From the IMG/VR virus record IMGVR_UViG_3300025425_000033, positions 1-48,456 of that record: a DNA stretch of 48,456 nucleotides. One strand, given 5' to 3'. The notes beneath the pieces were generated by a model that made no database searches, had not been told where the DNA came from, and saw only the letters and a program-made list of their open reading frames with translations. Shown here piece by piece: positions 1-48,456 of the stretch (position 1 is its first letter; each line of letters starts with the position of its first letter). This stretch comes from a virus. The position numbers and the translations under genes are program-made.

Positions 1-146
1 GATCGAGGCTGTCGGCCAGACCATGCTCACCGTAGACGCTATTGTGGGATACGGGAAGGACCTGTCAGACCTGGCTGACGCGACGCGGCGCTTTGAGGAT
101 GCTCAGCGGCGATATTTGGATGCGGTGGTCTACGGTGAGCATGGCC
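1..146. repeat. Terminal direct repeat (circular contig overlap), left copy
   Basis: Positions 1-146 match 48311-48456 base for base except position 20 (A here, G at 48330). The repeat lies inside one continuous reading frame, that of the tape measure. It is therefore best read as the overlap of a circular or circularly permuted assembly, not as a packaging-specific terminal repeat. The mismatch changes Thr (this copy) to Ala and may be a read error or a population variant. Confidence 0.95.
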
Positions 147-1525
147 TGGCCGAAGTCTATCGTCAGGCAATGGAGGCGGCGCGGGACAATATGCAGAACG
201 CGCAGGAGTCCATAGGAGTGGGTGCTCTAGGCGGCAACTTGTCAGACGGGAGAGAGAGCCTAGTCAGTTGGTTCGGTAACATGATCAACAACCTGGAGGC
301 CAACGGCGCCATCAGTGAGTCGGTAGCTGATGCCTACCGGTCAATACTGGAGGATGCCCTTGCGGAATTCGGGGTCGACGAGTCAGACAAACTCTATGAT
401 ACCTTGGTGGCCCTGCTCAACGGAGGCGACCTGCCAGCCGGCCTAGGAGGCGTTCCGATTGAGGAGGGGCTGCGCCAGTTCATCAAGGACTTGACTACCG
501 GCTTTGGTGGAATAGGCGAATCCATTAACGCCGTACTGGCGGGGTTCTCCATTCTTCAACAGATCGCAGGTGTGGAGGGGCCGGAAGCATTCAAGGAGCT
601 CCTGCAGTCACTCCTGTCGTTTGGGCAGGAGACCGGCGGTATCTCGGCGGGCATGATGGCCCAGCTACAGGACCTCATGGACCTGGATATCACCACGGCC
701 AGCGGGCGGGATGCGCTCCAAGCCTACCTGACCGAAACAATCCGGGCGCTCAACGCCGGCGAGTTCGGCCTGGGCGGGGCGCAGTCTGGCATTCTGGGAG
801 AAATGACCCCGGATGAATTGCGCTCTTTGTTGTCTGCCTTGTCCTCGTTTACGGACGAGTCTGCCGTGGGCAGTGGCACCAGTACCTCGGCCGCCTTCTC
901 GCGCTCTATCACGGAGGTGCAGGCCAACCTGGTCGTGGCCATACTTCGGACGGCGCTAGTGTGGCAAGAGCGTATGGCCCTGGCCAGCGAGAACACGGCA
1001 TCGCGCATGAACGTCCTGCTAGGGCGTACCCCGGTCGCACCGCCGCCGGTCGCACCGCCCGGTGGCGGTGGCCCCGTCACCTACGAAGGGCCGCGTCCAG
1101 CCCAGCCGGAACTGCCGCGTCCAGCCCAGCCGGAACTGCCGCCTGAGGTTGGACAGGGATCACCCGGCGACCCAGGACTACCCGGCGACCCAGGACTACC
1201 TGGACTTCCTAACACGGCGGGCGAATACGCCGGGCCACGGCCGGCACTGCCTAGAATTCTGCCTATTCAGTTACCCACTCCGTTCACGTTTGGGCGGGCA
1301 CCTGTTGGTCCTGGTCCTGCGCCGGAGACAGAGGCACCCGGTGGCTCAGGCACGGAGGATGACGGGCCTGACAGAGACCCGCTTGCCGCGAGGGAGAACA
1401 CGGTCAACATCCGCTCTATCACCGTCAACGTAACGGAAGGCCCCGGCATGGTGCAGGAGGCAGGAGAACAGTTCATGCGCACGTTAGAGGACACCCTTCG
1501 GCGCCAGGAGCGGAGGGTGAGCTAA
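1..1525 (+). CDS. Tail tape measure protein, C-terminal part
   Basis: This is the continuation of the gene that starts at 45780. The frame beginning at position 2 is the same frame as the 3' end of the window, so the whole protein is 1351 residues once the 146-bp overlap is removed. The part seen here is mostly helical and ends in a low-complexity Pro/Gly segment: RPAQPELP occurs twice, then a collagen-like GDPGLP repeat. A short segment after this (NTVNIRSITVNV) closes the protein. Tape measures set tail length at about 0.15 nm per residue, which would give a tail near 200 nm. An internal Met at position 23 is not the real start. The stop is directly followed by the next gene's ATG. Confidence 0.9.
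   Translation, partial: IEAVGQTMLTVDAIVGYGKDLSDLADATRRFEDAQRRYLDAVVYGEHGLAEVYRQAMEAARDNMQNAQESIGVGALGGNLSDGRESLVSWFGNMINNLEANGAISESVADAYRSILEDALAEFGVDESDKLYDTLVALLNGGDLPAGLGGVPIEEGLRQFIKDLTTGFGGIGESINAVLAGFSILQQIAGVEGPEAFKELLQSLLSFGQETGGISAGMMAQLQDLMDLDITTASGRDALQAYLTETIRALNAGEFGLGGAQSGILGEMTPDELRSLLSALSSFTDESAVGSGTSTSAAFSRSITEVQANLVVAILRTALVWQERMALASENTASRMNVLLGRTPVAPPPVAPPGGGGPVTYEGPRPAQPELPRPAQPELPPEVGQGSPGDPGLPGDPGLPGLPNTAGEYAGPRPALPRILPIQLPTPFTFGRAPVGPGPAPETEAPGGSGTEDDGPDRDPLAARENTVNIRSITVNVTEGPGMVQEAGEQFMRTLEDTLRRQERRVS
1091..1197 (+). repeat. Two short tandem duplications in the tape measure gene
   Basis: A 24-bp unit occurs twice in tandem (1091-1114 and 1115-1138), encoding RPAQPELP. 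An 18-bp unit occurs twice in tandem (1162-1179 and 1180-1197), encoding the collagen-like PGDPGL repeat. Both are in frame, so unit gain or loss would only change the linker length. The copies are identical, which points to recent slippage. Confidence 0.9.
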
Positions 1526-4500
1526 ATGGCCAAGCTGACGAGTATCACGCTGTATGACGCCAACCGGAATCTACTGAGCGATCCGGGCGGCACGCCTATC
1601 CTAGCCTGCGTGGACGGTGTGGTCCAGCGCCGGCAGGCTTTGGGCGAAGCTGAATTCCTATCGTTGAAGCTGCTACCAATGACACCGGCAGCCACGACGA
1701 TTGAGGGCGACGGATTCATGGCGTTGCGGCGTAGGCGCATTTTGAGACTAACCTACGATGACGCCGCCTTCCTGGAGTACCGTATCACAGAGGCTGTGCG
1801 GTCCCTGGACGGGGAGTCATCCGTGTCCGTGCGGGCAGAGTTCCTGCCGAACGCCCAGCTTGCAGCCTATGCACCCCGTCAAACGCTGGCAGATGATACA
1901 GTAGACGTACAGCCCACCTTCGTGGGGCTAGGGGCTCAGGCGGCCCTGGACGCGCTCCTGTCGGCCACCTGGGGACGGCCGGCGTTCATTATGACCGGCA
2001 CTATCGCGGCGGCGCTGGCTGACACGGTGGTAGAGGTGCGGAGCGACGGCACCAAGTCCTTCGTCGATCTGATCCGTGACATTGCGGAGCAGTGCGAGGG
2101 GGAGGTGGAATTCGCCTACAACTCAGGCTCCGGACGCTACGCTGTCAACATTTACGCGGAGGCTGGTTGGCACGCAGACGAACGAACGGCCGGCACGGCA
2201 GACCCTACGGCCCGGCCGATTGAGATAGGGAACAGCAGCAAGGGCAACCGGCAAAAGATGCTGCGGCGCTCGGATGATCGGGCCTACCTGTCTCATGTCA
2301 TACCGATCGGAGGACAAGACCCGGATCTCATCACCCTTGGGGGCGCTTTGTGGAGCGTGTCCACCTCCGGTACTGGCCCAACGACGATCACGTTCACGGC
2401 CGACAATCCGGTATTCCTGGATGACGCCCTGGTGGGCGCCTACGTGGGCGCGGACGCCGTGTCATTCTTTGAAGTAACGGCCTCTGACCGCACGGCCGGC
2501 ACGGTGACAGTGGCCGGCAACGCTAGTGCCCTCAATGGGCGCTCAGATATCCGGTTCGCCAGCGACTCGGGGGGCACGCAGCTGGTGGCCTTGACCCACC
2601 CGTCTGCGGTGGACGGCACCCTGGAGAAGCCACTACGGTTCTCGGGCGTGGCGCCTTATCAAAACCTGATCGCAGACGCGGGCGCATCCGCGGACTTCTC
2701 TACCTGGTCAGCCGGTTTGCCGGCCGGCTGGAGCAAGGAGGGCACGCCCACGGTCACGCAGGACACCGACGCGCGCTACCTCGCCAACGGAACGTCATCA
2801 GCCAAGGTTGTAGCCAGTGAGGAAGAGGGGCTCAGTACCACCGTCACGCTGACGCCCACCACGGAACACCCCTGGTTTTCTGCCTGGGTGAATCTCAGAG
2901 TGACCTCCGGCAATGTGCGACTGGTCGTGGTGGACGTAGATGGGCAGGAACATCCTTTGGGGGAAGACGCCTTCTCGACGGCAGACGAGTTACTGGCCCT
3001 CGCCATCGAAGGCTTTGATCCTATCAGTGGCACCGCCACCGTCAAGGTGTTGGCCTACGGAGGGGGAGCCACCTTCTACCTGGACGGGGCAACGGTCGTG
3101 CAGTCATCGGCCGGATATGCCTACAGTCCTGCTATGGGACCACGCGGTCTGTGGGCTGAGGCAGGGCGCTATCTCCGCGCCAATGACGAGTATCAGGACG
3201 CCTATGAGGCGGGCCTGCTCGACTATTCCTTCGTGGATACGGGCGGCAGCTACTACCCGGTGACCTGTGGTTCCCACTGCTCCGTCAAGGACGCTCCTAA
3301 CACTAGCGGCGGTCACGACATTGAGTTCAACGCGCGGGCGGTGGAGGTGGAGATTGACGAGGACGCGCACACCGGATCTATCTCCAGGCGCGTCGGCCTG
3401 AGCCGGCGGGTCAAGGACTTCCGTGACCGCTTCCTCGCGTCCCGTGGCGCCTTCCCGTCCAAGAGGATCACGCCCGTCAACGACTCGCGTATCACAGCTG
3501 GGCTCACGCCCTACGTCGAGGTGGACAACCTGTGGATCGAGGTCGTGGGGAACCGCTGGGTCAAAAGCTACCGGTACAACGATGACCCCAGCACCTTTCC
3601 TGACGCGGGTACCGGCACGTTGGAAGTGGCCAGCCAGGGCACGCATGATCTAGGCACTATCAATAAAGGCTCCGGACGCTACATCACCGTCACACCGTAT
3701 GGAGACAATGGAGGCGTGGTAGCCGGCCCGGCAGTCAAGTCGTTCTTCGCGCGGCCGCAGGACGGCAATACCGGCTCTGGCGGTGCTGCTGCCTCGCTCT
3801 ACTACATCAAGGCGACCGCTGGCACAGCCATTCATAATGGCACCGGCACACTGACGATTGAGGCCCATCTGGTCACCGGGGGCTCGGATTCGCTTTTGGC
3901 CGCCGGCACGATCAAGTTATACGACCCGTCCAATCAGGAGTTGACGGTAGCCAGCGGCTACTACACAGGGTCGGACGGTTATACCGGCGTGCTGGACTCC
4001 GGGGATATCTCCGGCGCTATCGTCATCACGCTCAAGGACGGTACTGGCGGCACGCCGCTGGACACAATCACCCTGGTGGATGTGGCAGACGGTGCCACGG
4101 GCGACACGGTTGTTTTTGGAAACCTGGCACCCATCAATGTCCCCACGGCCCGCACGGGCAAACTCCAGCAGTTTGCCGACTACCAGGGTATCCCAAAGGC
4201 GCAACATGGGGACGCGGGGGCCATAGTCGGAATCCCGATCACCTGGTTCAGCCAGTACGCCATAGTCACGATTGCCAACACGGGCACCGAGACATCCCTG
4301 CTGGGCAGCGGCTTGGGGACCAACGTAATACCTGCGAACACCCTCATCCAGGGCAGCACGTTCCACATCCGAGCCTCGGGGATTATATCCTGCGATGGGG
4401 GCAACACCATCGTGTTTCGGGTGAGCGTTGGAGGCACCAACCTGCTGGTATCCTCATCCTTGACCCCGGGCAGTTATGCGGACCGCCATTGGAGCCTGGA

Positions 4501-4741
4501 AGCCGACCTGGTATGCACCGCAGTCACCGGGACCACAGGATACATGAGGGGGCAAATGAAGGTGTGGTTCCGGGGAGGTCCAAGCACCACAGGGGCCGTG
4601 TATCCCACCGAAATGTCCGGGACCGTATCCATTGGGGCGGTCACTTCGTCCAAGACCATTGAGGTGACAGCGGACTGGGCATCCGCAGACGGTGATGATT
4701 CGATCAGAGGCACCAACGCCACCATCCAGCAACTCTATTAA
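1526..4741 (+). CDS. Tail tip / baseplate hub protein with carbohydrate-binding-like module
   Basis: The product has 1071 residues and its gene directly follows the tape measure, the usual site of distal-tail and tail-associated (Tal/hub) proteins. The first ~270 residues (start MAKLTSITLYDANRN, later FVDLIRDIAEQCEGEVEF) resemble a hub domain. A segment near residues 375-520 (NLIADAGASADFSTW followed by a beta-rich stretch) looks like a CBM4/9-type jelly-roll module. A middle region with SRRVGLSRRVKDFRDRFLASRG is followed by a beta-rich Gly/Thr C-terminus typical of receptor-binding tails. A GGAGGG-type ribosome site precedes the ATG. Likely role: closing the tail tip and contacting the host surface. 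The hub assignment is inferred from position and sequence style. Confidence 0.65.
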   Translation: MAKLTSITLYDANRNLLSDPGGTPILACVDGVVQRRQALGEAEFLSLKLLPMTPAATTIEGDGFMALRRRRILRLTYDDAAFLEYRITEAVRSLDGESSVSVRAEFLPNAQLAAYAPRQTLADDTVDVQPTFVGLGAQAALDALLSATWGRPAFIMTGTIAAALADTVVEVRSDGTKSFVDLIRDIAEQCEGEVEFAYNSGSGRYAVNIYAEAGWHADERTAGTADPTARPIEIGNSSKGNRQKMLRRSDDRAYLSHVIPIGGQDPDLITLGGALWSVSTSGTGPTTITFTADNPVFLDDALVGAYVGADAVSFFEVTASDRTAGTVTVAGNASALNGRSDIRFASDSGGTQLVALTHPSAVDGTLEKPLRFSGVAPYQNLIADAGASADFSTWSAGLPAGWSKEGTPTVTQDTDARYLANGTSSAKVVASEEEGLSTTVTLTPTTEHPWFSAWVNLRVTSGNVRLVVVDVDGQEHPLGEDAFSTADELLALAIEGFDPISGTATVKVLAYGGGATFYLDGATVVQSSAGYAYSPAMGPRGLWAEAGRYLRANDEYQDAYEAGLLDYSFVDTGGSYYPVTCGSHCSVKDAPNTSGGHDIEFNARAVEVEIDEDAHTGSISRRVGLSRRVKDFRDRFLASRGAFPSKRITPVNDSRITAGLTPYVEVDNLWIEVVGNRWVKSYRYNDDPSTFPDAGTGTLEVASQGTHDLGTINKGSGRYITVTPYGDNGGVVAGPAVKSFFARPQDGNTGSGGAAASLYYIKATAGTAIHNGTGTLTIEAHLVTGGSDSLLAAGTIKLYDPSNQELTVASGYYTGSDGYTGVLDSGDISGAIVITLKDGTGGTPLDTITLVDVADGATGDTVVFGNLAPINVPTARTGKLQQFADYQGIPKAQHGDAGAIVGIPITWFSQYAIVTIANTGTETSLLGSGLGTNVIPANTLIQGSTFHIRASGIISCDGGNTIVFRVSVGGTNLLVSSSLTPGSYADRHWSLEADLVCTAVTGTTGYMRGQMKVWFRGGPSTTGAVYPTEMSGTVSIGAVTSSKTIEVTADWASADGDDSIRGTNATIQQLY

Positions 4742-4744
4742 ACC

Positions 4745-5290
4745 ATGACCCAGCAGCAGCTTGTCACCATCACCGGACGGAGCCTCCCCGAGGACCTGGA
4801 CCGTGCCCTGAACTACGCGGCCCTGAAGTACGGGATCACCTCCCGGCTGCGCCTGGACCATTTCTTGGCCCAGCTCCTGCACGAAACCGGGGCTTTCCGC
4901 TGGAACCGGGAGCTGTGGGGGCCGACCTACCCCCAGCGTCGGTACGAGGGGCGAAAGGACTTGGGCAATCTCCAGGAGGGGGATGGCTTCAAGTTTCGGG
5001 GGCGGGGGTATATCCAGCTCACGGGCAGGACCAACTATCAGTCTTACTCGGACCACATCGGGGTGGATTTCTGCGCCTTCCCGGACCTGGTGGCAGAGCT
5101 GCCCTTTGCCGCGGATGTCGCGGGATGGTACTGGGACCACCGGGGCATCAACAGGCTGGCCGATGCGGATGATTTGCTCGGGGTCACCCGAGCCATCAAC
5201 GGGGGGACCAACGGCCTGGCAGACCGCCGGCGGTGGCTGGAGCGGGTTCGGCATCATGGGGCGACTTTGCCCAGCGAGGTGACCCTGTGA
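4745..5290 (+). CDS. Endolysin, glycoside hydrolase family 19 (chitinase-like)
   Basis: This 181-residue protein would cut the glycan strands of peptidoglycan at lysis. The family features are visible: HETGAF at residues 46-51 with the probable catalytic Glu47, and the highly typical FRGRGYIQLTGR block at about 84-95. The length fits a single catalytic domain with no wall-binding module. There is no signal peptide, so it should need a holin, and small membrane proteins follow immediately. The gene sits 3 bp after the tail protein gene and its stop overlaps the next start (GTGA). No clear SD sequence precedes the ATG. Confidence 0.9.
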   Translation: MTQQQLVTITGRSLPEDLDRALNYAALKYGITSRLRLDHFLAQLLHETGAFRWNRELWGPTYPQRRYEGRKDLGNLQEGDGFKFRGRGYIQLTGRTNYQSYSDHIGVDFCAFPDLVAELPFAADVAGWYWDHRGINRLADADDLLGVTRAINGGTNGLADRRRWLERVRHHGATLPSEVTL

Positions 5291-5922
5291 CGATGATCCT
5301 CACTCTTTTTTACGGGGCTACTTGCGCGCTGCTCGGCTTTGTGGTCGCCTATCTGATGCGCCGGGAGGCCACGCGGCTGGCCCTCCGTGTATCCAAACAG
5401 GACCGCTACATCAGGGACCTGTTTGAGCGCGTTCGTTTCACCTCGGGCATTGGCCGGGTCATATGGTACGAGGATCGCAGTCTGTGGTTGGACAACACCA
5501 GTCGCCGCATGATGGGGCTGTCTGTGCTGGACCATGAGCCGACCCTGGACGAGCGGGTCGCTTACATGGAATGGGCTTCGCTGGTGGCCTCGGACGCGGC
5601 CCTGCTACAGTCCCAACTGGACGTAGCCAAAAGCCTGGCAGACGGCGGGGCGAACCATCTAGTGGTCCCCTACAAAAACGGGTCCACCCTGTATGCTGTC
5701 GGGACCGGGAAAGCCAACGGGTACGCCTGGGTCGGCCTGAATATCGACGTTACAGTCCAGGGCCAACAGATTGCCGAAAGGGTTCTCGGGGAGGGGTCCC
5801 CGGCATCCCTGGAGCAACGATACAAGGCGCAAGTGGACCACCTGACAAAGGTGCTGGATGTGGCAGCCAATGACTCTCTTCAATCCTTGATGGCACGGTC
5901 GGAGCAGCAGTATGCCAAATGA
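5287..5922 (+). CDS. Membrane-anchored protein with a PAS-like fold, lysis cassette
   Basis: The product has 211 residues from the GTG that overlaps the endolysin stop (an ATG six bases on is also possible). One transmembrane helix lies at about residues 4-24, followed by a charged helix. The segment from about residue 54 (GIGRVIWYEDRSLWLDN) to about 157 (WVGLNIDVTVQ) resembles a PAS domain: a WxEDRxLWLDN-like opening, a central helical stretch and a closing GLNIDVT strand, like the usual GxxxDIT ending. A C-terminal coiled coil follows. Position between endolysin and a second membrane protein suggests a holin, antiholin or spanin role, but no family could be assigned. The PAS reading is a pattern match by eye. 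Confidence 0.6.
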   Translation: MTMILTLFYGATCALLGFVVAYLMRREATRLALRVSKQDRYIRDLFERVRFTSGIGRVIWYEDRSLWLDNTSRRMMGLSVLDHEPTLDERVAYMEWASLVASDAALLQSQLDVAKSLADGGANHLVVPYKNGSTLYAVGTGKANGYAWVGLNIDVTVQGQQIAERVLGEGSPASLEQRYKAQVDHLTKVLDVAANDSLQSLMARSEQQYAK

Positions 5923-6283
5923 TAAATCGGCACCGCCATCCAACTTTGAGTTATCGAACGCGCTGCTGCTGTGGGGGGAGCAACACAAGGCCCTGCAAAA
6001 GCAGGTAGAAACCAACTTTTCCACCGTGACCGATGTGCGGATGCGTCAGGTGGAAATATTGACGGAGATACGCCTTATGAAAGAACGATTGGGACCTCTA
6101 AACCAAAACCAGGGCGATGGGCTAATCGGGACGGTGGTGCAGCTCATCACCGCTTTCTTTTCGGCGAAGAACGTGGGGTACATCGCGGTGACGGCCCTGG
6201 CCATCGCCTTTCTGTACTTCACGATTTGGCAGGATGGCTTCATCCTAATCATTGATTTGTTCAAACCATCAAGACTACCATGA
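5912..6283 (+). CDS. Small coiled-coil protein with C-terminal membrane segment (holin/lysis candidate)
   Basis: The product has 123 residues: a hydrophilic N-terminus, a helical segment at about 20-60 (HKALQKQVETNFSTVTDVRMRQ) that looks coiled-coil, and one strong hydrophobic segment at about 91-117. The gene overlaps its upstream neighbour by 11 bases, and its stop overlaps the next ATG. A single-TM, coiled-coil protein next to an endolysin fits the XhlA-type or holin-accessory pattern, but sequence similarity is not evident. Function is inferred from position only. Confidence 0.6.
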   Translation: MPNDKSAPPSNFELSNALLLWGEQHKALQKQVETNFSTVTDVRMRQVEILTEIRLMKERLGPLNQNQGDGLIGTVVQLITAFFSAKNVGYIAVTALAIAFLYFTIWQDGFILIIDLFKPSRLP

Positions 6284-6567
6284 ACGACCAATTCAGCAAC
6301 ACTACAGCGTCATTCGGCAAGATCCCGGTTATCGCTCCTGACCAACTGCGCCCCACTCCCGAGCTGGCGGCTGCCGCAGGGGAGTTCCAGGGAGCCATTG
6401 CGGGGCACGTTGTGGCCCTGCTCCAGGACCCCGCATTCAAGACCAAGGTGGTTGACCTCATCAAGGCAGCCATCCCCGGCAAGGTGTTCGATTGGTTGGC
6501 GGTGTCGGCCTATGACATGGCGGTGTCGGCCATCTCTACCGTCCTGGACGGTGACCGCATCGGGTGA
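6280..6567 (+). CDS. Hypothetical small protein of the lysis cassette
   Basis: The product has 95 residues, starting at an ATG that overlaps the upstream stop (ATGA) and ending in a TGA that overlaps a downstream GTG. The middle (GEFQGAIAGHVVALLQDPAFKTKVVDLIKAAIP) is an amphipathic helical stretch, and the end (VFDWLAVSAYDMAVSAISTVLDGD) is mildly hydrophobic but not a clear membrane helix. I recognise no family. Translational coupling places it with the lysis genes. Confidence 0.6.
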   Translation: MNDQFSNTTASFGKIPVIAPDQLRPTPELAAAAGEFQGAIAGHVVALLQDPAFKTKVVDLIKAAIPGKVFDWLAVSAYDMAVSAISTVLDGDRIG

Positions 6568-6689
6568 TTGACTCCAGCCTGTACTGGCGCGACCGCTACC
6601 GCCACGGGGGTAACTCCGCGGCGGGGTCGCGTGGTGCGCTGCCTTCCGGGCCTCTCTGTGCCGCCGGCTTGCGCTGGCACATCCGATGA
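6564..6689 (+). pseudogene. Short ORF resembling the N-terminus of a SAM-dependent methyltransferase (probable remnant)
   Basis: A 41-codon frame begins at a GTG overlapping the previous stop and ends in TGA overlapping the next ATG. Residues 7-24 (YWRDRYRHGGNSAAGSRG) closely resemble the start of phage class I methyltransferases (YW-x-x-RY-x-x-GGNSGxGSxG). After this the frame loses similarity. A -1 shift near 6641 would give AAFRASL, which matches the expected continuation (LAxFKA). No AdoMet-binding core follows. A decayed methyltransferase is the best reading; a real 41-aa peptide is possible because of the tight coupling. Confidence 0.45.
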
Positions 6690-6835
6690 CAGCCCCTGAC
6701 GCCACCCTTACGCCGCGCGCCTTGAGTACGGTGTCAATACGCCGGGTACTAGAGCGCGTGCGTGAGGCGCAGCGTGAGGCAGCAGCAGCAGGCGTCCCGT
6801 CACTCTACCTGGTCGGGGTCATCCACGGCCTTTAG
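6686..6835 (+). CDS. Small hypothetical ORF, 49 aa
   Basis: It starts at an ATG overlapping the upstream stop (ATGA) and ends 25 bases before the glycosyltransferase ATG. The peptide is rich in Arg/Ala (RVLERVREAQREAAAAG) and probably helical. It may be an independent small protein or the out-of-frame tail of the methyltransferase remnant just upstream. No family recognised. Confidence 0.4.
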   Translation: MTAPDATLTPRALSTVSIRRVLERVREAQREAAAAGVPSLYLVGVIHGL

Positions 6836-6860
6836 ATCGCTCTCAACATCCCTGTGCAAC

Positions 6861-7595
6861 ATGAAGATCGCCGCCATCACGACCATATACCGCCGGCCAC
6901 TACTGACCAATATCGTACTGAGGCACTGGGCATGGCTCCGGGACCAGCTGGTGTTTGACCTGGAAATCTTTACCGCCGTATCCCCGGACGATGATCCTAA
7001 CCTGGGGATGCTCTCGGTGCCGTCCTGCGTCACGCTGGTCGAGGCACCAAACGACCCACTGGGCCGCAAGTGGAACACGGTCGCCCGCAAGGCGGCTGGT
7101 ATAGACCCGGACGCGCTCCTGGTGTTTGGGTCGGATGACCTCGTTTCAGCCGGCTACCTCAACTTGGTGGCCTCACTGGTCGAGTACGGGCATGACTACG
7201 TGGAACCCGACAGTTGCCACTTCTATGACGCAGCTTCCGGCAAGTGTTCGGAATTGACTGGGGCCATGATCGGCGCCGGCCGCACGTTCAGTCGTGGTGT
7301 CCTTGAGGCGGTGCCTCACCTGTGGGGAGAAGTCCACCGGAGCCCGGATCATAACCAGGCAACGGTCCTGCGGGACGCCGGCTTCCTGCCCTATCGTATC
7401 CGGCTGGCAGAACACCACACGCTGCGCTCGGGCAGACCGGTCATCATGGACGTCAAAACGGACGTACATCGGTGGCCCTTCCGGGACTTTACACCCACTG
7501 TGAATCCCCAGTGTCAATGGGCCGATGGGCAGGCACTGCTGGACAGTTGTTTCCCCACGGCCGCTGAGGCGGTCCCTGCATTGATGGCCCCATAG
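6861..7595 (+). CDS. GT-A-type glycosyltransferase-like protein
   Basis: The product has 244 residues from the ATG of MKIAAITTIYRRP. This start is preferred because the upstream in-frame stretch is low-complexity and overlaps the 49-aa frame. A family-2-like beginning (AAITTIYRRPLL), GRKWN at about residue 71, and LLVFGSDDL at about 87-95 give the nucleotide-sugar site with an acidic metal-binding motif. A C-terminal HH pair and W-rich segment complete it. Phage enzymes of this type glycosylate virion proteins, DNA or the host surface; which applies is unknown. It is the last gene of the plus-strand tail/lysis block, just before the terminator. Confidence 0.65.
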   Translation: MKIAAITTIYRRPLLTNIVLRHWAWLRDQLVFDLEIFTAVSPDDDPNLGMLSVPSCVTLVEAPNDPLGRKWNTVARKAAGIDPDALLVFGSDDLVSAGYLNLVASLVEYGHDYVEPDSCHFYDAASGKCSELTGAMIGAGRTFSRGVLEAVPHLWGEVHRSPDHNQATVLRDAGFLPYRIRLAEHHTLRSGRPVIMDVKTDVHRWPFRDFTPTVNPQCQWADGQALLDSCFPTAAEAVPALMAP

Positions 7596-7623
7596 GAGCC
7601 TAACCTGTTGGGCAATCATAGCG

Positions 7624-7656
7624 GAAGGCCCGGTACTTGAGGTGTACCGGGCCTTC
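7624..7656. terminator. Bidirectional terminator between convergent blocks
   Basis: A perfect 13-bp stem (GAAGGCCCGGTAC / GTACCGGGCCTTC) with a 7-base loop fills the 71-base gap between the plus-strand glycosyltransferase and the minus-strand early operon. Both flanking genes end toward it. There is no long U-tract on either side, so efficiency is uncertain, but stem and position fit a shared terminator. Confidence 0.85.
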
Positions 7657-7666
7657 TGCGCTTGTT

Positions 7667-8620
7667 CTACCAAAGGACGCCCTTCTTTTCCGCATACTCG
7701 TCGTGGTAGGCGTCTATCCAACTCCAGTGCCCGCGCGCGTACGCCTCTTTCGTTCCCAGCGCTGACAGTGCCTTGTGCGTTTCCTCGCACGGCGCCGGGT
7801 CATTGTGTATCAAGGCGGCCAGGAGGTGCCTGTAGGCGGCGTCCGTCATCTTGGGCGCTAGTGTGGCCTTACTCTCCCACGGTAGCGCTGGTGGCGCTTT
7901 CAGCTGCGGCGCTGCGTGCCTCTCCTGCTCACGGGTCGCCGCCTCGGCCTGGTGCTCTGCGGCCAGTCTTTTGGTACGCTCCACCTCTAGTTCCCGCTCA
8001 CGGGCTGCCGCCTCATGCCGGAGGCGCTTGAGTTCCTCGTCCCGCAGGCGCTCCATCTCCTGCTCGGCTATCACGGCCGCTTTCCTGTCTGCCTCAGCCT
8101 GGCGCTCTGTTTCCATCTTCAAACTATGGCTCTGCTTGGCTCCAACCAGGAAGTTGTCAAAGACCTTGTCCCCCCAGCGGCCAATCTCATGGACGGTTGC
8201 CGGGTCTACGCCGTAGTTGACAAGGGCGGCGATTCGGAACTTGGCCACCTTGGCGATACGCTCGGCCCCCATGCGTACGAAGTGGGTCTCTATGCGCTCC
8301 AACTCCCCCTCTTTGCCGCCGGAGGTGAATGCCTGGGCGTTCTTCCACCCGTCGATAAACCGGCCACCGGCCAGGTAGTAGGCTTTCGCCTTCTTGTGGA
8401 TACGGGCGGTGCCCGTCCTAATCTTGACGTACTGAAGCCTCAGGGCCCTGGCCTCAGCGCAGACATCTTCGGTGACCTCCTTGGCAAGTACGTCATTGTA
8501 CTGATCTTCCAAGGCGGTCATCTGCTCCAGCATCGGCTTGAACACGCTCTCCACCTGGCGGGCCTCGCTGGCACCCAGTCCGAACGCGGACGCTTCTACG
8601 TGGACTATCTCCTGCGTCAT
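7667..8620 (-). CDS. Coiled-coil protein associated with phage recombination genes
   Basis: The product has 317 residues; the start is supported by GGAGG seven bases upstream. The first ~150 residues (FKPMLEQMTALEDQYNDVL, then CAEARALRLQYVKIRTGTARIHKKAKAYYLAGG) match a widespread phage family often found near ERF or RecT. Residues ~165-235 are a long, highly charged coiled coil (METERQAEADRKAAVIAEQE and onward). The C-terminus carries AHY-like aromatic motifs (GHWSWIDAYHDEYAEKKG). The biochemical role of the family is not established. It is the last gene of the minus-strand unit and overlaps its upstream neighbour by 4 bases. Confidence 0.65.
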   Translation of the reverse strand: MTQEIVHVEASAFGLGASEARQVESVFKPMLEQMTALEDQYNDVLAKEVTEDVCAEARALRLQYVKIRTGTARIHKKAKAYYLAGGRFIDGWKNAQAFTSGGKEGELERIETHFVRMGAERIAKVAKFRIAALVNYGVDPATVHEIGRWGDKVFDNFLVGAKQSHSLKMETERQAEADRKAAVIAEQEMERLRDEELKRLRHEAAARERELEVERTKRLAAEHQAEAATREQERHAAPQLKAPPALPWESKATLAPKMTDAAYRHLLAALIHNDPAPCEETHKALSALGTKEAYARGHWSWIDAYHDEYAEKKGVLW

Positions 8621-9093
8621 ACAGCAACCTCCTGTGTTTCTAGTTCGTCCACGCGTGCCAGTAGAAACTTCAGTGTGCTGGTAGGCACTAGGGTCGCGGG
8701 GTAGAAGAAGTCATGGTCCCGCCCGTTGCGGGAAACGGTTTCGACAATGTGGAGTCGGTGGTCTCGCCCTGCGTCCTCCACATACCGGCGCAGTGTGCCG
8801 GCTGCCTCTTTGGCCCCCTCTGTTTTAGTGCGTGGTATAGTGGGGCTCAGGGCCTCGCGGGCGTCATCGCCCACGGCCTGGAGCAAGGGCAGTGTCTCAA
8901 CTCCAGGGTGCGGGTCCGCTTCCAGTAACTCTACAAGTACCTCCTGAAAAAACGAGTGGTCAAGGACCAGTTTGTCAGCCAGGTCGGTCAGCCAAATTGC
9001 CGTTGCGGCGTATCCATTTATACTGCAAGAAGCGATCTGAGTGCGTAAAACGGCTATTAGATACCGTGGGCTCAGACGTTTGGGTCTATTCAT
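8617..9093 (-). CDS. Hypothetical early protein, 158 aa
   Basis: The start chosen is the ATG at 9093 (MNRPKRLSPRYLIAVLRTQ), which overlaps the stop of the upstream gene in a TAATG arrangement. A longer frame exists but would run into that gene. The protein is helical with several acidic stretches and no Cys motif or membrane segment. No family recognised. The tight coupling on both sides supports it as real. Confidence 0.6.
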   Translation of the reverse strand: MNRPKRLSPRYLIAVLRTQIASCSINGYAATAIWLTDLADKLVLDHSFFQEVLVELLEADPHPGVETLPLLQAVGDDAREALSPTIPRTKTEGAKEAAGTLRRYVEDAGRDHRLHIVETVSRNGRDHDFFYPATLVPTSTLKFLLARVDELETQEVAV

Positions 9094-9569
9094 TACTCGC
9101 CGCCCTCCAGCGGCCGTTGATTGTCGTTTGGTGGTCGGTACAGCCAGCCAAAAGGGAATTGGAAGCCAGGGCGGTCGTAGCCCCACAGGTGGTACTGGTT
9201 GACAGTGTCCACCAGGCGGCTCTCGGCCGGGTACAGTTCCACCATTTCCACCTCCGGGCCGACCAACTCATTCTTGATGCGCTGGAAGTCCCCCCAGTCG
9301 CGGGCCGGCCGCTTGTCCAGCGTCCTGATGCTCAGGTGGATCAGTGTCGGCCCCGGCTCCCCGTCCTGCCCGCTGGTGTGGTGACGCCGTAGGTTCACCC
9401 GGTACCGGCTGTTGAAGTAGATCTCATCCCGCAACAGTATCAGCTTCTCTTCCTCTGTTATTTGAGGGTCAAACAGCACGTTCTTCACGCTGTCAGCTTC
9501 CCACTCGGCGCGCTGGAGGGGAGTCCAGGCACGGCTACCTATCGGTTTACGTTTGGGGCGGTGGCTCAT
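9093..9569 (-). CDS. Conserved phage protein (DUF7694-like)
   Basis: The product has 158 residues. Residues ~85-150 carry a recognisable phage block: RDWGDFQRIKNELVGPEVEMVELYPAESRLVDTVNQYHLW followed by FPFGW (given here in outline only). This combination of DW..Q.IKNEL.GPE.E.VELYPAESRL and NQYHLW is characteristic of a small conserved phage domain of unknown role. Its ATG overlaps the stop of a 15-codon minigene. Confidence 0.65.
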   Translation of the reverse strand: MSHRPKRKPIGSRAWTPLQRAEWEADSVKNVLFDPQITEEEKLILLRDEIYFNSRYRVNLRRHHTSGQDGEPGPTLIHLSIRTLDKRPARDWGDFQRIKNELVGPEVEMVELYPAESRLVDTVNQYHLWGYDRPGFQFPFGWLYRPPNDNQRPLEGGE

Positions 9570-9613
9570 AGGTCTGCCATCATGTTGGTTACGCCAGCGA
9601 ATACGTGTTTCAT
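9566..9613 (-). CDS. 15-codon minigene bridging two early genes
   Basis: ATG at 9613 overlaps the stop of the upstream gene (ATGA), and its own TGA overlaps the ATG of the downstream gene at 9569. The peptide would be MKHVFAGVTNMMADL. Without it there is a 40-base untranslated gap; with it ribosomes can pass from gene to gene without release. Whether the peptide itself has a function is unknown. Confidence 0.4.
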   Translation of the reverse strand: MKHVFAGVTNMMADL

Positions 9614-10083
9614 GCGTTGCTAACGATCAGGCCGCCCGCAAACTCAACCTCGGCGGCTTCCATCAAGTAGGCGGCTTCTGCCCGCATCAAGGCCACGGCA
9701 AAGTCTTTGAGGCTCCCGGAGCCCTGGTTGGCCGGCGCCACGGCTCGGGCTATGAGGCACCCAGTGACCTCTAAGTCGTGGGGTACCATGTTGCCCACGG
9801 CGTCCAGCACGGCGGCGTCTACAGAGTGGTGTCGCTGTAGCTGGGTGCTCATGCCGTGGTTCATAGCAGAGTGCATCGCCTCTCGCTTCGCCAATAGGAT
9901 ATCTTCCAGGTCACTAATGCGGGGGTTCAGGCCATCCTTCCAATTCTTCAGATGGCCCAGTATGTAGGCGTCACACTCCGCTTCCATAGGGGTGCCGTTG
10001 ACGGCCTCTAGGATCAACTCAATGGCTTCGCCCAGTTTCTCATAAGCCTCGCTAAGGAGGTCAATGCGGTCGGTGGCAATCAT
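9610..10083 (-). CDS. Hypothetical early protein, 157 aa
   Basis: The start at 10083 (MIATDRIDLLSEAYEK) is chosen because GGAGGTGA lies 6 bases upstream and the ATG overlaps the previous stop. A longer start 15 bases upstream is less likely. The protein is almost wholly helical, acidic in the first half, with a His-rich middle (MNHGMSTQLQRHHSVD). No family recognised. Confidence 0.6.
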   Translation of the reverse strand: MIATDRIDLLSEAYEKLGEAIELILEAVNGTPMEAECDAYILGHLKNWKDGLNPRISDLEDILLAKREAMHSAMNHGMSTQLQRHHSVDAAVLDAVGNMVPHDLEVTGCLIARAVAPANQGSGSLKDFAVALMRAEAAYLMEAAEVEFAGGLIVSNA

Positions 10084-10469
10084 AGGCTCACCTCCCACCA
10101 GGGCGCGTCCAAACAGGGACTGTCATCACGCTGCCCCGTGCGCACCTCCCACTCATCATGCTCAGCCCAGTCCTGCACGATGCCGCGGCACCAATCCTCC
10201 AGGTCATCGGCCAGGCTCTCCGGGTCACCGTCAGCCATAGCCACCGCACCGGCCAATGCTCTATCAAAGGCCTCTTGGTCATCCCGCAGCACTTCCAGCG
10301 ACGCGCTTCGGCTACCTAGGGCCACCAGCTGGCAGTCCGGGCTGGCGGTCACACGCCGGTCGCCTATCGGCTCCCCCCACAACCGCAGCACGCCGGTAGA
10401 TCCGGCGGCCCCGGCCAGCCTGGCGGTTAGGCCGCCCTTCTCAATCACGTACACTTCGCAGCTTGTCAT
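10080..10469 (-). CDS. Hypothetical early protein, first gene of its transcript, 129 aa
   Basis: The start chosen is the ATG at 10469 (MTSCEVYVIEKGG), preceded by GAGGGTG. It lies about 40 bases below a promoter with TTGCAA and TACATT boxes. The longer frame would start inside that promoter. The sequence has a small N-terminal beta-rich part and an acidic C-terminus (DLEDWCRGIVQDWAEHDEWEV). No family recognised. Confidence 0.6.
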   Translation of the reverse strand: MTSCEVYVIEKGGLTARLAGAAGSTGVLRLWGEPIGDRRVTASPDCQLVALGSRSASLEVLRDDQEAFDRALAGAVAMADGDPESLADDLEDWCRGIVQDWAEHDEWEVRTGQRDDSPCLDAPWWEVSL

Positions 10470-10494
10470 AATCAACACCCTCTGTTTGCATTCC

Positions 10495-10537
10495 CAACGC
10501 CTATTGTTAATGTACGGTGCCGTACAAGCGATTGCAA
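10495..10537 (-). promoter_or_regulatory. Early promoter with TGTTAA operator-like motif (copy 1)
   Basis: Reading the minus strand: -35 TTGCAA (10532-10537), 17-base spacer, -10 TACATT (10509-10514). The plus-strand sequence CAACGCCTATTGTTAATG overlaps the -10 and start region and recurs at 19066, 21599 and, in part, 24186. It lies in the 81-base gap upstream of the gene at 10469. Confidence 0.7.
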
Positions 10538-10550
10538 CACGCAGTGTCAA

Positions 10551-10868
10551 TTAAATGACACAAGGAGGCTCTGTCAGGGCGTCGAGAAGAGCGAGGGCCT
10601 GAATTGTCTCGGCCAGCAATTCCCTCGCAACCTGGTCGGATGCGAGCCGCGCAACTGCGCCACGCAGGGCCTGTTGGAATGCCAGCCCCGCTTCCGCCAC
10701 CCGCTCCAATGCGGCGAGGCGGTTGTTCGCAGCGTCCAGATCGCTCAACACTATTCCCGCCTGTACGTACAGGTTCGTTACAGCGAGTGGGGAGTACGTG
10801 TTAGTCTCCTTGAATCGCTCTACTTCTGCCCGTAGTGATTCGGCGGGACTGTATTCGATCTTACTCAT
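10551..10868 (-). CDS. Hypothetical helical early protein, 105 aa
   Basis: Start at 10868 with AGAGGA upstream; the ATG overlaps the upstream stop. The sequence is an Ala/Leu-rich helical bundle (SDLDAANNRLAALERVAEAGLAFQQALRG) that may be coiled-coil. It is the last gene before the promoter at 10495 and ends a long run of coupled genes. No family recognised. Confidence 0.55.
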   Translation of the reverse strand: MSKIEYSPAESLRAEVERFKETNTYSPLAVTNLYVQAGIVLSDLDAANNRLAALERVAEAGLAFQQALRGAVARLASDQVARELLAETIQALALLDALTEPPCVI

Positions 10869-11101
10869 GGTTTGTCCTCTGGTTTTGGGATGATGCGAAC
10901 AGCCACGGCAAGTGCGGGAAACAGAACGTATGTCCCGTCCTCAAGGTTGACCCTGTAGGCGTCGGCATACCCCGCGCTCCCTGCGATTTGGGATTCGATG
11001 ATCGACACGCATTTCGTGGATGTGTACCCAATAACACGGCCAACTACGAATCTGCGAGTCCCCTCATTCGTGGGCGTTTCCCACAGTTCAGTAATGCTCA
11101 T
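10865..11101 (-). CDS. Hypothetical small early protein, 78 aa
   Basis: The protein has a beta-rich pattern (FVVGRVIGYTSTKCVSII, then YRVNLEDGTYVLFPAL) like a small SH3- or OB-type barrel. It ends in PKPEDKP; the gene upstream ends in RPEDKP. Part of the match comes from a shared 17-base sequence (CATGGTTTGTCCTCTGG on the plus strand, at 10866 and 11099) that holds the next gene's SD and start. Both ends overlap neighbours by ATGA. Confidence 0.55.
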   Translation of the reverse strand: MSITELWETPTNEGTRRFVVGRVIGYTSTKCVSIIESQIAGSAGYADAYRVNLEDGTYVLFPALAVAVRIIPKPEDKP

Positions 11102-11319
11102 GGTTTGTCCTCTGGTCTTGTGAGAGCGTCGGGGGCGTCTCTATGAGCCTTAGCAACCCAGTATGCTCTCTGTACGCTGGCCGCGTCAGCCACTTCGATT
11201 TGCACGTATCGGGTCACCATTTCTATTGAAGACAGAATCGACGCTGGGGCCATCCCGCAGATGATGTTTGTGTGAGACCTCTCCCCTCGTAGCCATGCTT
11301 GTGCTTCTTCGTGGTTCAT
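11098..11319 (-). CDS. Hypothetical small early protein, 73 aa
   Basis: The start at 11319 (MNHEEAQAWLRGERSHTN) overlaps the upstream stop by ATGA. The beginning resembles short phage proteins with an EEAxxWLRGERS motif, seen next to early genes in several phages. The middle (VTRYVQIEVADAASVQRAYWVAKAHRD) is helical. Function unknown. Confidence 0.55.
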   Translation of the reverse strand: MNHEEAQAWLRGERSHTNIICGMAPASILSSIEMVTRYVQIEVADAASVQRAYWVAKAHRDAPDALTRPEDKP

Positions 11320-11777
11320 CTTTCTTCCCGCTTTGCTACGACCTCTGGTCTTGGGGTGATGGACTTCTGCGGGTGTCTGAAACGGGTCGTGTCCCACGGC
11401 TTCATGACGCGGAGCCGCCAATGCCCAAACGCTATATAGAGCGCATCGTGATGCCACATGATGCGTTTCCGCGATGTGCTGGCTCTCCAGATCCCGTTTT
11501 CTTTCAGTCGATTCCAACTTGGTTCGCGCCTCTCCTTGGCGACCACCTCCAGCGGGATGTACCACTCAAGAAATCCCTTCCGACGGTTTAACCACGAGTC
11601 GTCTTCGCCCGCAGCACGAGCAGCATCCTCGCCCGTAAGCCGCTTGGCGGCAACACAGTCATGGCCGATGCCGCCACAAGGTGCAAGATCATCAACCCCG
11701 CACCCACATCTATTGGTACAGAGGCCGTCTGCCCCAATATCTCGTAGTTTTGAGGCTACTATTTCAAGTACGGTCAT
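11316..11777 (-). CDS. Early protein with Cys-rich zinc-ribbon-like N-terminus, 153 aa
   Basis: Residues ~15-43 (GADGLCTNRCGCGVDDLAPCG...GHDC) match a small phage/bacterial module in which a GCGCxxDDLxPC block follows DGLC; it is probably metal-binding. The rest is basic with a WWH-type pattern (RIMWHHDALYIAFGHWRLRV). The first 60 bases are closely similar to a second copy at 14941-15000, so the 5' end of this gene has been duplicated. Both ends overlap neighbours by ATGA. Confidence 0.6.
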   Translation of the reverse strand: MTVLEIVASKLRDIGADGLCTNRCGCGVDDLAPCGGIGHDCVAAKRLTGEDAARAAGEDDSWLNRRKGFLEWYIPLEVVAKERREPSWNRLKENGIWRASTSRKRIMWHHDALYIAFGHWRLRVMKPWDTTRFRHPQKSITPRPEVVAKREER

Positions 11778-11992
11778 TGCCTCCTCGCTCTTGTGAGTTC
11801 GTGTATCTGACAGCCAACATTGATCCTTACTCCAGCCTCGTCAGCCAATCGTTCAAGGGTCTTTTTCAGAAAGATTAGTTGGCGCAAATCGTCATCCAAC
11901 GGGCCTGTCTCGTCCTCTAATTTTAGCAGATCATCCAGCACGGCATCGTGGACGCGCTTGGCGTAAAGCCTTGCTCTCTGCTCGTAGGTCAT
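11774..11992 (-). CDS. Hypothetical small helical protein, 72 aa
   Basis: The start at 11992 (MTYEQRARLYAKRVHDAV) has GAGGA upstream and overlaps the upstream stop. The protein is helical and acidic (LLKLEDETGPLDDDLRQLI). The RBS stretch is nearly repeated at the following start (GCCTCCTCGCTCTTGTGA and GCTTCCTCGCTCTTGTGA on the plus strand), a sign of local duplication. Function unknown. Confidence 0.55.
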   Translation of the reverse strand: MTYEQRARLYAKRVHDAVLDDLLKLEDETGPLDDDLRQLIFLKKTLERLADEAGVRINVGCQIHELTRARRQ

Positions 11993-12576
11993 TGCTTCCT
12001 CGCTCTTGTGATCCACAGCATATCGGTGATAGTTACATCATGCTCACCGCACCAGTTGGCTACGGTCATGTCATGACCAGCATAGGCTGGCGGGAAAGCA
12101 TAGAAGCCAGCCATCTTCGCCTCGCATGAGATGACGGTGATGGTAGATCGGGAGAAATCGGGCGGCATAGACTTGGCCGGGTGGACACCTCCGAATGCTC
12201 CTATACACGCCTCGTAGATAGGGTGGGGATAATCCCAGTCGCCAAGCGACCGCACGCTAGCGTCAGCTAGATACTTGATGTAGTCCTCACCGTCATGTTC
12301 AATGCGGTCGAGGTATCTAGCATAGGCTTCGGGGTCGCCTCGGTGGGAAGCAGTCTCCCCCTTTTGTGGTCTTTCGGACTCGCACCGCTCCCAGAAGGTG
12401 TAATCCTCCAGTATCCGCACCTCCTCGGCATGGTCATAGGGCCTGACTGCCCTCCATCCCTCGTCTGGTGGAGGCACTGGGATCTTCTCCAGTACGCTCA
12501 CTAGCACCACTTCCTCCCCCGGCTTGAGGGAGGCGATGTGGGCGGCTTCTCTCGGGGTTGCATTGTGGAATTTCAT
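11989..12576 (-). CDS. Hypothetical early protein, 195 aa
   Basis: The protein begins MKFHNATPREAAHIASLKPGEEV and ends with ANWCGEHDVTITDMLWITRARKQ. The short N-terminal block followed by a middle rich in acidic and aromatic residues (YDHAEEVRILEDYTFWERCESE) does not match a family I know. The opening and LKPGEEVVLV could suggest an ASCH-like fold, but this is weak. Coupled to both neighbours. Confidence 0.5.
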   Translation of the reverse strand: MKFHNATPREAAHIASLKPGEEVVLVSVLEKIPVPPPDEGWRAVRPYDHAEEVRILEDYTFWERCESERPQKGETASHRGDPEAYARYLDRIEHDGEDYIKYLADASVRSLGDWDYPHPIYEACIGAFGGVHPAKSMPPDFSRSTITVISCEAKMAGFYAFPPAYAGHDMTVANWCGEHDVTITDMLWITRARKQ

Positions 12577-12872
12577 GGCTTCACCTCGTTGATCTTGGCG
12601 TGGTGGGTGATTGGATACTGGGGGCTTTCACCGACCCAGTAGTCCCCTTCGCCATCCCACCTTGTCTTGATTATCCCGCCATTTGGGTATCTGACGATGT
12701 AGTCACCTGAATCCGTGGGCCAACCCTCTACCCAAGGGCCAGCGGCGTTACGCCCATTCTGCGCCAAAGCCTCGGCTATGTGCCCGTCAGCCTTGCCGCT
12801 TAGGTAGTCTAGCGATTCGCTCATGCTCTCATATCGTTGATTCGTGAAGGGAAGCCGCGCGTCCGTGGTCAT
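12573..12872 (-). CDS. Hypothetical early protein, 99 aa
   Basis: The C-terminal half (PWVEGWPTDSGDYIVRYPNGGIIKTRWDG) has the look of a small beta-sheet domain found in phage early proteins (W-P-x-x-SGxYxVxxxxG). The stop overlaps the next start. Its start lies 3 bases downstream of the methyltransferase C-terminal remnant. No known function. Confidence 0.5.
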   Translation of the reverse strand: MTTDARLPFTNQRYESMSESLDYLSGKADGHIAEALAQNGRNAAGPWVEGWPTDSGDYIVRYPNGGIIKTRWDGEGDYWVGESPQYPITHHAKINEVKP

Positions 12873-12875
12873 TGC

Positions 12876-12956
12876 TTAACCCCGTAGTCTGGCTGTAAGG
12901 ATGCGGAAGGCCTTTTCTGCGGTGGAGGGCACGACGCCGTTGCCTAAGAGTGAGTA
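12876..12956 (-). pseudogene. Remnant of a C5-methyltransferase C-terminus
   Basis: In the frame ending at the TAA 12876-12878 the translation reads SLLGNGVVPSTAEKAFRIL. This is the LLGNGxVPxxxxxAFxxL motif X region that closes C5 cytosine methyltransferases. The intact methyltransferase upstream ends in the same way (LLGNGCVPQTVSRAFSVL). Only these ~25 codons are recognisable, and they begin inside the last codons of the GIY-YIG gene. I read it as the old 3' end of a methyltransferase gene, cut off by insertion of the endonuclease gene. Confidence 0.6.
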
Positions 12957-13723
12957 CACGCCTGCGAGCAATATTTCCTTGCGCGGTGTTCTTGGATGGA
13001 CATCCGTGCCCCGCATGGGCGCCTTGATCGTTTGACCTCGCTGCCGCACCGTTGGCACCTAACGTGATGTTCGGGAGCCACGTACGCGGACACGCCAAGG
13101 ACCTGTCGCCGATTACGGACAGACATGGTGCCGACGCCTAGGTCTTTCCCTACCTGGACATCGGTCGCCGTAGCAAGGCGAGAATCCATCTTAGGGGTCC
13201 ACACCGTCGGACGTTTGGCAGACGATTTCTTGATGCCAAGCCTAAGCCTCTTGGTCCTAATGGTGTTCTCGTTTATGCCGTACTTCGCTGCCAGTTCGTG
13301 GTCAGGAACCGTGGGCATTTCAGCTAAAATGGGTTCCGGCCATTCGATCTTCGCTCGCCTCCGCATTCCGGGGAATCTCTTCCCTTCCTGGTTGCGCCGC
13401 GCCGAGTACGAGCTGCCCGCGGCCTTGCTTCCTGTGCCGATCTCTGCGACGTTCAGTAGGTTATCAACGCCTATCCCAATAATCATTCGGGCCTCTGCGT
13501 CGATGGCCTGGCCCCGAGTAAGGCCAGACTCTACTGATTCGATGGTGACCAATACACCAGAGGCCGCGAAATTCCCCACAGGCGTGCCCTTGGTCTTATG
13601 CGAAGCCAGCCTATCACGAAGAGACCCACGCGTAATGCCCACGTAGACGACTTGGCGCGTGTCGGATCGACGCACGATATAAACCGTGTTGTCGGTTGGA
13701 AGTGCTACTTCAGTCGGTTCCAT
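12944..13723 (-). CDS. GIY-YIG family homing-type endonuclease
   Basis: The product has 259 residues. The GIY-YIG domain spans about residues 12-95: VYIV at 14-17, YVGI at 27-30, then R and H residues, and a likely metal-binding Glu at 77 (IDAEARM). Two HTH-like DNA-binding units follow (HELAAKYGINENTIRTKRLRL and DVQVGKDLGVGTMSVRNRR), then a zinc ribbon (RCQRCG ... CSQAC). This nuclease plus modular DNA-binding tail is typical of free-standing homing endonucleases. The start overlaps the end of the intact methyltransferase gene by 19 bases and the stop overlaps a second methyltransferase C-terminal motif, so the gene sits exactly at that target. Confidence 0.85.
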   Translation of the reverse strand: MEPTEVALPTDNTVYIVRRSDTRQVVYVGITRGSLRDRLASHKTKGTPVGNFAASGVLVTIESVESGLTRGQAIDAEARMIIGIGVDNLLNVAEIGTGSKAAGSSYSARRNQEGKRFPGMRRRAKIEWPEPILAEMPTVPDHELAAKYGINENTIRTKRLRLGIKKSSAKRPTVWTPKMDSRLATATDVQVGKDLGVGTMSVRNRRQVLGVSAYVAPEHHVRCQRCGSEVKRSRRPCGARMSIQEHRARKYCSQACTHS

Positions 13724-14916
13724 AAGACACTAAAGGCTCTTGATACAGTTTGTGGCACGCAGCCATTTCCGAGGAGGCGCAGTTCGTCAATTCTGGAGTC
13801 ACTGGTTCGGCACAGCTCGGCATAGTCCAGCCGATCGGGATTCCTTGCAGACACTCGACCCACCTCGGGTTCAATCTCGCGCTCTTCGTCTGCCCCACGG
13901 CCTCCCCGATGTTCGACCGGCCCCGATCCTCGATTGAATCTTTGTGCATGAAGGTCCGCGGTGTCGGCCATTGGCGATCCTTCTGCACCACCTGACTCGG
14001 CAACATCAGATCCCCTTTCGACCCCCGTTGGTTCGGGCCGCCCTTCTCCCCGTCGCTGCCTCTCGGCGTTGCCCACGACTCTCGGCGGCTCCCATCCGTA
14101 CTGGGGTTCTGTGGGACCGGAGGGCCATAGCGCATGAAGTTCGGGAGCTGGTCCATGTGGGCGCGGCCCTTCGCTGTCTGCGTGTGTTCCTCGCTGTTTG
14201 TGCCCTTGTGGTCTCTCGCTGCTGGAGTCGGCCATTGCCGCACCTGAGCCGCCAGCGGCAGCCCGAAGCCGTTCCCGTTCTTCTTCTCGGCTTTGACCCG
14301 TAGCCTTCGGCTCTCCAGGCTCTCCAGGCTCTCCAGGCTCTCCAGGCTCTCCCCGTCGTTCATCACGGAGGCGTCGGGAGTCGCCCAGCCTGCCGAGGAT
14401 AAAGACCCGCTTCCTCCTGTGTGGCGCCCCGACTTCTTCCGCTGAGAATATTCCCCACGTTGTCTCGTAACCATCGCTGACCATGTCGCGGATGACTGCG
14501 TCAAGTCCTGAAGTGATATGCCCCTCGACGTTTTCCCAAAAAAGGAGCCTTGGACGCAGTCGTAGATAGTGCTGGCGTATTCGCGGCCACAGGTGGCGCG
14601 GATCGTCCGTTCCAAGACGCTTTCCGGCGTGGCTGAAGGGCTGACAGGGGTAGCCGCCCGATATGAGATCGACTGCACCCACCCACGGATCGGGGTCGAA
14701 GGTGTGTAGATCCGTCCAAATAGGTGCCGCATCCAGTTGACCCGCTTCCATCTTCGCAACCAGGTTGGCGCAGGCGAAGGACTCGATCTCCACAGCAAAT
14801 GCGAGGCGCACATCGAAGCCAAGCGATCTTGCGGCACGCGATATTCCGATGTCGAGTCCTCCGTATCCAGTACAGAATGATCCGACATTAAGGGTAGGTT
14901 TCTTGGTAGTATCCAC
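13705..14916 (-). CDS. DNA (cytosine-5) methyltransferase
   Basis: The product has 403 residues from a GTG start. Motif I (FCTGYGGLDIGI, about 14-25), motif IV with the catalytic Cys91 (GGYPCQPFS), motif VI (ENV, 128-130), motif VIII (PHRRKRVFIL, about 165-174) and motif X at the end are all present, so it is probably active. The target-recognition part (about 180-370) is long, Arg/Glu/Gly-rich and carries five GEP triplets plus repeated MADS/VGNAERQR-like units, common in phage enzymes. It likely protects phage DNA from host restriction. Upstream are a 26-codon frame and a run of eight G (minus strand). Confidence 0.9.
   Translation of the reverse strand: MDTTKKPTLNVGSFCTGYGGLDIGISRAARSLGFDVRLAFAVEIESFACANLVAKMEAGQLDAAPIWTDLHTFDPDPWVGAVDLISGGYPCQPFSHAGKRLGTDDPRHLWPRIRQHYLRLRPRLLFWENVEGHITSGLDAVIRDMVSDGYETTWGIFSAEEVGAPHRRKRVFILGRLGDSRRLRDERRGEPGEPGEPGEPGEPKATGQSREEERERLRAAAGGSGAAMADSSSERPQGHKQRGTHADSEGPRPHGPAPELHALWPSGPTEPQYGWEPPRVVGNAERQRRGEGRPEPTGVERGSDVAESGGAEGSPMADTADLHAQRFNRGSGPVEHRGGRGADEEREIEPEVGRVSARNPDRLDYAELCRTSDSRIDELRLLGNGCVPQTVSRAFSVLWNRLK
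14311..14354 (-). repeat. 9-bp tandem repeat in the methyltransferase recognition region
   Basis: The plus-strand unit CTCTCCAGG occurs four times in tandem, followed by a partial copy, and encodes GEP repeats on the coding strand. Copy-number changes would keep the frame. The repeat sits just after motif VIII, at the start of the target-recognition region. Confidence 0.9.
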
Positions 14917-14917
14917 A

Positions 14918-14998
14918 CTATCGCCCCCCCCAGTCAGACACGAGGCCGTCGGCCCCCAGTTCGCGTAGCCTGTGGGCTACCATTTCGAGTACGGTCAT
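14918..14998 (-). pseudogene. 26-codon frame duplicating the start of the gene at 11777
   Basis: It reads MTVLEMVAHRLRELGADGLV and onward, closely matching MTVLEIVASKLRDIGADGLC of the Cys-rich gene at 11316-11777; the DNA is clearly alike over 60 bases. The frame stops after a run of eight G on the minus strand (14924-14931), just before the methyltransferase GTG. A one-base change in that run would fuse it to the methyltransferase frame. It is probably a truncated paralogue that now supplies a coupled translation start. Confidence 0.5.
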
Positions 14999-15360
14999 TG
15001 CGCCATCTCGTTGATGCGTGAAGGGACGCCGCGGATAACCAGCGACCCTGGCTGGATCATGTACTGCCGCGCCTGCCTCACCATGTCCAAAAACTCGGGG
15101 TCTGTGTCCATCAGCCTGTCGGCCTCCCGCAGGCCGCTAATGATCATCGCGTGATGCCTCCCTCCCAGTACCCGGCCAATGGAATTGAGCGACAGGTGGG
15201 TGTGGTTCCTGATCAGATAGGCGGCGGCGTGTCTCGCATCCACCAGGTGTCTCTTCCGGCACTTGCCCACAATGAGGGCGTTGGAGATATCGAATGCGCG
15301 GCAAACGGCGTCTATAATCTTGCGTGAGGTCGGGGCCATTGCTTCGGGGTGGGTACTCAT
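14995..15360 (-). CDS. DnaA domain IV-like DNA-binding protein
   Basis: The product has 121 residues and resembles the C-terminal DNA-binding domain of the replication initiator DnaA without its ATPase part. The signature region is residues 56-76: LSLNSIGRVLGGRHHAMIISG, like DnaA's S-x-x-x-IG-x-x-x-GGRDHTTVxH. AAAYLIRNHTHL upstream also fits helix positions of that domain. It could bind host DnaA boxes and recruit or block host initiation. The ATG at 15360 overlaps the upstream stop. Confidence 0.8.
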   Translation of the reverse strand: MSTHPEAMAPTSRKIIDAVCRAFDISNALIVGKCRKRHLVDARHAAAYLIRNHTHLSLNSIGRVLGGRHHAMIISGLREADRLMDTDPEFLDMVRQARQYMIQPGSLVIRGVPSRINEMAQ

Positions 15361-15758
15361 CCCTTGACCTCGTGGTATGTCATTCCTACCTCTACATCGT
15401 CATAGCCATCGACCTCAACGTACTGGGTCATGCGCTCTATCGCGGATCGATCCAGTGGTTGATCGCTGTTCAGGTAGACCTCCACGGATACTCTTTTGCA
15501 AATCGTGACGCGGTACAGGTGCTTCCTTTGCTCTTGGGCATACGGTCGCGTAAGGGTTGGGACGGGGTCACCAGCGCCTGGCAGACACTCCACCACGGCG
15601 TCCACGTAACTAGGCGTCACAGGGGTTTCTAGGCCAGCCTCGTACAAGAGGCGTCGAAGGTGCAGGTGGGGCAACCTCTGCGCGCTTCCGCTGTCTAGGC
15701 CGTGCCGTGCGACCAGTAGGGCGGCCGCTTCCTGCGGCTCCGGGTTCGGCATCAGCAT
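15357..15758 (-). CDS. Hypothetical early protein, 133 aa
   Basis: The start at 15758 has GAGGTG seven bases upstream; a second ATG at 15752 forms a TGATG overlap with the upstream stop and is a fair alternative. The protein has a helical first half and a beta-rich second half (KHLYRVTICKRVSVEVYLNSDQP). No family recognised. Confidence 0.5.
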   Translation of the reverse strand: MLMPNPEPQEAAALLVARHGLDSGSAQRLPHLHLRRLLYEAGLETPVTPSYVDAVVECLPGAGDPVPTLTRPYAQEQRKHLYRVTICKRVSVEVYLNSDQPLDRSAIERMTQYVEVDGYDDVEVGMTYHEVKG

Positions 15759-16072
15759 GGCGCCACCTCATCACCATCGGGCTTCACGTGGAAATGAGTG
15801 TCCCGGGCCAGTACCCGGAATATGGTTCGCCGGCTTACGCCGAATCGTGCGGCCAGCTGGTCTGCGGTGAAGTGTCCCTTCATTCGTCTAATGGCCGCCA
15901 CCTGTCTCAACGTCAGCTTAGATGTTCCAGCCATGCGTCCAGACAGTTCCAGCATCCACTGCCAGGCCGGCATCTCAACCAGCGCGCCCTCATCGCGCAT
16001 GGCCACCCAGGTTTCCCCGTCCCGATCCTCAATGCGCACATCAATCGTGCGCTTTGCGTCTAATACCTCCAT
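15752..16072 (-). CDS. Helix-turn-helix protein, 106 aa
   Basis: Residues ~55-92 (LTLRQVAAIRRMKGHFTADQLAARFGVSRRTIFRVLARD in outline) form a clear HTH of the kind that responds to conserved spacing A-x-x-FGVSRxTIxRxL. The N-terminal ~45 residues are beta-rich and may be a dimer module. The ATG at 16072 is preferred over the GTG just before it; GAGAGGGTGTG precedes it. Probable transcription regulator or DNA-binding accessory protein. Confidence 0.65.
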   Translation of the reverse strand: MEVLDAKRTIDVRIEDRDGETWVAMRDEGALVEMPAWQWMLELSGRMAGTSKLTLRQVAAIRRMKGHFTADQLAARFGVSRRTIFRVLARDTHFHVKPDGDEVAPC

Positions 16073-16173
16073 CACACCCTCTCCTGTTTTCTTGGTTGTC
16101 TAGGATGAGCTCCAACCGCTCTCCAACTTTTGTCACTCCCGCACGCTCCCAGCGGCTCTTTTGACCGCCTCAT
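16072..16173 (-). CDS. Possible 33-codon small ORF
   Basis: It begins at the ATG at 16173 and ends in TGA overlapping the ATG of the HTH gene (TGATG). The peptide is basic (MRRSKEPLGACGSDKSWRAV...). No SD is visible before it. It lies in a 177-base stretch with no other gene; I see no promoter there that I can defend. Coupling is the only support. Confidence 0.3.
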   Translation of the reverse strand: MRRSKEPLGACGSDKSWRAVGAHPRQPRKQERV

Positions 16174-16249
16174 ACGGGCTGCAAATCGCGGTTTTTACCC
16201 GCCCACACCGTGTCGCTCCACTGCACCGTCTAACTCTGAATCAAGAGGT

Positions 16250-16453
16250 TCACACCGGATTCTGCCAGTTCCAGCACCCTTGTCGCGCGCTCATGGCTGA
16301 CGGCCAGCGTTGCTCGGCCAGGATTTCCAGCCTCACTGCCACGGTCTTCTCGCACTCAGTCGTGTCCCGGTTGCCGGTGTACGCCTGGATCAAGGCCCCT
16401 ACGGCCCGCTCCAGGATTTGGAGTTCATCCTGGTTCTTCCCGTTCTCTTCCAT
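16250..16453 (-). CDS. Hypothetical small protein, 67 aa
   Basis: The start is the ATG of MEENGKNQDELQILERAVG, one base after the stop of the upstream gene. The peptide is helical (LQILERAVGALIQAYTGNRDTTECEKTVAVRLEILA). No motif recognised. Confidence 0.45.
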   Translation of the reverse strand: MEENGKNQDELQILERAVGALIQAYTGNRDTTECEKTVAVRLEILAEQRWPSAMSARQGCWNWQNPV

Positions 16454-16454
16454 T

Positions 16455-16745
16455 TTAGGCTTTCTCCGTGCGGGAGCGTCCGTTGCCCCGCTTCTTTCGT
16501 GGTTTGATCTTGGACAAGTCGGCGCCCGCCGCGTCCCATGCCTCATCGGCCGCGTCCCGCACTGCGTCCACACCCAGGCCGACCACAGCCTCTATCGCGT
16601 GGTACCACCCCTCCCAGTACAGCGCCGCGCTAGGGCGCTTCCGGCGGGCGTGTTGCATAGCGTCCTTGGCCATCGCGCTGGATGCTCCAAGCTTCGAAGC
16701 CATTATCTCGGCCACCCGACGCGTCAGTGTATCATGTGTCGGCAT
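16455..16745 (-). CDS. Hypothetical basic protein, 96 aa
   Basis: The start MPTHDTLTRRVAEIMASKLG lies inside the end of the upstream gene (14-base overlap). A helical body with an aromatic centre (ALYWEGWYHAIEAVVGLGVDAVRDA) is followed by a strongly basic tail (KIKPRKKRGNGRSRTEK), which suggests nucleic-acid contact. No family recognised. Confidence 0.5.
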   Translation of the reverse strand: MPTHDTLTRRVAEIMASKLGASSAMAKDAMQHARRKRPSAALYWEGWYHAIEAVVGLGVDAVRDAADEAWDAAGADLSKIKPRKKRGNGRSRTEKA

Positions 16746-17256
16746 TCCACAGCACCTCCCGCCCGTGGCACACTGTGCAGGGCATATCAAGCAGCATACC
16801 CGGCTCCTGGCCACCACCGTCGCAATTCGGGCAAATCTCGCCCCGGAGTCTCCTGGTTGGTCCAGGTTCTTCGTCAGGCTCGTCGATCACTGGATCTTCG
16901 TAACCCTCCCAGCGCGAATAGCCGGGCGTTAGTGCCAGCGTCTCCGACCATAGCCGGTGCATCACCTGGTTGCGGCTCCGGTCGAAATCAGCCACTCGGT
17001 TCTTGAAGTTGTCGTAGTGCAAGTTCATCACCAGTTTGGTCATGGCGCCCGCTACCTGCTCCCTGCTAAGGATAATCCGGTGCTGGTAATCCCTATCCGG
17101 CGTGTCCAGTATCAGCTTGGCGGCCAGCCGCCGCTCCATCACCTGGTTGGCGAAATTGAGTACGTCCTCTAGGACGCGCCCTCTTACCACCAGGTTTTGA
17201 CTGGCCGGCCGTGTCTCCACCACGCTGACAAACCCTCGTTCAAAGTACACCCACAT
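16732..17256 (-). CDS. Conserved phage/bacterial protein with C-terminal zinc ribbon, 174 aa
   Basis: The start at 17256 (MWVYFERGFVSVVETRP) has AAGGAG upstream. The first ~120 residues follow a pattern widespread in phages and their hosts: MWxxxxxGFxSVVExR, LVVRGR, a TPDxDYxxRxxxxREQV segment and a YxNFKxxV helix ending in HRLW. The C-terminus adds a zinc ribbon (CPNCDGGG ... CTVCHG). The family has no known function that I can state. It overlaps its downstream neighbour. Confidence 0.65.
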   Translation of the reverse strand: MWVYFERGFVSVVETRPASQNLVVRGRVLEDVLNFANQVMERRLAAKLILDTPDRDYQHRIILSREQVAGAMTKLVMNLHYDNFKNRVADFDRSRNQVMHRLWSETLALTPGYSRWEGYEDPVIDEPDEEPGPTRRLRGEICPNCDGGGQEPGMLLDMPCTVCHGREVLWNADT

Positions 17257-17257
17257 A

Positions 17258-17554
17258 TCACGCTCCTTGCTTACTGACAGGGGCTCTCGCGGCACCTCCA
17301 CGGGCGCGCCCTGCCTTGCCCTTTCCGAAAATATCGGCCTTCCCAGGGACCTCCCTGGCGCTTGTGTCCAGCGACCGGTAGGCCGGCGTCACGCACTGCT
17401 GGCAGACGTACTGACCATCGATCAACTCAACCAGTGCCACGGACCAACTGCGGCCCTGAGCGTCCCGGGGAAACCAATCCCGCATCCCCCGGCGACACCG
17501 TTTACACTGGGCAACGACTCGCCCGGCCGGTAGGTTGATGGTCAAGTGGTTCAT
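17258..17554 (-). CDS. Small zinc-ribbon-like protein, 98 aa
   Basis: Two Cys pairs (CKRC at about 17-20 and CQQC at about 51-54) suggest a zinc ribbon. The tail is basic and Gly/Ala-rich (FGKGKAGRARGGAARAPVSKQ). The ATG overlaps the upstream stop. It may bind nucleic acid; function unknown. Confidence 0.5.
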   Translation of the reverse strand: MNHLTINLPAGRVVAQCKRCRRGMRDWFPRDAQGRSWSVALVELIDGQYVCQQCVTPAYRSLDTSAREVPGKADIFGKGKAGRARGGAARAPVSKQGA

Positions 17555-17778
17555 GCTGCCAAACGCAGAAGGGCGTCTGCCTCAGCCAGAGTCTCCCTGT
17601 ACACCGCTCTCTGCCGAAGCACGAGTTCGGCCATAGGGCCAGACGCCTCCTTGTTATCCCAAAAGGACTGCATCCCTTTGGATCGCTTGATGTACTCCAC
17701 AAGCATCTCCCCTAAGGAAGATCCGTGGGTGTAGAGATCCGGCCCACCGATAAGGGCCTCCACTTGTTCGATCAACAT
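17551..17778 (-). CDS. Hypothetical small protein, 75 aa
   Basis: A helical peptide (VEALIGGPDLYTHGSSLGEMLVEYIKRSKGMQSFWDN) with GAGG upstream of its ATG. It overlaps the next gene by 4 bases. No family recognised. Confidence 0.45.
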   Translation of the reverse strand: MLIEQVEALIGGPDLYTHGSSLGEMLVEYIKRSKGMQSFWDNKEASGPMAELVLRQRAVYRETLAEADALLRLAA

Positions 17779-17832
17779 TGCAATGCCTCGTTAAGTTTTC
17801 GTTACCACCCAGGGAGAGCGCTGACCGGGGCA

Positions 17833-18000
17833 TCAGAGCCGCCGATCCCGTTCTTTCTGTTCATGTTCATCGCCTGCCCTGTTTGCGTTCAGTAATCTGT
17901 CTGTGTATGCGTCCCAGTCGCGCTTCTCCCGTCCCCCCATCCAGTATCCTGCGGCCCACGCCAGCAAAAGAGCCGCGAACATTGCGCCCACGCGGATCAT
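17833..18000 (-). CDS. Small membrane-anchored protein, 55 aa
   Basis: It starts at the ATG at 18000, overlapping the stop of a 13-codon minigene. One hydrophobic helix (residues ~3-21, GAMFAALLLAWAAGYWMGG) is followed by a very charged tail (REKRDWDAYTDRLLNANRAG...). The shape is that of a small single-pass inner-membrane protein with a cytoplasmic tail. Function unknown. Confidence 0.55.
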   Translation of the reverse strand: MIRVGAMFAALLLAWAAGYWMGGREKRDWDAYTDRLLNANRAGDEHEQKERDRRL

Positions 18001-18038
18001 GTCGTGTGGGCTCTCGCCCCGTATCCGCTGCCACCCAT
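17997..18038 (-). CDS. 13-codon minigene
   Basis: ATG at 18038, four bases after the stop of the gene at 18043, with its TGA overlapping the ATG of the small membrane protein. The peptide is MGGSGYGARAHTT. Like the 15-codon frame at 9566-9613 it closes a gap between coupled genes. Confidence 0.35.
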   Translation of the reverse strand: MGGSGYGARAHTT

Positions 18039-18042
18039 CGCA

Positions 18043-18432
18043 CTAACCTGCACGTTGGGGGCAATACGCCGCCTGCCCCTGGTACTGCGGATCCTTCTCC
18101 ATCACCAGGTAGGCGGCCGCTGTCTGCTGGACCGCTAGGCCGTGGGCCTCCTGGAACCGCTTCATAGTAGATAGCTCCTTGCGCTTTTCAGCGATATCCA
18201 ACTCAATGGCCTCTACGTCATCTGTGTATTCCCACGCCCGCCGGGTCCGGTTCACGAAACGGAAACCCTTGTACCGGTACTCTTCCTTGTCCTCGTCCAT
18301 GACCGCCTCTATAATGGCCGGCTTCAGTTCATCCAGCCTCTCTTCGCAGCGGCTTATCATGGCCCTCAGTTCCATGTACTCATCCAGCACGGCCTCCCCG
18401 GACCGGTTGCCTACTTCCATATCTCTGATCAT
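18043..18432 (-). CDS. Coiled-coil early protein, 129 aa
   Basis: The ATG at 18432 is preferred over the adjoining GTG; AAGGAGGG precedes it. Helix 1 (YMELRAMISRCEERLDELKPAIIEAVM), a short beta hairpin (YRYKGFRFVNRTRRAWEYT) and helix 2 (DDVEAIELDIAEKRKELSTMKRFQEAHG) form the helix-hairpin-helix-like layout of a phage family common in early regions. No activity is known to me. Confidence 0.6.
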   Translation of the reverse strand: MIRDMEVGNRSGEAVLDEYMELRAMISRCEERLDELKPAIIEAVMDEDKEEYRYKGFRFVNRTRRAWEYTDDVEAIELDIAEKRKELSTMKRFQEAHGLAVQQTAAAYLVMEKDPQYQGQAAYCPQRAG

Positions 18433-18451
18433 CACACCCTCCTTTCACGGT

Positions 18452-18838
18452 TTACAAAACACTCAACACGCGCTCCAGTCGCAGCGCGGTCAAGACTTCC
18501 CCGCCCTGCTTCACGGCCGTTGATGCATCCGGAGCCCGGCCGGCCCCCAGTGGCGCCACGGTACCGGGCTTCAGGATCTCGTACTGGTAGTCACCCTCTG
18601 ACAACTTGGCTACCCGGATGCTCAGGTTATCCTTGACCAGGGTCTCCATGCGGCGCAGTTGTCGCTCCACCAGGGCCATCGGCTGGGACAGGCCCCGTTC
18701 CCATGCGGACACGGTGCTATGCCGGCCGCTCAGGCCGATACAGTCGGCCAACTCGGCCTGGGTCACGCCCAGGGCCGTCCGAAGCTTCAACGTGCGCTTT
18801 GGGGTCCATTCATCAACGACGGGGGCTATGGCCTCCAT
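18452..18838 (-). CDS. XRE-type helix-turn-helix regulator, 128 aa
   Basis: Residues ~15-62 form a Cro/CI-type HTH: LRTALGVTQAELADCIGLSG...STVSAWERG. The C-terminal half (VKDNLSIRVAKLSEGDYQYEILKPGTVAPLG) could serve dimerisation. GAGGAA precedes the ATG, which overlaps the end of the upstream gene by 13 bases. It is the second gene below the promoter at 19066, so it could be autoregulatory. Confidence 0.75.
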   Translation of the reverse strand: MEAIAPVVDEWTPKRTLKLRTALGVTQAELADCIGLSGRHSTVSAWERGLSQPMALVERQLRRMETLVKDNLSIRVAKLSEGDYQYEILKPGTVAPLGAGRAPDASTAVKQGGEVLTALRLERVLSVL

Positions 18839-19044
18839 TTGATTTCCTCTAGGTCTACTTCTTCAATGGTGCCCTCGCAGCCATCCACCGGACAAGCAGC
18901 GCCCACCGGCATATGGTCAAGGGCAGTGTCTGTTATTTCGTTCAGGCCGCACTCTAGGCACGCCTTCACCAGTTCGATGCGGTTCTCGCTGGAAGCGGTC
19001 TGCTTCCAGGCGTCGTATCCCACTGTGTGCATCCCGTAGTTCAT
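18826..19044 (-). CDS. Small Cys-rich (zinc-finger-like) protein, 72 aa
   Basis: The ATG at 19044 (MNYGMHTVGYDAWKQTA) is chosen because the promoter at 19066-19110 lies immediately upstream; a longer frame would start in it. CLEC and CPVDGC make a likely zinc site. First gene of its transcript. Function unknown. Confidence 0.55.
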   Translation of the reverse strand: MNYGMHTVGYDAWKQTASSENRIELVKACLECGLNEITDTALDHMPVGAACPVDGCEGTIEEVDLEEIKWRP

Positions 19045-19065
19045 TATCACACCCCGTTTGTTCTC

Positions 19066-19112
19066 CAACACGTAGTGTTAATGTACGGTGGCGCACAGCG
19101 CATTAGCAAGTC
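19066..19112 (-). promoter_or_regulatory. Early promoter with TGTTAA operator-like motif (copy 2)
   Basis: On the minus strand: -35 TTGCTA, an 18-base spacer and -10 TACATT. The plus-strand block CAACACGTAGTGTTAATG aligns with copy 1 at 10495 base for base over most positions, and the -10 with its flank (TGTACGGTG) is the same. It drives the gene at 19044 and the long operon below it. Confidence 0.7.
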
Positions 19113-19191
19113 AGCAGTGACGCCGGGTGTTACTGGAACGTCATCCGCGCTTCGTCTCACCCTTATTGGACCCGCCAAGTATAAACCCCGG

Positions 19192-19500
19192 TCACGCTCC
19201 TTGCGAGTGCTCGCCGTTGCGGATAGATCCAGCAGCACTGAACAGGACAATGTCCAGCCCGTCCTCCTTAGCCCAGCGGGTACAGGTATCACCTTGGTCA
19301 CGTAGCCACTCCACGATTCGCGCACGCTCGGCCAGCGCGCCTTGCTTGCAAGCGTTTTCCCGCATGGCGGTCAGGACAGAGTGCATGATCTCGGCGCGCG
19401 CGGCCGTGGCCTCCACGCCCAGGGCTCGGAAGATCAACAACGGTTGACCATATACGAGTTTCGCCAGCTGGGCACCTGCTTCGATGGGTTCGTCGCTCAT
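19192..19500 (-). CDS. Hypothetical early protein, 102 aa
   Basis: The ATG at 19500 (MSDEPIEAGAQLAKLVYG) has GGAGG upstream and overlaps the stop of the previous gene. It is helical and Ala/Arg-rich (EATAARAEIMHSVLTAMRENACKQGALAERAR) with a possible C-terminal hydrophobic strand. No family recognised. It is the last gene of the replication transcript. Confidence 0.55.
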   Translation of the reverse strand: MSDEPIEAGAQLAKLVYGQPLLIFRALGVEATAARAEIMHSVLTAMRENACKQGALAERARIVEWLRDQGDTCTRWAKEDGLDIVLFSAAGSIRNGEHSQGA

Positions 19501-19811
19501 TCCATTCCTCCTAGTTCTCTCAATGCAGAGCACCAATAGCAGGAACAGCTAGGGCCTTCCCCAAACGCGCATCCTGTCTCGTACTGCCTCGCAAACTCGA
19601 CGAACCGCTCAAGGGCCTCGATGCGCTCTGTGGACGGTACGTGTGGCGGCCGGCTGGTGCCGTCAGATCGGCACCTTTCGTTCTCGTTCCAGCCGGCCGC
19701 ATAGCCGGCCGCATGGCCCACTCGGCGTCCCGCGTCATGCCCGGCCTGGAAGGCTGCTGCGTACGCGGCCGCCTTCATGGCTTCGTCGCGCGGTCCCTTG
19801 GGGTCATCCAT
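19497..19811 (-). CDS. Hypothetical early protein, 104 aa
   Basis: The start at 19811 (MDDPKGPRDEAMKAAAYAAAF) has GGGAGGG upstream. The first part is an Ala/Gly helix with GRRVGHAAGYAAGWNENE, and the end has a Cys cluster (CAFGEGPSCSCYWC) that may bind metal. It overlaps both neighbours. Function unknown. Confidence 0.5.
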   Translation of the reverse strand: MDDPKGPRDEAMKAAAYAAAFQAGHDAGRRVGHAAGYAAGWNENERCRSDGTSRPPHVPSTERIEALERFVEFARQYETGCAFGEGPSCSCYWCSALRELGGME

Positions 19812-19965
19812 GATCTTCCCTCCCGCTGGACTCAGCCAGTGTGTCATCGGGCTGGTCTCCGAACCCCAGCCAGCACAGCGTAAAAAACCCACCCAGCATC
19901 AGCAGCACGGCGCAGAGCGCCAGGCCGAATACCAGGACACCAAACAGCTTGAGTGCCTCCATCAT
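19804..19965 (-). CDS. Small membrane protein, 53 aa
   Basis: It starts at an ATG overlapping the stop of the gene at 19962 (ATGA) and ends 8 bases inside the next gene. One long hydrophobic region (residues ~5-35, LKLFGVLVFGLALCAVLLML and beyond) may be one or two helices; the tail is acidic (GDQPDDTLAESSG). A possible holin-like or membrane-targeting role is only a guess. Confidence 0.5.
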   Translation of the reverse strand: MMEALKLFGVLVFGLALCAVLLMLGGFFTLCWLGFGDQPDDTLAESSGREDHG

Positions 19966-20225
19966 GGTCGTTTCCTCGTACTTAGGTCTCGGTACAGGCG
20001 CCGTATCACGCCCAGTGAATAGCGGGGGGACCGGCCGATGTAGCCGGCCGCCACCTCTCCAGCGAGGCGCATGGCGGCCAGCGTCTTGGGATGCACTCCC
20101 AGCAGCATGGCCGCATCGTCCTCTCCCAGCAGGCGGTCATCGCCCAAACTCACGGCCGCCATCTCGACGCGCAGTCGCCGCACCAAGCGGTCTTCCAGTT
20201 GCTCAACCAACTCTTCCTGGCTCAT
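19962..20225 (-). CDS. Excisionase/MerR-type small DNA-binding protein, 87 aa
   Basis: Residues ~32-78 follow the excisionase-type wHTH pattern: LLGEDDAAMLLGVHPKTLAAMRLAGEVAA, a GRSPRYS turn, then an IRRLYRD helix. The N-terminal part is charged and helical. No integrase is present, so a role in regulation or replication is more likely than excision. It overlaps both neighbours by ATGA. Confidence 0.65.
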   Translation of the reverse strand: MSQEELVEQLEDRLVRRLRVEMAAVSLGDDRLLGEDDAAMLLGVHPKTLAAMRLAGEVAAGYIGRSPRYSLGVIRRLYRDLSTRKRP

Positions 20226-20638
20226 GGGTAACGCTCTCTGTCAGTCTTTCGTGCTATGGCCAAGTCACCGCCCCACTCGATCCAAAACTCGTCATGCAGC
20301 CTCAGTGCCTGCATGACGCCATTGACGCCCGTGGGTGGCTCCCAGTGTGGGTGCATGGCTCGGTACTGATCCACGGTCACGCTGACGATTGTCAGGCCCT
20401 CTACAAAGCTGGCCCCGTAGCGGCCGCGCCAGTTCTCGGCCTGGTGGCGGTTAATCAGCAAGTCGGGGTGCAGCTTGCCGTCCCGGATAGCTTGTCTCAG
20501 CCGCTTGCGCTGCTCCCGCTCCAGTGCTTCCATGGCCTGCGGGTCAAGCATAGTGCGGGCCTGCTTCACGCTGCTGTCTCGCCGCAGAACGCTGCCCATC
20601 GGGCGTGGCTCTCTCTTGGTGTTTCTGTAAGTACCCAT
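20222..20638 (-). CDS. Hypothetical early protein, 138 aa
   Basis: The start at 20638 has AGGGGTGA upstream and lies 73 bases inside the replication initiator gene; a shorter start at 20551 is the alternative. The first ~50 residues are very basic (RQAIRDGKLHPDLLINRHQAENWRG); the second half is beta-rich (IVSVTVDQYRAMHPHWEP). Its coupling to the initiator suggests a replication role, as for lambda P after O, but there is no similarity to a helicase loader. Confidence 0.55.
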   Translation of the reverse strand: MGTYRNTKREPRPMGSVLRRDSSVKQARTMLDPQAMEALEREQRKRLRQAIRDGKLHPDLLINRHQAENWRGRYGASFVEGLTIVSVTVDQYRAMHPHWEPPTGVNGVMQALRLHDEFWIEWGGDLAIARKTDRERYP

Positions 20639-21555
20639 CGGTCACCCCTAGTTGTATTCACGCGTCTGAAATCGGACGTCTTGTTGGCATCGGTCTCCAG
20701 TAGTTGCTCAACCATCCCGTAGTCAAGCATCCACGGCGCAGGGCTGTCCAACCCGGCCGCATTCAGTGTCATCCCTTCGTGCCCCGCCAGGCCGCTGGCG
20801 CTCACCGCCTTGGGCCGGCGCCACTGGTCCATCACCCCCACTACGGACTCGGGGCGCGGGCTTAGTCCCGCCATACCGGCCACGGCCACAGCCGCTATCA
20901 CTTCGTCCCAGCTGTAGGCGCCGGTCATGTGGGGCAGTAGGGCGTCAAAGATTAGGCTGCCACACCGCCGGCTGAATGCCTGGTGCCACGCCTTGCTGAT
21001 CATCCCGTAGTCCGGCACCTTGCCCCATGTCTCCAGCATGGCCCGGATCTGTGGGCCGCAATTCTGCTCGTCCCTGTCACTCCAAAACTGCCCCCGTCGC
21101 CGCCGGATAGTCAGCTTGCCAGCCTCGGGAGGTTCGGGGCTCTCAGGTTCTAAGGGGTAGCTTACTGGCTTACTAGTATTAGGTAGAGAATCAGTAATAA
21201 GTAGTGTCGGGTTTTCCGACCGGCTAACCGGTTGGATTTTCCGACCACCCCCTTGGCGCGCCGGTCGGGTTTTCCGACCACTTGTGGCCCATCCCTGTGG
21301 CTCTTCCCACACTTCGGCGGCCCCCTCCACCCGCCGGAAGTAGCCAGCTCTCTCCAACTCGTCCAGCCCGCTCCGCACGGCATCGCGGCCGTCCGGGGCC
21401 TGGCTCATCAGTTGGCGTATTCGCACCTCCCAATCTGCCGGCCTGGAGAGCAAGTAGACCAGTAGCCCACGCGCCTTCCAACTCAGTCGGTCATCTTCAA
21501 TCGCTTGCGCGTCCACTACCACGTAGCGGGCACGCTTCTTCACTCTCACAATCAT
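20566..21555 (-). CDS. O-like replication initiator (replisome organiser)
   Basis: The product has 329 residues. Residues ~9-78 are a winged-helix replisome-organiser domain: YVVVDAQAIEDDRLSWKARGLLVYLLSRPADW, then a RSGLDELERAGYFRR wing. Residues ~80-115 are encoded by three iterons. The C-terminal half has helical sections (MISKAWHQAFSRRCGSLIFDALLPH) that could recruit host helicase. The ATG at 21555 is preceded by AGGGTGTGAC; a start at 21576, next to the upstream stop, is possible. As in lambda O, the protein probably binds the iterons in its own gene. Confidence 0.75.
   Translation of the reverse strand: MIVRVKKRARYVVVDAQAIEDDRLSWKARGLLVYLLSRPADWEVRIRQLMSQAPDGRDAVRSGLDELERAGYFRRVEGAAEVWEEPQGWATSGRKTRPARQGGGRKIQPVSRSENPTLLITDSLPNTSKPVSYPLEPESPEPPEAGKLTIRRRRGQFWSDRDEQNCGPQIRAMLETWGKVPDYGMISKAWHQAFSRRCGSLIFDALLPHMTGAYSWDEVIAAVAVAGMAGLSPRPESVVGVMDQWRRPKAVSASGLAGHEGMTLNAAGLDSPAPWMLDYGMVEQLLETDANKTSDFRRVNTTRGDRWVLTETPRESHARWAAFCGETAA
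21161..21279 (-). other. Candidate replication origin: three iterons plus AT-rich segment inside the initiator gene
   Basis: Three 17-bp copies of GGTCGGAAAAYCCRACC (minus strand) lie at 21263-21279, 21230-21246 and 21205-21221. Each is itself an inverted repeat (GGTCGG / CCGACC) around an A-tract. Start-to-start spacings are 33 and 25 bp. Directly next to the last copy is a noticeably AT-rich stretch (about 21161-21204), in a GC-rich region. This iteron-plus-AT-rich layout inside the initiator gene is that of lambda ori. Confidence 0.7.
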
Positions 21556-21576
21556 GTCACACCCTGTGTCCATCAT

Positions 21577-22047
21577 TCAACGCCTCCGGTCGTTCCGGCA
21601 ACGCCTAATGTTAATTGCCGGATATGCGTTCGGCAAGTCAGCACCTTTCATGTAGTCCTGCAGACACCGGATACCAGCTTCGCATCCCCACGCAGCCACT
21701 CCGGCATAACCCTCCTGCCTAACAATCTCCAGCCACTCCTTCTGCTCCTTTGACAAGCGTCCTGCAGCCTTCTTTTCCACGGCCCCGCTGGTGAACCTCA
21801 ACTCCGTACCGGGCGCCTTGAGCTCCAGGAATAGCCCGTGGTAACGACCGCGCGCAACGGGCAGGAAGAGATCACTCACCCCTGCCCGTTGCCCCTCGGC
21901 CTTCATACTCCTGGCCGCCTTGATGCCACGGTGCCCACCGTTGGGGATCGCAAAGATGGCCCTAGTCAGTTCAGGGTACGTGCCCGCACTGCCACGGCAC
22001 CACGCGATCAGCGCCACCTGCTCAAGATGCTCCAGGTTACGGCTCAT
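21577..22047 (-). CDS. VRR-NUC type nuclease (Holliday-junction/structure-specific endonuclease)
   Basis: The product has 156 residues and matches the VRR-NUC fold of the PD-(D/E)xK superfamily: HLEQ near the start, IPNGGHRG at 34-41, GVSDLFLP at 56-63 with Asp59, FLELKAPG at 73-80 with Glu75 and Lys77, then LSKEQKEWL and GYAGVAAWG. All expected catalytic residues are visible. Such phage enzymes cut branched DNA and act in recombination or before packaging. ERF is encoded two genes upstream. Confidence 0.85.
   Translation of the reverse strand: MSRNLEHLEQVALIAWCRGSAGTYPELTRAIFAIPNGGHRGIKAARSMKAEGQRAGVSDLFLPVARGRYHGLFLELKAPGTELRFTSGAVEKKAAGRLSKEQKEWLEIVRQEGYAGVAAWGCEAGIRCLQDYMKGADLPNAYPAINIRRCRNDRRR
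21599..21636 (-). promoter_or_regulatory. Promoter of the replication transcript with TGTTAA motif (copy 3)
   Basis: On the minus strand: -35 TTGCCG (21631-21636), 17-base spacer, -10 TAACAT (21608-21613). The plus-strand CAACGCCTAATGTTAAT matches copies 1 and 2. It lies within the last codons of the VRR-NUC gene, upstream of the initiator. Confidence 0.6.
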
Positions 22048-22256
22048 ACCTCCAGGGCTCCTTCAGACAGTAGCGCATAGACACGCTGGGCTATCATCCC
22101 GGAAAGTACCTTGCGGGGGCCGCCATAGTCGAACACCAGTGTCAAATTGGCCGGTACGTGACTGGCCTCTATGTACGTGGCCTCTACGACCCGCCCTAGG
22201 TCTACCCACCGTTCCACGAAGTCCGCTGGGTTGCCTACCTGATAGCGCACTTTCAT
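22044..22256 (-). CDS. Hypothetical small protein, 70 aa
   Basis: A beta-rich peptide (MKVRYQVGNPADFVERWVDL ... NLTLVFDYGGPRKVLSG) with GGAGG before the ATG and a 4-base overlap with the nuclease gene. It lies between the annealing protein and the nuclease, so it may belong to the recombination module. No family recognised. Confidence 0.55.
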   Translation of the reverse strand: MKVRYQVGNPADFVERWVDLGRVVEATYIEASHVPANLTLVFDYGGPRKVLSGMIAQRVYALLSEGALEV

Positions 22257-22258
22257 CG

Positions 22259-23113
22259 TCAGGCCTCCACCGGGGCGCCCCCGGTAACCTTGTTCACGGA
22301 CTTAGTGATGGCGGCCGGGCTGTCCAATTGGAGGTCAGTGCCCTCGTCCAGGGCGCGGAATACCGCGCTTACGTCCGTGGGCGAGAACGCCTTGGTCAGC
22401 ATGGTCAGCGCCTTGAGGCACCATTCGTAGTCAGCCGGTGTCTTAGGGCCACCCTTGACCACCGCCTCTTCAAAGCTACCCTGGCCCGCCTCAGTCACAG
22501 CCCAAGGGCCGTAGATAGCGCCCAGTCGCCCGCGCGCTTCCTCCATGTCCCGCTCGGTAGGCAAAGGCGGCGGCGCACCCTTCTGCCCGTCGCCCTGGGA
22601 CCGCTTCTTGTCCTGCTGGCGCTTGCTCTTGCCGGTGCCGGCATTTCGCACGGAGCCATGAGCTTCCCGCCGGTAGGGCTCTACCTGCTCCTCTTCCTGG
22701 TCTCCGGTAGCCAGCATGAAAGCCGCGCTCAGAGCGTGCTTCCGTGCGTAGGTCATGGCTTTGCCACTGGCCTTGTCCCCTGAATCCACGCCCTGGCCAA
22801 TCGTCACGATAGTCAGGCGTTCTTCCATGTTCTCGGCATTGATGAAGCTGGTCTCCATCCGCACGGTCAGTTTGTAGGCCGTGCCACCACTGTTGTACGT
22901 CACCTCCTGCTCATGGAAGTCGGCCACCGTGGCGATCACCAACACACCATGCTCGGCGCACAGGTTGCGGACGGTGTTCACCACCATCGCGTAGCTGATG
23001 CCCTTGTGCTTGTTGTTTCCAAAGCCCACCTCGACGTCTTTCGTCAAGGGGTCGGCCCCAGCGGCTATAAGTAGCATCCGCTGGGCCAGGTTTAGTTTAG
23101 ATTCGGTTCCCAT
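22259..23113 (-). CDS. ERF family single-strand annealing recombinase
   Basis: The product has 284 residues. The ERF core occupies about residues 25-140: YAMVVNTVRNLCAEHGVLV, a central beta region, MEERLTIVTIGQGVDSGDKA, then ASGKAMTYARKHALSAAFMLATGD. The GxxxDxGDKAxGKAxTYAxKxAL block is the family's most conserved part. The middle is a Lys/Gln/Gly linker (SKRQQDKKRSQGDG), and the C-terminal part is helical. The protein anneals complementary strands in phage recombination and circularisation. No SD is visible; a 174-base leader lies upstream. Confidence 0.85.
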   Translation of the reverse strand: MGTESKLNLAQRMLLIAAGADPLTKDVEVGFGNNKHKGISYAMVVNTVRNLCAEHGVLVIATVADFHEQEVTYNSGGTAYKLTVRMETSFINAENMEERLTIVTIGQGVDSGDKASGKAMTYARKHALSAAFMLATGDQEEEQVEPYRREAHGSVRNAGTGKSKRQQDKKRSQGDGQKGAPPPLPTERDMEEARGRLGAIYGPWAVTEAGQGSFEEAVVKGGPKTPADYEWCLKALTMLTKAFSPTDVSAVFRALDEGTDLQLDSPAAITKSVNKVTGGAPVEA

Positions 23114-23287
23114 AATGGTTCGGTTTAAAGGGTTGACAATTCGCGGACGGCGCAGCGTGGCGCACGCACAATGGAGGTGTGACAGCCACAGGGATCAGCC
23201 CTTAGAGTCAGACCCACCCCCTGCCAAGCCGCCATTGCGGCGAGAAAGCGCGCCGTTGCCCGCAGGGCAAAACGGAACAGGCTGGCT
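23114..23287 (-). other. Gap with two small hairpins upstream of the ERF gene
   Basis: No convincing gene. Two short inverted repeats are visible on the plus strand: TTGCCC-GCA-GGGCAA and GCCGC-CATT-GCGGC. A 36-codon ATG frame exists here but has no SD and an odd composition. The hairpins could attenuate or protect the ERF mRNA. No clear promoter boxes were found. Confidence 0.4.
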
Positions 23288-23698
23288 TTACGCGCCACGC
23301 TCCACCTCCTTGAGGTTCTGCGCGAGGGCCGCCAAAGCCTCAGCGCGCCGCTGGAGCGCCTCTAGCGCCCTGGCCGTGTCCAGCAGGCTTGCTCGGACGT
23401 TCGCCACTACAGCGGCCAGCGAGGATGCATCAACCCGTTCTGCCCTGGTACTTGCCGCGCGGTGGACGCGCATCGGGCTCCTGACTGTGGCCAGTACCTC
23501 CTCAGCCCGCTCGTCAATGACCACCATGCCGTCATCGTCACGGCTCAGTGCCTCCCTACTCAGTAGGCTGGACACGGTACCCAAAGGCATTGCCAGTTTC
23601 TCAGCCAGGTCCTGCGCTGTCAGCACAGCGCCTCGCAAGGACTGGAGCGTAGTCGCCCGGTAGTCCTGTGCGTGTTTTATCTGCTCTTCGCGCTTCAT
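23288..23698 (-). CDS. Winged-HTH-like regulator with helical tail, 136 aa
   Basis: The ATG at 23698 sits 7 bases below a perfect AAGGAGGTG. Residues ~10-65 form a DNA-binding domain: TTLQSLRGAVLTAQDLAEKLAMPLGTVSSLLSREAL followed by a short hairpin (DDGMVVIDERA). The C-terminal half is an Ala-rich helix likely used for dimerisation. It is the first main gene below the promoter at 23850 and may regulate the early region. Confidence 0.6.
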   Translation of the reverse strand: MKREEQIKHAQDYRATTLQSLRGAVLTAQDLAEKLAMPLGTVSSLLSREALSRDDDGMVVIDERAEEVLATVRSPMRVHRAASTRAERVDASSLAAVVANVRASLLDTARALEALQRRAEALAALAQNLKEVERGA

Positions 23699-23710
23699 CG
23701 TCACACCTCC

Positions 23711-23794
23711 TTAGGTTGATTGAAGGCGTTTTGCGCTTATCAGGCGGCCGGCGCTATATTGAACCGCGTCGAAGTCACACCCTATTTCGCGCAT
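23711..23794 (-). CDS. Small leader ORF, 27 aa
   Basis: ATG at 23794 after the leader hairpin; the TAA falls within the SD of the next gene (CCTAAGGAGG). Peptide MREIGCDFDAVQYSAGRLIS... This places a ribosome over the SD of the downstream regulator when translated. Support is positional only. Confidence 0.35.
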   Translation of the reverse strand: MREIGCDFDAVQYSAGRLISAKRLQST

Positions 23795-23801
23795 CACGCC
23801 T

Positions 23802-23831
23802 GGCCCCGGTAGTTATCCCACTGCCGGGGCC
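23802..23831 (-). promoter_or_regulatory. Strong hairpin in the leader of the regulator gene
   Basis: An 11-bp stem (GGCCCCGGTAG / CTGCCGGGGCC, one G-T pair) with an 8-base loop starts about 12 bases into the transcript from the promoter at 23850. There is no U-run on the minus-strand side; on the plus strand it is followed by TTCTGTTTG. It could be an attenuator for the minus-strand operon or a terminator for plus-strand transcription. Confidence 0.55.
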
Positions 23832-23849
23832 TTCTGTTTGTGTGCCAAC

Positions 23850-23878
23850 AATGTACGTTACCGCACGGTGAACAGCAA
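23850..23878 (-). promoter_or_regulatory. Early promoter upstream of the regulator/ERF operon
   Basis: On the minus strand: -35 TTGCTG (23873-23878), 17-base spacer, -10 TACATT (23850-23855). The -10 and -35 match those of copies 1 and 2, but the TGTTAA block is missing: TACATT runs directly into GTTGG. It may therefore escape the repression inferred for the others. Confidence 0.65.
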
Positions 23879-23929
23879 CTCAGCGAGTCACAACACGACC
23901 TCTGTGTGCAACAAAGTTGCAGTATTGCA

Positions 23930-24178
23930 TCACAGCGTGTCACCTTCCGTCACCAGGACACTGGTCTGAACCTCTAGCGCCTCCACGGCCTGGCGCACCA
24001 CGCCCAGTCGGCCGACCACTGTGCGGTGTCCATTGAGCAGTTGGGACAACTGGGCAGGCGAGAGTCCGCAGTGTGCCGCTACGTCGCGGTGCTGCACGCC
24101 CGCGAACCGGAGCCGTCGCACACGCAGGGCCATGTCCATCACGGCCGGGGATGTTCTATTGTGAAGTTCACCAGGCAT
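23930..24178 (-). CDS. Small XRE-type repressor-like protein, 82 aa
   Basis: Nearly the entire protein is an HTH domain: GVQHRDVAAHCGLSPAQLSQLLNGHRTV at about 27-54, flanked by helices. It sits at the divergence point between the minus-strand early genes and the plus-strand ParB/PAPS operon, with a TGTTAA motif 7 bases above its ATG and a palindromic operator facing the other arm. It is the best candidate for the regulator that binds these sites, which is an inference from position. Confidence 0.75.
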   Translation of the reverse strand: MPGELHNRTSPAVMDMALRVRRLRFAGVQHRDVAAHCGLSPAQLSQLLNGHRTVVGRLGVVRQAVEALEVQTSVLVTEGDTL

Positions 24179-24185
24179 CTTTTGC

Positions 24186-24206
24186 GCGCCTACTGTTAAC
24201 TAGTTT
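24186..24206 (-). promoter_or_regulatory. TGTTAA operator-like motif (copy 4)
   Basis: The plus-strand GCGCCTACTGTTAACTAG aligns with the CGCCTANTGTTAA core of copies 1-3 and sits 7 bases upstream of the repressor-like gene's start. The -10/-35 boxes are less clear here (possible TTGTTC and ACTAGT with 17-base spacing). Suggests autoregulation. Confidence 0.5.
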
Positions 24207-24246
24207 ACTTTGACGTTGGAGGAACAACCATTAGAGGTTATCTGAT

Positions 24247-24372
24247 ATGGTAGGAGACCGAATCAAGATGGCCATAGACCTAGCAAGTACCCTTGGCACA
24301 GGCCGCGAACGTGAATGTGACCCTGGACAGAAAAGCCTAGTTGACTCTGTCAGCGTCGCGGGGGTAACTTAG
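24247..24372 (+). CDS. Possible 41-codon leader ORF
   Basis: ATG GTA GGA ... with AGAGG about 9 bases upstream, ending at TAG 24372. The peptide is MVGDRIKMAIDLASTLGTG and onward, not recognised. It ends exactly where the promoter -10 of the next gene lies, so it would be translated only from an upstream start. Low support. Confidence 0.3.
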   Translation: MVGDRIKMAIDLASTLGTGRERECDPGQKSLVDSVSVAGVT

Positions 24373-24391
24373 TGTGTTAATTGGTTAACAC
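24341..24391 (+). promoter_or_regulatory. Forward promoter with 18-bp palindromic operator
   Basis: -35 TTGACT (24341-24346), 18-base spacer, -10 TAACTT (24365-24370). Just downstream, over the expected start of transcription, is a perfect inverted repeat GTGTTAATTGGTTAACAC (24374-24391). Its half-site holds the TGTTAA hexamer found at all four early motif copies. Likely controls the ParB/PAPS-reductase operon. Confidence 0.7.
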
Positions 24392-24405
24392 GCAAGGGCA
24401 CCTCA

Positions 24406-25050
24406 TTGAACGTAATTCCTTCGCGCACGGATACCGTCGCACTCGCTGAAATCCGGCCGCACCCCAAGAACCCCCGCCAGGGGGATGTGGGAGCGATCAC
24501 AGACTCTATCAACCACCACGGCTTCTTCGGCCGGCTGTTGATACAGGAGTCCACCGGGTACATCATTGCCGGCAACCACCGGTATCAGGCCGCCCTCGCC
24601 CTGGGCGCCGACACGATCCCAGTCGAGTACCTGGACGTTGATGACCAGCAGGCCGCCAAGATCCTGGCCGTGGACAACCGGCTGAGTGACCTCGCGGACT
24701 ACGACCGCAGCGCGCTCACTAAGTTGCTCTTGGAGTTTGCCGAACAGGACACCCTAGCGGGCACAGGCTACACGGGGGATGACCTGGACGAGTTGATGCT
24801 TGAAATGGAGTCGGCCCTGGGGGACGCCTACGAGGAAGAGCAGACAGCAGGCGGCGGTGACGCGGCCGGCTACGAATTCACGCCCTCCATTGTCTACACC
24901 GTGGTCTTTGACACACGGGAGCAGAAAGACGCCTTCATGTCTTTCCTCACGTGGCTCCGCACTGATGACGCCAACATAGCCGGCGACACCATCGCGGAAC
25001 GTCTACTCACCTTCCTACAGGACCATGCCGATCCACAGGCGTTTCATTGA
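24406..25050 (+). CDS. ParB-like nuclease domain protein (IbrB-like)
   Basis: The product has 214 residues from a TTG start, the only plausible one, with AAGGG upstream. The ParB/Srx-like domain covers residues ~10-100: VALAEIRPHPKNPRQGD, ITDSINHHGFFGRLLIQ, IAGNHRYQAALALGADTIPVEYLDVDD. GNHRYxAA is the family's signature. The remainder is helical and acidic. The gene overlaps a PAPS-reductase-like gene by 26 bases, the same pair as IbrB/IbrA. Phage proteins of this type have been linked to DNA binding, nicking or modification; the exact role is unknown. Confidence 0.75.
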   Translation: MNVIPSRTDTVALAEIRPHPKNPRQGDVGAITDSINHHGFFGRLLIQESTGYIIAGNHRYQAALALGADTIPVEYLDVDDQQAAKILAVDNRLSDLADYDRSALTKLLLEFAEQDTLAGTGYTGDDLDELMLEMESALGDAYEEEQTAGGGDAAGYEFTPSIVYTVVFDTREQKDAFMSFLTWLRTDDANIAGDTIAERLLTFLQDHADPQAFH

Positions 25051-26134
25051 CTCCGATGTGTTGACGGAGGCCCGCCAGCGCATCCGCTACGTCATGGCCA
25101 GCTTCGACAGCTGGTGCGTGGCCTTCTCCGGGGGCAAGGACTCCATCGTGGTCCTGCACCTGGTGCGCCAGGCGATGGACGCGGCCGGCCTGCAAGACCA
25201 ACCGCTGGAGGTAGTCTTCCGGGACGAGGAATTGATCTCTGATGTAGTAGTCAACACCGTGCGGTTCTACTTCGACCAGCCGGAGCGCTACGCGCTGCGC
25301 TGGTACGCCGTGCCGCTCATGTCCGAGAAGTTCATCCTGGGGCGCAAGTATGAGTACGTCCAGTGGGATCCCGCCCGCCCGCACGTAAGAGACAAGCCGG
25401 CCTGGGCTATCACGGAACCGACTGGCCGCGTGTTTGACCAGTACAGCATGGATGACTTCGCCACCCGGGACATGGCCGGCCGCGTGGCTGTCTTCAACGG
25501 CACCCGGGCCTCGGAGAGCCTCACCCGCCGGTTCTCCTGCCTCAACAAGCTGGATGACAACTACATCAACGCCACAGAGGTCGGCAGGGTCAAGATGGTC
25601 AAGCCCATCTATGACTGGGAGGAAGTAGACGTCTTCCGCTTCATCCACGACGAGGACATACCCTACTGCCCCATCTATGACGCCCAGTTGTGGAATGGCG
25701 AGGCCCTGCGCGTGTCCACCCCCCTGCACGCGGAAACCGCCAAAAACCTGGGCCGCCTGCGCACGCTAGACCCGGCCTTCTACGACCGCATCCTAAGCGT
25801 ATTCCCCGAAATGGAGGTGCAAGACCGGTACTGGAATGACATAGATCGCAACGTCGTGTTTGCCCAGTACGGGGTCTCCTGGCGCGCCATGATCTCCTGG
25901 ATCAAGGACAACATCCCCGACCCGGCACTGCGTGCCCTGGCCGCCAAGCGCGTGCAAACGTGCCGCTCCATTCGCCGCAACAACCTCCGGAAGGGTGTCT
26001 CGAAGGACACCTACGGGGGCTATCCGCTCCTGTACGTGTTCAAGCAGATCATTGGGGGCAACTACAAGCGCGTGATCCTGCCTTTACGGGCCGCCAAGGT
26101 ATCCAAGGAAATGCGGAGGTGGGAGGATGACTGA
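25025..26134 (+). CDS. PAPS-reductase family PP-loop protein (IbrA-like)
   Basis: The product has 369 residues. The PP-loop SGGKDS lies at residues 35-40 after a CVAF strand, which is typical of the PAPS reductase/ATP sulfurylase fold that binds and adenylates. FRDEELISD fits the next conserved strand, and GTRASESLTRRF is the RxxES-type substrate segment of this class. The C-terminal ~170 residues are helical and basic (RSIRRNNLRKGVSKD). Partnered with the ParB-like protein. Relatives include IbrA and the DNA-phosphorothioation protein DndC. Sulfur chemistry on DNA or nucleotides is possible but not shown. Confidence 0.8.
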   Translation: MPIHRRFIDSDVLTEARQRIRYVMASFDSWCVAFSGGKDSIVVLHLVRQAMDAAGLQDQPLEVVFRDEELISDVVVNTVRFYFDQPERYALRWYAVPLMSEKFILGRKYEYVQWDPARPHVRDKPAWAITEPTGRVFDQYSMDDFATRDMAGRVAVFNGTRASESLTRRFSCLNKLDDNYINATEVGRVKMVKPIYDWEEVDVFRFIHDEDIPYCPIYDAQLWNGEALRVSTPLHAETAKNLGRLRTLDPAFYDRILSVFPEMEVQDRYWNDIDRNVVFAQYGVSWRAMISWIKDNIPDPALRALAAKRVQTCRSIRRNNLRKGVSKDTYGGYPLLYVFKQIIGGNYKRVILPLRAAKVSKEMRRWEDD

Positions 26135-26501
26135 AGCCGCTATCAAGCGATGGATTGACCGCCACCTTCCCACTATCATGAGCCAGCTGGGCCTTCAGGA
26201 GTGGTTTGTGCGCGTGAGCATCAGCACGGAAGAAGCTCCGGACATAGCCCTTGAGATTCACACGGCCGCCAGCGTGGACTACGACGCGCCGCACCGCGAG
26301 GCTCACATGACCGTCCATGTGACCTTCGTCACTAATGCCGCCAAATTGAGAGCCTTCGTCACGCATGAGTTGCTGCACCTGGTGGTCGCGGACCTGGAGA
26401 CCGTCGCCAGCACCGTCGCCAGGGGCGAGGTGGAGGGTGCCCTGGTAGAGGATGCGGTGGAGTTGCTGGTCTGCCGCCTGGAAAAGATCGTGTTGTCATG
26501 A
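26127..26501 (+). CDS. Metalloprotease-like protein (HExxH)
   Basis: The product has 124 residues. The zinc-binding motif HELLH is at 80-84, with a further Glu-rich helix (ALVEDAVELLVCRLE) about 25 residues later that could give the third ligand. The N-terminal half is a small beta-sheet domain (FVRVSISTEE, AHMTVHVTFV). Size and layout resemble minimal SprT/M-type phage peptidases. Overlaps both neighbours. The target is unknown. Confidence 0.65.
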   Translation: MTEAAIKRWIDRHLPTIMSQLGLQEWFVRVSISTEEAPDIALEIHTAASVDYDAPHREAHMTVHVTFVTNAAKLRAFVTHELLHLVVADLETVASTVARGEVEGALVEDAVELLVCRLEKIVLS

Positions 26502-26881
26502 TGCTACGCGAAGTCACTCACGAATTCATCCTCCAGTTGGCGCGGGATTGGCGCCCGGAGGGATTGATCCTCACGCCCACCAAGGGGCCGTGCTACTGGT
26601 ATGTAGAAAAAGAGCGCCGGGGCTTCTGCTGTATCGCAGTAGTAGGGAAGCAGCGGATAGCACGCAGTAGGAGCCTGTTCGTACACGTGGACCACCGTCG
26701 CCAGGGCCTCGCGCGACTCATGGTCGCGGAGTGTATGGACCTGGCCGCCGGCATGGGGTGCCGAGCAATGGATGCCCACGCCAACCCCAACTCGCTCCAC
26801 CTGTACGAAACACTGGGGTTCGCACCCGTGGGCCACAACTCGAAGCTCAACACTACCCACGTATTCAAGGCGTTCAAATGA
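26498..26881 (+). CDS. GNAT family N-acetyltransferase
   Basis: The product has 127 residues. The acetyl-CoA pyrophosphate loop RRQGLA is at 67-72 after the FVHVDH strand, followed by the helix LMVAECMDLAAGMG and the typical ending ANPNSLHLYETLGFAPVG. The domain fills the entire protein. It could act on protein, small molecule or DNA base; some phage GNAT-fold enzymes (Mom) modify adenine. Position in the ParB/PAPS operon makes a DNA-modification role worth testing. Confidence 0.8.
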   Translation: MMLREVTHEFILQLARDWRPEGLILTPTKGPCYWYVEKERRGFCCIAVVGKQRIARSRSLFVHVDHRRQGLARLMVAECMDLAAGMGCRAMDAHANPNSLHLYETLGFAPVGHNSKLNTTHVFKAFK

Positions 26882-27204
26882 ATCCCTACGGACAACCGAT
26901 CGGCCCGCCCGTATCAGCCCGCTTCCCCGTGTCAGAGAACTACATCTACGAGTTGCGGTATCGCACCAAGGACCAGCCTGGCGCCATGACCATGACGGGC
27001 TGGGTGGAAGAGATCAACAACAGCACCGAGGACGGGCGCTATGGATGGAAGCGGGTTATCGTGCGCTTTCGGGCCATTAGATCACACGTAGTGTCCATCG
27101 CCGGCAACCTGACCATATACGCGCTGGAGGTCGAGGAGATTGGCCCTGCCACACAGAAGGCAGTCGGCGGCCTTATTCTACCACCGACTATAGGGAGGAC
27201 ATGA
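26878..27204 (+). CDS. Hypothetical protein, 108 aa
   Basis: The start ATG overlaps the GNAT stop (ATGA). The beta-rich sequence (ENYIYELRYRTKDQPGAMTMTGWVEEI, later KRVIVRFRAIRSHVVSIAGNLTIYALEVEEI) suggests a small barrel. The last codons overlap the SD of the next gene (GGGAGGACATGA). No family recognised. Confidence 0.55.
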   Translation: MNPYGQPIGPPVSARFPVSENYIYELRYRTKDQPGAMTMTGWVEEINNSTEDGRYGWKRVIVRFRAIRSHVVSIAGNLTIYALEVEEIGPATQKAVGGLILPPTIGRT

Positions 27205-27362
27205 CTATGGGACTATCGACGTACAACGGCTGGCCAGGAGACTTCCGAGAGCGCCGGTTTGCCCGCTGGAAGAAAGACCCGCGGAATAAGCACCGCCCTG
27301 GAGACGCGCTCAACATCCGAGAGCACAAGTATTCCAAGGCCTGGGTTCCTGAGAAGGTCTGA
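27201..27362 (+). CDS. Small basic protein, 53 aa
   Basis: The ATG at 27201 overlaps the upstream stop and has GGGAGG just upstream (a second ATG 6 bases on is possible). The peptide is strongly basic and aromatic (YNGWPGDFRERRFARWKKDPRNKH). No family recognised; it may bind nucleic acid. Last gene before the late promoter. Confidence 0.5.
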   Translation: MTMGLSTYNGWPGDFRERRFARWKKDPRNKHRPGDALNIREHKYSKAWVPEKV

Positions 27363-27370
27363 GTAGAAAA

Positions 27371-27410
27371 CAACACCCTGTGTTGCTGCATTAACTTCAT
27401 TCGGTATAAA
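27371..27410 (+). promoter_or_regulatory. Late promoter with inverted repeat over the -35 box
   Basis: -35 TTGCTG (27383-27388), 16-base spacer, -10 TATAAA (27405-27410). A perfect inverted repeat CAACAC-CCT-GTGTTG (27371-27385) overlaps the -35. The start point would lie about 7 bases before the small terminase ATG, giving a nearly leaderless mRNA. No SD precedes that ATG, consistent with this. Likely the head promoter of the structural operon. Confidence 0.7.
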
Positions 27411-27423
27411 AGGGCCACCCGTC

Positions 27424-27828
27424 ATGACCAAAAGAGACCTCAAGCCTGCCCCGAAGCCCAAGAACCAGGGCAAGGGGAAGCCGGCCCGCTACAACAAGAA
27501 GATGGTCCTGGACGCGATCAAGGGCAGTGGCGGCTTCATCAGTGTCCTGGCCGCGCGACTTGCCTGCTCCCATCGCCATGTCCACAACCTCATCAACAAG
27601 TATGCAGACGCGCAGGGCCTGATCGACGAAGAGCGCATCCGCCAGGTGGACTTCGCGGAGGGCAAGCTGCAAGAGAAGATCCGCACCGGCAACATGACGG
27701 CAATCATCTTCTATCTCAAGACCCAAGGGCGCGACCGGGGCTACGTGGAGCGCTATGAGCAAGTCATCACCGACCAGTCCACTATTGGCATCAATATCCT
27801 GACCACTGAGCCCGAGGAAGCCGCGTGA
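27424..27828 (+). CDS. Terminase small subunit (probable)
   Basis: The product has 134 residues. A basic Lys/Pro N-terminus is followed by an HTH (MVLDAIKGSGGFISVLAARLACSHRHVHNLINKYA, about 28-62) that recognises DNA, and by a C-terminal helical part (LQEKIRTGNMTAIIFYLKTQGRDRGYVER) of the type seen in phage small terminases. The order promoter - HTH protein - terminase large subunit supports the call. Two small membrane-protein genes lie between it and the large subunit. No SD before the ATG. Confidence 0.75.
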   Translation: MTKRDLKPAPKPKNQGKGKPARYNKKMVLDAIKGSGGFISVLAARLACSHRHVHNLINKYADAQGLIDEERIRQVDFAEGKLQEKIRTGNMTAIIFYLKTQGRDRGYVERYEQVITDQSTIGINILTTEPEEAA

Positions 27829-28322
27829 CTGCTACCCTATTCCTGCTACTCACCCCTGTCGCCATCCTGCTATACAACGTGGTGGCCTACGGTGTCTTTG
27901 AGGCCCAGCGAGAGGCGGCCGTTATCCGCGACAATCAACTGGCCCGGCAGCGCGACCCGGCCAAGGGAGCGGCCAACTCAAAGCAATGGCACAAGGCGAA
28001 CGGAGTGTTCACCGGGATCAACTACCTGGTACTGACCCTACTGCACGCGGTCCTGTACGGCCAGCTGGGCGGCGACCCCCGCATCTTTGCGGTGTTCGTG
28101 CTTGTCCTGCACCTCAGTACGCGCTGGCTGGTGCGTGACGCCATGATCTACTACTGGTGGAAGGGCAGCTTCCTTGACCAGGTGCCTACCGTAGAAGGCC
28201 CGTGGGATCGCTGGGACGCCATTGCCCGCTGGGTGCATTTCCACGTAATGAACCACTGGGTACTCAGGACACTCCTGGTGGCCGGCTTCTACGGGGTCTA
28301 CTACCTGTGGGCGGCGCTTTGA
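27825..28322 (+). CDS. Polytopic membrane protein, 165 aa, between the terminase genes
   Basis: The GTG start overlaps the small terminase stop. Three to four hydrophobic segments are visible: residues ~3-24, ~60-80, ~84-102 and ~146-163. Between them are basic and Trp-rich loops (YYWWKGSFLDQVPTVEGPWDRWD) and a His cluster (ARWVHFHVMNHWV). No family recognised. Membrane proteins are unusual at this position. Confidence 0.6.
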   Translation: MTATLFLLLTPVAILLYNVVAYGVFEAQREAAVIRDNQLARQRDPAKGAANSKQWHKANGVFTGINYLVLTLLHAVLYGQLGGDPRIFAVFVLVLHLSTRWLVRDAMIYYWWKGSFLDQVPTVEGPWDRWDAIARWVHFHVMNHWVLRTLLVAGFYGVYYLWAAL

Positions 28323-28564
28323 CCTGGGCTAATCCCAAGAAGCACCGCCGGCGCAACCGGCAAGATGCCGGCAGGGAGAGGATTCGCCTGCGCTGGATAC
28401 GGATGCTCCACTGGATGGGCCGGGTCAGCCTCGTTGCATTCTTCGCGGCCCCTGTAGGCGGCTACTTCCTGGCGGGGTGGCAAGGTGCCGTCGTGGGCAC
28501 CGTGGCCTCAGTCGCCATACTGGCGGGAATGAAGCAGTTCGACGCGCTTTACAGCAAACGGTGA
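28319..28564 (+). CDS. Small two-helix membrane protein, 81 aa
   Basis: Begins at a TTG overlapping the upstream stop. An Arg-rich N-terminus (KKHRRRNRQDAGRERIRLRW) is followed by two hydrophobic helices (about 36-50 and 54-70). The positive-inside rule puts both ends in the cytoplasm, a hairpin like that of class II holins. It lies 3 bases before the large terminase gene. A holin role is a guess. Confidence 0.55.
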   Translation: MTWANPKKHRRRNRQDAGRERIRLRWIRMLHWMGRVSLVAFFAAPVGGYFLAGWQGAVVGTVASVAILAGMKQFDALYSKR

Positions 28565-28567
28565 CCC

Positions 28568-29872
28568 GTGAGCCTTATCAGCTACACCCGCCGGTCAGCC
28601 CGGACGCGCGAGATAAACTTCTCGCTGCACCCTGGACAGATCCGTTCGCTGGAGGCCACTAAACGAACCGTCCTGGTGTTGGCCGGCACGCAGGGAGGAA
28701 AGACCACGATTGGCCCTCTGTGGCTCTTCCGAGAGATGCAGCGCAAGGGGCCAGGGGATTACCTGGTGGCCTGTCCGTCCTTTGACCTCATGGCCAAGCG
28801 CGCTACGCCGGAGTTCGAACGTCTGTTCGAGCGGGAGTTGAAGCTGGGCAAGCTGTACCGGGGCGGTGCCCGCGCCTTCATCATGAACCCGCGGAACCAC
28901 AGCCGAGTGTGGGGGAACCGCTTCCTCGACCAGGCTGACGAGCCCACCCGCGTCCTGTTTGGGCACGCCAAGAACCCGGACAGCCTGGAGAGCGCCACCA
29001 TCAAGGCGGTATGGATGGATGAGGCAGGGCAGAAGGCGTTCAAAATCGCCTCATACGAGGCTATTCAGCGCCGCCTCTCTATCCACAACGGCCGCCAGCT
29101 AATCACGACCACTCCCTACAACCTGGGCTGGCTCAAGACGGTACTGCACGATCCAGGTGTCAGGGGAGACCCGGACATAGACCTGGTGCGCTTCGAGTCC
29201 ATCATGAACCCCACCTTCAGCCGGGAGGTATGGGATCGGGCCCAGCGCACGCTCCCGCGCTGGAAGTTTGACCTGTTCTACCGGGCCATATTCACCCGGC
29301 CGGCGGGCCTTATCTACGACTCGTTCGACGATAACGATGTGGTGACGCCGTTCAAGATACCGGAGGACTGGCCCCGGTACATCGGCATTGACTTCGGAGG
29401 TGTCAACCTGGCCTGCATCTTCTACGCCTGGGAGCCGGGCGGCGAACTGTTCGCCTACCGGGAATACTACCCGCAGGAGCATCGTAGCGTGGAGCAGCAC
29501 ACTATCGCCATGCTCAAGGGGGAGCCCCGTAGGCCGCGCACCGTGGGAGGGGCACCGTCTGAGATACAGTGGCGCCGGGAGTTCGGAGAAAGCGGTTTGG
29601 GCATTGAGCGTCCCCGCATCACCGAGGTAGAAGTGGGCCTAGACCGCGTGTGGGCCGCTCACAAGGCCCGGCGCATCAAGGTTTTCAACACCCTAAGTCA
29701 TTATCTTGACGAAAAGCGTTCCTATTCCCGCGTACTGAACGACGAGGATCAGCCCACGGACGCGATTGAGGACAAGCACGACTATCACCTCATGGACGCA
29801 GAGCGGTACATAATCTCCGAGATTCTGGCCGTCGAGAGCGCCGAGTCTACCACTAGCATGACACCGTTCTAG
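28568..29872 (+). CDS. terL: Terminase large subunit
   Basis: The product has 434 residues from a GTG. The packaging ATPase has Walker A GTQGGKT (40-46), Walker B with D151/E152 (VWMDEAGQ) and the coupling motif TTPYN. The nuclease domain begins YIGIDFGGVN with Asp275, with further acidic residues near 405-410 (DYHLMD). Domain order and size fit the Terminase_6-type enzymes of siphoviruses. It cuts and pumps DNA into the prohead at the portal encoded just downstream. Confidence 0.92.
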   Translation: MSLISYTRRSARTREINFSLHPGQIRSLEATKRTVLVLAGTQGGKTTIGPLWLFREMQRKGPGDYLVACPSFDLMAKRATPEFERLFERELKLGKLYRGGARAFIMNPRNHSRVWGNRFLDQADEPTRVLFGHAKNPDSLESATIKAVWMDEAGQKAFKIASYEAIQRRLSIHNGRQLITTTPYNLGWLKTVLHDPGVRGDPDIDLVRFESIMNPTFSREVWDRAQRTLPRWKFDLFYRAIFTRPAGLIYDSFDDNDVVTPFKIPEDWPRYIGIDFGGVNLACIFYAWEPGGELFAYREYYPQEHRSVEQHTIAMLKGEPRRPRTVGGAPSEIQWRREFGESGLGIERPRITEVEVGLDRVWAAHKARRIKVFNTLSHYLDEKRSYSRVLNDEDQPTDAIEDKHDYHLMDAERYIISEILAVESAESTTSMTPF

Positions 29873-29882
29873 GTGTCACCCC

Positions 29883-31481
29883 GTGTCAATGGCCAACCGC
29901 AAAGCAGACCAGTTCTTCGAGAACTCGCATCAGACACAGGTTGTAGAGGCCGCCGGCGGCAACAGTGGCGCAGGCAAGGACGCCAACGCCTGGGTGCTAC
30001 AGGAGCATCCTGAATACAACAGCATGGCGCCGAAGTGGGAGTACGTGGATGACCACTACACCGGCAAGATGCTGGAGCCTGGGCGCATCAATCGGTACCT
30101 CATCCAGCGGTCGCAGGCCGAGCATGACAAGGAGTACGAGGAGCGGATCGCCAACTGCTCCCAGCCCTACCACATGGCCTACATCTTCGACACGTTCGGG
30201 GGGCTAATCTCCGCAGCGGACCGCAACGTCACAAGGCTCTTCCAGGAGGACGTAGAGGACGGCAACCAGGCACCTGATGGATTAGGATTCGCTGATGACC
30301 CGGAAACGCCTGCTGGTAAGCTCATGGCGAACACGGACGGGGAAGGCACCAACTACGAGCCGTTTTGGCAGCAGTTCGTCACCGACCTCATCCGCTTCAA
30401 CCGGATGTTCGTCCTGGTAGAAGGCGTGGAGTGGGACGCAGACGGAGAGGTGCTGACAGAGCCCCACTACCGCCTAATAGACCCTCTGTCGGTGACCAAC
30501 TGGCGCTATGAGGGCAGCCGCATGGTGGAGTGCATGGTCAAGCATCAGGTGGACACCCGGGAAAACCTACGGGATGAAGCCAAGCCGCGCGACCGGTACA
30601 CGCACTACCACGAAATGGGCTGGGACGTCTACGAAGTGACGGTCACCAAGGGCGGCAAAAAGCGCGTCACCCAGCTGGTGGAAGAGTCCGGTATCTACGA
30701 TTACTTCGACTCGGCCGATGGCGCCCAGCGCATGCTGCCGATCTTCCGGGTAGACCTCCCCTTCCGGCGCTACCTCGCCTACCAAGCCGCACGGCGGCAG
30801 AACAGCATCTTCAACCAGGAGTCCGAGCGGGACGCCTCTCTGCGACAGGGCCTCATTGCCCGCCTGGCCATCGTCGGCACCACCACCTTCTACCAGGAGG
30901 TGGAGAAGAACCTGGGGCTCGGGTTCAAGCTGATGCGGCATGATCCGGACAACAGCACGACGCACTACTTCATTGTTCCACCGGTGGAGCACGCACGCCT
31001 GGCCACGGAAGTATTGGATGCCAAGGTCAAGGACTTCATGGTCACCACGTTCCGGGAGTACGCGGACGCGGGATCGCAGAAGACTGCCACCGAGGTAGAC
31101 CAGGATCGTCGCGCCGGCCTGGAAGCTTTCCTGGAACTGGTCATCACCGCACTGACCGAGGCAGAGAACCAGTCCGTAAAGCGGTTTGAGCAGGCAGTAT
31201 TCCCCAAGCGCCGCGACCTGTGGGGCCAGGCCATCATCAGCCGCGACCCGGACTTCCAGTACATATCTGTCGCCTCGATGGTAGACAAACTGGTCGAACG
31301 CATCTTTGGCCCGCGCACGCTCCCTGTCGGCACGGTGGCCACCCGCGCTACCCTCAAAATGTGGCTGGACTACCAAGGCGTCAAGTACGACGATGCCGAG
31401 GTGGAGCAGGCTGTGGATCGCTTCATGGCCCAGCTGGCGCAGGAAGAGGATGCTATGGGGGCCTTGACCGGCGGGTTCTAA
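29883..31481 (+). CDS. Portal protein
   Basis: The product has 532 residues from a GTG; an ATG two codons on is an equal choice. The sequence has the typical portal features: an N-terminal clip region with WEYVDDHYTGK, YEPFWQQFVTDLIRFNRMFVLVEG, a central crown and a long C-terminal helix set (TATEVDQDRRAGLEAFLELVITALTEAE). It resembles DUF4055-type portals. It forms the twelve-subunit ring for DNA passage. It lies between terminase and the MuF protein, the standard order. Confidence 0.85.
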   Translation: MSMANRKADQFFENSHQTQVVEAAGGNSGAGKDANAWVLQEHPEYNSMAPKWEYVDDHYTGKMLEPGRINRYLIQRSQAEHDKEYEERIANCSQPYHMAYIFDTFGGLISAADRNVTRLFQEDVEDGNQAPDGLGFADDPETPAGKLMANTDGEGTNYEPFWQQFVTDLIRFNRMFVLVEGVEWDADGEVLTEPHYRLIDPLSVTNWRYEGSRMVECMVKHQVDTRENLRDEAKPRDRYTHYHEMGWDVYEVTVTKGGKKRVTQLVEESGIYDYFDSADGAQRMLPIFRVDLPFRRYLAYQAARRQNSIFNQESERDASLRQGLIARLAIVGTTTFYQEVEKNLGLGFKLMRHDPDNSTTHYFIVPPVEHARLATEVLDAKVKDFMVTTFREYADAGSQKTATEVDQDRRAGLEAFLELVITALTEAENQSVKRFEQAVFPKRRDLWGQAIISRDPDFQYISVASMVDKLVERIFGPRTLPVGTVATRATLKMWLDYQGVKYDDAEVEQAVDRFMAQLAQEEDAMGALTGGF

Positions 31482-31482
31482 G

Positions 31483-34400
31483 ATGCCCACGCTCCAGGGC
31501 ACGTACCTGCAATCTATCGCAGAGGTACGGGCCACTCTGCCGGCCCTGAATTCCCAGGTAGTCAAGCAGATCGAAGTCACCTACGCCCGCGCGTTGGCAG
31601 CCATGATCAAAGAGGTGGCTGAGGGGCGCTTGACGGCCGAGCGCGCCGCTGCCCTGTCTGCCTCCATTATGGACCGGATGACGGCCCTGGGGATTGATGT
31701 GAGCAAGATTGTTCAGTCGCTCCAGCTACAAGCGGCGCACGCGATGGTACAGGGTCACCAGCAGGCCGTGGCTCTGACCGCGAAGGCCGCAGGCGTGGCC
31801 ACGCAGGCCAGCTTCACGGACGTACCTCATCTGGCCGTCGAGTACCTGGCCCGCCGGCAGAGTCTCGCAATGGGGCAAGGGGCCACTGGGCACGCCGCAC
31901 GCTTCCAGGCGCTCATTCGTCGCAACATCCAGGGCGCAGCCGGCAACTTTGACGCCGTGTTGGCTACCGGCGTCGCTACGGGAGCGGACGCCAAAGACGT
32001 TGTTCGTGCGATGGCCTCCCTCATGGCCCAGCACACGCAGGACCCGCAGGCGCAGATGCTGCTGGACCGCATGGGGATCCGGGGCGGCATGAGGCGCAAC
32101 CTGTCCGACACGGACAAAGCGCTCTTCAAGTCCCTGACGGCAAACGAGGATTTACTGGGCCGCACCCGCAAGATCCTCACGGATGCCCGCCGCCTGGGGA
32201 TCAATGAGGTGAACAATGCGCTCTTTGAGGCCGATATCCTGGCGGCCGCGCGCAGCCCGCTGGTGGGCGGGCTCCAGTGGACGCTCTCCGGGCGTCACAA
32301 GGGCCTGCCCTCCACTCCGGACCGGTGCGATTTTTACGCCTACGGGGATTGGTTCGGCCTGGGCACGGGGTTGTTTCCAGTGGAAATGTTTCCCCCTATG
32401 CCGCACCCGTACTGTCTGTGCTTCCCGAGCGTGGCTCTCCGGCCGCCGTCCACCTGGGCCACCGCGCGGCCGGCGCCACCGCCCCTGCTCAAGCTGCCGA
32501 CCTTCGCCTTGCCCAGCGGCAAGGGCGTGACAGGGCTCAAGACCTTCATCACTGCCCACGAAACCGACTATACCGGCGCTTCTGACCTGGTGGCCTACGG
32601 CAAGAAGGAGTTACAAGCTGCTCAACGCGCCCTGGCGGCCGTTCAGGCTTTTCCGTTATCGGGCTACGGCCAACCACTGTCCCTGACCAAGATCAAGGAG
32701 GCGGCCGCACAGGCTGCATCAGCCCTGGCTACGGAGGCCCTGGCTCAGGCAGATGAGGCGTGGCCCGCGGACTTCGCTCAACTGAAGGATGTGGGCGCCC
32801 TGGGCGGCTCAACCGGAGCCCGCAAGCACGTCGATCCCCGGACCGGCAGACACTACGTGGTCAAGACGGGCGCCAGCGAGGCCCACCTGCGGGAAGAGGC
32901 CCTGGTGGACGCGCTCTACCGGAGTCTGGGCGTCCGGGTGCCGGCCTTCAAACTGTATGAGGCAGGCGGCACCACCTACAAGGTGGCTGAATTCCTGGAG
33001 GACAGCGTCACGCTCCGGCAGTACCTACAGACCGGCACCCCCAAGGGCATCAGCTACGCCCGCCGTCAGCTGCGCCAGCACTACGCGACAGATGCCCTGC
33101 TGGGCAACTGGGACGTAATCGGCCTGGACCTGGACAATATCCTAGTGACGATGGACGGGCAGATTCCGCGCACCTGGCGCGTGGACAACGGCGGTGCCCT
33201 CCGCTATCGGGCGCAAGGTGCCCTCAAGGCGGCGCAGGAGTTCGCCGGCGAGGTGACAGAGTTGGATTCCATGCGGGGCCTTCACTCGACCATCCAGCCC
33301 AACCGGGGTGCGGCCTGGGCATTCGCCAAGGACGGCCGCACAGCAGCAGTCTCTGACAAGGATATCCGCAAACAGGTGGTCACCTTGCTACGCAGGGAGA
33401 AAATGGTCATGGCCGCACTACCCGATGAGCTTAAGCCGATCATGACGGAGCGGTTTGCCTATCTCCGGCGCTGGCTGGAGGACGGCAACCTGGCCCCGCT
33501 CAAGCAGGCGGCCGGGGAGGTGGATGACGTATTCACGGCCCAGCTGGCCCAAGAGGTACGGGAGAAGCAGATGCACGGCCGTAGTCTACTGGTCGATGAG
33601 GGGGACATTGAGGACAATCAGATCCTCGTGTTCACCCGCAAGGCAGCAGACGGGTCCACGGAAACCGTCATGCAGCTGAAGGTGCGAGAGGACGGATACC
33701 GCAAAATCGCTGAGGCACTGGGCGCGCCTGCTCAAGGGGCAGTATCCCCGCTACAGATTGAGGTGAATAACCATGTGGAGACCATCAAGACGCTGGTCAA
33801 AAACGTGGCCTACCACGCCACTGACGGGAAGTACAACGCCGGCACGGTGGCCGCAGCCAAGGACGCCATGAATGCGCTGGAGACCCTGCGGGCGGCAGGA
33901 AAAATCAGCACACTAGAGGCCCGCCACTGGGGCAATGTCTACCAGGCCACTATCAAGGCCATGCAGGCCGTGGAGCCTCTACCACTGCAGGACCTCTCCC
34001 GGCCGCTCACCGTGGTCTCCAACACCCCCGTACCCAAGGGCTCGGCCGGGTGGAAGTCCTCTGCCCACACCGGCTGGGATGCGCACATTGCGGATTACAG
34101 TCAGGGAGAGGTCGGGCACGCCAAGATGACCCTGTTGACCAACGATAACCGAAATGCATTGGGCAACACTTCCTACACCAAGGGAGTCAAGAACGGCGTC
34201 ACCGTGCGCGTGGTGAACGCTACGGATCCGGTCCGCGCTATGCGGGGCATGGTTGAAGTGGTCATGCCGGGCGAAGTCAGTGAGCAGCAGATCCGGTTGG
34301 CCAGGAAGGCGCTGGAGGATTTGGGCCTCGATGTGTCGCCCGCCAGTCCGGAATACCTGGAGGCGCTCTATCTGTACCGGCACATTGACGTACGGGATGA

Positions 34401-35181
34401 CCTATTCACCAACGCGGACTGGTTGAAGGCGACCACTATACTCAACGACCAAAGCCTCAGCCTGACCGAGCGGCGCAGTCGCCTCTACGGCATAGTCAAG
34501 GATAAGCTGCCCGTTCCCGCACCGGCGCAACTGGCGCAGTTGGCGAGAGGGACAACCGTGGCCCCTGGTGAAGGGGGGTGGCGCACGTACTCCCGGTTCG
34601 ACTTTGACGCGAAGCGGATTGATAAGCTGATGAACCGGATAGAGTACACCCACGGCACCGGCATGGAACCGGATGACTACGTGGTGAGCATGATCCGGCA
34701 GGGCGGGGCCGTCACATCGACCTCCGAGCGCGTGCGCCGGGGCGTGACGATCACAGTGGGCAACTCGCCGTACTCCGACTTAATCAACGGGCCGGCTGAC
34801 TTCTACTTTACCCAGCGCAGTGCCCTAGGGACCAGGACTAACGCCTATGGTCGGGTGGCCCTCACCTTCAAGCCTTCCAAGGTGCTGGGTCGCCTGCAAA
34901 ACTGGTCCTTCAACGGGGACTACATGGACCACATCACCGTCGTAGACAAGACGGACGCTATCCGGGCGTCTAGGGCCTCCACACCGGAGGGCGCTAAGGT
35001 CATGAACCATTACCGAAACGAGACCCTAATCAAGCGCGGCTTTCACCTGCGCGATGTCAAGACGGTCTATGTCAAGAGCTTGGCGCAGCAGGACCGTATC
35101 ATCCAGGAGATGAAGCGGGCCGGTTACACCAGCTGGTATGACGGGCGCTCCTTCACCGAAGTCATTCAAATACGACTATGA
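31483..35181 (+). CDS. MuF-type minor head protein, polyvalent, with kinase-like and ADP-ribosyltransferase-like domains
   Basis: The product has 1232 residues, far longer than the usual 250-400. The N-terminus (1-330) is a MuF/SPP1-gp7 head morphogenesis domain ending in a Cys/His/Pro cluster (CDFYAYGDW ... PPMPHPYCLCFPS). Residues ~440-670 look like a HipA/PI-kinase-type kinase: GGSTGARKHV loop, VVK at 459-461, an EE pair in the following helix, LLGNWD at 539-544, DNILV at 551-555 and RVDNGG at 566-571. Residues ~1030-1200 show TSTS at 1078-1081 and NETLIKRG near 1179, as in ADP-ribosyltransferases. These parts may be injected with the DNA to act on the host. Confidence 0.75.
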   Translation: MPTLQGTYLQSIAEVRATLPALNSQVVKQIEVTYARALAAMIKEVAEGRLTAERAAALSASIMDRMTALGIDVSKIVQSLQLQAAHAMVQGHQQAVALTAKAAGVATQASFTDVPHLAVEYLARRQSLAMGQGATGHAARFQALIRRNIQGAAGNFDAVLATGVATGADAKDVVRAMASLMAQHTQDPQAQMLLDRMGIRGGMRRNLSDTDKALFKSLTANEDLLGRTRKILTDARRLGINEVNNALFEADILAAARSPLVGGLQWTLSGRHKGLPSTPDRCDFYAYGDWFGLGTGLFPVEMFPPMPHPYCLCFPSVALRPPSTWATARPAPPPLLKLPTFALPSGKGVTGLKTFITAHETDYTGASDLVAYGKKELQAAQRALAAVQAFPLSGYGQPLSLTKIKEAAAQAASALATEALAQADEAWPADFAQLKDVGALGGSTGARKHVDPRTGRHYVVKTGASEAHLREEALVDALYRSLGVRVPAFKLYEAGGTTYKVAEFLEDSVTLRQYLQTGTPKGISYARRQLRQHYATDALLGNWDVIGLDLDNILVTMDGQIPRTWRVDNGGALRYRAQGALKAAQEFAGEVTELDSMRGLHSTIQPNRGAAWAFAKDGRTAAVSDKDIRKQVVTLLRREKMVMAALPDELKPIMTERFAYLRRWLEDGNLAPLKQAAGEVDDVFTAQLAQEVREKQMHGRSLLVDEGDIEDNQILVFTRKAADGSTETVMQLKVREDGYRKIAEALGAPAQGAVSPLQIEVNNHVETIKTLVKNVAYHATDGKYNAGTVAAAKDAMNALETLRAAGKISTLEARHWGNVYQATIKAMQAVEPLPLQDLSRPLTVVSNTPVPKGSAGWKSSAHTGWDAHIADYSQGEVGHAKMTLLTNDNRNALGNTSYTKGVKNGVTVRVVNATDPVRAMRGMVEVVMPGEVSEQQIRLARKALEDLGLDVSPASPEYLEALYLYRHIDVRDDLFTNADWLKATTILNDQSLSLTERRSRLYGIVKDKLPVPAPAQLAQLARGTTVAPGEGGWRTYSRFDFDAKRIDKLMNRIEYTHGTGMEPDDYVVSMIRQGGAVTSTSERVRRGVTITVGNSPYSDLINGPADFYFTQRSALGTRTNAYGRVALTFKPSKVLGRLQNWSFNGDYMDHITVVDKTDAIRASRASTPEGAKVMNHYRNETLIKRGFHLRDVKTVYVKSLAQQDRIIQEMKRAGYTSWYDGRSFTEVIQIRL

Positions 35182-35579
35182 TCCACACGGCGGTGCTGGA
35201 CAGCTTCAAGCAGATCCTGAAAGAGGCACCGTTTGCCTACACGCAGACCGAGGGCCTGGACGGACACCCGGTGCTGGCCGCTCACGCGGCCCTCTACCTA
35301 AGCGGCATCGAGGACGGCCTACCTTACGCGATCGCTTGGCGCGGCGCCGGCTACGAGGACAAGGCGCAGGTCACGTTCTTCCGCGAGGCCACCGGCGGCC
35401 CGGCTGGCGTGTGGTTTTGGAACGGCGAGGCTAACCTGGTGGCTAGCATGAGTCCAGTGAGGCTCCAGGGCGACAGCGGCCTGCAAGCAGAGCGGGGCGC
35501 TTTCGACCGCAAGAGCCTACCGTCAGCTGTAGCTGCGGTGATGTTCGTGAGCGAGGACTTGGGCGCGCGCGTTATCTAG
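35178..35579 (+). CDS. Hypothetical protein following the MuF gene, 133 aa
   Basis: The ATG overlaps the MuF stop. The protein is mixed alpha/beta with no signal or membrane segment (MIHTAVLDSFKQILKEAPFAYTQTEG, then VTFFREATGGPAGVWFWNGEANLVAS). No family recognised. Direct coupling to a toxin-like fusion allows an antidote or chaperone role, which the sequence does not show. It ends tail-to-tail with the lipoprotein gene (8-base overlap). Confidence 0.55.
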   Translation: MIHTAVLDSFKQILKEAPFAYTQTEGLDGHPVLAAHAALYLSGIEDGLPYAIAWRGAGYEDKAQVTFFREATGGPAGVWFWNGEANLVASMSPVRLQGDSGLQAERGAFDRKSLPSAVAAVMFVSEDLGARVI

Positions 35580-35964
35580 CCACCGCGATCCGCACCCGGT
35601 AACCCTCATACAGGTAGGCCAGCGACTTATCCTGGTCCTTGATGATTACCACCGTCACCAGGCCGGGCTCGTAGACTACGGTCAGGGTGGCTAGAGCAAA
35701 CTCCAGCGGCAGGGGCATCCAGCTTCCGGGCGTCTTGGCGTCGGTGTAGGCCACCACAAAGCCAGCCTCAATGTCCTGGGCCGTGAGCAAGGGCGCAGGG
35801 GCTGACCACTGCTCCACCGGGCCGTTGTTTGTCCAACTGGCCGGGACCGGCAGTCTAAGCGTGAGAGACTCTAGGGCCAAGGAGCCGTTTTCACCGGCAG
35901 GGCCTACCGGGCCTTCACAGGCGGCAAGCAGCAGGAGCAGCGCGAGAACGGGGGCTGAACGCAT
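35572..35964 (-). CDS. Lipoprotein with collagen-like N-terminus (moron candidate)
   Basis: The product has 130 residues and is the only minus-strand gene inside the structural operon. A signal peptide MRSAPVLALLLLL is followed by the lipobox LAAC with lipidated Cys16. The mature start is EGPVGPAGENG, a short collagen-like turn, then an all-beta domain of about 110 residues. Such lipoproteins sit in the outer or inner membrane of the host. Phage lipoproteins of this kind often block superinfection. The orientation and own-promoter need mark it as a moron expressed apart from the late genes. Confidence 0.7.
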   Translation of the reverse strand: MRSAPVLALLLLLAACEGPVGPAGENGSLALESLTLRLPVPASWTNNGPVEQWSAPAPLLTAQDIEAGFVVAYTDAKTPGSWMPLPLEFALATLTVVYEPGLVTVVIIKDQDKSLAYLYEGYRVRIAVAR

Positions 35965-36056
35965 TGGAATAGTCGCTGTGGTACCACGCCAAGTTAATGA
36001 AGGGCCGGCCCCGGACGGGCCACTGACGCGATTTGTCGGGCGGGTAACAGGGGGTG

Positions 36057-36084
36057 TTGCGTTTGCGACACCTTGGGATATACC
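36057..36084 (+). promoter_or_regulatory. Promoter for scaffold/capsid genes
   Basis: -35 TTGCGT (36057-36062), 16-base spacer, -10 TATACC (36079-36084). It lies in the 284-base gap between the lipoprotein start and the scaffold gene and would allow extra transcription of scaffold and capsid. The -35 is again TTGC-type. Confidence 0.6.
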
Positions 36085-36121
36085 TTGACCTCCGGGTGGA
36101 GTTATCCAATTCCCTCAGACC

Positions 36122-36238
36122 ATGCTCGCATACACCCCCTCGGCTATCAGCACGCCGCAAGTTGCTGTCTCCGGTTCCGGCCCGACCGAAAGGGGCCGCC
36201 TCGGTGTAGCGACCGCAACCGCAAACCCTGTTCTCTGA
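36122..36238 (+). CDS. Possible 38-codon ORF in the scaffold leader
   Basis: ATG at 36122 to TGA 36238, 10 bases before the scaffold start. The peptide (MLAYTPSAISTPQVAVSGSG...) is low-complexity and lacks an SD. Otherwise the gap 35965-36248 holds only the promoter at 36057. Low support. Confidence 0.25.
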   Translation: MLAYTPSAISTPQVAVSGSGPTERGRLGVATATANPVL

Positions 36239-36248
36239 CGATCTGACA

Positions 36249-37022
36249 ATGGACTTCGCAAAACTGTTTGCCGACCTGGCAGGAGAAGGTGTGGATGCTG
36301 AGGCAGCCGCCAAAGCCCTACACGAAACCGCTCCGGCGGTCTATCAAGCCATCTTCCGATCCGGGCACTCGACCGCCACGGCCCAAAGCAAAACCAAGCT
36401 GGACGCCCTGGCGGTGGAAGTGGATAGCTACAAGGAGGAGGTCTCCAAGCGCGACGAACGGCTAAAGTCACTGGAAGGTGACAAGCCTGACATCGCCAAG
36501 ATTGAGGCCAAGTACCAGCAGGCTATCGCTGACCGCGACACCAGGCTGACCGATTTGCAGAAGAAGCTGGATACCGAGCAAGAGTCGAACACGGCTACAC
36601 TCAAGTCTACCCACCTGTCCATAGAGCGCGAACGGTCTCAAAACATTCTCGTCCGCGACTATGGGGTAGATCCGGACTACGCACGCATCATGCTGCTAGA
36701 CCCGGACTTCGAGAAGCGCGTGCTTTTCGATGAAAAGGGAAGAGTGAGTGGTGCCCTGCAAGACGATGGGGTGACGCCTGTGCCCGTTCCCAGCGGCAAG
36801 ACGCTATCGGATGCCCTGGCCCGCGAGTTGGCCGGCAGAGTGCCCAAGAAGTTCATCGAGGACCGCCGCCAAGGCTCGTCCGGACTCGGCAAGGGCCAAT
36901 CCGGTGCCGGTCGCATCTACAAGGAATCGGAGATCAATAGCTGGTCCCCCTCTGAGTACGCGGCCAACAGGGATGACGTAAACAAGGCCATGACCGATGG
37001 GCGAGTCATAAGTGACTCCTGA
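36249..37022 (+). CDS. Capsid scaffolding protein
   Basis: The product has 257 residues, lies directly before the major capsid gene, and is mainly a long coiled coil (about residues 45-130: VEVDSYKEEVSKRDERLKSL and onward). The C-terminal third is Gly/Ser-rich (GSSGLGKGQSGAGR) and ends in a helix that may bind the coat. This is the standard layout of scaffold proteins, which guide prohead assembly and then leave. No SD precedes the ATG. Confidence 0.8.
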   Translation: MDFAKLFADLAGEGVDAEAAAKALHETAPAVYQAIFRSGHSTATAQSKTKLDALAVEVDSYKEEVSKRDERLKSLEGDKPDIAKIEAKYQQAIADRDTRLTDLQKKLDTEQESNTATLKSTHLSIERERSQNILVRDYGVDPDYARIMLLDPDFEKRVLFDEKGRVSGALQDDGVTPVPVPSGKTLSDALARELAGRVPKKFIEDRRQGSSGLGKGQSGAGRIYKESEINSWSPSEYAANRDDVNKAMTDGRVISDS

Positions 37023-37086
37023 GTGCTCTTGTCATGGTGGCTTGATCTAGAATCTATTCCTTCCACCACCATCCCGAATCACTCCG

Positions 37087-37923
37087 ATGGCTCTAACTAA
37101 CTTTGTCCCTACGATTTGGTCGCAGGAGATCAACTTCCAGCTCTATACGATGCTGGTGGCGCTCTCTGTTGTGAACCGGGACTACGAGGGCGAGATCGCC
37201 AATCACGGGGACACCGTGAAGATCAACCGCCCAGCTGCTGTCACTGTCAGTACCTACAACGTAGGCTCTGATATCAGCTTCCAAGTCCCGACCAGCACGC
37301 AGACCACGCTGAGTATCAATCAGCAGAACTACATCGCCATTACCATTGACGATGTGCGCAAGGCTCAGGCCAACATTGAGTTGATGCGCCCCTACGTGCA
37401 AGAAGGTGCCTACGCACTGGCTGACACCCTGGACACGTTCATTTTTAGCAAGTACACCGGGGCCGATGCCGGCAACGTGATTGCCAAGGCCACCCTCAGC
37501 AACTCCACGATTTGGGACGCGCTGGTGTCGGCTAAGAAGAACCTGTCGCTCAACAACGTGCCGACGCCAGGCCGCTGGATGGTATTGTCTCCCAACGAAA
37601 TCGCGCTCCTGGAGGATTCTTCGGAGTTCCAGCGCGCTTCCCAGTTGGGCGATGACGTCAGCCGGAACGGCTTTGCTGGCCGGGCCGCAGGGTTCGACAT
37701 TTTCGAGTCGAACAACCTGACAGTGGCCAACGACGGGTCGCACAACGTGCGCCACTGCGTCTATGGTACCAACGCCGCTATCACGTTCGCCAACCAGTTG
37801 ACCAAGATGGAAAGCGGCCGGCACGAGAAGCAGTTCGCGGACTACGTCCGTGGGCTGATGCTCTACGGAGCGGCAGTGGTCAAGCCGAAGGCCCTGGGCG
37901 ACTTGCGCGCCATCGTGGCCTAA
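37087..37923 (+). CDS. Major capsid protein
   Basis: The product has 278 residues, resembling P22-coat/HK97-fold phage capsid proteins: TNFVPTIWSQEINFQLYTMLVALSVVNRDYEGEI at the start, DTVKINRP, then the typical RWMVLSPNEIALLEDSSEF and AGFDIFESNNL blocks, and RGLMLYGAAVVKP at the end. No N-terminal propeptide is evident. No SD lies upstream despite the need for high expression. A strong hairpin follows the stop. Confidence 0.85.
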   Translation: MALTNFVPTIWSQEINFQLYTMLVALSVVNRDYEGEIANHGDTVKINRPAAVTVSTYNVGSDISFQVPTSTQTTLSINQQNYIAITIDDVRKAQANIELMRPYVQEGAYALADTLDTFIFSKYTGADAGNVIAKATLSNSTIWDALVSAKKNLSLNNVPTPGRWMVLSPNEIALLEDSSEFQRASQLGDDVSRNGFAGRAAGFDIFESNNLTVANDGSHNVRHCVYGTNAAITFANQLTKMESGRHEKQFADYVRGLMLYGAAVVKPKALGDLRAIVA

Positions 37924-37948
37924 GTGACTTCTCCCGGTTGACCATTAG

Positions 37949-37983
37949 AGGGGCGGCAGTGTAGTCCATGCGCCGCCGCCCCT
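37949..37983 (+). terminator. Hairpin after the capsid gene
   Basis: A 9-bp perfect stem (AGGGGCGGC / GCCGCCCCT) with a 17-base loop lies 26 bases past the capsid stop. There is no U-tract. It may partially terminate transcription or protect the 3' end of capsid mRNA. Confidence 0.6.
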
Positions 37984-38022
37984 GGTTAACCGCCCACCCT
38001 GAAAAGACCTTTGTCGAGAGCC

Positions 38023-38223
38023 ATGCCTGATACCCAAGCCTACCTGGTCAAGAACAAGCAGACCGGTGTCACCTGTGGCGTGACCCGCAAGATGTTCTAC
38101 GGCCTCATCGAAACCGAATCCGACCTGTACGAGGATGCCCGGCCTATGCCTACGGCACCCAAGGCACCGGCCAAGGCTAAGACGAAGGGCAAGGCGAAGG
38201 CTGACGCGGCCTCCACGGAGTAA
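38023..38223 (+). CDS. Small head protein with Lys/Ala tail, 66 aa
   Basis: The ATG (MPDTQAYLVKNKQTGVTCGV) is chosen over an upstream TTG. The first ~45 residues resemble the small proteins often encoded right after phage capsid genes; the tail is a basic KAPAKAKTKGKAK-type stretch that could touch DNA or other head proteins. Function unknown. Confidence 0.55.
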   Translation: MPDTQAYLVKNKQTGVTCGVTRKMFYGLIETESDLYEDARPMPTAPKAPAKAKTKGKAKADAASTE

Positions 38224-38229
38224 AGGCCC

Positions 38230-38634
38230 GTGGCTACCTACTTCGACAGTACCGACGCTGATGACAAGGCCCTCCTGCACGCCTCTATAAGAGCCCATGC
38301 GGAGTTGGCCAATGTCGCGGCGCTTGTGGAAGAGGAAGTCCTGCGTCACTACACCCTGGGCGATACGGCCAGTGGCCGCGAGGTCTACTTGCAAGGCTAC
38401 ACGGCTGACGCGGATGCCGCAGACGCGGCGCTCCGGGAATCGCTCCGGCGCACCGTTGGCGAAGTGACCAGCCACCGGCTGAGACACTACGACAAGGAGC
38501 CCGGCCTAGTCAGAGAGTCACGCGGTGGCCGTTCCAAGCAATGGAGCGCGAAGGGCGTGGATCCTAACTGGCCCGATGGATGGACCCGGCGCCTGGTAGA
38601 CTTCGACACCAGGACCCCTTTCTACAATCTGTGA
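38230..38634 (+). CDS. Head-tail connector protein (gp6-like)
   Basis: The product has 134 residues from a GTG. It is helical (ALLHASIRAHAELANVAALVEEEVLRHY) and positioned as the first connector after the capsid genes, as for HK97 gp6-like adaptors. Assignment is from position and helical make-up. Confidence 0.6.
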   Translation: MATYFDSTDADDKALLHASIRAHAELANVAALVEEEVLRHYTLGDTASGREVYLQGYTADADAADAALRESLRRTVGEVTSHRLRHYDKEPGLVRESRGGRSKQWSAKGVDPNWPDGWTRRLVDFDTRTPFYNL

Positions 38635-38958
38635 GTGAAGTACCCGCACCAATTCAGCATCACCCGCGACTCCGGTGGCACTCAAGCCGCCAACGGGGCT
38701 TGGAACGCCGGCAGCGCCCTGGTGCTGTACAGCGGGGATGGCGATTGGCAGGAGATGAGCGAGGGTCTCAGCCGGCCAATAGGCGAGGCGCGGGACGATG
38801 ACGCCAACGGGCGCGGCTACCTGGCCGAGCCCGAAACCGTGTTGACGCTCAAGCCGGGCGACCTATTCACGGTGACCTACCCGGACGGCACGGTGCGCAG
38901 TGGCCATGTCACCCGGATTAGATCCTTAGATGACAGCTTTGACGGGAGAGTATCGTGA
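38635..38958 (+). CDS. Head closure (stopper) protein
   Basis: The product has 107 residues from a GTG just after the previous stop. It has a beta-barrel pattern (FSITRDSGGT, VLYSGDGDWQEM, PGDLFTVTYPDGTVRSGHVTRIR) as in stopper proteins of siphovirus connectors. The stop overlaps the next GTG. Confidence 0.6.
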   Translation: MKYPHQFSITRDSGGTQAANGAWNAGSALVLYSGDGDWQEMSEGLSRPIGEARDDDANGRGYLAEPETVLTLKPGDLFTVTYPDGTVRSGHVTRIRSLDDSFDGRVS

Positions 38959-39404
38959 GCCTACTGGTACCACACCTCAAGACGGACTTCACCGGCTTCC
39001 ACAAGGAGGTGGCTACCTACCTGGGTGACACCGAGGAGGCGATTCTCGCGACGCTCAACACGGTTGGTATAACGCTAATCAACTGGTTGCGCTCCTCAGA
39101 CGGAGAGAACGGCACGCAACCACCTGTCCGCAAGGGGGAGGGGCCAAGGGACGCCCACCCGGGAGGCTGGGCTGACAATACGGGTCGCCTCAACCGCAAC
39201 ACGCTATTCAAAGTGCTGCACCAGGGGAATCAGTACGTGCTGCGACTCTACAACAACACCAGCTACGCCATCAAACTGGACGAGAAGGACGGATACTTCG
39301 TCCTCTCCGGTGTGATCGACGGCCCTGACACGCCAGGGTACAAGCTGCTTGAAACCATGCTCAAGAAGGCACTGCCGGATTGGAGCGTCAAGCTGAGCTC
39401 ATGA
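38955..39404 (+). CDS. Neck/tail completion protein (HK97 gp10-like)
   Basis: The product has 149 residues from a GTG. The pattern IATLNTVGITLINWLRSS, RKGEGPRDAHPGGWADNTGRL, YVLRLYNNTSYAIKLD is typical of the minor tail/neck proteins that carry an NxxxYAxxxExG-like core. It joins head to tail. Both ends overlap neighbours. Confidence 0.65.
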   Translation: MSLLVPHLKTDFTGFHKEVATYLGDTEEAILATLNTVGITLINWLRSSDGENGTQPPVRKGEGPRDAHPGGWADNTGRLNRNTLFKVLHQGNQYVLRLYNNTSYAIKLDEKDGYFVLSGVIDGPDTPGYKLLETMLKKALPDWSVKLSS

Positions 39405-39865
39405 GTTTCACCACCGTCACACCACCCCGCGCCGGCGAAGTGCTAGCCGCCATTCAGGCCCTCCTGGATGTAGCGGCCGTTCAGGCCCTGTTGGGAGGTT
39501 CAGGCCGTGTGGTGCTGCGGGGCGCCGACTTGCCGGGATTGACCCGCACGGCCATTGGCCGCCTAGTGGTCATGCGTCGGAACACGGCCACGCGCTCCGA
39601 ACACCTGGACCGGGTTCGGTATGCGGATTTCAATATCCGGCTGGACTTCTACTTGCCAAAGGCCGGCTTTAACCCGGACGCCTATTCGGAGGCGGTACAC
39701 GCCGAAGTGTTCACCCTGCTGGAGGGCCAAGGCCCGTCAATGACTTACGCCGGCGTGGCTCACCCTCTGCGCCGCATCGTCCCGCCCTCGGTACCCACTG
39801 AGGACGATGACGCCAAAACATTCTATTCCCGCTCGGTCTACCGGATCGCGCTCAAAGCCGCCTGA
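39401..39865 (+). CDS. Tail terminator protein
   Basis: The product has 154 residues from the ATG that overlaps the upstream stop. The layout (helix, RVVLRGADLP, then DFNIRLDFYLPKAGF and SVYRIALKA) fits phage tail terminators, which cap the tube before it joins the head. It precedes the first tube-domain gene, as expected. Confidence 0.6.
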   Translation: MSFTTVTPPRAGEVLAAIQALLDVAAVQALLGGSGRVVLRGADLPGLTRTAIGRLVVMRRNTATRSEHLDRVRYADFNIRLDFYLPKAGFNPDAYSEAVHAEVFTLLEGQGPSMTYAGVAHPLRRIVPPSVPTEDDDAKTFYSRSVYRIALKAA

Positions 39866-39867
39866 CC

Positions 39868-40923
39868 ATGCCCACCTATCGAATCGGCCCTGCACGCTTG
39901 ATGATCGCCCCGTCGTTTGCCAGCCCATTGACGGACTGGGTGGACATGGGCTACTCGCGTGGTGATGTGTCGGTCAACCTCACGCCGTCTGTGATCGCCA
40001 GGGGCAAGGTGGATCAGATTGGCCCCATCCCCTTCACGGAAGCGATCACCATTGCTCCAAAGGGCCTGACGGCCCGCGTGCCGCTGGCTGATCGTGACAT
40101 AGCAAAGATAGCGCAGGCGTTTCCTGGGGCTGTGAGCGTGACGGCAGGCAGCAAGAAGGCCCTCACACTGCCCGCTGCGCCCCAGCAGTATTCCACGGTG
40201 GCCGTGGCCCTGCTCCCGGAGTTGGATATTGCCGACAAGGACAACCCCAACCCGTTCGACTCCGCGCACGCCATCTACTTCGAACTGGCCTGGGTCAAGG
40301 TGGTCGAACTGACGGAAGGCGCGGAGGTCACAGATGACGATGACGCCCTAAATGTCTTCCAGGTGGAGATAGAGCGCGTGCTGGGCTCCGGGGCCGCCGG
40401 CATCGGCTACCCCTGGCTGAATCCTGGGCTGACCAACCCACTGGGCATCCTGTACTCCTGGCAGCCGGCACTGGATGATTCCACCCCCGCTATTGGCACA
40501 GGAGAGATTGCCGCTCTGGCCACCTTCCCGGCGGCCGGCGTGACCATCCTGGTACAACTCTCCGACGCCGGCGCCTCCGGAGCGGCATTAATCGGTGACG
40601 CCTCGCTGGAAGCCGCTAAGTATTCCCTGGGCGTGGACTCCACGGCATCCTGGGCGCGGGTCAACAACACGCTCTACACGCAGGCCGGTCTTGGGGGTGT
40701 CGCTGAGACCGTCATGCAGCTGGCGGTCGCGGGCACGGTCAATGGCTGGGATGACAGCACGCAGGATATCACGGCGGCCGCCACGGCCTCTGTCTCCGGC
40801 CTGACGCTGAAATCAGCAGGCGACGATATCACGGTCTCTTACGACGAGGCTGATGTGACCGCCATTGTCATCGTCCTGGGCCTGCTCACGCCGGAGCAAA
40901 TCCGCACCTACGTACGGTCATGA
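39868..40923 (+). CDS. Tail tube-domain protein with C-terminal extension (paralogue 1)
   Basis: The product has 351 residues. Residues 1-~185 are a tube domain that shares YRIGPxRL, GYSRGDVSVNL, ARGKVDQIGPIPFTEA and SKKALTLPAAPQQ with the proteins at 41448 and 44423. The ~165-residue extension looks like a beta-sandwich module (GVTILVQLSDAGASGAALIG). It ends in LTPEQIRTYVR, nearly the same as the end of the 820-aa paralogue. It is likely part of the tail tube or a decoration of it. Confidence 0.7.
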   Translation: MPTYRIGPARLMIAPSFASPLTDWVDMGYSRGDVSVNLTPSVIARGKVDQIGPIPFTEAITIAPKGLTARVPLADRDIAKIAQAFPGAVSVTAGSKKALTLPAAPQQYSTVAVALLPELDIADKDNPNPFDSAHAIYFELAWVKVVELTEGAEVTDDDDALNVFQVEIERVLGSGAAGIGYPWLNPGLTNPLGILYSWQPALDDSTPAIGTGEIAALATFPAAGVTILVQLSDAGASGAALIGDASLEAAKYSLGVDSTASWARVNNTLYTQAGLGGVAETVMQLAVAGTVNGWDDSTQDITAAATASVSGLTLKSAGDDITVSYDEADVTAIVIVLGLLTPEQIRTYVRS

Positions 40924-41438
40924 AGCAGCCCATCGCCACTCTGACCAACCTCTTCTATGGCCTCGCGGCCTGGTACGCCTACCTGGCTGACCAGCCGATA
41001 GCCGCCGGCGCGTTCTTGCTGCTGATGCTGGGCTCTGCCTGGTACCACATTGCCCGGAGCCGGTGGTCCAAGACCGCCGACGAAATGGGCATCTACGGCA
41101 TCATCCTCGCGCTGCTGGTGGTCGCCTACCCGATTTCAGCGCCCTACTTGGCCGGCCTATGGGTAGTCCTGCTCCTGCTCAACGGCCGTGCCTCCAAGCA
41201 CAGGGCAAAGATAATGACGGCCCTGGGGCTCTGTGTCATATTCATCGTCCAGTTGCGCGCGGGCCTGCTGCCGACGCTGGGGATCGTGCTGGTCATGCTA
41301 GCGGCCCTGGGCGCGCGTGACTTCGGCCATAGCGCCGATGACCCGCACGGAGGCTACTCGTTCATCAGCGACCTGTGTCACGGCCTGTGGCACGGCCTGA
41401 CGGCGGCAGGGCTCTACCTGGCTCTCACCCAAATCTGA
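40920..41438 (+). CDS. CREST-type membrane protein (ceramidase/PAQR-like) in the tail operon
   Basis: The product has 172 residues with about six hydrophobic segments. Key residues match the CREST superfamily (alkaline ceramidase, PAQR/hemolysin III): Ser39-x3-His43 (SAWYH), Asp54 (KTADEMGIYG) and His154-x3-His158 (DLCHGLWHG) in the last helix. The spacing fits the metal-binding hydrolase core. The ATG overlaps the stop of the tube paralogue. A membrane enzyme here is unexpected; it may alter the host membrane or aid lysis. Confidence 0.65.
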   Translation: MKQPIATLTNLFYGLAAWYAYLADQPIAAGAFLLLMLGSAWYHIARSRWSKTADEMGIYGIILALLVVAYPISAPYLAGLWVVLLLLNGRASKHRAKIMTALGLCVIFIVQLRAGLLPTLGIVLVMLAALGARDFGHSADDPHGGYSFISDLCHGLWHGLTAAGLYLALTQI

Positions 41439-41447
41439 CCTGACCCC

Positions 41448-43910
41448 ATGCCCAACACGTATCGCATAGGCCCCGGCCGCATCCTGGTCGCTGACAGCAT
41501 TTCTGATCCTATTGAGGACTGGCTAGACCTGGGGTACACGCGCGGCATCACCATTGACTTGACGCCGCACGAAGTGGCGCGCGGCCGTGTGGACCAGCTG
41601 GGGCCAGTGGCCTTCGCAGAGGCTGTATGGGTGGCGCCACGCGGATTCCAGGTACGGGCCAGTATGGCCGACCAGGACGCGGTCAAGGCGGTTAAGCTAC
41701 TACCGGGATCAATCCTCGTCACCAGCAGCGCCAAGGAGGCACTGACCTTCCCGGCGCAGATAGCGTCCCTGGGCACGAAGGCGGTGGCCATTATCCCGGA
41801 GACAGAGTACACAGCGGGCGACCCCTGGGTGGACGCCAATAACGCCGTGTGGATGAAGGAGGCGTTTCTGTCCATCGACCAGGTGCCGGTAGGCGGCGAA
41901 GTGGCCGATGACGATGACGCCATTCACCGGATGGAGTTGGTGATCACGCGCTGCCTGCCTAACGCAGCCGGTATCGGGTCACCTCTTGTGGCGGCCCCGG
42001 AGGTCTATCCCCAGGGGTGTCAGTTTTTGTGGCAGCCCCTGCTGGACGGCCTGGTGCCTCTCGTCCGCGACAGTTACACCTTCACCCGCGCCTCTACCGC
42101 CACCTACACGGACGCGGATGGCGTAGTGCAGACCGCTGGGATCAACGTTCCCCGCTATGATGGGGCTACGGGGAGGCCGATCAACGAGCCGCAGGGGACA
42201 AATCTCCACACCCAAAGCGAGAACGATAACTCTTCGTGGACGGCGAAGGACGTCACACTTACCGAATATGTCGCCGCTCCTGACGGTAGCATTACCGCGA
42301 CCCGAACCGTAATTGACTCCCAAACCGAGACTCATTACGTGATTTACGACAACGCGCATTCTGTCGTGGTGTCCGGCACTCAATACACACACTCTCTCCA
42401 CGTAAAGATCGCCGATGGCGAGTCCTTATATTTACGCGTAAGAGGATCGGGATACTCCGTCTCCCTCGATTACAAATTCCTACGATCCGGGAATACCCTT
42501 GTCACAACGGAATCAACACCGGAGAAGAAAGGGTACAAATACATTGGCGACGGTTGGTTTCGCGTCTGGGTATCTGGGATTGCTGACGGGACAGGAGACA
42601 GCCGTTCTCAAGTATGGTTTTTGAACGGGACCAATACCTCCGTTGTGGGGAACGGGACCGATTTCTTTGACGTTTGGGGTGCCCAGGTCGAGGCCCACGA
42701 CGGCCCCCCGACCTCCTACATCCCCACATCAGGCTCCACGGTAACGAGAAGTGCCGACGTTTGGGGCGGGGCCGGGACGTTCACTCGCGCATCGTCTGCT
42801 ACCTATGTTCGAAATGGCGTGGTGAAATACGCTGGGACGAATGAGCCTCGTCATCAAGATTCGGGGCTGTTGCTGGAGCCGCAGAGGACGAATCTTCAAA
42901 CATATTCGGGCGGCGAGTCGGGCTGGATACCAACGAGATGTTCGATCTCTGCGAACTCGGCTGCCGGCCCGGACGGAACGCTCACGGCTGACAAGCTAGT
43001 GGAGGACAGTAGTGCGTCAATTAATCACTTCGTCAGCCCCGTAGCCTTTGCCCTTACTATCGGGACTACGTATTCCGTGTCCTTATTCGTGAAGCCAGCG
43101 GAGCGGTCGCAGATAAGGATAAGGGTGACTGGTGCTGGAGTGATAGACTCCGGGGTCGCGTTCGACCTCGTTGCACTTACTACTTCCATCAAATACGGTA
43201 GCCCCTACCGCCAGTCTATTGTGGAAATGGCCGGCGGGTGGTTCCGGTGTTCGTTCACCACCGACGCGGCTATGGCATCTGGAAATGCTAGCTTCTATCT
43301 GTATTTGGAAAATGATGCCCTGGCCTATACGGGTGACGGCTCATCGGGCCTCTACTTCGAGGGTCTCCAAATCGAAGCTGGCTCCTCCCCCACGAACTAC
43401 ATCCCAACGGCGGGAAGCGCGGTGACGCGGAGTTCGGACTCGGTTGACTTTGCCCAAGCCAACATCCCGTCCCCATTCGTGGAGTTTACGGCCCACGCCA
43501 AGTTGACACTTGAGAAAGGCGTGTTCGACGGCAATGGCTCAATGGTAACTTCGGCCACTGGGGCATTGACCGATGAGTACCGAATGATGCTCCGAACATC
43601 TAGCGAGGGCAATGGTCGGCTTGAGTGGACGTTCGACGTAGAGAACGGCACCCTCAAAGAATACACGCACCTTGCGGATGCCGTTGCAGACGTAGAGCAG
43701 GACACAACCTTTCATGTGGACGGAACTGACGGATCATCCTACGCGGCAGACACGATACAGGAGTCGAAAGCTATTTCCGGTGATCCGACCGGGAAGGATT
43801 TTGCCGACGCTTTAAGATTCCAGCCCGCAAGCCAAGCGGTTGGGTTTTCAGGTTTCGTTGTTGTCAAAGGCACTCTCACCCCCGCCCAAATCCGTAAGTA
43901 CCTCCGATGA
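41448..43910 (+). CDS. Tube-domain fusion with two receptor-type modules (paralogue 2)
   Basis: The product has 820 residues. Residues 1-~195 are a tube domain like 39868 and 44423 (YRIGPGRILVADS, GYTRGITIDL, ARGRVDQLGPVAFAEA, SAKEALTFPAQIA). Two similar modules follow, each starting FTRAS-S/T-ATY and with EPQ-x-TNL; both then carry a beta-sandwich section ending in PTSYIPTxGSxVTRS or PTNYIPTAGSAVTRS. The last ~140 residues end in LTPAQIRKYLR, shared with paralogue 1. The modules resemble jelly-roll/concanavalin-type host-binding domains of tail proteins. By eye the module DNA is less GC-rich than the rest. Confidence 0.7.
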   Translation: MPNTYRIGPGRILVADSISDPIEDWLDLGYTRGITIDLTPHEVARGRVDQLGPVAFAEAVWVAPRGFQVRASMADQDAVKAVKLLPGSILVTSSAKEALTFPAQIASLGTKAVAIIPETEYTAGDPWVDANNAVWMKEAFLSIDQVPVGGEVADDDDAIHRMELVITRCLPNAAGIGSPLVAAPEVYPQGCQFLWQPLLDGLVPLVRDSYTFTRASTATYTDADGVVQTAGINVPRYDGATGRPINEPQGTNLHTQSENDNSSWTAKDVTLTEYVAAPDGSITATRTVIDSQTETHYVIYDNAHSVVVSGTQYTHSLHVKIADGESLYLRVRGSGYSVSLDYKFLRSGNTLVTTESTPEKKGYKYIGDGWFRVWVSGIADGTGDSRSQVWFLNGTNTSVVGNGTDFFDVWGAQVEAHDGPPTSYIPTSGSTVTRSADVWGGAGTFTRASSATYVRNGVVKYAGTNEPRHQDSGLLLEPQRTNLQTYSGGESGWIPTRCSISANSAAGPDGTLTADKLVEDSSASINHFVSPVAFALTIGTTYSVSLFVKPAERSQIRIRVTGAGVIDSGVAFDLVALTTSIKYGSPYRQSIVEMAGGWFRCSFTTDAAMASGNASFYLYLENDALAYTGDGSSGLYFEGLQIEAGSSPTNYIPTAGSAVTRSSDSVDFAQANIPSPFVEFTAHAKLTLEKGVFDGNGSMVTSATGALTDEYRMMLRTSSEGNGRLEWTFDVENGTLKEYTHLADAVADVEQDTTFHVDGTDGSSYAADTIQESKAISGDPTGKDFADALRFQPASQAVGFSGFVVVKGTLTPAQIRKYLR

Positions 43911-43963
43911 CCTAGGAAGCCAACACCTTGAGGCCCGGACACCAAGCCAACTGAACCCGCATT

Positions 43964-44338
43964 ATGCCACACCTACGCAAGATCACCCGCGACCAAGCCA
44001 TAGCCATCCAAGATGCCCAATCCGCAGAGCAGCATAACGCTGAACTGTCGGCCTACGCGGCCGCTGCGCTCTTCTCTGCTGTCCAGGTGGGCGAGTCTCC
44101 GACCTACCTGTACTTCCACGTGAACCTCGGCGATTCCAACCGCCTGCCTGGTACTTCCTTGGGGCAGTACAGCGACCTCGGCGGCTACGACCGCAAGGCG
44201 GTCCTGGAATGCACCTATGAGGGCGTGGAGGACATGGACGGGGAGGAAGTGCCCGTCACCCGGCGCGTCAAGATCAAGGACTTGCCGCAGGACACCCAGT
44301 CCCTAGAAACCGACCTTATCCCTCACCGATTCGCCTAA
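43964..44338 (+). CDS. Hypothetical tail-region protein, 124 aa
   Basis: An N-terminal helix (TRDQAIAIQDAQSAEQHNAELSAYAAAALFSAV) is followed by a beta-rich part (SPTYLYFHVNLGDSN, YDRKAVLECTYEGVED). Found between the tube-fusion gene and the major tail protein. No SD. No family recognised; probably a minor virion or assembly protein. Confidence 0.5.
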   Translation: MPHLRKITRDQAIAIQDAQSAEQHNAELSAYAAAALFSAVQVGESPTYLYFHVNLGDSNRLPGTSLGQYSDLGGYDRKAVLECTYEGVEDMDGEEVPVTRRVKIKDLPQDTQSLETDLIPHRFA

Positions 44339-44342
44339 CCGC

Positions 44343-44393
44343 GCACACGATTTCTGTGTGCCTATATTGACACCCAGCGTCACCCCGTAAACA
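44343..44393 (+). promoter_or_regulatory. Hairpin and possible promoter before the major tail protein gene
   Basis: GCACAC-GATTTCT-GTGTGC (44343-44361) forms a perfect 6-bp hairpin just past the upstream stop. Then TTGACA (44367-44372) and TAAACA (44388-44393) are spaced 15 bases apart, shorter than ideal. It may add transcription for the abundant tail-tube protein. Confidence 0.4.
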
Positions 44394-44422
44394 CGCCCAG
44401 TTAACCAGCATCAGATTAAGTC

Positions 44423-45103
44423 ATGCCTAACAATTATAGCATCGGCCCGATGCACGCGATCTACGGAGACTTCCAAGACAACTCGGGAGCCTTCGTCGAT
44501 GTGTCCTACCTCGGCAAAACGCGCGGTGACGTGATCGTGCGGCCTAACCCCAGCATCGCTAGGGGCAAGGTGGACCAACTCGGTCCTGTCGCCATCACTG
44601 ACGCCATTTGGATCGGCGCCTACTCCCCTGAAATCGTCCTACCCCTGGTGGACGAGGACAAGACCAAGCTATCGAAGATCATGCTGGGCACTACGGTGGT
44701 CACCAGTGGGTCCAAGACGGCGCTCACCTTTCCCACCGGACCGCAGCAGATCGCCAATGCCAACATTGGCTCGTTGATGCTCATTCCTGTGCGCAAGACC
44801 TACACCAACTTCGGCAGCGGCGAAGACCCCTTCAACGATCCGGACAACTGGTTCTTCCCGGCGGTTATCCCGCGCGAGGTAGGCGAGTTCATGTACGGGG
44901 AAGTAGCAGACACCGACGATGCGCTCAACCCGCACACGGCGACGCTGATCGGCTGCTACCGCTCGAAGTGGCAGGATGACACCCTGGCCACGGGGCTCCC
45001 GCAGGTTCTCTTCCGGGGCTCTCCGGACGCGGCCGGCCTGTCCACAGGGTTCGACTTCGTCACCAACGCGCTGACTCGCTTCAACGCGCTGATCGCGACC
45101 TAA
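44423..45103 (+). CDS. Major tail (tube) protein (paralogue 3)
   Basis: The product has 226 residues, the shortest of three paralogues, so probably the basic tube subunit. It shares NYSIGPM, TRGDVIVRPNPS, ARGKVDQLGPVAITDAIW and SKTALTFPTGPQQIA with the tube domains at 39868 and 41448. It lies directly before the tail chaperone and tape measure, the standard place of the major tail protein. No SD precedes it, as for the capsid gene. Confidence 0.8.
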   Translation: MPNNYSIGPMHAIYGDFQDNSGAFVDVSYLGKTRGDVIVRPNPSIARGKVDQLGPVAITDAIWIGAYSPEIVLPLVDEDKTKLSKIMLGTTVVTSGSKTALTFPTGPQQIANANIGSLMLIPVRKTYTNFGSGEDPFNDPDNWFFPAVIPREVGEFMYGEVADTDDALNPHTATLIGCYRSKWQDDTLATGLPQVLFRGSPDAAGLSTGFDFVTNALTRFNALIAT

Positions 45104-45119
45104 ACCCTGGAGGACACCT

Positions 45120-45776
45120 GTGCAGGCTGCCTCGCTTGTACGTGCCGTCCTGCCTCGTCATTACGCCACGGAGGGCGGGCAGACAGTCGATGTTCGCCCG
45201 CCCTCTGTGCGTGAGGCCCTGGAGATCTTGTACCTATTGCGGTACGGCTCTGTGGACACAGACGAGGATGACCGGCACCTGTTGCGCATAACGCTCCTTT
45301 CGTGGCTAGGCCCGGACGGGGGCATGGTAGCGCGCCTGAGCGCCGCTGAGATTGGGGGCATCGTGCGGCACCTGGTCATGGACGGGCTGCCTGAGCGTGA
45401 CCCTGAGGATGCAGAAGAGGAAGGAGAGGCAGACGAGCGGGACCACGAAGACCCGGAAGCCTGGATAGACCTGCTCCTGGACTACTGCGAGGTGTTCAAC
45501 CTGGACCCTTTCCACACCTATACCACGATGCCCTTCCCGTGGCTGGCGGGTATGGCCGGCCAGCTGCATCGGGCCACCGCCCGGCGCACGCTCCGGGAGA
45601 TCGACGCGGCTACCGTGCCCAACATGGAGAAGACCGATCGCAAGGCATTCCTCCGCGCGCTCAAGAAGCAGGCACGCGGCAACCGTCCTGTGCCCAAGGC
45701 CAAACCGATGACCGAGGCGCAGATCAAGCAGAATATGGACGCTCTACAAAAGGCATTTTCGCCCCTGGGAGGTTAA
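45120..45776 (+). CDS. Tail assembly chaperone (probable)
   Basis: The product has 218 residues from a GTG with GGAGG seven bases upstream. It lies between major tail protein and tape measure, where siphoviruses encode the tail chaperone. The sequence is helical and acidic (EALEILYLLRYGSVDTDEDDRHLLR, a long D/E-rich stretch at about 95-118) with a basic end (LKKQARGNRPVPKAKPM). No frameshift extension is needed to reach the tape measure; the gene seems to encode only one form. Assignment by position. Confidence 0.6.
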   Translation: MQAASLVRAVLPRHYATEGGQTVDVRPPSVREALEILYLLRYGSVDTDEDDRHLLRITLLSWLGPDGGMVARLSAAEIGGIVRHLVMDGLPERDPEDAEEEGEADERDHEDPEAWIDLLLDYCEVFNLDPFHTYTTMPFPWLAGMAGQLHRATARRTLREIDAATVPNMEKTDRKAFLRALKKQARGNRPVPKAKPMTEAQIKQNMDALQKAFSPLGG

Positions 45777-45779
45777 GCG

Positions 45780-48456
45780 ATGGGACTCCGATCAGAAGCC
45801 ATCCTAGTCACGGACAAGTGGCACCGCGCGCTCAACCTGATGACCAAGGACACGGAAGAGTCCTTCAAGAAGCAGGAGCGCACCGGCACGCAGGCGTATG
45901 ACCGCCTGGGCAAGAAGGGCGTGTCCGTGGCCTCTAAACTCAAGCGGGCGTTCGCCGGGATCTTCGCCGGCACCAGCATTGGCTTCGCGGTTAAGAAGAT
46001 GCTGGACTTCAACAAGGAGTTGGAGAAGACGCTGATCTCCTTCAAGGTGCTGACCGGCAGCCAGGAGAACGCTATTGCTCTGTTCAAGGAACTGGAGCGA
46101 TTCGCCGCCTTCACGCCTTTCGAGCAGGCCACGTTGAACAAGGGGGCGCAGTCCCTGCTGGCCTATGGCTTCGCGGCAAAGGAGGTGGTCGGTATCCTCA
46201 AGGACGTTGGGGACGCGGCCGCCGCCAACCCGGAGGGGATGGAGCAGGGCCTCATGCGCATCGTCCGGGCCTTCGGGCAGATCCGGGCGCGTGGCAAGCT
46301 GGCGGGGCAGGAAGTCCTCCAGCTGACAGAGTCCGCGGTGCCGGCCCTGGAAATATTGGCCAACGCCTTCCGCAAGACCACGGGCGAAGTACAGAAGATG
46401 ATCGAGAAGGGCCTGATCCCCGCCGACACCGCCATTGCGGCGCTGCGGGCCGGGCTCCAAGAGCGCTTCGGGGGCCTGCTGGCCGAGCAGAGCCGGTCGA
46501 TGGATGGGCTACTGTCCACGCTCAAGGAGAACGTGACCATCATCACCCGGGACCTGGGCGCCGGCCTGTTTGACAGCCTGCGCACGGACCTCATGCAGGT
46601 CACGGACTCCCTGGGCCGCATGGCCGACTCCGATGACTTCAAGGGCAAGATCAAGGCCATCAGCGCGGAGATAGCCATATTCTATCAGCGCCTCAAGACG
46701 GTGCTGAAGTGGGTGTGGGAGAACCGGCGGGCGATCCTCAACGTGGTGGCCGCCTATGCGTCCATGCGCCTGACGCTGATTGGGCTGAACGCCATTCTCA
46801 CGGTCACCCCCATCCTGTTCCGGGCGGTGGACTCTGCGCTCATCACCTACCGGGCACTGACCATTGCGGCCAATGTGTCCACGAAGGCGTTTTTTGCGAC
46901 ACTGGCGCTCAACCCGTTCGCGGCGGCGGCGGCGGCCGTGGGGGGACTGGTGCTGGCTCTCCTGGAGTGGCAGCGCCACGCGGAAGAGGCAGAGCGGATT
47001 CAGAGGGAACTGGTCGGCACGGTCACGGATGCCGCCAGTGCCTACGAGAAACTGAGCGATGCCCAGCGTGGCACCGTGCGGAAGGGCCTGGATAAGCGGT
47101 TCCTGGAGTTGGTGGCGCAAGAGGATGACCTGAGCAAGCAGATCGCTGATGCGCAGCTGCGCCCCAACCCCGGGATGCTCAGCGGCGATATCCCCGGCAC
47201 GTTGTCCTTGATCCAGTTACTGGGGCAGCGCAAGAAGGACGTTGCGAACAATATCGAGGCCCTGGAGGTCTTGATGAACAAACTACAGCAGCCGGCGCCC
47301 AAACAGGAGGCTGATGACAAGGGGGATACCACCCTCAAGAAGCTGGAATTAGGCACCGGGGAGCAGAAGACGCTGATGCAGTCCCTGCGTGAGACTGTCA
47401 AGGGCCTGGAGGAGGACCTGCAGTCCATACGATCGGAGGGCGAGGAAGAGTACGCTAGCCTGCTCCGCAAGAAGGGGGTCTACGAATCCCTACTCAAGCT
47501 GACGGAGCGGCGCCTGGAGCGAGAGAACGACCGGGCCGCCACCCTGCGCGAGATAGCCCGGCGCACCGGGGCCGACGTAGAGGGGCTGGAAGCCATGATG
47601 AGCATACTCAACGGCAGCAAGATGCTCACGCTACCACCCAGCCTAGGGCTAGGGGGGCTGACCATGGAGATTGAGTCGGCTGTCAAATCCTTCAATGACC
47701 GGTCGGAGCGCATCCGGGTACTGGAAGATCCGGAAGAGGCACGCAAGGCAATGGGTGACCTGGAGCGGATCTACACCGCGTCCATCAAGGCACTACGTGA
47801 CCGGGTAAAGACCGTGATCGGGCAGTTGGACCCAGCGGCCGCCAAAGACTTGTTGGCGCTGCTGGATCGGGCACAGGGCCTGGTGACCGACAGTGATAAG
47901 ATCAGTGTCAACTTCAAGACCATCGCCACGGCCGCCCGCAGCATCCTCCAGCTGGACGGCGTGTTCGGCAACATGGACGATGACGTACGGCGCCTGGCAG
48001 AGTCGATTATCGGCGTAGTAGACAACCTGGGCGAGTTGCGCAACGTGCGCGAGACCTTGACTGACGCTGGCGTGGGGCTCTCGTCCTCGGCTGGCGTGTT
48101 GGCGCAGGCGGCCCCGATCCTGGGCATTGCAACCTCCGTGGTGTCGGGACTGTCTGCCCTGTTTGGGTCACAGTCAGAAGAGAGCGCCAGCCTGGTAGAC
48201 GGTCTAGGCCGGAATGAGCGCGCTTTGCGGGATAATGCGCGCGAGATCTCGTCCGCTATCCGTGAGTGGATCCGTGCCAACACCGTCGGTAGTGACCTCA
48301 CGGAAACTCAGATCGAGGCTGTCGGCCAGGCCATGCTCACCGTAGACGCTATTGTGGGATACGGGAAGGACCTGTCAGACCTGGCTGACGCGACGCGGCG
48401 CTTTGAGGATGCTCAGCGGCGATATTTGGATGCGGTGGTCTACGGTGAGCATGGCC
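45780..48456 (+). CDS. Tail tape measure protein, N-terminal part
   Basis: The ATG at 45780 has GGGAGG upstream. The frame is open to the window end and continues at position 2 of the window (whole protein 1351 residues). The tape-measure family core is visible in the first ~250 residues: FNKELEKTLISFKVLTGSQE, TPFEQATLNKGAQSLLAYGF, then a hydrophobic section near 330-400 (NPFAAAAAAVGGLVLALLEW) that may insert into the host membrane. Long coiled coils follow. The protein sets tail length and is ejected ahead of the DNA. Confidence 0.92.
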   Translation, partial: MGLRSEAILVTDKWHRALNLMTKDTEESFKKQERTGTQAYDRLGKKGVSVASKLKRAFAGIFAGTSIGFAVKKMLDFNKELEKTLISFKVLTGSQENAIALFKELERFAAFTPFEQATLNKGAQSLLAYGFAAKEVVGILKDVGDAAAANPEGMEQGLMRIVRAFGQIRARGKLAGQEVLQLTESAVPALEILANAFRKTTGEVQKMIEKGLIPADTAIAALRAGLQERFGGLLAEQSRSMDGLLSTLKENVTIITRDLGAGLFDSLRTDLMQVTDSLGRMADSDDFKGKIKAISAEIAIFYQRLKTVLKWVWENRRAILNVVAAYASMRLTLIGLNAILTVTPILFRAVDSALITYRALTIAANVSTKAFFATLALNPFAAAAAAVGGLVLALLEWQRHAEEAERIQRELVGTVTDAASAYEKLSDAQRGTVRKGLDKRFLELVAQEDDLSKQIADAQLRPNPGMLSGDIPGTLSLIQLLGQRKKDVANNIEALEVLMNKLQQPAPKQEADDKGDTTLKKLELGTGEQKTLMQSLRETVKGLEEDLQSIRSEGEEEYASLLRKKGVYESLLKLTERRLERENDRAATLREIARRTGADVEGLEAMMSILNGSKMLTLPPSLGLGGLTMEIESAVKSFNDRSERIRVLEDPEEARKAMGDLERIYTASIKALRDRVKTVIGQLDPAAAKDLLALLDRAQGLVTDSDKISVNFKTIATAARSILQLDGVFGNMDDDVRRLAESIIGVVDNLGELRNVRETLTDAGVGLSSSAGVLAQAAPILGIATSVVSGLSALFGSQSEESASLVDGLGRNERALRDNAREISSAIREWIRANTVGSDLTETQIEAVGQAMLTVDAIVGYGKDLSDLADATRRFEDAQRRYLDAVVYGEHG
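48311..48456. repeat. Terminal direct repeat (circular contig overlap), right copy
   Basis: Repeats positions 1-146 with a single change (G at 48330 versus A at 20). The reading frame of the tape measure passes through it unbroken, so it marks the circular junction of the assembly. Confidence 0.95.

Follow-up and report, generated by a model that had tools for sequence, protein, structure and literature searches.

A predicted membrane-anchored protein with weak resemblance to PAS domains, encoded next to the endolysin gene of a phage

Holin timing is usually seen as a built-in clock, and lysis inhibition of the T4 type is the main known case of sensing. The initial annotation of the phage genome studied here proposed a PAS domain on a membrane protein encoded directly behind the endolysin, with lysis timing that would respond to a ligand, redox state or light. 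Here we examine how far this protein resembles a PAS domain protein, what else it might be, and which role it may have in lysis. The window is the whole stretch analysed, 48,456 nt (IMG/VR virus record IMGVR_UViG_3300025425_000033).

The lysis locus and its 211-aa membrane protein

The genome carries direct terminal repeats of 146 nt at positions 1-146 and 48311-48456 (99%), and because these repeats lie at both ends it is very probably complete and terminally redundant, with a length of ~48.3 kb. A tape-measure-like ORF spans the terminal-repeat junction. The features of the lysis locus are as follows.

1526-4741: tail protein, directly before the endolysin gene
4745-5290 (+): GH19-family endolysin, 181 aa (PHROG_181 endolysin, E=4e-54; Pfam Glyco_hydro_19, E=7e-7)
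5287-5922 (+): TM-PAS-like protein, 211 aa, GTG start (from the translation, the transmembrane helix and the PAS profile score)
5296-5358 (+): predicted transmembrane (TM) helix, residues about 4-24 (hydropathy 2.1 over 19 residues)
5440-5775 (+): PAS-like region, residues about 52-163 (from hhalign, a PAS-guided alignment and a low-confidence model)
5912-6283 (+): 123-aa protein with a C-terminal TM helix, residues about 88-106 (hydropathy 1.95); candidate holin or holin partner
6280-6567 (+): 95-aa soluble protein, gene overlapping the preceding one (from the ORF and hydropathy)

The endolysin, which shows neither a signal nor a SAR sequence, is matched by 1885 phage records. No family was found in Pfam, PHROGs or NCBIfam for either of the two products at 5912-6283 and 6280-6567, and a canonical multi-TM holin was not recognised in the cassette by Pfam, PHROGs or hydropathy. 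The ORF encoding the 211-aa protein lies directly behind the GH19 gene, as had been annotated, and its GTG start overlaps the endolysin stop by four bases (GTGA). Its codon-position GC content is of the coding type (GC3 0.74 versus GC2 0.42), and the gene is real. In the protein, an N-terminal TM helix is joined through a helical linker to a beta-rich region, behind which comes a final C-terminal helix; it is predicted to be a bitopic, single-pass membrane protein, and the single TM helix of the initial annotation was recovered by hydropathy at the N-terminus. No homologues of the protein were found in the viral, genome, phage and plasmid collections, nor in 40 records whose terminases share about 50% identity. 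Among plasmids, tblastn gave a single match, to a PAS histidine kinase of Rhizobium (E=0.9); its alignment was not in register with the PAS domain, and it was dismissed as a chance match.

Several other loci were seen in passing. A possible lipoprotein gene at 35572-35964 (-) (MRSAPVLALLLLLAAC...), encoded on the other strand from the head genes, is the only convincing lipobox ORF found in the genome and is a candidate o-spanin or moron. Similar starts (MPTYRIGPARLM, MPNTYRIGPGRIL and MPNNYSIGPMHAI) are shared by three proteins encoded at 39868-40923, 41448-43910 and 44423-45103; two of the three match the Ig-domain family PHROG_2175, and the genes are apparently duplicated tail genes. Two 400-aa ORFs at 13705-14916 and 13710-14918 (-) occupy the same DNA on the same strand in different frames, one of them resembling a DNA cytosine methyltransferase (VGSFCTGYGGLDIG), and a phosphoadenosine phosphosulfate reductase-like gene lies at 25025-26134 (+) (PHROG_2302, E=1e-104). 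In Xanthomonas phage PhiXhv-28, the genes for the GH19 endolysin and for a class IV holin are followed by that of a 212-aa protein (L028:3527-4165); the N-terminal part of this protein is hydrophobic, the rest is helical, and its sole annotation is holin-like.

Comparison with PAS families and a PAS profile

Both motifs on which the PAS reading had been based, GIGRVIWYEDRSLWLDN and WVGLNIDVT, are present in the translation of 5287-5922. The search against PAS families that had been put forward as a check yielded no PAS match for the protein in Pfam (E ≤ 10), PHROGs or NCBIfam, and a six-frame search of the whole 48,456-nt genome with PAS_3 likewise gave none at E ≤ 10. A PAS profile was built from 28 domains of sensor proteins encoded on plasmids of 11 organisms and compared with the 211-aa protein by hhalign. 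The comparison returned a score of 25.6 over 115 in-register columns, with an absolute PAS probability of only 22-29%. Columns 29-159 of the protein, comprising the linker and the domain, were paired with profile positions 10-134, so that the linker helix, the N-terminal W-Y-E-D and S-L-W-L strands, the helical middle and the C-terminal hairpin NGSTLYAVGTG...WVGLNIDVT all fell in register.

The score of 25.6 ranked first against 300 shuffles of the sequence (maximum 20.8) and 900 more (maximum 22.3), with a Gumbel p of about 2e-4 from the 900-shuffle null. It also ranked first against about 165 ORFs of the same genome (maximum 18.4) and against two further sets, 642 ORFs taken from GH19 loci and 1,001 belonging to related phages; the maximum in the latter set was 21.8 apart from one protein described below (L067), which itself scored 22.2. 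Since the 211-aa protein had been picked by eye for its PAS look, this profile test is partly self-selected. Profiles of spanins and of GH19 gave nothing comparable to PAS (10.8 and 18.1 over 15 columns). The initial observation of a PAS domain is confirmed only in part. Compared with the bacterial PAS_3 and PAS_4 sensor domains (PF08447, PF08448), the protein shares the in-register match from the linker helix to the closing WVGLNIDVT-type motif; unlike them, it has no significant HMM match, and it is a short phage protein in which only a helix, and no output domain such as a kinase or cyclase, follows the PAS-like region.

Single-sequence AlphaFold2 models of the whole protein and of residues 26-172 reached pLDDT values of 40 and 36, which is below usable confidence. 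In the domain model (mc5e62c1ed152) the elements follow the order E-E-H-H-E-E-E-H, as in PAS, but at a pLDDT of 36. Foldseek searches with these two low-confidence models gave no significant match.

One rival explanation is that the profile match arose by chance and that the 211-aa protein is a membrane protein of some other function, for example a late moron or one that acts in superinfection exclusion, with a beta-rich domain that is not of the PAS type. The low absolute probability from hhalign, the lack of homologues in the collections searched and the self-selection noted above all speak for this explanation. The score, however, is higher than in any of the 1,200 shuffles and of some 1,800 other ORFs, and the translational overlap of the two genes points to a joint role with the endolysin; we regard an unrelated protein as unlikely, albeit the alternative to be taken most seriously.

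TM-PAS-like proteins beside endolysins in two other phages

Among the 642 GH19-locus ORFs, the one that scored highest after the query was a 222-aa protein of an unrelated uncultured phage (L067:3143-3811). It has a TM helix at its N-terminus that leads through a helical linker into a PAS-like region, and its gene sits 22 nt upstream of a PG-binding and GH19 endolysin. Its top Pfam match is PAS_4, below the cut-off (E=0.0023, 18.6 bits versus a cut-off of 23.1). A single relative of it was found, L114:5001-5642 (62% identical). This protein is encoded upstream of a PG-binding and CHAP endolysin, with a tail-fibre-like gene on its other side, and has PAS_4 as its sole Pfam match, again below the cut-off (E=0.0013). 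In both proteins the PAS_4 match covers the N-terminal half only. Against the PAS profile, one of 300 shuffles of the L067 protein scored higher than the protein itself, a weaker result than that for the 211-aa protein, and its putative PAS assignment is based mainly on the Pfam PAS_4 matches in the two homologues. No earlier description of these proteins was located.

Each of the two cassettes has an Rz1-like lipoprotein frame, which in L067 is weakly supported by a family match (PHROG_456, E=0.0098) and in L114 was read by eye, and each also contains a hydrophobic, holin-like ORF. Because spanin-like genes coexist with it, the TM-PAS-like gene appears to be an extra component of these cassettes, distinct from the spanin.

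There is no detectable sequence similarity between the 211-aa protein and the L067 and L114 proteins, and a joint MAFFT alignment of the three was out of register and was not used for structure prediction. The 211-aa protein and this family are linked by architecture and gene neighbourhood: all have an N-terminal TM helix, a helical linker, a PAS-like region, a length of about 215 aa, an endolysin neighbour and the same charge bias around the TM helix, whereas the gene of the 211-aa protein lies downstream of the endolysin and theirs lie upstream. Among 1,610 ORFs of related-phage loci, no further TM-PAS protein was found besides the included L067 protein. Judged by these predicted architectures, TM-PAS-like proteins recur at phage lysis modules. 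The above-null profile match, the order of secondary-structure elements in the very low-confidence model and the independent TM-PAS-like protein beside endolysins in two other phages together make a weak but measurable PAS resemblance of the 211-aa protein likely.

Phage genomes seem to contain PAS domains only very rarely. The PAS consensus was matched in 7 of 50,697 phage records, at least one of the seven matches lying on a host-like stretch, and PAS_4 was matched in two of 50 screened records, these being the L067 and L114 TM-PAS proteins, one of which had been added because of them. Among the PAS matches listed for known phages, the one with the strongest identity, in Pseudomonas phage Y10, was set aside since it looks like host DNA: the match lies beside a PtsP-like gene in an unverified record. 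In the open-access literature on PAS together with spanin, endolysin, holin or lysis timing, we found no description of a PAS protein in a lysis cassette.

Topology, rival identities and a proposed role in lysis

No charged residues precede the TM helix of the 211-aa protein, and +5/-2 charges lie within 15 residues after it; the L067 and L114 proteins likewise have positive charge after the TM helix and none before. By the positive-inside rule, the basic flank of a TM helix is on the cytoplasmic side. On these flanking charges the topology is most likely N-out/C-in, which would place the PAS-like domain in the cytoplasm.

The charges bear on whether the protein is a divergent inner-membrane spanin (Rz-like) in the usual slot after the endolysin. 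In about 20 of 80+ GH19 loci, the gene that begins where the endolysin gene stops, usually with this 4-base overlap, encodes an i-spanin of 170-190 aa with a TM helix and a coiled coil, so that the 211-aa protein shares with the i-spanins of GH19-type cassettes its gene slot, the overlap and the N-terminal TM helix. Those i-spanins, in contrast, mostly have basic residues before the TM helix; a two-component spanin is of type II (N-in), whereas the flank charges of the 211-aa protein suggest N-out. The protein also has a beta-rich region where a spanin would have its second coiled coil, no lipobox o-spanin ORF overlaps or follows 5287-5922 in or near the cassette, and hhalign against 21 spanins gave 0.08%. 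A spanin identity is not supported, and we judge it quite improbable.

Another single-TM lysis protein, the T4 holin T, which is under antiholin control, consists of one TM helix, a bridge helix and a globular domain whose part is purely regulatory (PMC12162936; PMC11413866). For a class-III-type holin like T speak the size of the 211-aa protein (211 versus 218 aa), the same order of TM helix, long helix and globular domain, and the lack of a recognised canonical multi-TM holin in the cassette. The two proteins nevertheless share no sequence or profile similarity (hhalign 0.18%), and T did not match the PAS profile (score 10.3). Pore formation by T requires an N-terminal cytoplasmic domain, which is absent here, where the TM helix starts at about residue 4, and the globular domain of T is periplasmic, the opposite of the topology predicted for the 211-aa protein. 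A T4-type holin is therefore not supported either, and strikes us as a distinctly poor prospect.

We favour, tentatively and with a probability of about 0.45, an accessory protein of the lysis cassette that spans the inner membrane once, N-out/C-in, and bears a strongly diverged cytoplasmic PAS fold on a helical linker. Here we infer the PAS fold, the cytoplasmic placement of the domain and joint action with the lysis proteins, and the lysis function from gene position alone. A PAS fold can serve as a plain dimerisation module. The PAS domain might dimerise on the cytoplasmic side of the inner membrane and bind the holin candidate encoded at 5912-6283, or the endolysin; binding would restrain pore assembly by the former, or the latter itself, until a threshold is reached. 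The protein would most likely act at the inner face of the membrane, as an antiholin-like or scaffold protein that dimerises, and a sensing step would be speculation. The residues give no indication of light, flavin-thiol or canonical haem sensing: the sole Cys (C13) lies within the TM helix, leaving no LOV or PYP Cys, and the predicted F-helix region (about 87-119) contains no His, the histidines being at 83, 124 and 185. For lysis timing responsive to a ligand, redox state or light, we obtained no positive evidence.

It is a long shot that several unrelated phages have adopted PAS domains as membrane-anchored lysis regulators, so that holin triggering would be tuned by a cytoplasmic small molecule or the metabolic state of the host and not by a fixed clock. 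Membrane-anchored PAS-like proteins encoded beside endolysins in two or more unrelated phage lineages would be candidates for condition-dependent lysis timing.

Follow-up and report, generated by a model that had tools for sequence, protein, structure and literature searches.

Organization of the locus

The analyzed window is an entire virus record of 48,456 bases. Three features follow one another on its minus strand: a methyltransferase (MTase) gene (14916-13705), an endonuclease ORF (13723-12944), and a bare tail (12950-12876). The MTase gene (13705-14916, frame 0) encodes a C5-cytosine DNA methyltransferase of 403 aa with motifs I-VIII and X; it matches PF00145 (DNA_methylase) with E 6.2e-27 over residues 10-181 and phrog_363 with E 3.5e-51 over residues 7-395. 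The class assignment is based on the PF00145 profile and on the invariant columns of what we take to be motifs I, IV, VI, VIII, and X. The gene ends with a motif X tail, LLGNGCVPQTVSRAFSVLWNRLK, located at positions 13705-13776 (copy 1).

The endonuclease ORF (259 aa, positions 12944-13723) is located directly downstream of the full-length MTase gene, in an unspliced arrangement, according to the coordinates and the Rfam search described below. The end of the MTase gene overlaps the start of the endonuclease ORF by 19 nt (13705-13723), and the MTase stop codon (13705-13707) falls within the endonuclease start. At the other end, the endonuclease stop codon TAG (12946-12944) lies across a codon boundary of a second LLGNG, taking two bases from the end of a Leu codon and one from the start of the Gly codon. 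This second LLGNG belongs to another motif X tail, LLGNGVVPSTAEKAFRILTARLRG, which spans positions 12876-12950 together with its stop codon (copy 2), lacks an MTase body, and is out of frame with the endonuclease. The TAA codon of copy 2 is followed by a gap of 3 nt and by the ATG of the next gene (12872); such spacing would be expected for an old end of the MTase gene. Thus, both overlaps described in the earlier note are found at the locus, and its assertion that the endonuclease gene lies exactly between two copies of motif X agrees with the ORF coordinates and reading frames and with profile scores of both copies that are well above chance.

Comparison of the two motif X tails

For the analysis of the tails, we used a profile of 26 columns built from 85 relatives, with the window left out. 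Copy 1 scored 48.8 bits (E 9.2e-13) and copy 2, the 3'-end MTase fragment beyond the endonuclease, scored 42.7 bits (E 7.7e-11); the next best match in a six-frame scan of the whole window had an E-value of 1.8. The two copies have 8 of the 17 residues after GNG in common. They also differ at the DNA level, as the earlier note had claimed, with 38 of 69 bases identical, and the likeness ends sharply before LL, where 5 of 30 bases agree. The GC content of copy 1 is 47%, a value calculated from 66 nt only, compared to 61% for the window.

The similarity between the two copies can be gauged against tails from other loci. Among 197 such tails, 58 are nearer to copy 1 than copy 2 is, and 115 are nearer to copy 2 than copy 1 is; a tail has only 17-20 informative residues. 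The copies are mutually no closer than they are to many tails of other phages, which argues against a recent duplication in place; the two tails probably stem from different lineages.

Tails of related methyltransferases

Related MTases were drawn from IMG/VR and from genome contigs, keeping the best 80 loci of each large scan. The resulting set includes 259 loci, counting the window; it holds two loci, L024 and L025, that are discussed below, contains some contigs twice, and includes some loci clipped by contig ends. A tail match on the gene strand was detected in 249 of the 259 loci, leaving 10 loci without one. Two real tails were found only in the window; in two other loci the second match scored 8.7 and 11.2 bits, which is noise. 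The earlier note had named two copies without an endonuclease as a pattern that would speak against its proposal; this pattern was seen in none of the 258 other loci, some of which are clipped by contig ends. No ORF related to the endonuclease of the window was found in these 258 loci either (phmmer, E <= 1).

We compared the tails of the relatives to both copies using several sets. The first set included 98 loci, 87 of which passed the tail and core patterns; 85 remained after removal of duplicates. In the nearest subfamily (DELRLL flank, n = 32), the tail was nearer to the downstream copy in 29 cases and to the upstream copy in one, with two ties; for the remaining 53 of the 85 relatives, the corresponding numbers were 46, 2, and 5. 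A second set was scored using BLOSUM and consisted of 197 non-redundant tails, derived from 242 loci with a tail above 25 bits. Here the downstream copy was favored in 154 cases and the upstream copy in 38 (5 ties), and for the 40 relatives closest by flank the numbers were 30 and 10. At the DNA level the preference is small, the mean identity of the 32 nearest relatives being 0.58 to the downstream copy and 0.53 to the upstream copy. The expectation of the earlier note that endonuclease-free relatives end in the downstream-type sequence is thus borne out by the majority of relatives in both sets, and it fails for one of the 32 relatives in the nearest subfamily and for the 38 of the 197 tails that are nearer to the upstream copy.

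A position matrix derived from the 40 closest relatives, each scored with itself left out, gave 28.1 for the upstream tail (3 of 40 relatives at or below this value) and 38.2 for the downstream tail (4 of 40 at or below). As judged from these scores, the upstream tail is an uncommon one in the MTase subfamily of the window, yet still a possible one. When the left flank was joined to the downstream copy, the rejoined end scored 66.8 bits on the profile of the 32 relatives (2 of 32 relatives lower) versus 61.8 bits for the present MTase C-terminus (none of 32 lower); on the broad profile of 85 relatives the gap was small, 57.2 (21 of 85 lower) versus 55.0 (14 of 85 lower). It should be noted that the relatives are part of their own profiles in both comparisons, which raises their scores. 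Taken together, these tail comparisons moderately support the downstream copy as the original end of the MTase gene.

The tails nearest to the upstream copy are those of L060, L026, and L113. A scan with the GNGCVPQT pattern yielded three loci (L024, L025, and L026); two of them, L024 and L025, were rejected as donors of the upstream tail because their context is not that of a methyltransferase. The third, L026, is an MTase of another subfamily that has an upstream-type tail (GCVPQTV) and no relative of the endonuclease. As to the other pattern that the earlier note regarded as unfavorable, an upstream-type end only, the tail is nearer to the upstream copy in 1 of 32 relatives of the nearest subfamily and in 10 of the 40 relatives closest by flank, and L026 has an upstream-type tail.

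The relatives are not close. Identities of 12 aligned relatives are 40-56%, a scan with the replication protein revealed no close relative of the phage, and terminase matches in phages have 24-26% identity in the ten listed of 37 records.

Reading frames of the methyltransferase family

The +1 frame is open across the entire MTase gene of the window. The corresponding ORF (13710-14918, minus strand) has 402 aa and includes WPTP repeats and a motif IX-like sequence, LNPRWVECLQGIPIGWT. The 3' part of this frame (13710-14342) matches phrog_1008 "DNA methyltransferase" with E 8e-11, and frame 0 matches phrog_363. For analysis of this feature, we used 182 non-redundant ORFs; 58 of the 259 loci were dropped since no single ORF of theirs contained the core together with motifs VIII and X, and a further 19 were duplicates. 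The window itself is outside this set, its tail reading GNGC, and shuffling is uninformative for the window alone, where 44.75% of shuffles are open. Between motifs VIII and X, the +1 frame is open in 163 of 182 ORFs versus 53.0 expected from synonymous-codon shuffles, and the +2 frame is open in none of 182 versus 0.0 expected. The motif IX-like pattern (LNPxWVExLMGxP) is present in the +1 frame of 149 of the 182 ORFs and never in other frames. Three loci (L245, L263, and L265) that were considered as split genes have frame-0 stop codons in the variable region, where the +1 frame stays open, and were rejected as such.

Substitutions were counted in 62 pairs, with each gene used once, and also in all 1128 (overlapping) pairs. 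In the core, the 62 pairs have 494, 321, and 1215 substitutions in frame-0 codon positions 1, 2, and 3, respectively. Between motif VIII and a point some 30 nt ahead of GNG, substitutions are in excess in position 1, corresponding to the third codon position of the +1 frame, although over the first 15 nt of this stretch positions 1 and 3 have similar counts (45 and 51). Within the tail, the excess returns to position 3 (121, 81, and 363 substitutions in the 62 pairs). In Paenibacillus phage Bloom, two overlapping MTase genes are annotated; one is nested and, by its coordinates, is in the +1 frame. These observations suggest that this MTase family is coded in two frames, the +1 frame providing the target-recognition region and motif IX, and frame 0 providing motifs I-VIII and X. 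No description of a dual-frame phage MTase family was found in a limited literature search.

A partly similar case is M.EcoHK31I, the small subunit of which is coded in an alternative frame. In this two-polypeptide C5 methyltransferase, motif IX is located on the smaller polypeptide and, as in the family described here, is apart from motifs I-VIII and X (PMC3404938). The predicted target-recognition domain of M.EcoHK31I is, however, on the larger subunit (PMC3404938), whereas that of the phage family appears to be under selection in the +1 frame. This likeness concerns the host MTase gene and not the insertion.

The endonuclease

The endonuclease consists of a GIY-YIG-like domain followed by helix-turn-helix-like repeats and a Cys-rich (zinc-like) end. 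The match to PF01541 (GIY-YIG) at residues 13-46 has an E-value of 0.0022 and a score of 18.7 bits, below the cut-off of 22.6. Inspection by eye reveals VYI...YVG and Arg, Glu, and Asn residues that we presume to be the GIY-YIG signature. The earlier note had called the protein a GIY-YIG endonuclease; given a Pfam score below the cut-off and a signature recognized by eye only, it is best called GIY-YIG-like. Structure prediction without an alignment gave a mean pLDDT of 35.8, and no match was found among solved structures (phmmer, E <= 10) or in a library of anti-phage defense proteins.

Residues 174-259, which include the helix-turn-helix repeat and the Cys-rich end, match 18 records from 12 mycobacteriophages, with 35% identity to a hidden HNH endonuclease (E 2e-5 in the search and E 8e-13 in the pairwise comparison). 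We fetched six of the 18 records, and in all six the matching frame appears to encode an HNH endonuclease nested out of frame in a methylase gene; in some records it is annotated as such (Applejack gp55, Lamina13 gp62). A DNA-binding part is thus common to an HNH enzyme and a GIY-YIG-like enzyme, each located within a phage methylase gene. This DNA-binding part was the only part of the endonuclease matched in phages. A relative of the same domain make-up was found neither in phages and plasmids nor in IMG/VR and genome contigs, the last two scans depending on short exact peptide patterns. Plasmid matches were rejected as relatives because they reflect the helix-turn-helix repeats (checked on L106), and a scan with the common DNA-binding part returned three loci, including two (L108 and L110) that encode other helix-turn-helix proteins.

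A search of Rfam for intron RNA yielded no match at E <= 1, which indicates that no known group I intron is present. Both a group I intron and an intein were rejected, considering also that the MTase stop codon precedes the end of the endonuclease and that the remnant is in a frame other than that of the endonuclease. There was also no Pfam match at E <= 0.1 to an intein-like endonuclease with a zinc finger of the WHO/HO type.

A putative 3'-end-replacing homing element

We consider it probable that the locus represents a homing element that supplies the MTase gene with a new 3' end while the previous one stays behind. Copy 1 is read as a spare 3' end brought by the element, so that the 3' end of the MTase gene would have been replaced, and copy 2 is read as the old MTase 3' end. 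According to this model, the endonuclease and the C-terminal codons just upstream would form one mobile unit, as suggested by the 19-nt overlap. The endonuclease would cut an endonuclease-free allele at or near the motif X codons (RLLGNG), and repair off an element-bearing genome would copy in the divergent end, LLGNGCVPQTVSRAFSVLWNRLK, with the overlapping endonuclease gene. The MTase would stay whole and become a chimera, and the recipient's own end, LLGNGVVPSTAEKAFRILTARLRG, would be displaced 826 bp downstream as a remnant that is still 3 nt before the next gene. Re-cutting would be prevented by the interruption of the target and by the divergent DNA sequence of the new tail. The rejoined, endonuclease-free allele is expected to run DELRLLGNGVVPSTAEKAFRIL uninterrupted. 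The cleavage site, the repair route, the donor, and the direction of transfer are inferred parts of this model. The element may have struck a 3' segment that is selected in frame 0, as suggested by the return of the substitution excess to position 3 in the tail.

Several lines of evidence favor the homing reading. Two real tails flank the endonuclease exactly, and their homology begins sharply at LL; the 258 other loci contain neither a second real tail nor a relative of this endonuclease; tails of relatives mostly resemble the downstream copy (29 of 32 and 154 of 197), and on the profile of the nearest relatives the rejoined empty site outscores the C-terminus now in place. In addition, each copy has many closer matches among the tails of other phages than in its partner, the DNA-binding part has a counterpart in the HNH endonuclease that lies inside mycobacteriophage methylase genes, and the same anatomy is known from yeast WHO elements (PMC7282813) and fungal mORFs (PMC3630166). 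The reading is weakened by the absence of close relatives from the scans (the 12 aligned ones are 40-56% identical) and by its being a single case. The upstream tail is within the natural range (3 of 40 lower) and is favored by 10 of the 40 closest relatives, the rejoined site also ranks near the bottom when set among relatives (2 of 32 lower), and the downstream preference in DNA is small. Other points against it are the lack of an endonuclease relative of the same domain make-up in our scans, the GIY-YIG score below the cut-off and low pLDDT, and the fact that the ShiLan homing element described below is not a clear relative. Accordingly, the proposal of the earlier note, entry of a homing endonuclease gene into the 3' end of the MTase gene with a spare C-terminus, is partly supported: it agrees with the anatomy, the single tails of relatives, and the downstream fit, and sits less well with an upstream tail of natural range.

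Other explanations have to be weighed against this one. The locus could have arisen from tandem MTase genes if recombination or deletion removed most of the second gene, leaving its tail, with the endonuclease merely in between. Some phages do have more than one methylase gene (Lamina13 and ShiLan), and direct repeats flank the block (11721-11780/14942-15001, 80%, and 12830-12859/15004-15033, 90%), indicating that the region has been rearranged. However, the start of the remnant coincides with the motif X codons in which the endonuclease terminates, the tail profile detects no third tail in the window, and it is the downstream rather than the upstream copy that better fits the subfamily of the MTase body; we regard this course of events as unlikely. 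Alternatively, the endonuclease might have been inserted with a short duplicate of the 3' end of its target during break repair, followed by divergence of the upstream copy. The anatomy alone fits such a duplication, and the overlap with the endonuclease start could drive the divergence of copy 1, but the few identities between the copies (8 of 17 residues and 38 of 69 bases), fewer than with many tails of other phages, and the lower GC content of the short copy 1 make it quite unlikely. It is very unlikely that the GIY-YIG-like protein is some other DNA-processing nuclease with no role in homing, acquired through the usual mosaic exchange between phages with motif X as a conserved recombination point. 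The sub-threshold Pfam match and the absence of homologues of the same make-up from the scanned sets agree with this explanation, whereas the order of the domains (nuclease-like, helix-turn-helix repeats, Cys-rich end) and a DNA-binding part akin to that of HNH enzymes nested in methylase genes of several phage groups, do not. A chance resemblance or an annotation artefact, for which only the shortness of motif X speaks, is practically excluded by the profile scores, copy 2 having E 7.7e-11 and the next best match in the window E 1.8.

If the homing reading is correct, a more general scheme is possible, although doubtful: 3'-end-replacing homing elements may exist as a class in phages, independently of those of yeasts and mitochondria, with swappable DNA-binding modules on GIY-YIG-like or HNH nucleases aimed at methyltransferase genes, the segment used being motif X of a dual-frame MTase, a short 3' stretch required solely in frame 0. 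The host gene would then be repaired by a spare tail of some 20 codons that leaves the target-recognition region in the +1 frame untouched, and repeated homing would shuffle tails among phages.

Apart from this wider scheme, the homing reading points to a source of chimeric phage methyltransferases. An instance in phages that uses another nuclease fold would demonstrate repeated origins of 3'-end replacement and its availability to free-standing phage endonucleases.

Comparison with known systems

The endonuclease resembles GIY-YIG homing endonucleases of the I-TevI type in having an N-terminal GIY-YIG domain, a C-terminal helix-turn-helix, and a zinc-finger element (PMC10448857). It differs from them in lacking a match to a solved structure at E <= 10 and in the lack of an intron.

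The hidden HNH endonucleases of mycobacteriophages resemble residues 174-259 in their helix-turn-helix and Cys-rich region, with 35% identity. They differ in having an HNH catalytic domain, in their out-of-frame location in an unrelated, amino-type (DPPY) methylase, and in that no replaced C-terminus with a remnant is seen. In arrangement, although not in sequence, they are like the ShiLan domain, an out-of-frame HNH insertion in a phage methylase that has a homing-like distribution (PMC11855218). The first 11 residues of the ShiLan insertion resemble the host sequence past the insertion site; in contrast to the element described here, the ShiLan HNH is inside its gene and has no replaced 3' end (PMC11855218). 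The hidden HNH of mycobacteriophages was rejected as an instance of the ShiLan domain, the HNH of ShiLan gp65 being only 23% identical (pairwise E 1e-4), and none of six of those mycobacteriophages is named in the main text of the ShiLan paper (PMC11855218). Likewise, comparison of our endonuclease with ShiLan gp65 (tblastn) gave a best match of 37% identity over 35 residues with E 0.07, too weak to establish kinship.

Closer parallels in anatomy are found in fungi. In fungal mitochondria, endonuclease ORFs (mORFs) bring foreign C-termini to atp6, atp9, cox2, and nad3; the endonucleases are of the LAGLIDADG type and, in atp9, of the GIY-YIG type, and the cases described are backed by comparisons of close relatives and by RT-PCR (PMC3630166). 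As is proposed for the window, the endonuclease ORF comes with a C-terminus of foreign origin that completes the host gene, and the native end lies farther downstream; the difference is that mORFs sit in mitochondrial genes (PMC3630166). The WHO elements at FBA1 of Torulaspora and Lachancea yeasts, for which cleavage has been demonstrated, have, as is proposed here, an endonuclease just downstream of a full-length chimeric host gene, with the old 3' fragment beyond it and no splicing (PMC7282813). WHO proteins combine an intein-like endonuclease with a zinc finger and occur in clusters at a nuclear gene (PMC7282813), whereas the element in the window is a single one, known from sequence alone, with a GIY-YIG-like protein at a phage methyltransferase. 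By analogy, the phage element would work like the WHO and mORF elements, but its protein falls outside the WHO family. We found no phage example of this 3'-end-replacing anatomy in the open-licence PMC library, the only literature covered, which is weak evidence of absence. These comparisons suggest that the anatomy has precedents in the WHO elements of yeasts and the mORFs of fungal mitochondria, and that the phage setting appears to be new.

Apparent dual-frame coding in the methyltransferase family

The C5-cytosine methyltransferase gene of the window (14916-13705, minus strand; frame 0) is overlaid by an open frame in +1 (14918-13710, minus strand), a layout that suggests dual-frame coding. 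We examined this pattern in 182 non-redundant related methyltransferase ORFs, drawn from loci L008-L105 and L111-L270. The +1 frame was open from motif VIII to motif X in 163 of these ORFs, compared to 53.0 expected from synonymous-codon shuffles, and in 149 it includes a sequence resembling motif IX. Substitutions in this region are concentrated at the first position of frame-0 codons: judging from these sequence comparisons, selection acts here on the +1 frame, and on frame 0 in the core and motif X. The family looks like either a two-polypeptide enzyme of the M.EcoHK31I type or a case of double frameshifting. Paenibacillus phage Bloom (L271) is an isolate with the same arrangement: an inner annotated cytosine methyltransferase gene (1168-1872) lies, as judged from coordinates, in the +1 frame of an outer one (966-2021).

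Repeats in and around the methyltransferase gene

The variable region of the window methyltransferase contains a short tandem run of the 9-nt unit CTCTCCAGG (about 14311-14352). Frame 0 translates this run as GEPGEP and the +1 frame translates it as ESLESL, with both frames free of stops. Two pairs of direct repeats bracket the methyltransferase-endonuclease block: 11721-11780 and 14942-15001 (80% identical), and 12830-12859 and 15004-15033 (90% identical). The first repeat spans the start of the ORF 11777-11316 and has its second copy immediately before the methyltransferase gene, which hints at an insertion or duplication of the entire block.

Proteins with partial similarity to the endonuclease, and comparison with known systems

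A plasmid-borne protein (L106, 2480-3397) is built of repeated helix-turn-helix-like units resembling those of the window endonuclease, and these shared repeats best explain the alignment of the two proteins. Of 18 mycobacteriophage records matching the DNA-binding part of the endonuclease, six were examined; in these phages, which belong to several genera, an amino-type methylase gene contains an out-of-frame HNH endonuclease (L002, 2980-3606; L003, 2977-3603; equivalent frame at 2968-3603 in L004-L007). Six phages of this group were looked for by name in the main text of the paper describing the ShiLan domain, an out-of-frame HNH insertion in a phage methylase (PMC11855218), which mentions none of them. 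The idea is alike in both systems; however, the sequence of the hidden mycobacteriophage HNH differs from that of the ShiLan domain.

Follow-up and report, generated by a model that had tools for sequence, protein, structure and literature searches.

An operon of overlapping genes ahead of the terminase

The DNA analysed here, called the window, is a viral record from IMG/VR that is 48,456 bases long. ORF calling in the window placed four genes in a row, all on the + strand and co-directional, with successive overlaps of 26, 8 and 4 bases. These encode a ParB-fold protein (ParB1), a PP-loop enzyme, a small protein with an HELLH motif and a GNAT acetyltransferase (Table 1). A first-pass annotation of this DNA had described them as a tightly linked four-gene operon behind an operator-controlled promoter. 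The operon is real, but it does not end with these four genes: it extends past position 26881 into orf5 and then a 53-aa ORF, each starting within the stop of the preceding gene, and only part of it is conserved.

Operator control of the ParB1 operon is plausible. The palindrome GTGTTAATTGGTTAACAC, which would be the operator, has no second exact match anywhere in the window and is accompanied by a divergent HTH repressor-like gene. The promoter itself did not emerge, as a simple promoter scan found no sigma-70-like sequence beside the palindrome. Elsewhere in the window, on the - strand, are a separate DNA-methyltransferase-like gene (13710-14918; phrog_1008, 9e-19) and a gene (12944-13723) that matches GIY-YIG weakly (0.0022) and also matches a D5-like regulator PHROG.

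Table 1. Positions of the operon, its candidate control elements and the adjoining terminase genes in the window.
Feature	Position	Strand	Evidence and remarks
Divergent HTH repressor-like gene	23930-24178	-	Pfam HTH_31, 4.1e-7
Possible second operator TGTTAACTAGTTTAC, 15-mer	24194-24208		80% like GTGTTAATTGGTTAACAC; adjoins the HTH gene
Candidate operator palindrome GTGTTAATTGGTTAACAC	24374-24391		Perfect; 14 bases ahead of the ParB1 start codon
ParB1	24406-25050	+	TTG start; ParB/Srx fold, GNHR motif, conserved C-terminal domain; phrog_723
PP-loop ATP-using enzyme, PAPS-reductase superfamily	25025-26134	+	phrog_2302; SGGKDS; helical C-terminal domain
Small HELLH protein, possible zincin	26127-26501	+	Motif; absent from other cassettes
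GNAT acetyltransferase, cassette "cap" slot	26498-26881	+	Pfam 3.2e-12
orf5, 108 aa, hypothetical gene	26878-27204	+	Overlaps the GNAT gene and the next ORF
53-aa putative relic: HNH-like N-terminus fused to ParB2 (IbrB-type) C-terminus	27201-27362	+	Profile matches
Terminase-small-subunit-like gene	27424-27828	+	Weak phrog_309; homologues downstream of cassettes in relatives
Terminase large subunit (TerL)	28568-29872	+	phrog_2, 1.2e-23

Part of the operon belongs to a cassette found across phages

Relatives of the PP-loop protein were gathered from viral contigs and phage records, ORFs were called, profiles were built and neighbours were tabulated, with near-duplicate loci removed at 80% identity. 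Neighbourhood counts were made on the 38 loci that had at least 1.5 kb before and at least 3.5 kb after the PP-loop frame. A recurring order emerged: ParB1, the PP-loop enzyme, an enzyme that we call the cap, an HNH-like Cys/His protein (X) and a second ParB (ParB2), often followed by TerS and TerL, where the positions of ParB2 and the cap vary between cassettes. ParB1 is upstream of the PP-loop gene in 37 of the 38 loci and ParB2 downstream in 37 of 38, while X, which has a weak match to an HNH endonuclease PHROG and matches EcoKMcrA at 0.011, is present in 24 of 38. A cap occurs in 34 loci: 22 of them have a GNAT, 12 have a SAM methyltransferase (phrog_11826) and no locus has both. The methyltransferase caps gave no clear DNA-methyltransferase match in Pfam, and four of the 38 loci have no recognised cap. 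Inspection of cap-less loci by eye revealed no third cap type. Six loci (L099, L127, L148, L150, L151 and L156) have two tandem ParB genes ahead of the PP-loop gene.

In most cases the cassette sits immediately ahead of the terminase, and in Bacillus phage 031MP004 it is also beside the terminase if the genome ends are joined. In L181, whose TerL is a relative at 50%, no cassette was visible upstream. The window has ParB1 directly before the PP-loop gene and one cap, a GNAT, but, alone among the 38 full loci, no ParB2 that the ParB profile recognises; X is missing as well. Its operon is a reduced form of this cassette, which is widespread in phages. Close relatives of its ParB1 or GNAT were not found in viral contigs. 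Among the matches listed from a scan of genome contigs, the PP-loop protein had one clear relative, on a truncated Kribbella contig, and the remaining matches listed were distant PP-loop proteins (22-30%) or short segments; judged from these, the close PP-loop family looks mostly viral.

Linkage on this scale bears on whether the genes act together at all. Independent moron genes brought side by side by chance, with no joint function, could account for the HExxH gene and orf5, which have no conserved partners. For ParB, PP-loop and cap, however, the linkage frequencies, taken over diverse phages in which the gene order varies, largely refute this explanation, which we consider very improbable overall; the refutation does not extend to the HExxH gene and orf5. 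The linkage that the annotation expected in relatives is therefore strong for the ParB, PP-loop and acetyltransferase genes, usually upstream of the terminase, and does not hold for the HExxH gene.

The "metalloprotease-like" label given to that gene reflects one motif, HELLH, which makes its product a possible zincin; the gene stands outside the conserved set. It has no match in Pfam or NCBIfam, its best PHROG is phrog_7315 (E=0.0013), and no relatives were found by pattern search, by tblastn, in phage records or in the fetched cassette neighbourhoods. Folded alone, it gave a poor model (pLDDT 51). We rejected it as a conserved cassette partner, as no cassette has a counterpart. Since orf5 also has no relative among the fetched loci, and neither gene has a counterpart in other cassettes, the two look like local additions.

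Acetyltransferase and methyltransferase caps exclude and replace one another

For the window GNAT, identity is only 13-24%. A cassette-GNAT profile built without it nevertheless finds it at 4.2e-14, and its phmmer matches outside the window with E below 0.1 come exclusively from loci that were fetched for their PP-loop gene. A shared cap slot is well supported by these comparisons; strict orthology is not.

Across all 62 PP-loop loci, 34 have a GNAT, 15 have a methyltransferase and none has both (P=4e-7 if the two were independent). We placed the cap labels on a tree of the 62 PP-loop proteins, which was built by a short search with SH-aLRT support. They change 14 times on this tree, compared with 13.1 times when shuffled, and well-supported branches force at least 7 of the changes. 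The two caps have thus been exchanged often, about 14 times over 62 loci, and as a result the exclusion test depends less on kinship among the loci. Arthrobacter phages of the Laroyevirus group provide a natural comparison, in which the cap slot differs while the surrounding proteins are about 65-86% identical. The slot between ParB2 and TerS is occupied by an annotated acetyltransferase in Kovu and by a methyltransferase in Salgado, Shrooms and Wheelbite. Kovu is 82-86% identical to the other three in the PP-loop protein, 79-81% in ParB2, 78% in TerL and 65-67% in TerS, whereas the caps, which belong to different superfamilies, share 16-19%. The sister branches L113 (methyltransferase) and L127 (GNAT) on the PP-loop tree are another natural swap pair. 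Separately, the Arthrobacter Laroyevirus records L014 and L178-L180 have, at their left end, one more ParB gene, of about 400 aa, near a hypothetical gene of 1.4-1.6 kb. An independent study of a cryoconite phage noted variable methyltransferases and, in one variant, an acetyltransferase, all in the region for DNA packaging (PMC7468147), a likeness in genome region.

The caps and their neighbourhood could also be read as pointing to a protein target, either of the host or the terminase itself. The PP-loop enzyme would then adenylylate that protein, and the GNAT or methyltransferase would add acetyl or methyl to it or to a partner. Phage GNATs are often thought to be protein-directed, as with the RimI-like ones in polyvalent proteins (PMC5512222), and the cassette often adjoins the terminase, including in 031MP004 if its ends are joined. 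The PP-loop fold superfamily, however, acts on small molecules and nucleic acids, and we consider a protein target unlikely.

The PP-loop enzyme resembles adenylylating enzymes

The window PP-loop protein matches PAPS_reduct at 5e-15 (56.3 bits, against a cut-off of 22.5) and phrog_2302 at 1.2e-104. Invariant across the 62 homologues are SGGKDS, D67/E69, W114, R118, G159-x-R161, E164, R168, D197-W198 and R229-V230. No cysteine is invariant in this set, and a conserved catalytic cysteine of the CysH type is therefore absent. The best-conserved one, C215 (55 of 62), lies within a YCxIYD motif that resembles that of FAD synthase. An AlphaFold model, made from an alignment of 59 sequences that left out three phage-collection rows, reached a pLDDT of 94. 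The nearest solved structures are FAD synthase first, then PAPS reductases together with CysD, an ATP sulfurylase, and the best sequence-profile matches are likewise FAD synthase (6e-6) and CysD (2e-5). FAD synthase and CysD move AMP from ATP and do not require a thiol. The likeness to them is thus one of nearest fold and profile to enzymes that adenylylate without thiol sulfur transfer; the phage protein differs by an extra C-terminal helical domain and by an identity of 12-20%. Because there is no invariant cysteine and FAD synthase is the nearest fold, the enzyme would more probably use ATP to adenylylate a substrate than transfer sulfur, judging from the fold and the motif. The sulfur chemistry that the first-pass annotation attributed to the PP-loop enzyme is unsupported on both counts. 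If so, a set of annotations under "auxiliary sulfur metabolism" would have to be reassigned, as the enzyme is missing the conserved cysteines of sulfur chemistry. In phage lambda, ninC, which is annotated to the PAPS reductase family, scored as essential in a CRISPRi screen, while earlier work had listed it as non-essential (PMC10695390).

A specific version of sulfur chemistry is DNA phosphorothioation of the DndB/DndC kind, which also joins a ParB-superfamily protein (DndB) to a PP-loop enzyme (DndC; PMC10853773, PMC11662687). Weak DndC matches of 27-31 bits are consistent with this. The DndC 4Fe-4S cluster requires cysteines (PMC11662687), however, which are not conserved here, the DndC score of 27 bits compares with a cut-off of 290, and DndD and DndE were not seen among the annotated neighbours. 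We rejected sulfur transfer and phosphorothioation on the missing cysteines and consider this explanation extremely improbable. The fold also leaves room for modification of RNA, where the cassette would alter a tRNA, or of a nucleotide such as an immune second messenger. The tRNA enzymes TilS, TtuA and NcsA are among the fold matches and Cap9 is a weak profile match, but we found no RNA-binding domain, and the linkage to ParB and HNH-like genes points to DNA instead. We regard an RNA or immune-signal target as quite unlikely.

The ParB proteins and the IbrA/IbrB pair

ParB1 of the window matches ParB_N in Pfam (3.7e-6), and its best PHROG is phrog_723 (6e-42); phrog_2159 is not among its matches. 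The DNA-methyltransferase PHROG phrog_498 matches it over the ParB part at 5e-25. Profiles of both ParB1 and ParB2 match Noc and Spo0J, and that of ParB1 additionally matches sulfiredoxin and the serine kinase SbnI. Pfam detects no separate DNA-binding domain in window ParB1 or in ParB2 of locus L007. When ParB1 was assessed as a ParABS-type ParB, it scored 28 bits against TIGR00180, where 58 are required, and no ParA is annotated beside the cassettes in the phage records compared. A role as an NTP-dependent clamp or kinase is a reasonable suggestion for both ParBs from these matches. A survey of ParB-fold proteins describes variable binding of CTP, ATP and GTP, as well as fusions to methyltransferases and acetyltransferases (PMC12704722).

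To our knowledge, IbrA and IbrB are the only relatives that have been studied. The annotation had called the window genes an IbrB/IbrA-type pair, and this is partly right. In PhiR5_2, the protein annotated as IbrA falls in phrog_2302, the PHROG of the window PP-loop protein, and contains DUF3440 at 4.7e-33, while IbrB falls in phrog_2159 (4.9e-91), which is the family of cassette ParB2. DUF3440, the C-terminal domain of IbrA, is absent from the window PP-loop protein by Pfam, and ParB1 is the wrong paralogue, with phrog_723 in place of phrog_2159. An exact IbrB/IbrA pair was rejected for these reasons, and the window PP-loop enzyme is, by family membership, a cousin of IbrA. An Asgard archaeal virus, HeimV2, has been reported with both IbrA and IbrB, and relatives are thus not confined to viruses that infect bacteria (PMC8813620).

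This kinship raises the prospect of a regulatory module, in which the ParB-fold and PP-loop proteins would be activators of genes of the phage or a prophage, in the way reported for E. coli IbrAB, and the caps would be passengers. IbrA and IbrB share PHROGs with the PP-loop protein and ParB2, and PMC10763512, referring to Sandt 2002, describes them as co-activators of prophage gene expression, a role also given in annotation. Such a module does not predict a strict alternation of acetyl- and methyltransferases, however, and the lack of a separate DNA-binding domain in the two ParBs searched with Pfam also argues against it. We consider it rather unlikely.

A 53-aa ORF in place of X and ParB2

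The 53-aa ORF has an X-like (HNH-like) start, STYNGWPGDFRE, and a ParB2-like end, NIREHKYSKAWVPEK. It is the best match in the window to both the X and the ParB2 profiles (E 0.013 and 0.0043), and among 37,045 ORFs it is the only one that matches both, besides its own copy in L011. Read most simply, a single in-frame deletion brought two adjacent genes together, although an assembly error in the metagenome (a chimera) could also have produced the fusion. Since deletion would have left no more than this fusion of ParB2, which is IbrB-type, and the HNH-like gene, the module in the window may be altered or failing.

A possible function in modification before packaging

We tentatively favour, with a confidence that stops a little short of even, a modification cassette that acts most likely on phage DNA or nucleotides and whose cap, acetyl or methyl, can be exchanged. 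The DNA or nucleotide target is suggested by the ParB partners, the HNH-like partner, the likeness of ParB1 to a methyltransferase PHROG and the position ahead of packaging genes, and also by the rapid cap exchange, which fits an arms race. Several points count against modification: the methyltransferases have no clear DNA-methyltransferase Pfam match, IbrA and IbrB are described as activators, 4 of 38 loci are cap-less and the window has no ParB2.

A more detailed proposal, which we hold as possible but with less assurance, is hypermodification of phage DNA or of a nucleotide, with a PP-loop enzyme that lacks conserved cysteines and is gated by two ParB-fold NTPases, a base that is adenylylated and derivatised, and a cap, acetyl in some phages and methyl in close relatives of theirs, that is swapped repeatedly under host pressure. 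In the reading that we favour, the phage would most likely put a chemical tag, presumably protective, on DNA or nucleotides of its own ahead of packaging. ATP would serve the PP-loop enzyme to adenylylate its substrate, in the manner of FAD synthase and ATP sulfurylase, rather than to move sulfur. Targeting or gating of this enzyme would fall to the ParB-fold proteins, acting as clamps or kinases driven by NTP. Next, an acetyl or methyl group would be added to the product as a cap by the GNAT or the methyltransferase, and host recognition of the tag would select variants and so drive cap exchange. The suggestion in the first-pass annotation of DNA or nucleotide modification, or of an anti-defence function, survives in part: the swapping of acetyl and methyl caps speaks for a role in modification or in an arms race, while the sulfur chemistry is unsupported.

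Comparison with known systems

In the literature searched, we found no paper that connects a ParB and PAPS reductase set with modification or the terminase, or that describes alternating caps. Iyer et al. 2013 reportedly predicted PP-loop-based DNA modifications in phages. The parts are known by annotation, as IbrA/IbrB and as the ParB-PAPS sets of actinophages, and the cassette with its alternating caps is without a description in the literature searched. Those actinophage sets, in Mycobacterium phage Obutu and the Arthrobacter Laroyeviruses, have ParB1, PP-loop and ParB2 genes upstream of TerL, as in the cassette; Kovu also has its acetyltransferase there, and Obutu has no recognised cap. 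By comparison, the window has the HExxH gene and orf5 inserted and ParB2 deleted. The methyltransferase fusions of phage ParB-fold proteins, as covered in the survey, share with the cassette a ParB fold coupled to modification enzymes, whereas the cassette has separate genes plus a PP-loop enzyme; the main text of the survey mentions neither PAPS nor IbrB (PMC12704722). Relative to IbrA/IbrB, with which it shares the PP-loop PHROG and the ParB2 family, the window lacks DUF3440, has the other ParB paralogue, appears to keep the IbrB-type gene as a relic and has a GNAT added. Genes like IbrA/IbrB have been annotated in many phages without a mechanism, and the finding that the conserved cassette strictly alternates between two unrelated caps makes a specific prediction.
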